Origin: Bacteroidota bacterium
Lineage (GTDB): Bacteria; Bacteroidota; Bacteroidia; Bacteroidales; FEN-979
Reading direction: 5' to 3'
DNA: 34,464 nucleotides
NCBI GenBank assembly: GCA_014382125.1
Contig: JACNKI010000106.1
Location: forward strand, 1 to 34,464
A model generated the notes under the pieces. That model was given only the letters and a program-made list of their open reading frames with translations, ran no database searches and was not told the DNA's origin. The position numbers and the translations under genes were made by a program. Shown here piece by piece: positions 1 through 34,464 of this stretch (the first letter of the stretch is position 1; each line of letters starts with the position of its first letter).

Positions 1-157
1 CGGGGTGATTGATGATCACACCCGGTGTATAGGTAGCAGGATTATAATTACCCAGTATTACATCAACGGCTTCAGGATTGGTGATGGTGATGTTGATCTG
101 ACTGAAACTGAAGGTGGCGATCATCACCACGAACAGAAAACTAAATACCTTTTTCAT
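1..157 (-). CDS. N-terminus of a secreted protein (partial, runs off the left edge)
   Basis: The minus-strand frame opens with ATG at 157 and stays open for 52 codons to the window edge. It begins MKKVFSFLFVVMIATFSFSQ, a clear signal peptide (two Lys, a hydrophobic core, a likely cut before or after the Gln). The mature start has the form INITITNPEA...GNYNP, followed by a G-V-I-I-N-H-P segment. I recall similar openings in secreted Bacteroidota peptidases of the M28 type, but 32 mature residues are too few to assign a function. A tiny lipoprotein ORF (201-317) lies 43 bases upstream on the same strand and could share its transcript. The plus-strand ORF over the same bases is a shadow. Confidence 0.7.
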   Translation of the reverse strand, partial: MKKVFSFLFVVMIATFSFSQINITITNPEAVDVILGNYNPATYTPGVIINHP

Positions 158-200
158 GATTATATTTTTATGATGGAGCCCGATCCGGAAATATGGGATT

Positions 201-317
201 TCACCACCGGGTCTCCTTTGTAACGATCCCTCCCTTGCCTTTAATCTTATCACATGAGGAGAAAGTAAGAATCCCCAAAGAAAGTATGGCAAAGCCAATC
301 CATGATTTTAAGGTCAT
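201..317 (-). CDS. Possible 38-residue lipoprotein, or remnant of a larger one
   Basis: The frame runs from ATG at 317 to TGA at 201-203. It encodes a short positively charged start, a hydrophobic stretch and a lipobox (LTFSSC, Cys22), followed by only 16 residues (D-K-I-K-G-K-G-G-I-V-T-K-E-T-R-W). The lipobox supports real export and lipidation. The short mature part resembles the beginning of head-GIN/DUF2807 lipoproteins, which often start with a G-x-G-x-V-x-x-E-T-R pattern after the Cys. This may therefore be a truncated gene: a one-base shift near 206 would replace the stop but still ends after about 15 codons. It may also be a genuine entericidin-like mini-lipoprotein. Confidence is limited by its size. 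Confidence 0.35.
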   Translation of the reverse strand: MTLKSWIGFAILSLGILTFSSCDKIKGKGGIVTKETRW

Positions 318-440
318 AGCATCTATTTTTTTGTTATAAAAATACACATAATTGGACAGTTTTTGCATTTTTTTTATCTAAAAATTGACTTTCAGACAAT
401 TAAATACTACATTTAAGGCATTCAAAATATATGATCTATT

Positions 441-1232
441 ATGAAGAGATTTATTCTATTACTGGGAGTGATTATGATCCTTCCGGTTTATTCGGTTTGT
501 CAGGACACGAGTTATTTGTCCACCGATCAGTTTGAGGCTGAGAAAAAGCGTATCCGGAGATCTGTTTACCGGATTAAAAAAGCCAATCAAGAGCTTCAAA
601 AACAGTTATCCATCCAACATGGTCTTATTGATAGCCTGTCAGAGGTCATTCATGACCAACGCAATCAAATCACAGAGCATCAAGACTCACTCGTGCAACT
701 CCAGAGCTATCAGGCAACTCTTGACGGTCGGCTCGACACGCAAAAAAAATCTGGAACGATGCTGGTTATCCTGATCCCGGCCGGACTTTTCCTCCTCTTC
801 CTGATCCTGTTGATCTGGCTGCTCATGCTAAGACATCGTACACGGATTAACCAGGAGCAACTTGAAGAGAAGATTAAGAAAGGCACTAAACGGTTTGATG
901 ATCTCATCGCCTCAAATGCAAAAGAACAGTCGGCAATGAAAACGCAAATCAGTTCATCTTTCAGTGAGTTGGAAAAACGGTTTGACACCTTCTCCAAAGA
1001 GATGGAAATAAAGGTGCAGAAACTGGAGCAATTCCAACGGGAAGAGAAAATTGCTCATGAAACCTTGCACAAAGAGGCTCAAACAGAGGTCGAAAAGTTC
1101 AAATCAGAGCTTCAAAAAGGCTATTCAGCTATCACGAAAGAGCTGGGTAACCTCAAAGAGGAGTCAGCTGCGATCATCAAGCAGACAAAAGATTATTTAA
1201 TGGAAATGATTAAAAAGAAACCGAAGGAGTAA
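441..1232 (+). CDS. Membrane-anchored coiled-coil protein of unknown function
   Basis: The 263-residue protein has four visible parts. A signal peptide (residues 1-20, ending SVCQ) is followed by a heptad-rich charged segment (about 30-102, many Q/E/K/L). A strong transmembrane helix spans about 105-131 (VILIPAGLFLLFLILLIWLL). A long Lys/Glu-rich coiled coil then runs to the C-terminus, which ends in KKKPKE. The predicted topology is a periplasmic coiled coil, one inner-membrane span and a cytoplasmic coiled coil. I do not recognise a named family; the pattern is that of a scaffold or of an apolipoprotein/laminin-like heptad protein. It converges on the SPFH gene with only 16 bases between stops. 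A second frame inside it (532-774) is a shadow. Confidence 0.8.
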   Translation: MKRFILLLGVIMILPVYSVCQDTSYLSTDQFEAEKKRIRRSVYRIKKANQELQKQLSIQHGLIDSLSEVIHDQRNQITEHQDSLVQLQSYQATLDGRLDTQKKSGTMLVILIPAGLFLLFLILLIWLLMLRHRTRINQEQLEEKIKKGTKRFDDLIASNAKEQSAMKTQISSSFSELEKRFDTFSKEMEIKVQKLEQFQREEKIAHETLHKEAQTEVEKFKSELQKGYSAITKELGNLKEESAAIIKQTKDYLMEMIKKKPKE

Positions 1233-1248
1233 TCTGCACTTGCCCGGG

Positions 1249-2124
1249 TTACTCTTCAGATTTCTTTCCTTTCAACGGAACCACACCTGCCATCTCACCA
1301 ATCAGGTTCACCAGGTCGGATCCTTCGGGGACGACAATGGTCGTGTTTTCCGTTAGTGCCGTTTCAAGAGCCTGAATTCGGCGGAGCAATTGTGCATTAC
1401 CAATAAAAAATTTCTCCGCTGCCTCATTCACCAACTGAATCGCCTGAGCCTCACCTTCAGCTATAAGAATGGCGCCTCGTTTAACACCTTCGGCTTTCCG
1501 AATTTCCGCACGTTTCAAACCATCAGCCTGCGTCTCCTGAGCGGTAGCAAAATCGATAGCTGCAATTTTCTCATTCTCGGCTTTCACAATCTTGTTCATG
1601 GTCTCCTGGACATCTCTCGGTGGTTCAATCTCCTTCAACTCGGTACGGATGATCTCAATACCCCAGTTGTCTGTTTCTGAGAGAAGGGTTGAATGCAGAT
1701 CTTTGTTAATCCGACCACGCTCACTGTTCGCCGACTTCAGGGTCAGCGTTCCGATAATATTCCTGAGAGTCGTCCGGGCCAGGTTGACAATCTGCCACTT
1801 AATTCTGTTTACATTATATTGAGAAGCTTTTACAAACTCCTCCTCCGATTTGATTTTAAAATAGACCTGGGCATCTACTTTCGCATTCAGATTATCGTTG
1901 GTAATGATCTCCTGCGGTTCAGCATCAATCATTGTTTCCGTAATATTGATCTGATACATTTTATCCACCATCGGAATGATCCAGTGAAAACCCGGATTGG
2001 CAAAATGGTGATACTTTCCAAACCGTTCCACAAGCCCGCGGTGCGTAGGGCGTACAATACGGATGCCGATAAAAAATATCAGCAAAATAACGGCGATAAT
2101 AATAATCCATCCAATTCCTGACAT
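1249..2124 (-). CDS. SPFH/band 7 (stomatin/QmcA-type) membrane protein
   Basis: The 291-residue protein has an N-terminal membrane segment (about 4-21) followed at once by the band-7 start RPTHRGLVERFGKY. It continues with the PGFHWIIP and INITETMIDAEPQE segments and the conserved A-x-V-Y-F-K strand, all typical of the prohibitin/stomatin/HflK-HflC superfamily. The second half is the Ala/Glu-rich helical region (about 185-250) that drives oligomerisation. Members form large membrane-attached rings, organise lipid microdomains and often modulate membrane proteases. The length fits the QmcA/slipin group. Many slipins sit next to an NfeD gene; none is visible here. A -7 element (2178-2185, minus strand) lies about 54 bases upstream of the start. 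The identity to this superfamily is firm; the client proteins are unknown. Confidence 0.9.
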   Translation of the reverse strand: MSGIGWIIIIAVILLIFFIGIRIVRPTHRGLVERFGKYHHFANPGFHWIIPMVDKMYQINITETMIDAEPQEIITNDNLNAKVDAQVYFKIKSEEEFVKASQYNVNRIKWQIVNLARTTLRNIIGTLTLKSANSERGRINKDLHSTLLSETDNWGIEIIRTELKEIEPPRDVQETMNKIVKAENEKIAAIDFATAQETQADGLKRAEIRKAEGVKRGAILIAEGEAQAIQLVNEAAEKFFIGNAQLLRRIQALETALTENTTIVVPEGSDLVNLIGEMAGVVPLKGKKSEE

Positions 2125-2153
2125 ACTTACTTGGGTTTTGAAGTGTTAAATAC

Positions 2154-2161
2154 TATTTTTG
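2154..2161 (+). promoter_or_regulatory. Bacteroidota -7 element for the M49-like gene
   Basis: TATTTTTG matches TAnnTTTG. It would start a transcript near 2167, about 74 bases before the ATG at 2241. A TTGG at 2131-2134 lies 19 bases upstream and could act as a weak -33 element. Confidence 0.4.
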
Positions 2162-2177
2162 TTTGCAATTTCTTGAA

Positions 2178-2185
2178 CAAACATA
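2178..2185 (-). promoter_or_regulatory. Bacteroidota -7 element for the SPFH gene
   Basis: The minus strand reads TATGTTTG (TAnnTTTG), upstream of the SPFH start at 2124. It lies beside the plus-strand element at 2154-2161, so this gap looks like a compact divergent promoter pair. No clear -33 TTTG is seen at the expected spacing. Confidence 0.4.
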
Positions 2186-2240
2186 CAGAAAATTAGATAA
2201 AAAAAATCAATTTACTCAACTCATTAAAATTGCAATACTT

Positions 2241-3899
2241 ATGAAAACGATTTTCAGCTTATTTATGGCAGCCTGGTTTGGGATTATCCTGATGACCAGT
2301 TGTACCCAACAAACAAAAACAGCAGAGATGACCACATTTGATTCGTTGATGCAAACCAAAGTTAATGAATTCGTGTTAGTAAAACTGACCACCGATATGT
2401 CCGTACTAACCGAGAATGAGAAAAAGATGATTCCTTTGCTGATCGAGGTATCCCAAATCATGGATGACCTGTACTGGCAACAGGCCTTTCGCGAAAACAA
2501 GGTTGCATTTCTTGATAGCCTGACCTTTATAGATACGCAAAAATTTGCTGAGATCAACTACGGACCCTGGGAACGTCTCAGTGGCAATAATCCATTCCTT
2601 TCGGATTATGGGCCCAAGCCACCTGGGGCGAATTTTTATCCCCAGAATATGACAAAGGAGGAGTTTGAAGCATGGGATGATACTGATAAAACTAGCCAAT
2701 ATACTTTCATCTGGCGTGAAGAAGATGGCACATTGAAATCTATCTGGTATCATGAGGTTTTCAAAGAGGAAGTTGAACAGGCTGCAGGCCTTCTTATTCA
2801 GGCAGCATCCCTGGCTGAAGATGCAGGGCTGAAAAAATATCTTGAGATGAGAGCAAAAGCATTAGTCACAGATGATTACTTCGATTCTGATATAGCCTGG
2901 CTGGACATGAAAACCAATAAGATTGATTTTGTCGTTGGCCCTATAGAGAGTTATGAAGATGAGCTTTATGGATATAAAACAGCCTATGAAGCAGCTGTTC
3001 TAATCAAAGATAAAGAATGGAGTAAACGTCTGGATAGATTTGTAGCTTACCTGCCAAAACTACAAGAACAACTCCCGGTTGGACCTGAATACAAGCAAGA
3101 GGTGCCAGCCTCTGGCTCTGATCTGAATGCTTATGACATTATCTATTCTGCCGGTAACATGAACGCAGGAAGCAAAACGATTGCGATCAACCTCCCTAAC
3201 GATGAGCGTGTTCAACTCGAGAAGGGGAGTCGCCGTCTGCAACTGAAGAATGCGATGCTTGCCAAGTTTGACAATATCCTATTACCTATTTCCGGAGTGC
3301 TGATTGATGAATCCCAGCGAAATCATATCAAGTTTGATGCATTTTTCAGTAACGTTATGTTTCATGAAGTAGCACATGGGCTTGGTATTAAAAATACGAT
3401 CAATGGCAAAGGAACTATCAGGGAGGCATTGAAAGAGAATTACAGCGCTTTTGAAGAGGCGAAAGCTGATGTACTCGGATTGTTCATGACGATCAAACTC
3501 ATCGAGATGGGTGAGATTGCCGGGATTACACCGGAAGACTGTTTTGTGACGTACATGGCCGGGATGTTCCGTTCTGTACGGTTTGGAGCTGCCAGCGCTC
3601 ATGGTAAAGCCAACATGATGTGTTTCAACTTTTTCAGAGAGAAAGACGCTTTCGAGCGACTGGATAACAATATGTATAAAGTCAACTTTGAGAAAAGCCG
3701 GGAAGCGATGAACGAGTGGGCAGCTTATTTACTCAAGCTGGAAGGAGATGGAGATTATGAAACAGCAACCATATACCTGGCTGCGAACGGTGTGATCAAA
3801 CCTGGCCTTCAAGCTGAACTCGATTTGCTGACATCAAAGAATATCCCTGTTGATATTGTCTATGATCAAGGCGTTACAGTGTTGGGATTGACGGAGTAA
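2241..3899 (+). CDS. M49-like (dipeptidyl-peptidase III-related) zinc peptidase lipoprotein
   Basis: I use the ATG at 2241 rather than the in-frame TTG at 2163. It gives a clean lipoprotein signal (MKTIFSLFMAAWFGIILMTSC, residues 1 to 21, with Cys21 lipidated) and a 552-residue protein. The metal site is visible: HEVAHG at 375-380, then EEAKAD at 405-410, corresponding to the HExxGH and EECRAE motifs of M49 enzymes but without the extra residue before the second His. Upstream, the stretch GPIESYEDELYGYK (about 233-246) is typical of this bacterial group, which also resembles the C-terminal half of plant Nudix hydrolase 3. M49 enzymes release dipeptides from peptide N-termini. Whether this variant is a peptidase is inferred, not shown. 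A heptamer array begins two bases after its stop codon. Confidence 0.8.
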   Translation: MKTIFSLFMAAWFGIILMTSCTQQTKTAEMTTFDSLMQTKVNEFVLVKLTTDMSVLTENEKKMIPLLIEVSQIMDDLYWQQAFRENKVAFLDSLTFIDTQKFAEINYGPWERLSGNNPFLSDYGPKPPGANFYPQNMTKEEFEAWDDTDKTSQYTFIWREEDGTLKSIWYHEVFKEEVEQAAGLLIQAASLAEDAGLKKYLEMRAKALVTDDYFDSDIAWLDMKTNKIDFVVGPIESYEDELYGYKTAYEAAVLIKDKEWSKRLDRFVAYLPKLQEQLPVGPEYKQEVPASGSDLNAYDIIYSAGNMNAGSKTIAINLPNDERVQLEKGSRRLQLKNAMLAKFDNILLPISGVLIDESQRNHIKFDAFFSNVMFHEVAHGLGIKNTINGKGTIREALKENYSAFEEAKADVLGLFMTIKLIEMGEIAGITPEDCFVTYMAGMFRSVRFGAASAHGKANMMCFNFFREKDAFERLDNNMYKVNFEKSREAMNEWAAYLLKLEGDGDYETATIYLAANGVIKPGLQAELDLLTSKNIPVDIVYDQGVTVLGLTE

Positions 3900-3901
3900 T
3901 T

Positions 3902-3971
3902 ACGTGGGACGTAGGACGTAAGACGTAGGACGTGAGACGTAGGACGTGAGACGTGGAACGTGGGACGTAAC
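3902..3971. repeat. Tandem heptamer array, 10 units of ACGTRRG type
   Basis: Ten head-to-tail 7-base units follow the stop codon of the M49-like gene: ACGTGGG, ACGTAGG, ACGTAAG, ACGTAGG, ACGTGAG, ACGTAGG, ACGTGAG, ACGTGGA, ACGTGGG, ACGTAAC. The ACGT core is invariant and bases 5-7 vary among purines (the last unit ends in C). It is the longest of about ten 7/8-base arrays in the window. Confidence 0.9.
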
Positions 3972-4051
3972 ACCTCTAGAGTTGGAATCAAATCTACATT
4001 CATTCATTACTGCATTGATAAATTGTTGCATTGATGCATTTATTCCCTAAA

Positions 4052-4078
4052 TGACTTTATTGACCTTAATGACCAATA
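4052..4078. repeat. Degenerate short tandem repeat (three 9-base units)
   Basis: Three imperfect 9-base units beginning TGAC (TGACTTTAT, TGACCTTAA, TGACCAATA) sit just before the methyltransferase start. The bases before them (about 3998-4042) also repeat GCATTGAT and CATT motifs. This looks like a decayed array of the same kind as the one at 3902-3971, but the case is weaker. Confidence 0.4.
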
Positions 4079-4082
4079 TTTG

Positions 4083-5135
4083 ATGACAAAACCTGAGCCA
4101 GAAATCACAAATCCCTCTCAATTGCTTGAGATGGTAAACGCCTTCCGGAAGAGTCGTATCATCCTGTCTGCTCATGAGTTGCAGGTCTTTGATCACCTCC
4201 GTGGAAAAGGGAAAAGATCAAACGAACTTGCACAACTTCTCGGCACCAAAACGAAAGCAACTGATCGCTTACTAAATGCGTTGACTGCCATCGGTTTGTT
4301 ATACAAAGAGTCAGAAGTTTTTACTAATACCCCCTTTTCTTCCCAATTCCTTGTTTCAGATGCACCTGACTTCCTGAGCGGGCTATCTCTGACAAATCAC
4401 ACCTGGAAAACCTGGAGTACGCTGACAGACGCAGTAAAAGCCGGCACCTCTGTCTATTTTGAAGATCCAATAAATGAACGCCCGGAGGAGTGGCAGAATG
4501 CTTTCATCGCAGCAATGCATCGCCGAGCCGGACCTCAGGCTATTGAGGTTGCAAACGCACTAGATCTCTCACACACTGAACGAGTTCTGGATGTAGGTGG
4601 TGGGTCAGGAGCCTTTACGATGGAATTCCTGAGCCGGAACCAGGAAATGACCGGTGTGGTATTTGATCTGCCGAATATTGTGGGGATAACAGAGAAATTT
4701 ATTACCCCACCCCCAACTGCCTCCCCAAAAAGGGAGAGGAGCATCCGGCATCCGGCATCCGGTATCCGGCATCGTTTAACCGTTAAGGCTGGTGATTACC
4801 TAAAAGATGACTTTGGTTCCGGGTACGACCTGGTCTTCATGTCGGCCATCATCCACATCAACTCCCCGGAAGAGAACCGTTTATTGATCAGGAAAGGCTC
4901 CGAAGCGCTGAATACCGGAGGCCAACTGGTGATCCTGGATCACATCATGAACGAAGATCGTACAGAACCAGAGGTGGGTGCTATTTTTGCCATTAACATG
5001 CTGGTGGGAACAAAACATGGAGATACTTACACAGAAACCGAGATCCTATCCTGGATGCAGGATGCCGGAATACATGATGTCTATTTGATCACGACACCTG
5101 GGGGAGTGCAGTTGATGGTTGGGAAACAAGTGTGA
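4083..5135 (+). CDS. SAM-dependent O-methyltransferase (acetylserotonin/CrtF type)
   Basis: The start is the ATG at 4083, directly after an in-frame TTG. In the 350-residue product, residues 10-90 form the winged-helix dimerisation domain of this family (FRKSRIILSAHELQVFDHL, then a LLNALTAIGLL helix). The SAM-binding motif I is VLDVGGGSGA (168-177), with FDLPNIV (194-200), GDYL (237-240) and the late DLVFMSAIIHINSPEENRLL segment, all typical of the Methyltransf_2 group. Such enzymes methylate hydroxyls of small aromatics, polyketides or carotenoids; the substrate is not readable here. About 23 residues (207-230, TPPPTASP...GIRH) stand where relatives usually have about nine. They are encoded partly by a 7-base tandem array (4741-4774). 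A radical SAM gene follows in the same direction after a 215-base gap with its own promoter element. Confidence 0.85.
   Translation: MTKPEPEITNPSQLLEMVNAFRKSRIILSAHELQVFDHLRGKGKRSNELAQLLGTKTKATDRLLNALTAIGLLYKESEVFTNTPFSSQFLVSDAPDFLSGLSLTNHTWKTWSTLTDAVKAGTSVYFEDPINERPEEWQNAFIAAMHRRAGPQAIEVANALDLSHTERVLDVGGGSGAFTMEFLSRNQEMTGVVFDLPNIVGITEKFITPPPTASPKRERSIRHPASGIRHRLTVKAGDYLKDDFGSGYDLVFMSAIIHINSPEENRLLIRKGSEALNTGGQLVILDHIMNEDRTEPEVGAIFAINMLVGTKHGDTYTETEILSWMQDAGIHDVYLITTPGGVQLMVGKQV
4741..4774. repeat. Tandem heptamer array (GCATCCG) inside the methyltransferase gene
   Basis: Four full units and one partial unit occur head to tail: GCATCCG three times, GTATCCG, then GCATCG. They are read in frame as part of the insert at residues 207-230. 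Just before them, CTCCCC-AAAAA-GGGAG (about 4721-4736) can form a small hairpin. A related array (GATGCCG/GATACCG) occurs after the gene ending at 29118. Confidence 0.88.
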
Positions 5136-5204
5136 AAGGGCGATTTTCAACATGTATATTGCAAGGTTCAAATATCAAGAATCCAGCACTTAAATAAAAA
5201 ATAT

Positions 5205-5212
5205 TAACTTTG
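5205..5212 (+). promoter_or_regulatory. Bacteroidota -7 element upstream of the radical SAM gene
   Basis: TAACTTTG matches TAnnTTTG. It predicts a transcript start near 5217 and a leader of about 130 bases before the ATG at 5351. No clear -33 TTTG is present. I see nothing else recognisable in the 215-base gap. Confidence 0.45.
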
Positions 5213-5350
5213 CATACCTTTTTGAAAGATTGTATCTCAATCTGTTTGTAATCTTCTCTTATTTACATTTCAGTACGTTCTACAGTTTCACAAAGCTATC
5301 CGGGGATATGAGTTTTTTCAAGTCACCTTCCGGAGAAAACTAATTTACCT

Positions 5351-6667
5351 ATGAAGATTCTACTTATATCACCCGTTGTAAGCAAGACAAAGAGAACTGT
5401 TAAGGAGCTGATGATGCCTCAGTTGGCTCTATATATTCTTGAAGGGCTCACCCCTGATTCCCATGCAGTCCGTATCATCGAAGAGGAAGTTCAGGCAATT
5501 GACTTTGAGGAGCATTGTGATCTGGTAGGAATCAGCTGCATGACTGCAAATGCACCCCGTGCTTATGAAGTAGCTGAGGAGTTCAGAAAACTAGGTAAAA
5601 CGGTAGTTCTGGGTGGGGTTCATCCGACCATTTTACCAGATGAGGCATTGTTACACGCCGATTCTGTTGTCATCGGAGAAGGAGAAGGAGTATGGGAGAA
5701 ACTTCTTGAGGATTTCGCTGCCGGAAAGTTAAATAAACGTTATCATGATCCTACTCCTGACTTATCACGCTATGTGAAAAAAGATTTTACGAAAATTATA
5801 AAAAAACGGTTGTTCAGCATTGTTCCGATCATGACCTCAAGAGGTTGTCCGTACAATTGCGATTTCTGCTGTGTCACTGATCTTTTCGGGAAGACCATCC
5901 GTCACATTCCAGTAGAGAATGTCGTAAAGGATATTCAGAATTCCGGTTCCAGGAATTTTATGTTCCTGGATGACAACGTCATTGGCCATCCTAAATATGC
6001 CAAAGAGCTTTTTAGGGCGCTGATTCCTTTGAAAATCAAATGGGTAGGTCAAGCCTCCATCTCATTTTTGAAGGAGACAGAATTGCTTCAACTGGCTGCC
6101 GATAGTGGCTGTAAAATTTTATTCATAGGACTGGAGAGTGTCAGTGAAGTTCATCTTAAGACGATGAAAAAGTCAATGAAAGACAATGAAGAGTTGAAAC
6201 AAACCATTAAAAAGATCAAGAAGATGGGGATTCTCATCCATGCTTCGATGATCTTCGGATTTGATTCCGACACGAAAAAGGTCTTCCGTGAGACGGTCAA
6301 GTTTTTAATCAAAGCAAAGATCAGTACCGTCTCCTTCAATATCCTGACTCCCTACCCCGGAACTAAAACACATGAGACTCTCAAAAAGGCAGGCCGGCTT
6401 TTAACAGACAACTGGAAATATTATGATCACAATACTGTTGTGTTCAACCCTCTGAACATGACTCCTCTTGAGTTACAAATTGGGAAGATCATGGCCAGGA
6501 CTAAGTTCTACCGGAAACTCTCGTTCCTCATGAGGTTGCTGGGCAACCTGAATAATCCAGTCCTGTTTGCAGCAACGAATTACGGTCACATGAAGCAAAC
6601 CCAGGTGGAACGTCGCAGGTTCGCGAATCTTAAATCAGAGCTGTTTGATCATTACCAGTTTCAATAA
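5351..6667 (+). CDS. B12-binding-domain radical SAM protein
   Basis: In this 438-residue protein, residues 1-125 form a Rossmann-like B12-binding domain (MKILLISPVV, LVGISCMTANAPRAYEVAEE, VVLGGVHPTILPDEAL, GEGEGVWEKLLEDF). The radical SAM core follows, with the [4Fe-4S] motif CPYNCDFC (Cys166, Cys170, Cys173), then MFLDDNVIGHPKYAKEL and an ILTPYPGTKT strand. The C-terminal 100 residues resemble the DUF4070-type tail found in many of these enzymes. Relatives methylate unactivated carbons or form rings in lipids, tetrapyrroles and natural products. I cannot name the substrate. The canonical B12 ligand motif DxHxxG is not visible, as is usual for this class. It lies beside an O-methyltransferase, so a shared small-molecule pathway is possible. 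Its end converges on the DnaE-type gene 14 bases away. Confidence 0.85.
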   Translation: MKILLISPVVSKTKRTVKELMMPQLALYILEGLTPDSHAVRIIEEEVQAIDFEEHCDLVGISCMTANAPRAYEVAEEFRKLGKTVVLGGVHPTILPDEALLHADSVVIGEGEGVWEKLLEDFAAGKLNKRYHDPTPDLSRYVKKDFTKIIKKRLFSIVPIMTSRGCPYNCDFCCVTDLFGKTIRHIPVENVVKDIQNSGSRNFMFLDDNVIGHPKYAKELFRALIPLKIKWVGQASISFLKETELLQLAADSGCKILFIGLESVSEVHLKTMKKSMKDNEELKQTIKKIKKMGILIHASMIFGFDSDTKKVFRETVKFLIKAKISTVSFNILTPYPGTKTHETLKKAGRLLTDNWKYYDHNTVVFNPLNMTPLELQIGKIMARTKFYRKLSFLMRLLGNLNNPVLFAATNYGHMKQTQVERRRFANLKSELFDHYQFQ

Positions 6668-6681
6668 GATTACTTCACCTT

Positions 6682-9600
6682 TCACACCCTTGAATCTGCC
6701 TTCACCGCCATCTTCGCCATCTTCTCCGCTTCCAGACTGGGAAACCCAAATTCTTCGACGATCTTCCCCAGGATCAGATAGATACCGTCGCCCCTAAAAG
6801 GATATTTACTAGCAGTCTGAGGAAAATGCACCGTATCAAAAAACTGTCCGTGAACATCGATGAAGGTGCCGAAGTGCATCCACTCCTTTTTTGCAGTTCG
6901 TACATATTTGATCGTGACCAGCAACCCCAGCATCCGTACCTTTTTTCCAATTAACTGGTTCATCTCTGCAGCCATGATCTCTCCCCGGAAATTGGTTTCA
7001 AGCAGATCGAACCAGGTATGGCTGACCGGCCAGCCAAGGAGTTCTATTTCATCATAAACCTCCTCTAACTGCGATTGCCAGAGTGTGGGGAGCTCAAATT
7101 TCTTGACAGGAGTCTCGAAAAGGGTCGAAGGTCGTCCTTCGCCCCTCGTCCTTCCAAGCATCATATGCGCTTCCCAGAGCAGCGTGGCTTTCGGTTTCCC
7201 GGTAAAGCGGAAGGCGCCGACACGAATCAGGATAATGAGTTGGTCCAGGGTAACCGGAACACGTTGAATGAAATCTTCCAGACTGACATAGAGCCTTTCG
7301 TGCTTTCTCCCCTGATCCTCGTTCTTCGTCCCTCGTCCTTCGTCCTTCCCCCCCCGCTCTGCGCTGATCGCTTTCCCCAGCTGGTATTCGAGGTTTGCAA
7401 CGTGAATAAATCCCACATAAATATCCTTTTCTCCGCGCAAACACGTTTTGTAACCACCATTGTTAACACAAGGCAAATGCATCATGGCTCCCCAGTTCTT
7501 TGCTTCATTCATATAAACCCAGGAAGGATAAAATCCCCCGAAATTATTGATCACCCCTACCATGAATTCAAGCGGATAGTGAGCTTTCAGGTAGAGGCTC
7601 TGGTAGCTCTCAACAGCATAGGACGCCGAGTGAGCTTTTGAGAAGGAGTAGCCGGCAAACGACTCGATCTGGCGCCACACCTCTTTGGTGATCTTATCAG
7701 GATATCCGGCCTTCTTGCAGTTGGCAAAGAACTTATCAATGATTCGTTGCAACTCCTTCTTTGACCGGTACTTCCCGCTCATGGCACGCCTTATCACATC
7801 CGACTCGCTCAGATCAAGGCCTGCAAAGTGGTGACAGATCTTCAGCACATCCTCCTGATAGACCATCACGCCATAGGTCTCCTGCAGTTGCTCTTCCATA
7901 ATGGGATGGAGGTAGTTGAACTTGTCCGGATTATGGAACCGGTAGATATACTCTTTCATCATGCCAGAGCGAGCTACACCAGGTCGTATGATCGAGCTGG
8001 CTGCCACCAGGGTCCGGTAGTCTTCGCACCGGAGCTTCTTCAGCAACCCACGCATGGCCGGACTCTCTACATAAAAACAGCCGATGGTCTGCGCCGATTG
8101 CAGCAACTCTCTGACTTTGGGGTCCTTTTTAAACTGCCCGACATTGTGGACATCTACGCTGATATTTCGGTTTCGGTTGACGATTCCGGCTGTTTCATAA
8201 ATGTGTCCGATCCCCCGCTGACTGAGAATATCCAGTTTCTCAAACCCAATATCCTCGGCGACATACATATCCCACTGGGTGGTGGGGAACCCTTTCGGAG
8301 GAAGGTCCAGAGCCGTATAACAGTTGACTGGCTTTTCGGAGATCAGGACACCGCCGGCATGGATGCTCCGGATATTCGGAAAATCCGTCATCATCTCTCC
8401 TATCCGGCTGATCTTCTCAATGATACTGTTCCGGTTCAGTATCTCCTCCGGGTGCTTCAGGAAGGCATCTATCTCCCCTTTCGGTAAACCATGTACCTTA
8501 CCCAATTCCCTGTAAATCGATTTTCCTTTGAAAGTCGACATCGCCCCCAGCAGAGCAGTATGTTCATGACCATATCGTTTAAATATGTAGTCGAGTACTT
8601 CATCGCGCTCCTTCCATGAGTAGTCGATATCGAAGTCGGGAGGCGATGTGCGTTTAGGGTTGATGAAACGTTCGAAGTAGAGATCGAGTTCGATAGGATC
8701 TACGTTAGTGATCTTCAGGCAGTAAGCGACAATGCTATTGGCGCCGCTCCCCCTGCCTACATGATAAAACCCGCGTGACATGGAGTACCTGATTACATCC
8801 CATGCGATCAGAAAGTAGGCGGCAAAACCCATCTTACAGATGATATCGATCTCGTGACGGATCCGGTTTCGCGCTTCAGGATTGTTTTTACCATACCGGT
8901 ACTCCAGTCCATCGAACGCCAGTTTCTCCAGCAGAATCTGATCATCATATATATCCCCGGTAAAAGTTCGTTTGTTCTTACACTCCCGGAAATCAAAATC
9001 GATACTGCACTCATCTATCAGTTTCTCCGTGTTCCGGATGATCTCCTGATACTCCCGGAAAGGTTCCAGTAACTTATCCGCTGGCCTCATCACCTCTTCT
9101 GCAGAAGCCAGCTGCTGAGGCTCAAGCCTGGAAAGCAGAATATTATGATCAATCGCCCGCAGATTTCTGTGCAACTCCCAGGTAGCCCTGTCGGCAATCG
9201 TAACCGGCGCCATGATGACCATTCGGTCCAGCTGGTGGCGGTGACGAGAGAGTATGATAGGATTGACATCAGAGGGAGAGAGACCAATCAATGTATCAGG
9301 TAGCGAGGTAGCGAGATGGCGAGGTAGCGAAATTTCGCTACTTTGAAATGGGTACACCACCACCACATGCTCCAACTCCGGCGCCTTATCAGGTAATGGT
9401 TGATTTCCAAGAGTATGATGGCTGAGGAGCTCGTTCAGTTCCCGGAAGCCTTCATTGTTTTTTGCCAGTCCGATATAGAGCAATCGATCCTCCCGGCGAA
9501 ACTCAATCCCTGCAATGGGCTTAACCCCTTTCTCTTTGCAGACAGCGACAAAGTCCATGATCCCCGTAGAGTTATTGATATCGGTGAGCGCCATTGCAGG

Positions 9601-9690
9601 AATACCGTATGCTACAGCCTGCTCTACCAGTTTCTCGATAGAGAGCGTGCCGTAACGGAGAGAGTAATATGAGTGACAGTTTAGGTACAT
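6682..9690 (-). CDS. dnaE: Second DnaE-type DNA polymerase III alpha subunit (DnaE2/ImuC-like)
   Basis: The 1002-residue protein is shorter than a replicative DnaE (about 1160). Residues 1-200 form a PHP domain with an altered metal site: TDINN (36-40) stands where metal-binding PHP domains have TDH. The polymerase site is intact, with PDFDID (351-356) and a third Asp in FEKLDILS (Asp487). Also conserved are VGRGSGANS (311-319), SIHAGGVLIS (442-451) and YSFSKAHSASYAVES. A C-terminal OB fold (about 912-990) is present; the tau-binding tail is absent. Its ATG (9688-9690) lies inside the 3' end of the Y-polymerase gene, a 10-base overlap suggesting translational coupling. With that gene and the divergent LexA-like regulator it forms a translesion-synthesis cassette. 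Three 7/8-base tandem arrays are embedded in frame (residues about 120-131, 788-799 and 846-854), all in variable segments. Confidence 0.9.
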   Translation of the reverse strand: MYLNCHSYYSLRYGTLSIEKLVEQAVAYGIPAMALTDINNSTGIMDFVAVCKEKGVKPIAGIEFRREDRLLYIGLAKNNEGFRELNELLSHHTLGNQPLPDKAPELEHVVVVYPFQSSEISLPRHLATSLPDTLIGLSPSDVNPIILSRHRHQLDRMVIMAPVTIADRATWELHRNLRAIDHNILLSRLEPQQLASAEEVMRPADKLLEPFREYQEIIRNTEKLIDECSIDFDFRECKNKRTFTGDIYDDQILLEKLAFDGLEYRYGKNNPEARNRIRHEIDIICKMGFAAYFLIAWDVIRYSMSRGFYHVGRGSGANSIVAYCLKITNVDPIELDLYFERFINPKRTSPPDFDIDYSWKERDEVLDYIFKRYGHEHTALLGAMSTFKGKSIYRELGKVHGLPKGEIDAFLKHPEEILNRNSIIEKISRIGEMMTDFPNIRSIHAGGVLISEKPVNCYTALDLPPKGFPTTQWDMYVAEDIGFEKLDILSQRGIGHIYETAGIVNRNRNISVDVHNVGQFKKDPKVRELLQSAQTIGCFYVESPAMRGLLKKLRCEDYRTLVAASSIIRPGVARSGMMKEYIYRFHNPDKFNYLHPIMEEQLQETYGVMVYQEDVLKICHHFAGLDLSESDVIRRAMSGKYRSKKELQRIIDKFFANCKKAGYPDKITKEVWRQIESFAGYSFSKAHSASYAVESYQSLYLKAHYPLEFMVGVINNFGGFYPSWVYMNEAKNWGAMMHLPCVNNGGYKTCLRGEKDIYVGFIHVANLEYQLGKAISAERGGKDEGRGTKNEDQGRKHERLYVSLEDFIQRVPVTLDQLIILIRVGAFRFTGKPKATLLWEAHMMLGRTRGEGRPSTLFETPVKKFELPTLWQSQLEEVYDEIELLGWPVSHTWFDLLETNFRGEIMAAEMNQLIGKKVRMLGLLVTIKYVRTAKKEWMHFGTFIDVHGQFFDTVHFPQTASKYPFRGDGIYLILGKIVEEFGFPSLEAEKMAKMAVKADSRV
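7132..7155. repeat. Short heptamer array inside the DnaE-type gene (3 units)
   Basis: The plus strand reads TCGTCCT, TCGCCCC, TCGTCCT and a trailing TCC. On the coding strand it gives the segment around GRTRGEGRPS (residues about 847-856). Confidence 0.6.
7315..7349. repeat. Heptamer array inside the DnaE-type gene (5 units)
   Basis: The units on the plus strand are ATCCTCG, TTCTTCG, TCCCTCG, TCCTTCG and TCCTTCC, followed by a run of C. The coding strand yields the charged segment GGKDEGRGTKNEDQG (about 790-804), which looks foreign to the protein family. Confidence 0.8.
9299..9330. repeat. Octamer array inside the DnaE-type gene (4 units)
   Basis: The units are GGTAGCGA, GGTAGCGA, GATGGCGA and GGTAGCGA. 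They encode part of the PHP-domain segment SEISLPRHLATSL on the minus strand. The array runs into the perfect palindrome at 9324-9341. Confidence 0.85.
9324..9341. repeat. Perfect 18-bp palindrome at the end of the octamer array
   Basis: GTAGCGAAATTTCGCTAC is its own reverse complement. Its left half continues the GGTAGCGA octamers, and its right half begins the same motif in the opposite orientation. It lies within coding sequence. Confidence 0.75.
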
Positions 9691-10829
9691 GCCACTCCAC
9701 TCCTCACAATCTTGCGTCCATACTTTCTACGGACATGATCCAACGCCTGGTAAAGGTTGATCATCTCGGTACTCTCTTCAAACAAATTCAGTTGCGGATT
9801 ACCGGAGATAAGGCTACTGAAACGAACACCGATAAGACGGATCAGCATCCGGCGCTGATAAAGCCGGTCGAACAACTCCTTCACCACCGGGATCAGCACA
9901 TGATCAAACGCCGTATAGGGAACCTTCTTTTGCAATGTATGCGTATCGAAATTCGAGTAGCGGATCTTCACCGTGATGCAGGAGGTGAGTTTCTGTTTAT
10001 CCCGCAGTTCATAGGATATCTTCTCCACCATCTTTACCAGGATCTCTTTCATTCGCACAATATCGATGCTGTCCTGATCAAACGTATTTTCCGTACTCAC
10101 CGATTTCGCATCACGGTAAGGCCTGACCGGTGTCCGGTCAATCCCGTTCGCTTTTTCCCAGATTACAATACCGTTCTTACCCATTACCCGCTGCAGCATC
10201 TCTACCGGCATCTGGCTGAGGGTATCGATCGTGACAATGCCCATGGAGCGAAGCAAGAAATAGCTTTTCTTCCCGATCATCGGGATCTTCCGGATCGACA
10301 ACGGCGCCAGAAAAGGCTTTACGGCCTCGCCTGGAATCTGGAGCTCTCCGTTGGGCTTGGCTTCTCCGGTAGCGATCTTCGACACCGTTTTGTTCACAGA
10401 GAGTCCAAACGATATAGGCAATCCCGTATTCTTCGTGATCGTCTGCCGGAGCTCATGTGTCCATTTCAATAAACCAAAAAAACGATCCATCCCTGTCACA
10501 TCGATATAATGCTCATCGATAGAGGCTTTTTCATGTAGCGGCGACTGCTCCGCAATAATATCTGTGACCGTATGCGAATAGTTTGAGTACAACTCCATGT
10601 CGCCACGAATAAAAACGGCATCGCGACAAAGCAATCGTGCCATCTTCATCGGCATAGCGGAATGAACGCCAAATGTCCTTGCCTCATAGCTGCAACTGGC
10701 CACGACCCCACGGTCAGACATACCACCGATGATCACTGGCTTCCCCTCTAATTCAGCGTTAACAAGACGTTCTACCGACACAAAAAAGGTGTCGAGATCC
10801 AGATGTACTATGTTGCGGGAGTGATTAAT
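9681..10829 (-). CDS. dinB: Y-family DNA polymerase (DinB/Pol IV type) with a non-standard start
   Basis: It bypasses damaged template bases. Visible motifs are SIDEHYIDVTG (catalytic Asp/Glu pair), YEARTFGVHSAMP in the fingers, the helix-hairpin-helix segment around IPMIGKKSYFLLRSMGI, a little-finger domain and the beta-clamp peptide QLNLF near the C-terminus. The only standard start is the GTG at 10781 (366 residues), but it would remove the first catalytic Asp. The same frame continues upstream as NHSRNIVHLDLDTFFVSVERL, the normal beginning of this family, until a stop at about 10838. No ATG, GTG or TTG exists there; ATT (10827-10829) or ATA (10809-10811) are the only plausible initiators. 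I annotate from the ATT (382 residues). The stop at 9681 overlaps the DnaE start. The inferred start lies within an operator-like palindrome. Confidence 0.87.
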   Translation of the reverse strand: MNHSRNIVHLDLDTFFVSVERLVNAELEGKPVIIGGMSDRGVVASCSYEARTFGVHSAMPMKMARLLCRDAVFIRGDMELYSNYSHTVTDIIAEQSPLHEKASIDEHYIDVTGMDRFFGLLKWTHELRQTITKNTGLPISFGLSVNKTVSKIATGEAKPNGELQIPGEAVKPFLAPLSIRKIPMIGKKSYFLLRSMGIVTIDTLSQMPVEMLQRVMGKNGIVIWEKANGIDRTPVRPYRDAKSVSTENTFDQDSIDIVRMKEILVKMVEKISYELRDKQKLTSCITVKIRYSNFDTHTLQKKVPYTAFDHVLIPVVKELFDRLYQRRMLIRLIGVRFSSLISGNPQLNLFEESTEMINLYQALDHVRRKYGRKIVRSGVACT

Positions 10830-10838
10830 TTCTAATCA
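10822..10838. promoter_or_regulatory. Operator-like inverted repeat 1, TGATTA-N5-TAATCA
   Basis: The 6-base arms are perfect (TGATTA at 10822-10827, TAATCA at 10833-10838). The repeat sits in the gap between the divergent regulator and Y-polymerase genes and covers the inferred polymerase start. Its twin is centred 23 bases away at 10846-10860, so the two sites lie on nearly the same helix face (about two turns). Confidence 0.6.
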
Positions 10839-10840
10839 TT

Positions 10841-10870
10841 TTTGCGATTACAATATAATCATTATATTTG
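10841..10870 (+). promoter_or_regulatory. Promoter of the LexA-like regulator (TTTG-N18-TATATTTG)
   Basis: The -33 TTTG is at 10841-10844 and the -7 TATATTTG is at 10863-10870, 18 bases apart. This is the best match to the Bacteroidota consensus in the window. Transcription would begin near 10875, about 15 bases before the ATG at 10891. Inverted repeat 2 lies between the two elements. Confidence 0.65.
10846..10860. promoter_or_regulatory. Operator-like inverted repeat 2, GATTA-N5-TAATC
   Basis: Perfect 5-base arms (GATTA at 10846-10850, TAATC at 10856-10860) share the core and spacer length of inverted repeat 1. The site fills the space between the -33 and -7 elements of the regulator promoter, so a bound protein would block RNA polymerase. 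The obvious candidate ligand is the adjacent HTH/S24 protein. Confidence 0.6.
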
Positions 10871-10890
10871 CACTACCAAAATTCTCAACC

Positions 10891-11694
10891 ATGTTTTTTA
10901 GTTCGAACATTAAATTTTTACGGAAACGAAGAGGGCGAACACAGGATGAAGTAGCCATAACGCTGGAGATGAAGCGATCGACACTCAGCGGGTACGAAAA
11001 CAATGTAGCCCAGGCCGGGATGGAAGCGTTGATCGGATTCTCAAACTACTTTAAGATAGCAATCGATACGCTGGTCAGAGTGGATCTCACTGCACTTCCT
11101 GAAAGTCAGCTCCGGCAACTTGAACGGGGGTATGATGTATTCATCAAAGGGACAAATCTGAGAATCCTGGCAACGACTGTCGGCATTGATAACGAAGATA
11201 ACATTGAGCTGATATCGGAGAGAGCGAAAGCGGGTTACAGCAGTGGTTTTGCCGATCCGGAGTATATCAGCATCCTGCCCACATTCCGGCTACCCTTTCT
11301 GTCAAAGCAGAAAAAATACCGTACCTTTCAGATCAGCGGGGATTCTATGCTCCCCATCCCCCATGGCGCTTACGTCACCGGAGTCTTTGTCCAGGATTGG
11401 AACACCATCCGGGACAAAGATGCATACATTATCCTGACAGTTAATGAGGGGATCGTGTTTAAAGTGGTAGAGAATCATATTAAGCAAGAGGGGAAGTTAA
11501 TTTTGCACTCGATGAATCCACTTTATGATCCTTACGACCTGGAAGTGAAGGATATTCGGGAAGTATGGCAGTTTGTACATTACATCAGCAATGAGATCCC
11601 TGAGAATGTAACAAGCGAGAATTACCATCTGGTTGAGAGTGTCAAGAAGCTCACTAAGGAAGTAAAAAGCATTCAGGCAAAACTAAAAATCTAA
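10891..11694 (+). CDS. LexA-like repressor: XRE-type HTH plus S24 self-cleaving domain
   Basis: Residues 1-62 form an XRE helix-turn-helix (FLRKRRGRTQDEVAITLEMKR, then STLSGYENNVAQAGMEAL). Residues about 112-235 form an S24/LexA-type domain. It has a candidate Ala-Gly cleavage bond (Ala114-Gly115 in ERAKAGYSSG), the catalytic Ser in ISGDSMLP (Ser152) and the Lys in VFKVVEN (Lys191). Residues 238-267 are a helical, Lys/Glu-rich tail not found in E. coli LexA (202 residues). The known logic of this fold is RecA-filament-stimulated self-cleavage that lifts repression. The gene diverges from the Y-polymerase/DnaE pair and has two matching inverted repeats in its upstream region. Control of itself and of the polymerases is therefore a strong inference. 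It is not the canonical winged-helix LexA, since its DNA-binding domain is of the phage-CI/XRE kind. Confidence 0.88.
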   Translation: MFFSSNIKFLRKRRGRTQDEVAITLEMKRSTLSGYENNVAQAGMEALIGFSNYFKIAIDTLVRVDLTALPESQLRQLERGYDVFIKGTNLRILATTVGIDNEDNIELISERAKAGYSSGFADPEYISILPTFRLPFLSKQKKYRTFQISGDSMLPIPHGAYVTGVFVQDWNTIRDKDAYIILTVNEGIVFKVVENHIKQEGKLILHSMNPLYDPYDLEVKDIREVWQFVHYISNEIPENVTSENYHLVESVKKLTKEVKSIQAKLKI

Positions 11695-11698
11695 TTAT

Positions 11699-11735
11699 CC
11701 ACATTCCGATATTGAAAACTATTTATCGGATATGG
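11699..11735. other. Imperfect inverted repeat after the LexA-like gene
   Basis: TCCGATA (11705-11711) pairs with TATCGGA (11724-11730). The stem extends to CCA/TGG with bulges and encloses a 12-base loop. No T-run follows, so this is not a classical terminator. It may be a weak terminator or a protein-binding site in the 116-base gap before ugd. Confidence 0.35.
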
Positions 11736-11757
11736 CAATAATCCTTGCTGGATTTGA

Positions 11758-11765
11758 TATATTTG
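11758..11765 (+). promoter_or_regulatory. Bacteroidota -7 element of the nucleotide-sugar operon
   Basis: TATATTTG matches TAnnTTTG exactly. The expected start is near 11770, about 40 bases before the ugd ATG at 11811. No TTTG appears at the -33 position. Confidence 0.5.
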
Positions 11766-11810
11766 CTTCATAAGTTAAAAACCAACACGATAAAATAAAA
11801 TACAAGATAT

Positions 11811-13133
11811 ATGAAAATCACTATCGTAGGCTCAGGGTATGTGGGCCTTGTAACCGGAACTTGTTTTGCAGAAGTCGGTATCGATGTTACCTGTGTTGAC
11901 ATTGACCAGAAAAAGATCGACAACCTCAAAAAGGGGATCATCCCAATCTACGAGCCTGGTCTCGAAGATATGGTTCACCGGAACATGAATAAGAATAGAC
12001 TCAGTTTTACAACCGACATCAAAGAAGCTCTTGTTGATTGTGAAGTGATCTTCAGCGCCGTCGGAACACCTCCCGATGAGGATGGAAGTGCTGACCTGCA
12101 ATATGTTATAAATGTTGCTCGTGATGTGGGAAAGCATATGGATGATTACATTCTAATCGTAACGAAAAGTACCGTACCTGTCGGAACTGCAGAGAGAGTC
12201 CGGTCTGCCATCAATGAAGAACTGGATAAACGAGGCGCTAAGATTGAGTTTGATGTAGCTTCTAATCCTGAATTTCTGAAAGAGGGTGCCGCCATTGATG
12301 ATTTCCTGAAACCCGACCGTATTGTGATAGGATGTGATTCAACTCGTGCCGAAGATTTGATGAAAGCGTTATATAAACCGTTTACCCTGAACGGGCACCC
12401 GGTGATATTCATGGATATCCTCTCCGCGGAGATGACCAAATACACCGCTAACTCCATGCTCGCTACCAAAATCAGTTTCATGAACGACATTGCCAATTTC
12501 TGTGAGATCGTTGGAGCTGATGTCAATATGGTGCGGAAAGGGATCGGATCAGATACACGTATCGGACACAAGTTTATTTACCCGGGAGTCGGATATGGAG
12601 GAAGCTGTTTTCCAAAGGATGTCAAAGCCCTGATTAAAACAGCAGATGAATTTGGATATTCTCTGCGGGTGCTGAAAGCTGTTGAAGATGTAAACAACGA
12701 CCAGAAGTCGGTGATGTATAACAAGATTAACAAATACTTCAACGGTGATTTGAAAGGAAAAGTGATTGCACTCTGGGGATTGTCTTTCAAACCGCAAACA
12801 GATGATATGCGGGAAGCTCCTTCTTTGGTGATGATCAAACTTCTCAACGAAGCCGGAGCCAGGATAAAAGCCTATGATCCTGTTGCCATTCCGGAAGCTA
12901 AACGTATCCTGGAAAATAATGTTGAATACGCTGAAGATCAATATGATGCACTTATTGATGCCGACTGCCTCCTGCTGATCACAGAGTGGCCGGAATTTAA
13001 ATTTCCTAATTGGAACGTGATCAAAAAACTCCTGAAAGAGCCTGTTGTTTTTGATGGCCGGAACATCTACGAACCTGTTGAGATGAAAAAAAGAGGATTT
13101 TCCTATTTCTGCATCGGGATCGATACGACTTAA
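11811..13133 (+). CDS. ugd: UDP-glucose 6-dehydrogenase
   Basis: The enzyme oxidises UDP-glucose to UDP-glucuronate with two NAD+. The 440-residue protein begins with the NAD-binding Rossmann motif GSGYVG (7-12). It contains STVPVGTAE (120-128), NPEFLKEG (152-159), the catalytic-Cys motif [10 protein letters not shown] (Cys266) and the C-terminal domain start [17 protein letters not shown]. All are standard for the UDP-glucose/GDP-mannose dehydrogenase family. It is the first gene of a five-gene run on the plus strand. The next gene uses its product: UDP-glucuronate decarboxylase starts 11 bases downstream. The pathway feeds cell-surface polysaccharide synthesis. Confidence 0.95.
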
Positions 13134-13144
13134 TAATAACATAT

Positions 13145-14080
13145 ATGATCAAGAAAAAAATCCTGGTAACCGGGGGAGCTGGCTTCCTCGGTTCTCATCT
13201 CTGTGAACGCCTGTTGAATGAAGGCAATGAAGTTGTTTGCCTCGACAATTATTTTACCGGTCAGAAACAGAACGTGGTTCATTTGTTGGATAACCCTTTT
13301 TTCGAATTGATCCGGCACGATGTAACCATGCCCTATTTTATTGAAGTAGACGAGATCTATAACCTGGCCTGTCCTGCCTCTCCTATTCACTATCAGTACA
13401 ATCCCATTAAAACGGTAAAAACATCAGTGATGGGAGCTATTAACATGCTTGGTCTGGCCAAACGCATCAAAGCCAAGATCTTGCAAGCATCTACCAGTGA
13501 GGTTTACGGCGATCCGGAAGTGCATCCGCAACCTGAGGATTACTGGGGTCATGTGAATCCGATCGGCCCACGATCCTGCTACGATGAAGGAAAGCGCGTT
13601 GCAGAAACACTTTTCATCAACTATCACCATCAAAATAATGTCAGGATCAAAATCATCCGTATATTCAACACATATGGCCCCAGAATGCATCCTCACGACG
13701 GTCGGGTCGTTTCAAACTTCATTGTGCAAGCACTGAATGGAGAGGATATCACCATCTACGGAGACGGTTCCCAGTCACGAAGTTTCTGTTATGTAGACGA
13801 TCTCCTGGATGGAATGATACAGTTCATGAACTCACGGGAAGAGTTCATCGGGCCCGTTAACTTAGGTAATCCAGGTGAGTTTACTATGCTTGAACTGGCT
13901 GAGTTGGTTCTGAGGCTTACCGGCGCCAGTTCGAAAATTATTTATATGCCATTACCTGCTGACGATCCGACACAACGTCAGCCAAATATCTCGTTAGCAA
14001 AAAGCGAATTAGGATGGGAACCGAAGATCCCACTTGAAGAGGGTCTGAAGAAGACGATCGAATACTTTAAATCGATTTAG
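13145..14080 (+). CDS. uxs: UDP-glucuronate decarboxylase (UDP-xylose synthase)
   Basis: This short-chain dehydrogenase/reductase converts UDP-glucuronate to UDP-xylose through a 4-keto intermediate with bound NAD+. The 311-residue protein starts with [11 protein letters not shown] (NAD site). It carries [11 protein letters not shown] (114-124), the catalytic YDEGK (Tyr146, Lys150) and the [20 protein letters not shown] segment that distinguishes UXS from other extended SDRs. Its position directly after ugd gives a two-step route from UDP-glucose to UDP-xylose. It could in principle make a 4-keto-pentose only, as ArnA does, but the sequence pattern fits the UXS group. Confidence 0.93.
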
Positions 14081-14093
14081 GAAAACCTGAAAT

Positions 14094-14972
14094 ATGAAGA
14101 TCCTGATAACCGGAGCAAATGGTCAGATGGGAAGCGAATTCCGATGGCTTGAAGAGAGCTTCGAAATGTATCAGTTCCTCTTTACCGATATTGAGGAGCT
14201 GGATATCACAAATCCTGATTCTGTTAACGCTTATTTTCAGTCTGAGAACCCCGATATCATAATTAATTGTGCAGGCTACACGGCTGTTGATAAAGCTGAA
14301 GAGGAGCCTGAAAAAGCGATGCATATCAATGGCATCGCGCCTGAGATCCTGTCAAAAGCTGCCACGGCCAACGACACACTGTTAATCCACATTTCTACCG
14401 ATTATGTTTTTAATGGCCAGGCTTACAAGCCTTACACAGAGGAAGACTCGCCGGATCCAATCTCTTTTTATGCACAAAGTAAATATGCTGGTGAAGTTGC
14501 TGTAGAGACAAATGCTAACCGCGGGATAATTATCCGGACTTCATGGCTTTATTCATCCTATGGAAACAACTTTGCAAAAACAATCCTGAAATTAAGTAAT
14601 GAGCGTGAAAATTTAAATATTATTTTTGATCAAATTGGAACCCCTACTTATGCACGGGATTTATGTAAAACAATACTTGACATCCTTCCTGATCTGGAAA
14701 CCTGTCAGGGAGTGGAACTTTTCCACTACTCGAATGAAGGTGTAGCCTCATGGTACGACTTTGCATCAGCCATTGTGGATCTTACACGGATAAATTGCCA
14801 GGTCTATCCAATTGAGACAAAAGAGTATCCCCTTCCAGCACCCAGACCATATTATAGTGTCATGAACAAGAGGAAAATAAAATCACAGTTTGGGATCAAG
14901 ATCCCTCACTGGCGAGATAGTTTGAAGGACTGTCTGGCTCTCCTGAATCCTTTATCAGAAATCGAACAATGA
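14094..14972 (+). CDS. rfbD: dTDP-4-dehydrorhamnose reductase
   Basis: The 292-residue protein has the NAD(P) motif ITGANGQMGSEF (5-16), INCAGYTAVDKAE (57-69), HISTDYVFNG (99-108) and the catalytic YAQSK (Tyr126, Lys130). These are hallmarks of RmlD, the last step of dTDP-L-rhamnose synthesis (NADPH-dependent reduction of the 4-keto group). No rmlA, rmlB or rmlC lies in the window, so the rest of the pathway must be elsewhere, or this reductase acts on another 4-keto sugar nucleotide made by its neighbours. The ATG lies 13 bases after uxs, and the stop overlaps the next start by four bases. Confidence 0.92.
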   Translation: MKILITGANGQMGSEFRWLEESFEMYQFLFTDIEELDITNPDSVNAYFQSENPDIIINCAGYTAVDKAEEEPEKAMHINGIAPEILSKAATANDTLLIHISTDYVFNGQAYKPYTEEDSPDPISFYAQSKYAGEVAVETNANRGIIIRTSWLYSSYGNNFAKTILKLSNERENLNIIFDQIGTPTYARDLCKTILDILPDLETCQGVELFHYSNEGVASWYDFASAIVDLTRINCQVYPIETKEYPLPAPRPYYSVMNKRKIKSQFGIKIPHWRDSLKDCLALLNPLSEIEQ

Positions 14973-16711
14973 GCGACACAATAAATCCGACTGTTTTAGA
15001 AAGAGCAAGTGTATGGCTTGAAGGAACTTTTGACGACGACACAAAGGTGAGAGTAAAGGAGTTGATGGAGACAGATCCGGTTGCGTTGACTGATGCATTT
15101 TATCGAGACCTGGAGTTTGGAACCGGTGGATTGAGGGGAATTATGGATGTGGGAACCAACCGGATGAATAAATATACGGTAGGTATGGCCACACAAGGAC
15201 TGGCTAACTACTTGAAAATGATGTTCCCGGAAGTGGATCCAATTAGCCTGGTCCTCTCATACGACAGCCGGAACAACAGTCGCTATTTTGCTACGGTTAC
15301 AGCTGAAGTTCTTGCAGCAAACGGATTTGTGGTATACCTGTTTGATTCTCTTCGCCCCACACCTGAACTTTCATTCGCGATTCGGTATTTAGGCTGCCAG
15401 AGTGGTGTGATGCTTACTGCATCTCATAATCCCAAAGAGTACAACGGATACAAAGCATACTGGGATGATGGTGCCCAGATGATCGCTCCGCACGATGTCA
15501 ACGTGATCAATGAGGTGAAGAAGATCATATCCATTGACCAGGTAAAATGGCAAGGGAACCGGCACAAAATCCAAATTATCGGTAACGAAATCGATGAAGC
15601 ATATTTAGATGAAATTCTGCAACTAAGGCTCTCTCCGGAAGCGATTGACCGACAAAAAAAGCTCAAGATCGTCTTTACCCCGCTACATGGTACAGGCCAG
15701 ACCATGATTCCTGAGATTCTCAAAAGGTTTGGCTTCGAAAACGTATCTATCGTTACTGAACAAGCTACTGCTGATGGAAACTTCCCAACGGTTCATTCCC
15801 CAAATCCTGAAGAGCAAGATGCGCTGAATATGGCATTGCAACTTGCAAAGAAGATTGATGCAGAACTGGTTATGGCAACAGATCCGGATGCCGACAGAGT
15901 AGGCATCGCTGTAAAAGATCCTGCAGGGAAATTTATTTTGTTAAATGGCAACCAAACTGCAGCTCTGCTCTTTTATTATATCCTGAACAGGTGGAAAGAA
16001 CTTGGAAAATTTACCGGCAATGAATATATTGTTAAAACAATTGTAACCACCGAGTTGTTGCGGGATATTGCGCAATCATTTGACCTTGAATATTTCGATG
16101 TCTTAACCGGTTTTAAGTTCATCGCCGACATCATAAGAAAACATGAAGGCGAAAAGAAGTTCATTGTAGGTGGGGAGGAGAGTTACGGATACCTGATTGG
16201 TGATTTTGTCAGAGATAAAGATGCGGTTAGTGCCTGCGCTTTGATCGCTGAGATAGCAGCCTGGGTTGCAGATCAGGGAAAGACCATGTTTGACCTCCTC
16301 CTTGAGATCTACACATCTTTTTCTTTCTACAAAGAGAGACTATTATCTGTGACAAAGAAAGGGAAAACCGGAGCAGAAGAGATTCAGCAAATGATGGTGA
16401 CTTTTCGTGAGATTCCAATGGAGTCTATCAACGGAATCAACGTCGTGGAGATTAAAGATTACCTGAAACAGGAAGCAAAAAACCTGGTAACCGGAAAAAT
16501 GACAAAGACTGATCTCCCTGCCTCAAATGTGTTGCAATTTATTTTGGAAGATGGAAGCATCATCAGTGTTCGTCCTTCCGGAACGGAGCCCAAAATCAAA
16601 TTCTATTTCAGTGTACGGGAAGCCATGAATGAGCAATCAGATTATGACCGGATAAATCTTCAACTGGAAGAAAAAATCAACGGGATCATCAGTTCACTGG
16701 AACTTACCTAA
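14969..16711 (+). CDS. Phospho-sugar mutase (alpha-phosphoglucomutase type)
   Basis: The enzyme interconverts hexose 6- and 1-phosphates and so supplies glucose 1-phosphate for UDP-glucose. All four active-site loops are present in this 580-residue protein: TASHNPKEYNGYK (phosphoserine Ser152), the metal loop DPDADR (305-310), the sugar loop GGEESYG and the phosphate loop RPSGTEPKIKFY near the C-terminus. The N-terminal RDLEFGTGGLRGIMDVG segment and the length mark the PGM2/PgcA-like branch rather than GlmM. The start overlaps the rfbD stop (ATGA), so the genes are probably translationally coupled. The stop is followed with no gap by the ATG of the outer-membrane protein gene. Confidence 0.92.
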   Translation: MSDTINPTVLERASVWLEGTFDDDTKVRVKELMETDPVALTDAFYRDLEFGTGGLRGIMDVGTNRMNKYTVGMATQGLANYLKMMFPEVDPISLVLSYDSRNNSRYFATVTAEVLAANGFVVYLFDSLRPTPELSFAIRYLGCQSGVMLTASHNPKEYNGYKAYWDDGAQMIAPHDVNVINEVKKIISIDQVKWQGNRHKIQIIGNEIDEAYLDEILQLRLSPEAIDRQKKLKIVFTPLHGTGQTMIPEILKRFGFENVSIVTEQATADGNFPTVHSPNPEEQDALNMALQLAKKIDAELVMATDPDADRVGIAVKDPAGKFILLNGNQTAALLFYYILNRWKELGKFTGNEYIVKTIVTTELLRDIAQSFDLEYFDVLTGFKFIADIIRKHEGEKKFIVGGEESYGYLIGDFVRDKDAVSACALIAEIAAWVADQGKTMFDLLLEIYTSFSFYKERLLSVTKKGKTGAEEIQQMMVTFREIPMESINGINVVEIKDYLKQEAKNLVTGKMTKTDLPASNVLQFILEDGSIISVRPSGTEPKIKFYFSVREAMNEQSDYDRINLQLEEKINGIISSLELT

Positions 16712-18703
16712 ATGTTCAAACAGATTTTTAATGGTGTATTTGTCCTGATTGTCCTTTTCTCCTTTTCATCGAATCTGCTATATAGTCAGAAAAAAGAGAA
16801 AAAAAGGTCATTCCCTAAAGAGATATTACAATATGATTCAATCTCTTTGTCTGCCGGGATTGTATTTATCAGCCCGACAAATTATTTCATTATCCCCAAA
16901 GACACCACAATCATCATTAAATCATTACGAAAATTACATGCCGCTGAAATAAATCAACTTCGCACCCAATCGTTTTATGATTCCATTTACCAGAAGTTCA
17001 ACAGAAACAAAATTGCCAAACTTCTCTATAACCTTGCATTTGTTCCTCCGAAAGTCAGTAATTTATCTGATACCATTCAAAATCAAAAGATTGAAGTCCC
17101 CTTTCTGCCTTACCAGGGAATGTACATCAGTGAAGTGAAAATCAAAATCCTAGACCCTTTTGGGACCAGTATTTTTGACACATTACGACAAACACAGACA
17201 TCCGCAGGAACATTCGGAAACCGTGTTCATATCACTACTCATAAAAGTGTGATCAGGAAACAGCTAATGTTTAAAAAGGGAGAGCGGGTCAATGCCGAAC
17301 AAATAGCTGATAACCTGCGAATACTGAAGGATCTCTCGTTTCTTTCCAATATCAGGTTTGTTCTAACAGAAACCTCGCCAGAGAGTGACACAATAACAGT
17401 TACTGTGATTGCCAAGGATAACTGGTCAATTGGCGGTTCATTCTCAGTGCTTGATCTCACAAAGTACCGGGGAAGCATTTATGACGCTAACTTTCTTGGA
17501 AGTGGAAACCGATTATCCGTGAACATGTCAATATATGGTGACCGGGCACCATCTTTTCGTTTCGATAAAATATCCTATAATTTCACCAATATTCGGGGTT
17601 CGTTTATCCATGGATATGTTTATGTCAGCCAGGATGACATTGGCAATAAGAAACTTTTCCTTAGTATGTCAAGACCTTTTTACAGCTATTCCACCAAGTT
17701 TGCAGGGGGTTTTAGCTTTACCCTTGCCAAAACTGTTTCAGAGCTGACTGACGGCCGGACTCAGAGCGGAGAATACCACCAGGAGTCAGGTTGGCTTGGC
17801 CGCTCCTCGCCTATCCAAAAATCTGATCCTGCTACACGGTTCATTATCTCTCAAGGCTTTTTACATCGGGATTTCTTTTCCCATCCGGTGATAACAATTG
17901 ACTCAAATGCAGGCTTCTACAATAGAACGGATATTCTCACAAGTATCGCTGTTTCAAAGAATAAATATTACAATACTGATTATGTGTTGCAGTTTGGGAA
18001 AACTGAATCATTTCCATATGGTTTCCTGGTACAACTTACTTTTGGCCCCACTATTACTAATTTCTATACACGATGGTACATGAACATCGGTGCAGCTGCC
18101 GGAAACTTCATAGAGAAATTTGGCTATCTCTCTGGAGAGCTAGGCCTGGGTGGGTTTCTCAACCGTGAGGCCTTTGAAGACGGTCTGCTAAAAGTGAGCG
18201 CTCAATATATGAGCTATCTCTATTTCTCGTCCTCAAAACGATTTAAGTTCCGGTCTTTTGTTGGCACTGAATTTATCTTTGCATTCAATGAACGGACAAA
18301 CTACAAAGCCTATTTTGACCTTGCTGAGGAATTTCAAATCAAGAAAGTAAACATCGATTCCCTCTATCTGGGGAACAAAGCCCTCAGCGTTTCTTTTTCA
18401 ACAGTAGCCTATCCTCCATGGTATTTCTATGGATTCCGGTTTGCCATACAGGGAACAATCCAGGTCGGGCTGGCAGCCAATAGATATAAAGCACTCTCTC
18501 AATCCCATCTTATTACCGGGATAGGGGTTTCAATGATGGTTAAAAATGACAACCTGATCTTTCCCACTTTGAAGATTAGCTGTTTTGTCTATCCAACAGC
18601 ACCAGGTGTCCCGATTATCCAGTTTGACATGAATGAAGTCAGTAAAACATTGAGGCAAAACTTTGCTCCCACGGCACCCCAGATTCAGACAATACAAAAC
18701 TAA
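16712..18703 (+). CDS. POTRA/beta-barrel outer-membrane protein (BamA/TamA-like)
   Basis: The 663-residue protein starts with a signal peptide (residues 1 to about 25, ending LLYSQ). A POTRA-like unit around 195-245 is recognisable (FKKGERVNAEQIADNLRILK, SFLSNIRFVL, then TVTVIAKDNWSI). From about 245 on there are alternating hydrophobic/polar strands (GSIYDANFLGSGNRLSVNM and many similar), as expected for an Omp85-type barrel. Relatives insert or export proteins or lipids at the outer membrane, but this is not BamA itself (one POTRA-like unit, unusual N-terminal region). It is fused into the sugar operon: its ATG directly follows the phosphomutase TAA. This may mean a role in surface polysaccharide or lipoprotein placement. 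That role is inference. Confidence 0.78.
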   Translation: MFKQIFNGVFVLIVLFSFSSNLLYSQKKEKKRSFPKEILQYDSISLSAGIVFISPTNYFIIPKDTTIIIKSLRKLHAAEINQLRTQSFYDSIYQKFNRNKIAKLLYNLAFVPPKVSNLSDTIQNQKIEVPFLPYQGMYISEVKIKILDPFGTSIFDTLRQTQTSAGTFGNRVHITTHKSVIRKQLMFKKGERVNAEQIADNLRILKDLSFLSNIRFVLTETSPESDTITVTVIAKDNWSIGGSFSVLDLTKYRGSIYDANFLGSGNRLSVNMSIYGDRAPSFRFDKISYNFTNIRGSFIHGYVYVSQDDIGNKKLFLSMSRPFYSYSTKFAGGFSFTLAKTVSELTDGRTQSGEYHQESGWLGRSSPIQKSDPATRFIISQGFLHRDFFSHPVITIDSNAGFYNRTDILTSIAVSKNKYYNTDYVLQFGKTESFPYGFLVQLTFGPTITNFYTRWYMNIGAAAGNFIEKFGYLSGELGLGGFLNREAFEDGLLKVSAQYMSYLYFSSSKRFKFRSFVGTEFIFAFNERTNYKAYFDLAEEFQIKKVNIDSLYLGNKALSVSFSTVAYPPWYFYGFRFAIQGTIQVGLAANRYKALSQSHLITGIGVSMMVKNDNLIFPTLKISCFVYPTAPGVPIIQFDMNEVSKTLRQNFAPTAPQIQTIQN

Positions 18704-18708
18704 ACCTG

Positions 18709-18716
18709 TATCTTTG
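18709..18716 (+). promoter_or_regulatory. Bacteroidota -7 element before the DUF5063-like gene
   Basis: TATCTTTG matches TAnnTTTG. A start near 18721 would leave a leader of about 13 bases before the ATG at 18734. This suggests that the sugar operon ends with the outer-membrane gene. Confidence 0.45.
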
Positions 18717-18733
18717 TTAAGAAATTTTCAGCA

Positions 18734-19297
18734 ATGGAGCAAAAGCCAGAAACCGGTTCAGATGTTCTACAATCAAAGCAGGTCCTTGAGATGCTCACGG
18801 TAGCTAACGATTTTACACTCTTTATCGAAAAAGCCGAGGAGTATTCTAGGTATCAGATCATTACATATCTGCAAAGGATATTCGCGGTCATCTATCTGAA
18901 AGCTTCTCTCCTACCTGATATCAAGGTCAAAGATGAAGATGCCATCGAACATTATGTTACAGAGGAAAACTGGGAGAGTGTTTTCAATACAATCCATGCA
19001 AAACTTGGCCAGGATGATCTCTATTATTATATTGACTTGCATGAACGGACTCAACAAGATGCTATCCGGGCCAGTATCGCGGAGAACATTGCAGACATAT
19101 ACCAGGATCTGAAAGATTTCATCCTACTGTTCCAGAAACCGATTCAAACGTTTCAGGAAAATGCAGTAAAGGAGTGCAAACACCTCTTCCAAACGCGGTA
19201 TGGTTACCATCTGGTAAATTGTCATACCGCAATTCATTATCTGATCTACCAGGAGGGATACTCGAATGATATTTCTAATTTTCAGGAAATTCTCTGA
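18734..19297 (+). CDS. DUF5063-like protein of unknown function
   Basis: This is a 187-residue, all-helical, acidic cytoplasmic protein without signal or membrane segments. The pattern ANDFTLFIEKAEEYSR, then YLKASLLPDIK, an acidic VTEENWESV stretch, and ADIYQDLKDFILLFQ closely matches what I remember of the DUF5063 family, conserved in Bacteroidota and often found near RNase D-like exonucleases. No biochemical role is known to me. It has its own -7 element and lies 38 bases upstream of the Hpt gene, which also has one. Confidence 0.75.
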   Translation: MEQKPETGSDVLQSKQVLEMLTVANDFTLFIEKAEEYSRYQIITYLQRIFAVIYLKASLLPDIKVKDEDAIEHYVTEENWESVFNTIHAKLGQDDLYYYIDLHERTQQDAIRASIAENIADIYQDLKDFILLFQKPIQTFQENAVKECKHLFQTRYGYHLVNCHTAIHYLIYQEGYSNDISNFQEIL

Positions 19298-19303
19298 AAA
19301 TCT

Positions 19304-19311
19304 TATATTTG
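19304..19311 (+). promoter_or_regulatory. Bacteroidota -7 element before the Hpt gene
   Basis: TATATTTG matches TAnnTTTG exactly, 24 bases before the ATG at 19336. A TTTC near 19279-19282 may serve as a weak -33 element. Confidence 0.45.
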
Positions 19312-19335
19312 CAGAATCAAATGAAAATCTAATCC

Positions 19336-19680
19336 ATGATCGATCGAGAAAGATTTAAAGAAAACTTCGTATATCTTGATAAAGAAGTAGTTGTGGAGAT
19401 TATTGATATTTTCTTAAATGAATTCGATGAACGATTCTCAAATCTTCTGGAAAATATCAATAATCAGGATTTTGATGGATTGAAGTTTAATGCGCATAGT
19501 TTCAAAGGAGTGGTTGCCAATTTCATGGACCCGGTAACCATCGAATTTTCAACCACGTTGGATGAAAAAGCAAAAAACGGAGATAACGCAGGTCTGGAGG
19601 AACTTTACAACGAGCTAAAAAAAGGATCGGAGTCCCTGGCGGAAGAGTTACGGGAAATTAGATCTGAGTTTACCTCCTGA
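19336..19680 (+). CDS. Orphan histidine phosphotransfer (Hpt) domain protein
   Basis: The 114-residue protein is a single four-helix Hpt domain with the phospho-acceptor motif FNAHSFKGVVANF (His54), matching the AHxLKG pattern of Hpt modules. Such proteins relay phosphate between the receiver of a hybrid histidine kinase and a response regulator. No kinase or regulator gene is present in the window, so its partners are elsewhere. It also has the C-terminal E-E-L-Y-N-E-L and L-A-E-E-L helix common to single-domain Hpt proteins. Its last 11 bases overlap the 3' end of the convergent TPR lipoprotein gene. Confidence 0.85.
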   Translation: MIDRERFKENFVYLDKEVVVEIIDIFLNEFDERFSNLLENINNQDFDGLKFNAHSFKGVVANFMDPVTIEFSTTLDEKAKNGDNAGLEELYNELKKGSESLAEELREIRSEFTS

Positions 19681-20695
19681 CTCCTGCTCTATCCAGGCGA
19701 TTCATTCCTTCAATCGCTTTCTGATTGTTTATATTAAGTATCAATGTAGTCTTGTAATCACTGCGGGCCTGCTCGAGTTGACCATTCAATTCGTAAGCGT
19801 ACCCCCTGTTAAAAATCGCATCTATATAAGCCGAATCAATTCGGATAGCCTCAGTAAATGCTTCAACAGCCTTGGGGAAGTCCTGTATGTATACCAGATA
19901 AATGTACCCCTTGTTGTAGGGTGCATTCGGGAAAGAAGGTTCAGCAGCGATCAATCTGTCATATGTCAACAACGCTTTTTCAAACTGTTCTGTGTTCTGG
20001 TAATACATTCCCAGCATATAAAGTGCTTCCCGGCTTTTCGGACGGATCCTCAACGCATTAGTGAAGTAGCCCTCAGCGAGGGGATCATTTCTCACGGAAA
20101 AAAGGTCGCCTAACTGCATATATGCATCATAGTATAGTTGATCCTGATCCACTGCTTTCATCAGATCTCCAACTGCAATGGCTGTATCCCCCTTTTCCAG
20201 GTATCCAAGAGCGCGAATGAAATAAGCCTTCGGGTTGTATTCATCCGATCTGATGAGTTCATTAGTGACTCGAAAAGCAGCAGTGTAATTCCGAAGGATA
20301 AGATGCAGTTTCGCCAGTCTCAAATGTGCATCCTGGTTTTCCGGATCAAGAACTACTGCCCTGTTCAGGGCCGTCATGCAATTCGCTGAATTCCCCATCA
20401 CCAGCAGAATATCCGATAGTGTGATGTAATACAATGGCTGTTGGTCATCCAGTGAGATCGCCTTGTTGATATCTTTCAGAGCGTGCTCAATGTTACGAGC
20501 GTTCAAATAATACGTTGCCCGCTTTTCATAGAGATCAGGATTGGATGCCTCTTCCTCAATCTCCAGGTTTAACCGGTTTAGACTAATCGTTGAAGAATCA
20601 GCATCCGACAGCGTATCTGCCGAATCACTTCCAGATCTGCAACCGGTAACGATGATCATCGTACAAATAATCAAAAGAACCAGGATCCGCCTCAT
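19670..20695 (-). CDS. TPR-repeat lipoprotein
   Basis: The 341-residue protein has a lipoprotein signal (MRRILVLLIICTMIIVTGC, Cys19), a Ser/Asp-rich linker (20-45), and then about seven to eight tetratricopeptide repeats. Recognisable units include YEKRATYYLNARNIEHALKD, YFIRALGYLEKGDTAIAVGD, ALYMLGMYYQNTEQFEKALL and AIFNRGYAYELNGQLEQARS. TPRs are protein-interaction scaffolds; lipidation places this one on a membrane facing the periplasm. The ATG is directly adjacent to the recA stop (no gap), so it is probably the second gene of a recA transcript. A functional link between the two is not obvious. The 3' end overlaps the Hpt gene by 11 bases. Confidence 0.88.
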   Translation of the reverse strand: MRRILVLLIICTMIIVTGCRSGSDSADTLSDADSSTISLNRLNLEIEEEASNPDLYEKRATYYLNARNIEHALKDINKAISLDDQQPLYYITLSDILLVMGNSANCMTALNRAVVLDPENQDAHLRLAKLHLILRNYTAAFRVTNELIRSDEYNPKAYFIRALGYLEKGDTAIAVGDLMKAVDQDQLYYDAYMQLGDLFSVRNDPLAEGYFTNALRIRPKSREALYMLGMYYQNTEQFEKALLTYDRLIAAEPSFPNAPYNKGYIYLVYIQDFPKAVEAFTEAIRIDSAYIDAIFNRGYAYELNGQLEQARSDYKTTLILNINNQKAIEGMNRLDRAGVRR

Positions 20696-21706
20696 CTAAG
20701 ATTGCTCTTTTAAAACCTCCATTATTTTCTCTTCCAGCTCATCTGCGAGTTCAGGATTGTCGATCAGGATCTTTTTCACTGAATCTCTACCCTGCCCCAA
20801 TTTCGTGTCACCGTAACTGAACCAGGATCCACTCTTTTTCACAATATTAAGATCTGTCGCCAGATCCAGAATCTCAAAAATACGGGAGATTCCTTCTCCG
20901 AAAATAATGTCGAACTCAGCTCTGCGGAAGGGAGGTGCAACTTTGTTTTTGACAACTTTCACTTTCACCCGGTTACCAATAGCTTCATCGCCCTCTTTGA
21001 TCTGCGACATTCTGCGGATATCGAGGCGCACAGATGAGTAAAACTTCAACGCATTCCCACCAGTAGTAGTCTCCGGATTTCCAAACATGATCCCGATCTT
21101 CTCTCTAAGCTGGTTGATGAAGATGCAGCATGTAGCCGTTTTGGAGATCGTGGAAGTGAGTTTCCTGAGAGCCTGGGACATCAGGCGTGCCTGCAATCCC
21201 ATTTTGGAATCGCCCATCTCCCCTTCAATTTCACTCCGGGGAGTAAGCGCTGCAACCGAGTCGATCACGATGATATCAATGGCTCCCGATCGAATCAGAT
21301 TCTCTGTAATCTCCAGTGCCTGCTCTCCGTTATCCGGCTGTGATACCAATAGGTTCTCCACATCAACACCAAGCTTTTGAGCGTAGAACCGGTCAAAAGC
21401 ATGTTCAGCATCCACAAAGGCAGCGATCCCTCCAGCTTTTTGAGCTTCAGCGAGCGCATGGAGTGCAAGAGTTGTTTTTCCGGACGATTCAGGACCGTAA
21501 ATCTCAATTACCCGTCCCCGGGGAAGTCCGCCAATCCCCAACGCCGCATCCAGTCCGATCGAACCTGTTTTGATCACCTCTACATTTTCTACCGGGGAGT
21601 CGCCCAGTTTCATAACTGTTCCCCGCCCATATGTTTTCTCCAGTTTGTCAAGAGTCAGTTGAAGGGCTTTCAGCTTTTCCTTGTTTACATCTTCTTCCTT
21701 TGTCAT
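20696..21706 (-). CDS. recA: Recombinase RecA
   Basis: The 336-residue protein contains Walker [10 protein letters not shown] (71-79), the core segments [11 protein letters not shown] and [23 protein letters not shown], the L1/L2 regions ([37 protein letters not shown]) and the C-terminal acidic tail. It drives strand exchange and stimulates self-cleavage of LexA/S24-type proteins. This matters here because such a regulator lies 9 kb away. The start is supported by a strong Shine-Dalgarno (GGAGG at 21711-21715, four bases from the ATG), unusual in this phylum, and by a stem-loop just upstream. A palindrome at 21819-21844 overlaps a candidate -7 element. Confidence 0.97.
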
Positions 21707-21726
21707 TTTTCCTCCTTTTTTGGAAT

Positions 21727-21746
21727 GGACGATGCATGTGTCGTCC
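21727..21746 (-). promoter_or_regulatory. Stem-loop in the recA 5' leader
   Basis: GGACGA and TCGTCC (6-base perfect arms, 8-base loop) would fold in the recA mRNA about 21-40 bases upstream of the start codon, directly before the purine-rich Shine-Dalgarno. It could stabilise the leader or tune translation. No known riboswitch class is recognised. Confidence 0.45.
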
Positions 21747-21818
21747 TTTTTCTTCTCTATATCCGGAATCAGGTCAAAAGGTTATACAAATATTTTTAAA
21801 ATTTTAATCTGTAATCGA

Positions 21819-21844
21819 TTTGAATTCCGATTTACGAATTCAAA
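21819..21844. promoter_or_regulatory. Long inverted repeat at the candidate recA promoter
   Basis: TTTGAATTC-N8-GAATTCAAA has perfect 9-base arms. Its right arm overlaps the minus-strand -7 candidate at 21841-21848, a position suited to an operator. It does not share the TGATTA core of the regulator's inverted repeats. Confidence 0.5.
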
Positions 21845-21848
21845 AATA
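21841..21848 (-). promoter_or_regulatory. Candidate Bacteroidota -7 element for recA
   Basis: The minus strand reads TATTTTTG (TAnnTTTG). Transcription would begin near 21835, giving a leader of about 130 bases that includes the stem-loop at 21727-21746. The region is very A/T-rich, so a chance match is possible. Confidence 0.35.
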
Positions 21849-21890
21849 TAAAAATATAGGCTGTGAGTTCTGATTTTAGCAGGCGAGTTA

Positions 21891-22541
21891 TTAACAACCA
21901 GAACCGGAATTTTGCTGAAAATATTTGCAAAATGCTGTAACTCCACATTCAGCACAATCGGGTTTACGGGCTTTGCAAACATATCGTCCATGCAGGATCA
22001 ACCAGTGATGGGCCAGGGGGATCAACTCCTCGGGGATATACTTGATAAGTTGCATCTCTGTCTGATATGGATTTTTCGCTCTAGTCGTTAAACCTATTCT
22101 GGCAGACACACGGAATACATGGGTATCTACCGCCATCGCAGGCTTATTGAACAACACAGCTGCCAGCACATTCGCAGTTTTCCGCCCAACACCGGGAAGC
22201 TTCTGCAATTCATCTACATCAGAAGGCATGTTACCGTTGAAATCCTTAAGAAGTGTTTGAGCCATGCCAATGAGATTCTTAGTCTTGTTATTGGGATAAG
22301 AACAACTGTTGATCAAATCAAAAACATCTTGATGTTTTGCTTCAGCTAACTTTTTTGCAGTTGGAAATTTCTGGTAGAAGCCAGGAGTAATCAGGTTAAC
22401 CCGTTTATCCGTACATTGAGCTGATAGAATGACTGCTACGATAAGTTCGTAGGGATCTCGGTACTCCAATTCCGTTTCTGCCACTGGATTATGCTCCTGG
22501 AAATACCGGATCACTTGCTCAAACCGCTCCTTTTTAGTCAT
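21891..22541 (-). CDS. nth: Endonuclease III (DNA glycosylase/AP lyase)
   Basis: The enzyme removes oxidised pyrimidines and nicks abasic sites in base-excision repair. The 216-residue protein has the helix-hairpin-helix LPGVGRKTANV with the catalytic Lys121 and AVDTHVFRV with the catalytic Asp139. The C-terminal [4Fe-4S] loop is C-x6-C-x2-C-x5-C (Cys189, 196, 199, 205). Length and all catalytic residues match E. coli Nth. It lies upstream of recA in the same direction, with 184 bases between, so it may be transcribed separately. A -7 element lies at 22556-22563. Confidence 0.96.
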   Translation of the reverse strand: MTKKERFEQVIRYFQEHNPVAETELEYRDPYELIVAVILSAQCTDKRVNLITPGFYQKFPTAKKLAEAKHQDVFDLINSCSYPNNKTKNLIGMAQTLLKDFNGNMPSDVDELQKLPGVGRKTANVLAAVLFNKPAMAVDTHVFRVSARIGLTTRAKNPYQTEMQLIKYIPEELIPLAHHWLILHGRYVCKARKPDCAECGVTAFCKYFQQNSGSGC

Positions 22542-22555
22542 ACCTGGTGTTTTGT

Positions 22556-22563
22556 CAAAAGTA
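22556..22563 (-). promoter_or_regulatory. Bacteroidota -7 element for nth
   Basis: The minus strand reads TACTTTTG (TAnnTTTG). The predicted start, near 22550, leaves a very short leader before the nth ATG at 22541. Confidence 0.4.
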
Positions 22564-22580
22564 CAGAATTTAATAGAACT

Positions 22581-22604
22581 GGTGAGTTGGTGAGTTGGTG
22601 AATG
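22581..22604. repeat. Tandem octamer array (3 units of GGTGAGTT)
   Basis: The units are GGTGAGTT, GGTGAGTT and GGTGAATG. They lie in the divergent gap between nth and the flavoprotein gene, just upstream of the latter's -7 element. A spurious upstream ATG (22602) arises from the last unit. Confidence 0.7.
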
Positions 22605-22611
22605 AGATTAC

Positions 22612-22619
22612 TATCTTTG
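22612..22619 (+). promoter_or_regulatory. Bacteroidota -7 element for the flavoprotein gene
   Basis: TATCTTTG matches TAnnTTTG. Transcription would begin at about 22624-22626, at the ATG itself, so the message may be nearly leaderless. This position argues against the upstream ATG at 22602 as the true start. Confidence 0.5.
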
Positions 22620-22625
22620 CCCCTG

Positions 22626-23861
22626 ATGCTTAATCACGAATTCGACATCGCTATCGTTGGAGCGGGACCAGCAGGAGCCACTCTGGCACTAAGCCTGGCG
22701 CCAACCGGCCGGAGGATTGCTATTGTTGACAAACAATTATTTCCCAGGGAGATGATCTGTGGTGATGCCCTTAGTGGCCAGGTTAACAATGTCCTGAAAC
22801 GGATGCCTGATGGAATTTACCAGGACTTCCTCGACCAGGTAGTGAAAACCCCTTCCTGGGGAGTTCGCTTTTTCTCTCCCGGGAACGATCCGTTAGAGCT
22901 TCCTTTTTTGGTCCCCACAACAAAAGATCAAGAGCCCCCAGGATATATCTGCCCTCGTGTCGATTTTGACAACTTCCTTTTTCAACGGTTGAAGAACTAT
23001 TCGAATATTGAACGTTTCGAAGGGAGAACAGTGAAGGAGATAAAGACCGAATCCGATCATGTACTTATTACCACAGACACTCAGACAATACAAGCTGAGT
23101 TGGTAGTTGGTGCGGATGGGCTTAACTCCAGCGTCAGGCAAAGTGTGAGTGAGCGCCAACTGGATAAGGGATACTATTGCATGGCGATTCGGGCCTATTT
23201 TGAGGGGGTAACAGATTTTCATCCGGAGAATTTCATTGAGCTGGTCTTTCTAAAGGAGCTGTTGCCTGCATATTTCTGGATCTTCCCCGAGGTGAATGGA
23301 CGAGCCAACGCAGGACTTGGAATCCCTTACGCAGACATGATCAAGAAACGACTCTCGCTAAAACAAACCATGGAGCAGCTCATTCAGGAACATCCTCTGA
23401 TCGCTCCCCGATTCCGGAACGCCACCATGGTGACCAAACCGAAAGCCCGCGGATTGGCTCTTCATCGAAACCTGAAACAGCTCTCCGGGGATCGTTATCT
23501 CCTGTTAGGGGATGCCGCCCTATTGGTGGATCCTTTTACCGGCGAAGGCGTTGGTAATGCTATGGCAAGTGCAGAATCTGCGACGGCAGTCATCAAAGAT
23601 TGTTTCAACTCAGGCGAATTTTCCTCCACCCGGCTCCATGCATACGATAAGCGCATTGAACGAAGAATGGGAATGGAGCACTCTACAAGCGCCTCTCTGC
23701 TACGATTTGCACATTTTCCAAAATTGTTCGACCTGGTTGTTCGAAAAGCGAACAAAAACAAACCGTTTAAAGAGCTGCTCGCTTCGGCCTTTACCAATGA
23801 TGATGTCCGGAAAAAGCTGGCTAATCCGCTGTTTTACGCCAGACTGGTTATTGGAATTTAA
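22626..23861 (+). CDS. FAD-dependent oxidoreductase, geranylgeranyl-reductase family
   Basis: I choose the ATG at 22626 over 22602 because the -7 element lies between them and because the FAD motif then starts at the usual distance from the N-terminus. In the 411-residue product, FDIAIVGAGPAGATLAL (6-22) binds the FAD ADP moiety. VVGADGLNSSVRQ is the DG motif, and LLLGDAALLVDPFTGEGVGNAM is the GD motif. The REMICGDALSG segment (41-51) resembles the Cys-containing substrate region of geranylgeranyl reductases, which saturate isoprenoid double bonds in archaeal lipids, chlorophyll and menaquinone. Reduction of an isoprenoid such as a menaquinone side chain is a reasonable guess. It could equally be a halogenase or monooxygenase relative. 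It overlaps the convergent next gene by four bases. Confidence 0.85.
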   Translation: MLNHEFDIAIVGAGPAGATLALSLAPTGRRIAIVDKQLFPREMICGDALSGQVNNVLKRMPDGIYQDFLDQVVKTPSWGVRFFSPGNDPLELPFLVPTTKDQEPPGYICPRVDFDNFLFQRLKNYSNIERFEGRTVKEIKTESDHVLITTDTQTIQAELVVGADGLNSSVRQSVSERQLDKGYYCMAIRAYFEGVTDFHPENFIELVFLKELLPAYFWIFPEVNGRANAGLGIPYADMIKKRLSLKQTMEQLIQEHPLIAPRFRNATMVTKPKARGLALHRNLKQLSGDRYLLLGDAALLVDPFTGEGVGNAMASAESATAVIKDCFNSGEFSSTRLHAYDKRIERRMGMEHSTSASLLRFAHFPKLFDLVVRKANKNKPFKELLASAFTNDDVRKKLANPLFYARLVIGI

Positions 23862-24988
23862 AACCCTTTCCCGAGAATGTGAATGGCACCACGGAAAACT
23901 TCATCTTCATATTGCCCCTGGCATTTCAGGATATAAAAATAGACTCCATCAGGAAGGTTTCTGCCATCCCAGTCACCACTTTTGTAGTTGATCTGTGAGT
24001 AAACTTTCTTCCCCCATCTGTCGAATATTACGATCTCGTTTCCGAGATAGGCTTCCCGGAAATCGACATCTGCATTCCCTACTATCTGGATCATAAACTG
24101 ATCATTCTTCCCATCCCCGTTTGGAGTGAAAGCATATGGAATCTTCAGTTCCGCTACTTTAACCGAAATATCATGAATAACCGTTGTATCACATCCATTC
24201 AGGTCTGTAACGTTAAGCAGAATGGCGTAATCTCCGGTTTTAGCATAGGTATGCATGACCGGATTGACATCAGGAACGGTATATTCATCATCGAAATCCC
24301 ACTCCCAATTGACAATGGAATCCCGGTATTCCAGAGGGAATTCCACAGTCACATTCGGGTTTGTCAGGTAAAACGTATCCTGAGGTGAATAGTAATCGGT
24401 CAGGTAAGAGATGAAAGAGATGTGAGGAGATTTTAAGACGTCGACATAATATGTGCTATCGATCCTGCAGGCATCGGAATCGTATACCTTCAGGGTGTAT
24501 TCGCCCATGCAGAGGCCAAATACAATCGTATCCTGAGAGTAACCTCCACCCCACACATAATCATAAGGGGGAGTCCCACCTGAGATAAGGGTTTTGAATT
24601 GCCCTTTACAATCACCCCTGCATCCTAGTTCATTATAACGGTATAAGGTGTCGAACTTCATGGCAGGGTACATCCGCAAATGAGCGCTGTTACTGGTGTC
24701 TGTATCTATGCCGTTTGATACGACACACCGATAGTAACCAGTATCACTTTCAAGTGCATGAGAAAACGCTAATATCGAATCGGTTGCTTCCGGAATGTTC
24801 TCCTGATCTTTCTGCCACTGATATGTAATTGGACCAATACCGGTAACCATGGTCTTAAAAGCCATCGAATCCCGAAAACAGATCAGCGTATCAGCCGGTG
24901 AGACCTCACAGGTAATCTGGGCATGCGAAAAAACTGGGATCAGGAGCAGTAACAAATAGAAGATTCGTCTCATCCGCAAGTGAATCAT
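23858..24988 (-). CDS. Secreted Ig/PKD-domain protein with gliding-motility/T9SS C-terminal domain
   Basis: The 376-residue protein begins with a signal peptide (MRRIFYLLLLLIPVFSHA, from the second Met at 24973; the first Met at 24988 is equally possible). An Ig-like domain follows (about 25-105, with ITYQWQKDQENIPEATDSIL and DTGYYRCVVSNG). Next come a SprB-like repeat (G-C-R-G-D-C-K-G...GGTPPYDYVWGGGYS) and a PKD domain (NWEWDFDDEYTVPDVNPVMHTYAKTGDYAILLNV). The C-terminus is the CHU_C/type-B sorting domain: AFTPNGDGKNDQFMI, IFDRWGKKVYS, WDGRNLPDGVYFYIL. Such proteins are exported by the type IX system and displayed on the cell surface. No T9SS machinery gene is in the window. Confidence 0.92.
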   Translation of the reverse strand: MIHLRMRRIFYLLLLLIPVFSHAQITCEVSPADTLICFRDSMAFKTMVTGIGPITYQWQKDQENIPEATDSILAFSHALESDTGYYRCVVSNGIDTDTSNSAHLRMYPAMKFDTLYRYNELGCRGDCKGQFKTLISGGTPPYDYVWGGGYSQDTIVFGLCMGEYTLKVYDSDACRIDSTYYVDVLKSPHISFISYLTDYYSPQDTFYLTNPNVTVEFPLEYRDSIVNWEWDFDDEYTVPDVNPVMHTYAKTGDYAILLNVTDLNGCDTTVIHDISVKVAELKIPYAFTPNGDGKNDQFMIQIVGNADVDFREAYLGNEIVIFDRWGKKVYSQINYKSGDWDGRNLPDGVYFYILKCQGQYEDEVFRGAIHILGKGF

Positions 24989-25110
24989 TTGGGGGTGTAA
25001 AAATACGAATAAATCTATAACGATAGATGAGGAAAGATATTTCTCGTTTCATTCTGCTTAATCCGACAAAAAAGCTTATTTTTAGCTCTGAATCTTGAAT
25101 TTTACAATAT

Positions 25111-27702
25111 ATGAATTTCAATAATTTCACAATCAAATCACAGGAAGCTGTTCAGAAAGCCCAGGAGATTGCACAGGCATTTCAGAACCAATCTATTGAG
25201 ACATCGCATCTGCTCAAAGGAATGCTGACCGTGGATGAGAATGTCATCCCCTATTTATTCAAGAAACTGAATGTCAGCATGCCCATTTTCACCAAAGCGC
25301 TTGATAAGCTCATCGAATCTTATCCAAAGGTTTCTGGTGGTGAAGCATTCCTCAGCAAGGAATCCAACCAGGCGTTGCAAAAAGCAGTGGCAATAAGTCA
25401 GGAGATGAAAGACGACTTCGTATCGATTGAGCATATCCTGCTGGGTATTTTATCAGGGAAAGATGCCACTTCACAACTGCTCAAAGATAATGGCATCATT
25501 GAGAAAGACCTGATGACCGCGATCAAGCAACTGCGTCAGGGGAGTACCGTAAAAAGTCAATCGGCAGAAGAGAACTACAACTCCTTGAATCGCTATGCCC
25601 GGAATTTGAATGAAGCCGCCCGCGAAGGAAAGCTCGACCCGGTGATCGGGAGGAATGAAGAGATCCGGCGTGTATTACAGATCCTGAGCCGCAGAACGAA
25701 AAATAACCCGATCCTTATCGGCGAACCTGGAGTAGGTAAGACAGCTATTGCTGAAGGACTTGCTCATCGCATCATTGATGGTGATGTTCCGGAAAACCTG
25801 AAAAGCAAACAGATCTACTCCCTCGACATGGGTGCGTTGATGGCCGGAGCCAAGTATCGCGGCGAGTTTGAAGAACGGTTGAAGAGCGTTGTGAAAGAGG
25901 TGATCAGCGCCGATGGCGAGATCATTCTCTTCATCGATGAGATCCACACCCTTGTTGGAGCCGGAGCTACCGAAGGTGCCATGGATGCTGCTAACATCCT
26001 GAAGCCCGCCCTGGCACGTGGCGAGCTGCGTGCGATCGGAGCAACTACATTGAAAGAGTACCAGAAATACTTCGAAAAAGACAAAGCGCTTGAACGGCGC
26101 TTCCAACCGGTCATGGTTGAAGAGCCTGATACGCTGGATGCCATCAGCATCCTGCGAGGGTTGAAAGAACGATACGAAACACATCATCACGTACGGATCA
26201 AAGACGACGCCATTATTGCCGCCGTTGAACTGTCACAGCGATATATCTCTGACCGGTTCCTGCCCGACAAAGCGATTGACCTGATCGATGAAGCAGCCTC
26301 AAAATTAAGACTGGAGATCAACTCTCTCCCCGAAGAACTGGAGAAGATCGAACGGCTGATCCGACAGCTTGAGATTGAGCGGGAAGCGATTAAACGCGAA
26401 AATGACAAAGGGAAACTGAAGGAGCTTAATAAAGAGATTGCTAACCTCAGTGATGAACGGAATGAGATGAAAGCCAAGTGGCAGGCGGAGAAGGATCTGG
26501 TGGATCAGATCCAGAATCAGAAAAAGGAGATCGAGGAGATGAAGCTGGAAGCAGAGCAAGCAGACAGGAATGGGGAGCTTGGGCTGGTTGCGGAGATACG
26601 GTATGGCAAGATCCCGGAAGCGGAGAAGGCAATTGAAACTTACAAAGAGAAGCTTTCAGAGATCCAGAAAGACTCCCCGATGGTCAATGAAGAGGTGGGG
26701 GCTGAAGAGATCGCAGAGATCGTTTCACGCTGGACTGGCATCCCGGTGACCCGTATGCTCCAGAGTGAACGCGAAAAACTGATGGACCTGGAGACGGAAC
26801 TGCATATGCGGGTGATTGGACAGGATGAAGCCATTATGGCCATCTCTGATGCGATCCGGCGCAGTCGTGCCGGCCTCCAGGATGAACGCCGTCCGATCGG
26901 ATCATTTATTTTTTTGGGAACCACCGGTGTAGGTAAAACAGAACTCGCGAAAGCCCTGGCCGAATTCCTCTTCAACAACGAAAACAATATGGTGCGAATC
27001 GACATGTCGGAATACCAGGAGCGACACACCGTCAGTCGCCTGATCGGTGCTCCTCCGGGCTATGTGGGATACGACGAGAGCGGTCAGTTGACCGAAGCGG
27101 TAAGGCGGAAACCCTATTCTGTGGTCCTGCTTGACGAAATCGAGAAAGCACACCCGGATGTATTCAACATCCTGCTGCAGGTGCTTGACGACGGCCGCCT
27201 GACAGATAATAAAGGCCGCACAGTGGATTTTAAAAATACCATCATCATCATGACCTCCAACATCGGTTCGCATATCATCCAGGAGAACCTGGAGAAAATA
27301 AATGAAAACAACCGGGAGGAGATTCTTAACAAAACCCGTAAAGAGGTCTTCGATCTGTTGAAGAAGAGTATCCGGCCCGAATTCCTGAACCGGATTGATG
27401 AGATCATTATGTTCCAGCCATTGACCAAAGAGGAGATCCAGGATGTGGTGAAACTGCAATTAAACGTGGTGGAAAAGATGCTTGAAAAGAACAACATCAA
27501 ACTCTCTGCCACAGAAAAAGCGATTGAGTATATTGCCAACATCGGATTTGACCCTCAGTATGGCGCCAGACCCATCAAGCGGGTCCTCCAGAAACAGGTT
27601 CTCAATGAACTTTCAAAGATGCTCCTTCAGGATAAGATCAGCCGTGATTCAGAGATCGTAGTCGACGTCAAAGATGGCGAGCTGGTATTTAAAAACAAAT
27701 AG
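25111..27702 (+). CDS. clpB: ATP-dependent disaggregase ClpB
   Basis: The 863-residue Hsp100 protein has a double Clp_N domain (about 1-145), then AAA-1 with Walker [10 protein letters not shown] near 205 and Walker [12 protein letters not shown]. An M-domain coiled coil (about 410-525) distinguishes ClpB from ClpA/ClpC. AAA-2 has GTTGVGKTE near 610, [14 protein letters not shown] and the C-terminal D2-small domain with the [12 protein letters not shown] sensor-2 motif. It rescues aggregated proteins together with DnaK. There is no CIRCE element or obvious heat-shock promoter in the roughly 120-base upstream gap, and no TAnnTTTG either. The next gene starts directly after its stop. Confidence 0.97.
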
Positions 27703-29118
27703 ATGATGGGCCAGCAGCAAACCAATTCCTCTTTCTCCCGCCGTGAAGCCTTGAAGATGATGGGTGTGGCTATCGGAGTCACCTTTTTTCCATTCTCTTC
27801 CTGGGCCACCGACGAACTGGGGTACCCGATCATTCTCCCTGATAACCAGAAATATGTCAGGTTCAACAAACCGATTGCCGCGATCACCTGCGGCGCCGGA
27901 GCCCGTGGCAACGTCTATGGAAACTATGCTGTTGAATATCCGGAACAGTTGAATATAGTAGGAGTTGCTGAACCAATCCCCATCCGCATTGAGCGCTATT
28001 CCACAAAGCACAACATCCCGAATGAGAACCAGTTTGTCACCTGGGAGCATGTTTTTGAAAAACCAAAGTTTGCAGATGCCATCATCATCACTACACCCGA
28101 CGCACTTCACTATGGTCCATGCATGGAAGCGCTTAAGTTGGGTTATGATGTATTGCTCGAAAAACCGATCTCTCCGTCAGAGAAGGAGTGTCGCGACATC
28201 CTGAAGTTAACAAAAGAGACCGGACGTATTGTAGCAGTTTGCCATGTGCTCCGTTATGCGCCATATTTTATCAAACTCAGGGAGTTGATGCAGGAGGGAG
28301 ATATCGGGGAGATCATCAGTATCCAGCATATGGAACCAATTCAGCACATCCATATGAGTCACTCCTATGTTCGTGGAAACTGGCACAATTCAAAAGAGTG
28401 CACCCCCATCATCCTGGCAAAATCATGCCACGATCTGGATATCCTGCGATGGATGATCGGAAAACCTTCGCAGAAAATACAGGCATTCGGTGATTTGACG
28501 TGGTTTACCAACGAGAATGCTCCGGAAGGATGGACCGCCCGCTGCAAGGATGGATGTAAAGTCAGACGAAAATGTCCATATGAGGCAGAAAAGATCTATA
28601 ATGCAAAGAGTGGCTGGACCTATGTTTTTGATTTGCCGGATGACCCAAAAGCATATCCAAAAGCCATTCGTACCGCACTGGAAACAACAAACTATGGGAG
28701 GTGTGTATACGACATGGACAACGACCAATGCGACCACTATATCGCGAACATCCTCTTTCATGACAATGTCACCTCCAGCTTCAGCATGGAGGCATTTACC
28801 CCCTGGGGTGGACGGCGCACTCGCGTTATGGGAAGCATGGGTTTCATTGAAGGTGACATGCGTAAGTTCACCATTTACGACTTCCATAATGGTAATTCAG
28901 AAACCCTGGAAGCGAGCGAACTAAATACAAAGAAATATCGGAATTCCGGTCATGGTGGAGGGGATTGGCGGCTGGTAGCCGACTGGCTCCAGGCAATCTA
29001 TCAACAGGATCCGGGATTGCTTACTTCAACCATTGATCAATCCATCGAAAGCCATATCATGGGATTCATGGCGGAGAAGAGCCGGAAAAACGGTACAGTG
29101 GAACGAATCATGATTTAG
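27703..29118 (+). CDS. Tat-exported Gfo/Idh/MocA-family oxidoreductase
   Basis: The 471-residue protein begins with a twin-arginine signal (FSRREALKMM, then a hydrophobic stretch to about residue 36). Its NAD(P)-binding fold starts at PIAAITCGAGARGNVYG and includes the family signature LLEKPIS (Lys154). The catalytic-domain segment AKSCHDLDILRW follows (239-250). A Cys-rich insert (Cys281, Cys285, Cys291, then CPYEAEKIY) is typical of a Bacteroidota subgroup and may bind metal. Family members oxidise or reduce sugars and inositols, or hydrolyse glycosides by a redox mechanism; the substrate is not readable. It abuts clpB with no gap, probably by chance. A heptamer array begins two bases after its stop codon. 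Confidence 0.88.
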   Translation: MMGQQQTNSSFSRREALKMMGVAIGVTFFPFSSWATDELGYPIILPDNQKYVRFNKPIAAITCGAGARGNVYGNYAVEYPEQLNIVGVAEPIPIRIERYSTKHNIPNENQFVTWEHVFEKPKFADAIIITTPDALHYGPCMEALKLGYDVLLEKPISPSEKECRDILKLTKETGRIVAVCHVLRYAPYFIKLRELMQEGDIGEIISIQHMEPIQHIHMSHSYVRGNWHNSKECTPIILAKSCHDLDILRWMIGKPSQKIQAFGDLTWFTNENAPEGWTARCKDGCKVRRKCPYEAEKIYNAKSGWTYVFDLPDDPKAYPKAIRTALETTNYGRCVYDMDNDQCDHYIANILFHDNVTSSFSMEAFTPWGGRRTRVMGSMGFIEGDMRKFTIYDFHNGNSETLEASELNTKKYRNSGHGGGDWRLVADWLQAIYQQDPGLLTSTIDQSIESHIMGFMAEKSRKNGTVERIMI

Positions 29119-29120
29119 AA

Positions 29121-29155
29121 GATGCCGGATACCGGATATCAGATGCCAGATACCG
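29121..29155. repeat. Tandem heptamer array (5 units, GATGCCG/GATACCG)
   Basis: The units are GATGCCG, GATACCG, GATATCA, GATGCCA and GATACCG, beginning two bases after the TAG of the Gfo/Idh gene. The motif is close to the reverse complement of the GCATCCG units inside the methyltransferase. Confidence 0.85.
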
Positions 29156-29176
29156 GGTAAATATCATCACTCTGTT

Positions 29177-29204
29177 GTGGACTGTTGACCATGGACTGAG
29201 GACT
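29177..29204. repeat. Tandem heptamer array (4 units, rTkGACY type)
   Basis: The units are GTGGACT, GTTGACC, ATGGACT and GAGGACT. The last base is part of the TAA stop of the minus-strand gene that follows. Together with the array at 29121-29155, this fills most of the gap between two converging genes. Confidence 0.75.
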
Positions 29205-29911
29205 TAATCCCTCTTCTCAAATTCCTCTTTCTTCAACAGAATGCCCTCATCGTAATACTCTCTCAACGTCACATTGCCTCTATCGTCGTAATAGGTCCAG
29301 GTGCTGTCCTGATGGCTGTTTTTGTATTGCCCTGTAACCATGACTTTTCCTGTCACAAAGAAGGTCTTTATCGGGCCTTCCCGTTCATTATTTTGATATA
29401 TGCCTACCAGTTTGGGGGCTCCGTCATCATAAAATTGCTTCCAGGGGCCCTCTCTGATGCCCTCTTTCCATGTGATGATCTCAGCTTCAGTCTTTCCGGG
29501 ATAAAAGATCTTCTCTAACCCTTCTTTGATTCCCATTTTGTAAAACTCTTCTGATACCAGCGCCCCGTCATATTCACTAAAAAATTGCCAGAGGCTGTCA
29601 CGCTGCTGATTGATGTATTTCCCTTTGGCCATCATATGTCCGTTCGGAAACCAGGAGGTCGTGTAGGTAACGGTTCCATCGATTGAAAAAATTGAGATGG
29701 TTCTGATTTTGCTGTTCTGATAGTAGTATGTGAATTTCCCAAAGGGGATGCCCTCTTTGAACTGGCCTTCGTATATCCGGAATCCCTCTTTGTCGTGTTT
29801 GCGCCAGAATCCCTGTTTTCTTCCATGAACATCGGTTTGATTAACAGTATCCTGGGAAAAAGAGAAGAGACTGAGTAAAAAAGCGCCAATGACAAGTAAA
29901 TCTCGGAACAT
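29204..29911 (-). CDS. MORN-like/YwqK-type repeat protein, secreted
   Basis: The 235-residue protein has a signal peptide (1 to about 20, ending LFSFSQ). It is followed by repeated units of the form G-x-W/F-x-x-Y/F...G-x-x-x-x-E/K, for example GKFTYYYQNSKIRTI, SLWQFFSEYDGALVSEEFYK, GPWKQFYDDGAPKLVGIYQN and STWTYYDDRGNVTLREYYDEG. These resemble the toxin-antitoxin YwqK/MORN-2 repeats common in Bacteroidota, which form extended beta structures. No enzymatic motif is visible. It diverges from recR with a 48-base gap. Confidence 0.82.
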   Translation of the reverse strand: MFRDLLVIGAFLLSLFSFSQDTVNQTDVHGRKQGFWRKHDKEGFRIYEGQFKEGIPFGKFTYYYQNSKIRTISIFSIDGTVTYTTSWFPNGHMMAKGKYINQQRDSLWQFFSEYDGALVSEEFYKMGIKEGLEKIFYPGKTEAEIITWKEGIREGPWKQFYDDGAPKLVGIYQNNEREGPIKTFFVTGKVMVTGQYKNSHQDSTWTYYDDRGNVTLREYYDEGILLKKEEFEKRD

Positions 29912-29925
29912 ATCTGGTTAATATT

Positions 29926-29933
29926 TACCTTTG
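29926..29933 (+). promoter_or_regulatory. Bacteroidota -7 element for recR
   Basis: TACCTTTG matches TAnnTTTG, about 27 bases before the recR start at 29960. The expected -33 TTTG is absent. Confidence 0.45.
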
Positions 29934-29959
29934 CAAAGTAAAGAAAATCACAACATATT

Positions 29960-30574
29960 TTGTACAACCTACCGTCAAAACTATTTGAGAACGCAGTTAA
30001 CGAGCTATCCAGCCTTCCTGGGATCGGTAAGAAAACCGCCCTGCGCATGGCCCTGCACCTGCTCAGATGTTCTTCGGAAGAGGTAGAATCCTTCGGGAGC
30101 TCTGTAATCAAAATGCGTAATGAGGTGATTTTTTGCTCTCAATGTGGAAATATATCCGATAAAGAGTGTTGTGAGATTTGCTCCAGCCCGAAACGGGATG
30201 CCTCAATTATATGTGTGGTGGAAGATATCCGTGATGTGATGGCCATTGAAAATACCGCACAATACACCGGTGTTTACCATGTCCTGGGAGGCATCATCTC
30301 TCCTATCGAAGGAATTGGCCCTCAAGACCTTAACATCGAGCATCTGATTGTCAGGGCTTCTACTGAGGGGAGTAAGGAGGTCATCCTGGCCCTGCCAACA
30401 ACCATTGAAGGGGATACGACTAACTTTTATCTTTACAAGAAACTGAATCCATTGAATGTGACGATCACTATGATCGCCCGTGGGATCAACGTGGGTGATG
30501 AACTTGAACATACTGATGAGGTTACTCTGGGGAGGTCAATCCTGAATCGGACACCCTATCATGTAGTGAGGTAG
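29960..30574 (+). CDS. recR: Recombination mediator RecR
   Basis: RecR works with RecO (and RecF) to load RecA on gapped DNA. The start is TTG at 29960: there is no in-frame ATG upstream, and the N-terminus [34 protein letters not shown] matches the family from its first residues. The 204-residue protein contains the helix-hairpin-helix LPGIGKKTA, the zinc finger [17 protein letters not shown] (Cys59, 62, 71, 74) and the Toprim domain ([14 protein letters not shown], then [16 protein letters not shown]). The last codons (VVR and stop) are made of an octamer tandem array (30563-30602), so the C-terminus may have been reshaped by repeat insertion. Together with recA and nth it makes the region rich in repair genes. 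Confidence 0.95.
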
Positions 30575-30602
30575 GGAAGTAGTGAGGCAGGGAGGTATTG
30601 AG
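30563..30602. repeat. Tandem octamer array spanning the recR stop codon (5 units)
   Basis: The units are GTAGTGAG, GTAGGGAA, GTAGTGAG, GCAGGGAG and GTATTGAG. The first two units supply the last recR codons and the TAG stop (30572-30574). Confidence 0.85.
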
Positions 30603-30612
30603 CGGGATATAT

Positions 30613-30644
30613 TGCCTTCATGCCTCCATGCCTTCATCCCTCTC
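30613..30644. repeat. Tandem octamer array spanning the stop of the small RHH-like gene (4 units)
   Basis: The units are TGCCTTCA, TGCCTCCA, TGCCTTCA and TCCCTCTC. The TCA in the first unit (30618-30620) is the stop of the minus-strand gene, whose C-terminal ERDEGMEA is encoded by the array. Confidence 0.8.
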
Positions 30645-30866
30645 AAAAAGTTTTAGCTGATTGATCTTCTCGTTATTCATATTCACTTTCAGGTCAGCAT
30701 AATTTTCAAGTAGCGGACGAATGGCTTTCTTGATGATCTTATTCGGGGTGGTTCTTCTGGATTGTGCAAATCGTTCCAACGAACGTTTCTGCCTGGGTGT
30801 AAGCTTGATCGTGATAGACTTGAAACGGATCGGTTTCCGCTTCTTGTTAGTTCTTTTTTGTAGCAT
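30618..30866 (-). CDS. Small basic ribbon-helix-helix-like protein with a clamp-binding-like motif
   Basis: The 82-residue protein has a very basic N-terminus (MLQKRTNKKRKPIRFK), then SITIKLTPRQKRSLERFAQSRR and TTPNKIIKKAIRPLLENYAD. This is the strand-helix-helix layout of MetJ/Arc-type DNA-binding proteins (about residues 17-55). Near the C-terminus it carries QLKLF (70-74), matching the beta-clamp-binding pentapeptide (QLxLF). I cannot name a family. It lies five bases downstream of glmM in the same direction, so the two are probably cotranscribed. Its final residues come from an octamer array. A DNA-binding role is likely; a link to the replication clamp is only suggested by the motif. Confidence 0.75.
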   Translation of the reverse strand: MLQKRTNKKRKPIRFKSITIKLTPRQKRSLERFAQSRRTTPNKIIKKAIRPLLENYADLKVNMNNEKINQLKLFERDEGMEA

Positions 30867-30871
30867 GAATA

Positions 30872-32266
30872 CTATTCGCTGTTTATGATCTCTTTAAAAT
30901 CATTCAGTATCTTCCGGGCCAGGTTATCGGCTTTTTCCTGCATATCACTCTCTGCATAGATACGAATAATCGGTTCAGTATTCGACTTCCGCAGGTGCAC
31001 CCACTCTTTGTCGAAATGGATCTTCACCCCATCAATCCGGCTGATATCATGATCTTTATATCGCTCTTCAATCTTCTTCAGGATCTTATCCAGCGCTATT
31101 TCAGGTCCGAATTCAATCTTTTTCTTAGAGATAAAATAGGTTGGATATTCTGCTCTGAGGACCGAACATTTCTTCCCCGATTTTGCGAGGTATGTCAGGA
31201 ACAGTGCAATTCCTACTAATGCATCACGACCGTAATGCAGATCAGGATAGATGACCCCTCCATTTCCTTCGCCACCGATGACCGCTTTTTTACTTTTCAT
31301 CATCTTAACCACATTGACCTCTCCGACAGCAGAAGCAAAATAGGATCCACCGGCCTTCTCAGTGATATCCTTTAACGCTTGCGAAGATGAGAGATTCGAA
31401 ACAGTATTGCCTATTTTGTGCTGCAGTACATAATCGGCAACGCCAACCAGCGTATACTCTTCGCCAAGAGGTTCACCAAGTTCATTGATGATGGCGAGTC
31501 TGTCGACATCGGGATCAACCACAAAACCTACATCCGCTTGCTGCCTAACCACCTCATCGCAAATATCAGCAAGGTGCTCGGGTAATGGCTCCGGGTTATG
31601 AGGAAACTCTCCGGTGGGATCACAATGCAAACGATGGATCGCATTCACGCCCAGAATCTCTAAAAGTAATGGGATGGCTATGCCTCCAGAGGAGTTTACA
31701 GCATCTACCACAACGCTGAAATGGGCGCGTTTAATTGCTTCTGGATCTACAAGAGGGATGTCGAGGATAAGGTCTATGTGTTTCAGCAGAAAACGATCAT
31801 TTGAAGTATATGTCCCAAGGTCATCCACTTCTGAATAGATGGCCAGGTCTTCCTTTACAAGCCTCATGAGCTCTTTGCCGTCCTTTGCTGTAAGAAATTC
31901 CCCTTTCCGGTTCAACAACTTCAATGCATTCCATTGTTTGGGATTATGACTGGCTGTAATAATAATGCCACCATCCGAACCGGTTTCTGTCACAGCGATC
32001 TCAACCGTAGGGGTCGTAGTCAGGCCAATATCAAGTATATCGATGCCCATCCCCATCAGCGTACCACATACCAGATCACTGATCATCTTGCCGGATCTTC
32101 TTGCATCACGTCCAACAACAACCTGGAGTTTTTTATCTGGAATCCGATTCTTCAGAAAGGATGCATATGCTGTCATATATTTAAGAACATCTAACGGGGT
32201 TAATCCGTCATCAGGCGCACCACCTATTGTCCCTCGAATTCCAGAAATGGATTTGATCAACGACAT
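30872..32266 (-). CDS. glmM: Phosphoglucosamine mutase
   Basis: The enzyme converts glucosamine 6-phosphate to glucosamine 1-phosphate for UDP-GlcNAc, and hence peptidoglycan and LPS. The 464-residue protein shows the phosphoserine loop ITASHNPKQWNALK (Ser106), the metal loop DPDVDR (251-256), the sugar loop GGEGNGGVIYP and the phosphate loop RKSNTEPIIRIYAE. The N-terminal SLIKSISGIRGTIGG is typical of the GlmM branch. The GEGNGG sugar loop is the form found in Bacteroidota and archaea rather than the E. coli-type GEQSGH, so phosphomannomutase activity cannot be excluded. A -7 element lies just upstream of the start on the minus strand. Confidence 0.92.
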   Translation of the reverse strand: MSLIKSISGIRGTIGGAPDDGLTPLDVLKYMTAYASFLKNRIPDKKLQVVVGRDARRSGKMISDLVCGTLMGMGIDILDIGLTTTPTVEIAVTETGSDGGIIITASHNPKQWNALKLLNRKGEFLTAKDGKELMRLVKEDLAIYSEVDDLGTYTSNDRFLLKHIDLILDIPLVDPEAIKRAHFSVVVDAVNSSGGIAIPLLLEILGVNAIHRLHCDPTGEFPHNPEPLPEHLADICDEVVRQQADVGFVVDPDVDRLAIINELGEPLGEEYTLVGVADYVLQHKIGNTVSNLSSSQALKDITEKAGGSYFASAVGEVNVVKMMKSKKAVIGGEGNGGVIYPDLHYGRDALVGIALFLTYLAKSGKKCSVLRAEYPTYFISKKKIEFGPEIALDKILKKIEERYKDHDISRIDGVKIHFDKEWVHLRKSNTEPIIRIYAESDMQEKADNLARKILNDFKEIINSE

Positions 32267-32280
32267 TTACAAATTTTAAA

Positions 32281-32288
32281 CAAAAGTA
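32281..32288 (-). promoter_or_regulatory. Bacteroidota -7 element for glmM
   Basis: The minus strand reads TACTTTTG (TAnnTTTG), 15 bases upstream of the glmM ATG, giving a very short leader. Confidence 0.45.
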
Positions 32289-32352
32289 AGGTGGTTTTTA
32301 CGCTCTATGTGGAAATGTTGATAACTATTGAAATCTTGTCGTGATAACAAAA

Positions 32353-32389
32353 TTAACTCTGCATGAAGGAAATTGTTAATTTTGCATGA
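32353..32389 (+). promoter_or_regulatory. Duplicated -7-like region before the TPR gene
   Basis: TTAATTTTGCATGA (32376-32389) contains a perfect TAnnTTTG (TAATTTTG, 32377-32384). A near copy, TTAACTCTGCATGA, lies 23 bases upstream (32353-32366), and both are followed by GGAA. The duplication may give two start sites or reflect a short tandem duplication in which one copy has decayed. Confidence 0.45.
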
Positions 32390-32402
32390 GGAATAAAATG
32401 TT

Positions 32403-33806
32403 ATGGAAAATCCTTTTGATCCGTTTTCTGATCCCGAAATGCTTGAACTTGTTCGCCGTTTTGAGGAGATGGCTGACCGAGGTGATTTCGGGTTTTTCGA
32501 TCTGGATGAATTTGAGGATATCCTGGAGTATTACCTCTTTCACTCCCGCTCAACTCACTTTCAGCGTGCCCTGGATATGGCGTTGAAGCAACACCCCGGG
32601 AGCATCTCCATCCAGCTTAAAGAGGCTCAGCATTATATCAACACCAGCCGAAACCAGCAAGCTCTGAGAATTCTGGAAAACACCGAAAACGCAGTTAATG
32701 ATCACGACATCTTCCTGACAAGAGGAGCATTATATAGTCAGCTTAACAAGTACGAGAAAGCCATTGAAGCGTATAAAAAAGGAATCCACGAAAGTGAAGA
32801 TCTGGATGACATCTATGCAAGCATTGCCTATGAATATGAAAATCTGGGAAAATTCGACAAGGCGATCACATTTCTGATTAAAGCCCTGAACCAGAACCCC
32901 GGTAATGAATCTGCTCTGTTTGAACTCTCCTTTTGTTGTGAAATCAACCAGCAAACAGAGAAAATTATTACCTACCTGATTCAATTTCTTGACCAGCATC
33001 CCTATAATAAATCCGCCTGGTTCAACCTGGGTATTGCTTATAGTAACCAGGAACTCTACGAGAAAGCGATCGATGCATACGAGTATACCCTGGCAATAGA
33101 TGAGGCCTTCTCTTCAGCCTATTTCAATATGGCCAATTGCTATGCAAACATTAAGGAGTATACAAAAGCTATTGAGACCTATATGGAGACCTTTCTCTAC
33201 GAAGAGCCTGAGCCATTAACCTACTACTACATAGCTGAATGCTACGAAAAACAACATCAGTTTGAGTTTGCTGTCCAGCAATACAAGAAAGCGATCAATA
33301 TGGATCCGGAGTTTGCCGATGCCTGGCTGGGTGTGGGTATGTGTTTCGACGAACTCGGCAAACCAAGTATTGCTTATGCATACATCAAAAAAGCTGTTCG
33401 CCTCTCTCCTACGATCCCCGAATACTGGTTTATCCTGGGAGACGTCCAGATTAAGTTGAACCGCTTTCCGGAAGGGATCTCTTCCTACCAGAAAGTGATT
33501 GAACTTGATCCCGGCGATCCGAGGGTATGGCTCAATCTCGCTGGAGTTCATGTAGAGTTGAAAGATTATCAGATGGCCGTAGAAACATTACGGGACGGGT
33601 TGAAATACCATGAAAATCAAGCGGACTTCTATTACAGCATAGCCTATTTCATGGTAATGAACGGGAAGCATAACCAAGCTCATGAATTCCTATTCAAAGC
33701 GATGGACATGGACTCCGAAGGTTATAAACGCCTGTTTACCACCTTCCCGGATGCGGGAAAACATCCTGCTGTGATGGATATCATCTCATCATACAAGAAA
33801 GGATAA
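32403..33806 (+). CDS. Cytoplasmic TPR-repeat protein
   Basis: The 467-residue protein has no signal peptide. An acidic N-terminal segment (1-45, with FDPFSDPEMLELVRRFEEMADRG and FFDLDEFEDILEYYL) is followed by about eleven tetratricopeptide units through to residue 450. Examples are FLTRGALYSQLNKYEKAIEA, WFNLGIAYSNQELYEKAIDA, YFNMANCYANIKEYTKAIET and YWFILGDVQIKLNRFPEGIS. The superhelix is a scaffold for protein partners. I recognise no catalytic domain. The gene lies 15 bases upstream of aroE in the same direction; this pairing is one I vaguely recall in other Bacteroidota, but no mechanistic link is evident. Confidence 0.9.
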   Translation: MENPFDPFSDPEMLELVRRFEEMADRGDFGFFDLDEFEDILEYYLFHSRSTHFQRALDMALKQHPGSISIQLKEAQHYINTSRNQQALRILENTENAVNDHDIFLTRGALYSQLNKYEKAIEAYKKGIHESEDLDDIYASIAYEYENLGKFDKAITFLIKALNQNPGNESALFELSFCCEINQQTEKIITYLIQFLDQHPYNKSAWFNLGIAYSNQELYEKAIDAYEYTLAIDEAFSSAYFNMANCYANIKEYTKAIETYMETFLYEEPEPLTYYYIAECYEKQHQFEFAVQQYKKAINMDPEFADAWLGVGMCFDELGKPSIAYAYIKKAVRLSPTIPEYWFILGDVQIKLNRFPEGISSYQKVIELDPGDPRVWLNLAGVHVELKDYQMAVETLRDGLKYHENQADFYYSIAYFMVMNGKHNQAHEFLFKAMDMDSEGYKRLFTTFPDAGKHPAVMDIISSYKKG

Positions 33807-33821
33807 TCCATTCATATAAGC

Positions 33822-34464
33822 ATGAAGAAAATCTATGGCCTGATCGGTTTTCCACTTACCCATTCCTGGTCACAGAAATATTTTGAAAAAAAGTTTCATG
33901 ACAAAGGGCTCAGCAAAAACACATATAAGCTATTCCCACTATCTGATATAAGCGACCTCCCTTCACTGGTTGAATCCATACCCGGATTATGCGGACTCAA
34001 TGTGACGATCCCATATAAAGAAGCCGTCATTCCATATCTTCATTCAATTGACAGCAAAGCCAGAGAGATTGGCGCAATAAATACCATCGTAATAGAGCAT
34101 CCAAATGGAAAGAGAAACCTTAAGGGATTCAATACCGATGCGGAAGGATTCACTCTCTCCTCCGATTTTTCAAATCATTCAAATGCACTGGTCCTTGGAA
34201 CAGGGGGGGCATCCAACGCAATCTGTTATTCGCTGAGACAACTGGGAATCGAACCTAAACGGGTATCACGCTCGCCTTTGCAATCAGAAGTGTTATGCTA
34301 TGAAGATCTTGATCAGGCAATCATGAATCAGCATACCCTGATTGTCAACACCACTCCCCTGGGCATGTCTCCGAATGAATCGACCTACCCTCCCATTCCC
34401 TATCATCTAATCACATCAAATCATTTTCTCTACGACCTGGTCTACAATCCGCTGAAAACGATTT
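33822..34464 (+). CDS. aroE: Shikimate dehydrogenase (partial, runs off the right edge)
   Basis: The frame opens at ATG 33822 and stays open for 214 codons to the window edge. It shows the shikimate-binding GFPLTHSWSQKYF near the N-terminus, LNVTIPYKE with the catalytic Lys, GAINT and FNTDAEGF in the substrate domain. The NADP-binding LGTGGASNA, NTTPLGMSP and YDLVYNP follow in the second domain. AroE reduces 3-dehydroshikimate to shikimate with NADPH in aromatic amino acid synthesis. About 30 C-terminal residues are missing if it has the usual length of about 245-270. Confidence 0.93.
   Translation, partial: MKKIYGLIGFPLTHSWSQKYFEKKFHDKGLSKNTYKLFPLSDISDLPSLVESIPGLCGLNVTIPYKEAVIPYLHSIDSKAREIGAINTIVIEHPNGKRNLKGFNTDAEGFTLSSDFSNHSNALVLGTGGASNAICYSLRQLGIEPKRVSRSPLQSEVLCYEDLDQAIMNQHTLIVNTTPLGMSPNESTYPPIPYHLITSNHFLYDLVYNPLKTI

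Follow-up and report, generated by a model that had tools for sequence, protein, structure and literature searches.

A putative minimal SOS cassette in Bacteroidales-type bacteria: an S24 repressor, a paired operator and two polymerases

Does a LexA-like regulator standing back to back with a Y-family polymerase and a second DnaE form a damage-controlled module distinct from the classical mutasome, and what would connect its genes? The question was raised by a stretch of 34,464 nucleotides from a Bacteroidota bacterium (the window), in which an earlier note had described an HTH-S24 protein divergent from a DinB-type polymerase, the latter overlapping a DnaE gene by ten bases. The list of open reading frames and the Pfam matches agreed with this description. 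The regulator occupies positions 10891-11694 (+), the PolY frame 9681-10835 (-) and DnaE 6682-9690 (-), the last two sharing 10 nt (9681-9690). Absent from the note were a RecA-like tail on PolY, a pair of putative operators, the presence of recA some 10 kb from the cassette and a problem with the start codon of polY. Rfam gave no match anywhere in the window.

Gene products of the locus

The regulator (267 aa) displayed an HTH_3 domain (Pfam, 6.8e-8) and a Peptidase_S24 domain (1.2e-7). Residues A114, G115, S152 and K191 were invariant in all 11 aligned rows. By analogy with the S24 family (PMC8565304), the Ala114-Gly115 codons (11230-11235, +) presumably specify the self-cleavage site, Ser152 (11344-11346, +, in an invariant GDSM) the nucleophile and Lys191 (11461-11463, +) the general base. 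A fold search retrieved the lambda-186 hybrid repressor and LexA as top matches; the structure model had a mean pLDDT of 64, which is why only fold-level matches were used. Judged by its residues, the protein is probably an S24 repressor of the self-cleaving type. Its N-terminal HTH_3 domain and its S24 domain with Ala-Gly and Ser-Lys are those of the non-canonical LexA family of Bacteroidetes described in 2021 (PMC8565304). A 'LexA family' protein of a Weeksellaceae plasmid, encoded next to dinB-dnaE, was 33 % identical to it over 99 %.

The PolY frame matched IMS (2.9e-44) and IMS_C (2.7e-23). The SIDE, LDLD and QLNLF motifs claimed for it were all found, LDLD only in the extended frame, and the catalytic acids D13, D15, D107 and E108 were invariant in 10 of 10 rows. 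QLNLF (9780-9794, -; Q348 and F352 invariant in 10/10) is what we take to be a clamp-binding motif. A 21-residue stretch near the C terminus (EMINLYQALDHVRRKYGRKIV, 9705-9767, -) resembled the N terminus of the organism's own RecA with a BLOSUM62 score of 29, reached by none of 1000 shuffles (highest 28). PolY ends shortly after this RecA-NT-like motif, too early to accommodate ImuB-C. The source genome, G000, yielded one Y-family match to P0001 (E <= 1e-20).

The polY frame opens at 10835 without any of the start codons ATG, GTG and TTG, the first of which in frame is the GTG at 10781, downstream of LDLD; polY of G000 may thus be poorly translated, or its assembly may be wrong. A decaying cassette, of which the start codon has been lost and the protein is no longer made, is rather unlikely. 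It would fit the observation that in G002, a member of the same genus, PolY starts with an in-frame ATG inside operator O1 (see below), whereas the corresponding ATG of G000 meets a TAA after four codons. The remaining 376 codons were, however, open and 89 % identical to those of G002, with dN 0.064 and dS 1.44 (dN/dS ~0.045) indicating strong constraint. Moreover, a one-base error in this fragmented assembly of 243 contigs would suffice to explain the defect, and translation may begin at a rare start codon, for instance ATT at 10829.

The second DnaE (1002 aa, DnaE2-type) matched DNA_pol3_alpha (6e-64), its finger domain (1.3e-38) and PHP (2e-19); the other DnaE of the source genome is encoded on contig C7. 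PDFDID and the third aspartate were intact and the PHP site looks degenerate. Both polymerases of the cassette therefore appear to be active as far as their residues tell. In a tree with no named DnaE2B reference, the protein grouped (100/100), though on a branch of 2.03, with DnaE from the dinB-dnaE cassettes of Chryseobacterium and Adhaeribacter, apart from DnaE1 and imuAB-linked DnaE2.

A classical lexA-imuA-imuB-dnaE2 cassette that has lost imuA would have much the same overall order, and at locus L229, on a Dyadobacter plasmid, a 39 %-identical regulator does face imuA-imuB-dnaE2. Such an origin is nevertheless highly improbable in view of the intact LDLD and SIDE of PolY, its short C-terminal end and the position of DnaE in the tree. 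No ImuA was encoded at the locus. The single RecA-family match in the 84 %-complete source genome was recA itself, which was also what the ImuA model matched there, and in the 61 genomes nothing exceeded the cut-off of that model, a weak control as 0 of 14 named genomes passed it either. The earlier claim that the module is unlike the classical mutasome was upheld on these grounds, namely two apparently active polymerases, an S24 repressor and no ImuA found.

The putative operator pair

Two 17-bp sites of the form TGATTA-N5-TAATCA are located 23 bp apart in the gap between the divergent genes. Putative operator O1 (10822-10838) is a perfect dyad and putative operator O2 (10845-10861) deviates from it by one mismatch; both were kept in relatives. 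The -7 element of Bacteroidota has the consensus TAnnTTTG, and TATATTTG at 10863-10870 (+) fits it, presumably as the candidate -7 element of the regulator gene. O2 is placed between this candidate and a TTTG at 10841-10844. A search of the 160 bases preceding the regulator gene of the window revealed neither CTAA-N5-TTAG nor GGA-N5-TCC.

Across 80 public regulator loci (pairs with at most two mismatches in 18 letters), the spacing was 23 bp in 63, 24 bp in 14 and neither in three, while any other spacing between 18 and 35 bp occurred at zero to four loci. When the whole gap was scanned, the 23-bp pair appeared in 58 of the 69 loci with divergent polY and in none of 345 control windows; a scan of 300 bases only recovered it in 35 of 76 loci (score >= 19). 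At no more than one mismatch, 42 of 61 whole genomes contained the pair and the reversed-pattern control gave 0 in all 61. The regulator was matched in 44 of these genomes (own included), 43 of them at E <= 1e-50; the pair was present in 42 of the latter and in 0 of the 18 others. These genomes are related, so that the counts overstate independence. In G048, the regulator was 40 % identical and no pair was found.

The idea that the three-gene order is conserved in relatives held only in part. PolY was divergent from the regulator in 66 of 70 public loci with at least 1.5 kb of sequence there, which, together with the presence of the regulator in most genomes, lifts the observation beyond chance. 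DnaE, however, stood next to polY in only 34 of 57 public loci with room for it. Yet detached dnaE genes (separated from polY by over 1 kb or located on a different contig) had their own operator pair in 16 of 18 cases, against 0 of 20 for adjacent ones within 1 kb (Fisher, 7e-9), a 1-kb cut chosen after the data were seen; 12 of these 16 belonged to one genus. The two detached genes without a pair at one mismatch or fewer were from G049 and G056, and the former had one at two mismatches (17th of 18). One adjacent case, G015, came from an assembly in which the regulator is missing; in G005, a detached case, no more than 166 bases of contig precede dnaE. Of 57 distinct pair places, 39 preceded the regulator, 16 preceded dnaE and two were elsewhere. 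A pair place on contig C120 of G049, where neighbouring ORFs were without annotation, was taken as chance; another was located on contig C180 of G026.

The frequent separation of dnaE from polY, often by kilobases, and the complete active sites of both enzymes would suit two independent polymerases, PolY being an ordinary Pol IV and DnaE a spare enzyme that is merely co-regulated. This is possible and the less probable option, as the separated dnaE usually keeps the operator pair and PolY carries the RecA-NT motif. In addition, complexes based on DnaE2 and PolY, including this type, were reported to have AlphaFold support in a survey of 2026 (PMC12926913). Joint action of PolY and DnaE is accordingly suggested by co-regulation and by published models.

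At 22 loci with the pair, the gap also contained an ORF of at least 100 aa, eight times between pair and polY and 14 times between pair and regulator, always transcribed away from the pair. Sixteen of them were four-helix-bundle/23S-rRNA-IVP genes (two below the Pfam cut-off), four GxxExxY/PDDEXK_3, one ORF6N and one an IS200 transposase. Unrelated families at the same place look like insertions, though a recruited role is also possible. The notion that the operators always adjoin polY was rejected owing to the eight loci with an intervening ORF. In G046, an SRAP gene replaces polY under the pair. Where relatives have genes separating polY from dnaE, these ORFs look mutually unrelated and were not counted as cassette parts.

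Extent of the regulon and proposed mechanism

Whether the repressor serves as a global LexA, with the pair as its strongest site only and weaker single sites controlling other repair genes, was weighed against a narrower role. In relatives with the other two motifs, some nine operons, recA among them, belong to the regulon (PMC8565304), and single sites with one or two mismatches were more numerous in G000 than in the reversed control (195 vs 76 per strand). Against this, sites with at least 11 of 12 positions occurred in none of 29 recA upstream regions (~220 bases each). The window's recA (20696-21706, -), which presumably provides the co-protease and the partner of PolY, had no operator pair and a best upstream site of 8/12. 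Furthermore, zero-mismatch O2 matches in G022, G025 and G027 were found at the cassette only, among the matches listed, and the pair seldom lay away from regulator or dnaE. A global role is therefore improbable. Most likely, the repressor governs little beyond the mutasome and is a minimal SOS switch, since the pair tracks the regulator and the detached dnaE and is missing at recA.

The locus is probably a minimal SOS cassette, in which the repressor would sit on the operator pair and polY-dnaE would be induced jointly after damage. The S24 repressor would bind, perhaps cooperatively, as two dimers to the paired operators and keep the repressor gene as well as the divergently transcribed polY-dnaE unit silent. 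RecA filaments on damaged DNA would trigger self-cleavage at Ala114-Gly115 via Ser152 and Lys191, upon which the cleaved repressor would leave the DNA and PolY and DnaE would be produced together. The RecA-like tail of PolY may then attach it to RecA, and QLNLF to the clamp, while DnaE, with its seemingly degenerate PHP site, would share or take over synthesis past the lesion, resulting in error-prone tolerance.

A further reading, moderately favored, is that Bacteroidales-type bacteria other than the well-studied gut genera possess a single-purpose SOS switch in the style of lambda, in which a CI-like LexA on a fixed arrangement of two 17-bp operators, with centres 23 or 24 bp apart, would control only the mutasome and any small gene that has entered behind it, uncoupled from recA. 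Within it, the reappearance of the pair before dnaE genes located elsewhere would make damage-induced mutagenesis a dedicated, self-contained module rather than a branch of the general SOS response. Both published regulator groups were reported absent from Bacteroidales (PMC8565304); nine of the 25 families in the sample have the present repressor, which implies that part of the order has a damage-type switch. The operator pair offers a short, exact DNA signature for finding and testing such a switch. Its presence before detached dnaE provides natural evidence for a joint requirement of PolY and DnaE and bears on the proposed mutasome of two active polymerases. The carriers are mostly uncultured bacteria.

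Comparison with known systems

The module is not new in its parts. The polymerase pair was in print in 2019 and 2026 as DnaE2B-PolY-RecA, a putative mutasome of 'Bacteroidetes PolY2' with DnaE2, exemplified by Cellulophaga algicola (PMC6511836, PMC12926913). It shares an active Y-family polymerase with a RecA-NT motif, DnaE2, and the lack of ImuA and ImuB-C; the operator is untreated in the portion of the description at hand, and the likeness is to a description, not to named reference sequences. The accessible published work on these enzymes and on the regulator family yielded no description of this operator pair. The pair, as a putative regulatory element, is what this analysis adds, the polymerases and the repressor family having been described already.

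Non-canonical LexA (PMC8565304) displays the same HTH_3 and S24 domains with Ala-Gly and Ser-Lys; it likewise has sites by the gene that encodes it, adjoins dinB-dnaE and has an N5-spaced dyad as operator. Its motifs are CTAA-N5-TTAG, GGA-N5-TCC and a diverged TTAC-N5-GTAA, in contrast to the TGATTA-N5-TAATCA pairs at 23/24 bp found here, and its large recA-containing regulon was not matched. Diverged operator motifs and small regulons are also accepted in that family, and in E. anophelis mitomycin C induced a regulator of the same type together with the opposite gene for an error-prone polymerase (PMC8565304). The minimal regulons of HdiR and UmuDAb likewise have a non-LexA S24 repressor controlling mainly error-prone polymerases (PMC8565304), but they involve other bacterial families and other repressors and were likened without operators.

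Like ImuA-ImuB-DnaE2, the cassette would pair a Y-family protein with a second DnaE under damage control; it differs in that its Y-family member is catalytically intact, no ImuA was found and DnaE belongs to another branch. Lambda CI binds paired 17-bp operators with dyad centres 23-24 bp apart. The cassette resembles it in dyad length and spacing, in its HTH_3-type and S24 domains and in the fold match to the lambda-186 hybrid; in contrast to lambda, no prophage genes were recognized among the identified neighbours, and the genes presumably under control are repair polymerases.

The cassette and its conserved motifs

The window, 34,464 bases of contig C29, carries the regulator gene on the plus strand (10891-11694; 267 aa, HTH_3 and Peptidase_S24 domains), encoding a putative non-canonical LexA-type repressor. 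Divergent from it on the minus strand are the frame of PolY, a Y-family polymerase (9681-10835), and the gene of a second DnaE-type polymerase (dnaE, 6682-9690; 1002 aa). The final ten bases of the PolY frame overlap the start of dnaE, as the earlier note had it. recA, unmentioned there, lies about 10 kb from this cassette (20696-21706, minus strand). The other DnaE of the genome under study (G000, a fragmented assembly of 2.74 Mb, 84% complete) is encoded on contig C7. Regulator and recA shared a contig in 18 of 23 same-family genomes listing both, roughly 7-20 kb apart (hand count), and were found on separate contigs in G041, G043, G046, G048 and G049, from other families. Short tandem repeats (7-, 8- and 14-bp units) occur within the dnaE coding region at 7317-7348 and 9298-9330, and arrays of 7-, 8-, 14- and 16-bp units at 3902-3969 (intergenic) and 30563-30642; several relatives displayed 8-bp repeats upstream of the regulator.

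Ala114, Gly115, Ser152 and Lys191 were invariant among 11 aligned regulators from the window's own and other families; section 13 of PMC8565304 defines self-cleaving S24 proteins by such a cleavage site and dyad. The predicted model of the regulator was poor (pLDDT 64), its best solved matches being a lambda-186 hybrid repressor and LexA. Of the LDLD and SIDE motifs and the clamp motif QLNLF previously read from PolY, the acidic residues of the first two and Q348 and F352 of the third were invariant in ten aligned PolYs. The PolY tail, EMINLYQALDHVRRKYGRKIV, scored 29 against the N terminus of the RecA of G000 (21 letters), a value reached by none of 1000 shuffles (top shuffle 28). This tail corresponds to the RecA-NT motif of PMC6511836. 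DnaE retains both PDFDID and the third Asp. Its PHP site starts with LNCHSYYS, where the other DnaE of G000 has HLHVHSQYS. Several relatives carried additional residues in the PHP region.

A pair of dyads at fixed spacing

Two 17-bp dyads, both putative operators, lie between the divergent genes: O1 (10822-10838, TGATTAATTTCTAATCA) and O2 (10845-10861, CGATTACAATATAATCA), with centres 23 bp apart. O2 is located between TTTG (10841-10844) and TATATTTG (10863-10870), which we take to fit the -33/-7 elements of Bacteroidota promoters.

O1 spans the site of the polY ATG in G002, a member of the same genus, whose PolY starts within O1 with ATG ATT AGA AAT AAA TCA AAT ACC CGC AAC. The corresponding ATG of the window reads ATG ATT AGA AAT TAA, a stop after four codons, and no ATG, GTG or TTG precedes LDLD in the PolY frame. 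Within 10809-10838, polY of the window lacks the in-frame ATG of G002, and O1 is a perfect dyad. The rest of polY is constrained (dN 0.064, dS 1.44), and the start anomaly may stem from misassembly, from initiation at a rare codon or from a recent loss.

The pair was scored as TGA-N8-TAATCA, spacer, YGA-N8-TAATCA (18 letters), a pattern drawn from the window's family, where the 23-bp form was found at up to one mismatch in 30 of 30 loci, window included. Eighty loci were taken from named public records (the best 80 of at least 524 relatives; 49 titled Bacteroidales by hand count). With up to two mismatches in the 18 letters, 63 of them displayed a spacing of 23 bp, 14 others one of 24 bp and three neither; the remaining spacings from 18 to 35 bp gave 0 to 4 matches each. 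The three exceptions had 41 bases upstream (L173), about 340 (L167) or no polY (L178). The 24-bp loci (L186, L195, L202, L204, L207-L210, L212, L214-L217 and L219) did not overlap the 23-bp set, and several came from ruminant or horse samples. Where polY was divergent, the 23-bp pair stood in the gap in 58 of 69 loci, against none of 345 control windows, the best of which had three mismatches. It was still present in 37 of 48 loci (hand count) whose regulator was less than 73% identical to that of the window.

Genomic distribution of the pair

The pair marks a putative regulon. At up to one mismatch it was detected in 42 of 61 whole genomes (reversed pattern, 0/61). A regulator match was found in 43 genomes at E <= 1e-50 and in 44 at E <= 1e-3; all 42 pair-bearing genomes were among those 43, and the 18 others had no pair. 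As indicated by its 57 distinct places (39 upstream of the regulator, 16 upstream of dnaE and two elsewhere), the pair is nearly restricted to regulator, polY and dnaE. Single sites at up to two mismatches run against a tidy regulon picture, with 195 per strand in G000 versus 76 for the reversed control. recA falls outside this set: sites matching at least 11 of 12 positions were found upstream of it in 0 of 29 regions.

In many relatives dnaE is split from polY by other genes. Among 38 genomes retaining the dnaE 5' end, a detached dnaE (on a different contig from polY or more than 1 kb away) had a pair within 1 kb upstream in 16 of 18 cases, 13 of these within 120 bases (hand count), against a second pair in 0 of 20 where dnaE lay within 1 kb (Fisher 7e-9). 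The 1-kb cut was chosen post hoc, yet falls inside a gap, the largest distance without a pair being 964 and the smallest with one 1283. Twelve of the 16 cases came from one genus and so represent fewer independent events. One of the 20 adjacent cases, G015, is an assembly without a regulator, and the contig of G005 stops 166 bases upstream of dnaE. The exceptions were G049, with a two-mismatch pair 484 bases upstream of dnaE, and G056. By best-scoring strand, the pair was oriented towards dnaE as it is towards polY in the window in 14 of 16 cases, with one tie and one opposite (hand count).

In 22 of 69 loci regulator and polY are separated by an ORF of 100 aa or longer (L140, L146, L149, L153, L155, L158, L159, L164, L168, L174-L177, L180, L184, L188, L193, L197, L198, L201, L205 and L213). 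Eight lay between pair and polY and 14 between pair and regulator; all 22 read away from the pair. They comprised 16 four-helix-bundle (23S-rRNA-IVP), four GxxExxY, one ORF6N and one IS200 transposase gene. To us they look like insertions that this orientation allows; they would be co-induced with the cassette if the latter is induced. In G046, from another family, a gene for SRAP (SOS-response-associated peptidase; L134:1927-2904) replaces polY under a perfect pair, facing the regulator.

Proposed mechanism and relation to known systems

The genes, the motifs, the putative operators and their distribution were observed; regulator binding, cleavage, induction and a division of labour between the polymerases are our inferences. 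Two repressor dimers would keep the shared promoter region closed until RecA filaments on damaged DNA trigger self-cleavage of the regulator, upon which PolY and DnaE would be produced together. PolY would hold RecA via its tail and the clamp via QLNLF. With two functional active sites, PolY might carry out insertion opposite the lesion and leave extension to DnaE, or the two might deal with different lesions. In Elizabethkingia anophelis, section 16 of PMC8565304 reports that mitomycin C induces a regulator of this family as well as the gene of the error-prone polymerase opposite.

The earlier note had suggested checking whether the three-gene order is conserved. polY and regulator were divergent in 66 of the 70 loci that extend 1.5 kb or more on that side; dnaE was inside the locus in 34 of 57 with room. 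A Chryseobacterium shandongense plasmid (L231) carries the same three genes, annotated as LexA family regulator, dinB and dnaE. An Adhaeribacter swui plasmid (L220, NZ_CP055155.1) has SRAP, dinB and dnaE in series, its DnaE being 59% identical to that of the window, and on a Dyadobacter chenhuakuii plasmid (L229) a kindred regulator stands opposite imuA-imuB-dnaE2. A tree of 18 rows placed the DnaE of the window with those of the Chryseobacterium and Adhaeribacter dinB-dnaE plasmids (100/100), on a long branch and apart from DnaE1 and imuAB-linked DnaE2. As to the claimed absence of ImuA, its model gave nothing over cut-off in the 61 genomes, a weak negative since it passed in 0 of 14 control genomes; the sub-cut-off match in G000 was recA, the single match there (84% complete) to a RecA-family profile.

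A module of two active polymerases is in print as DnaE2B-PolY-RecA (PMC6511836, PMC12926913), so the polymerase module is known. For the repressor family, PMC8565304 gives CTAA-N5-TTAG and GGA-N5-TCC motifs, with diverged dyads in Weeksellaceae, and mentions two or more copies per promoter. It states both regulator groups to be absent from Bacteroidales, on complete genomes; those used here were mostly metagenome assemblies, with order taken from record titles. A full-text search found no work on LexA in Bacteroidales together with DNA polymerase IV. Listings on non-canonical LexA in Bacteroidetes and on S24 in Bacteroides offered nothing on Bacteroidales beyond that paper, though the motif may stand in supplements. 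What we call the variant is a pair of putative operators at a fixed 23/24-bp spacing, which is almost confined to regulator, polY and dnaE and occurs in Bacteroidales.
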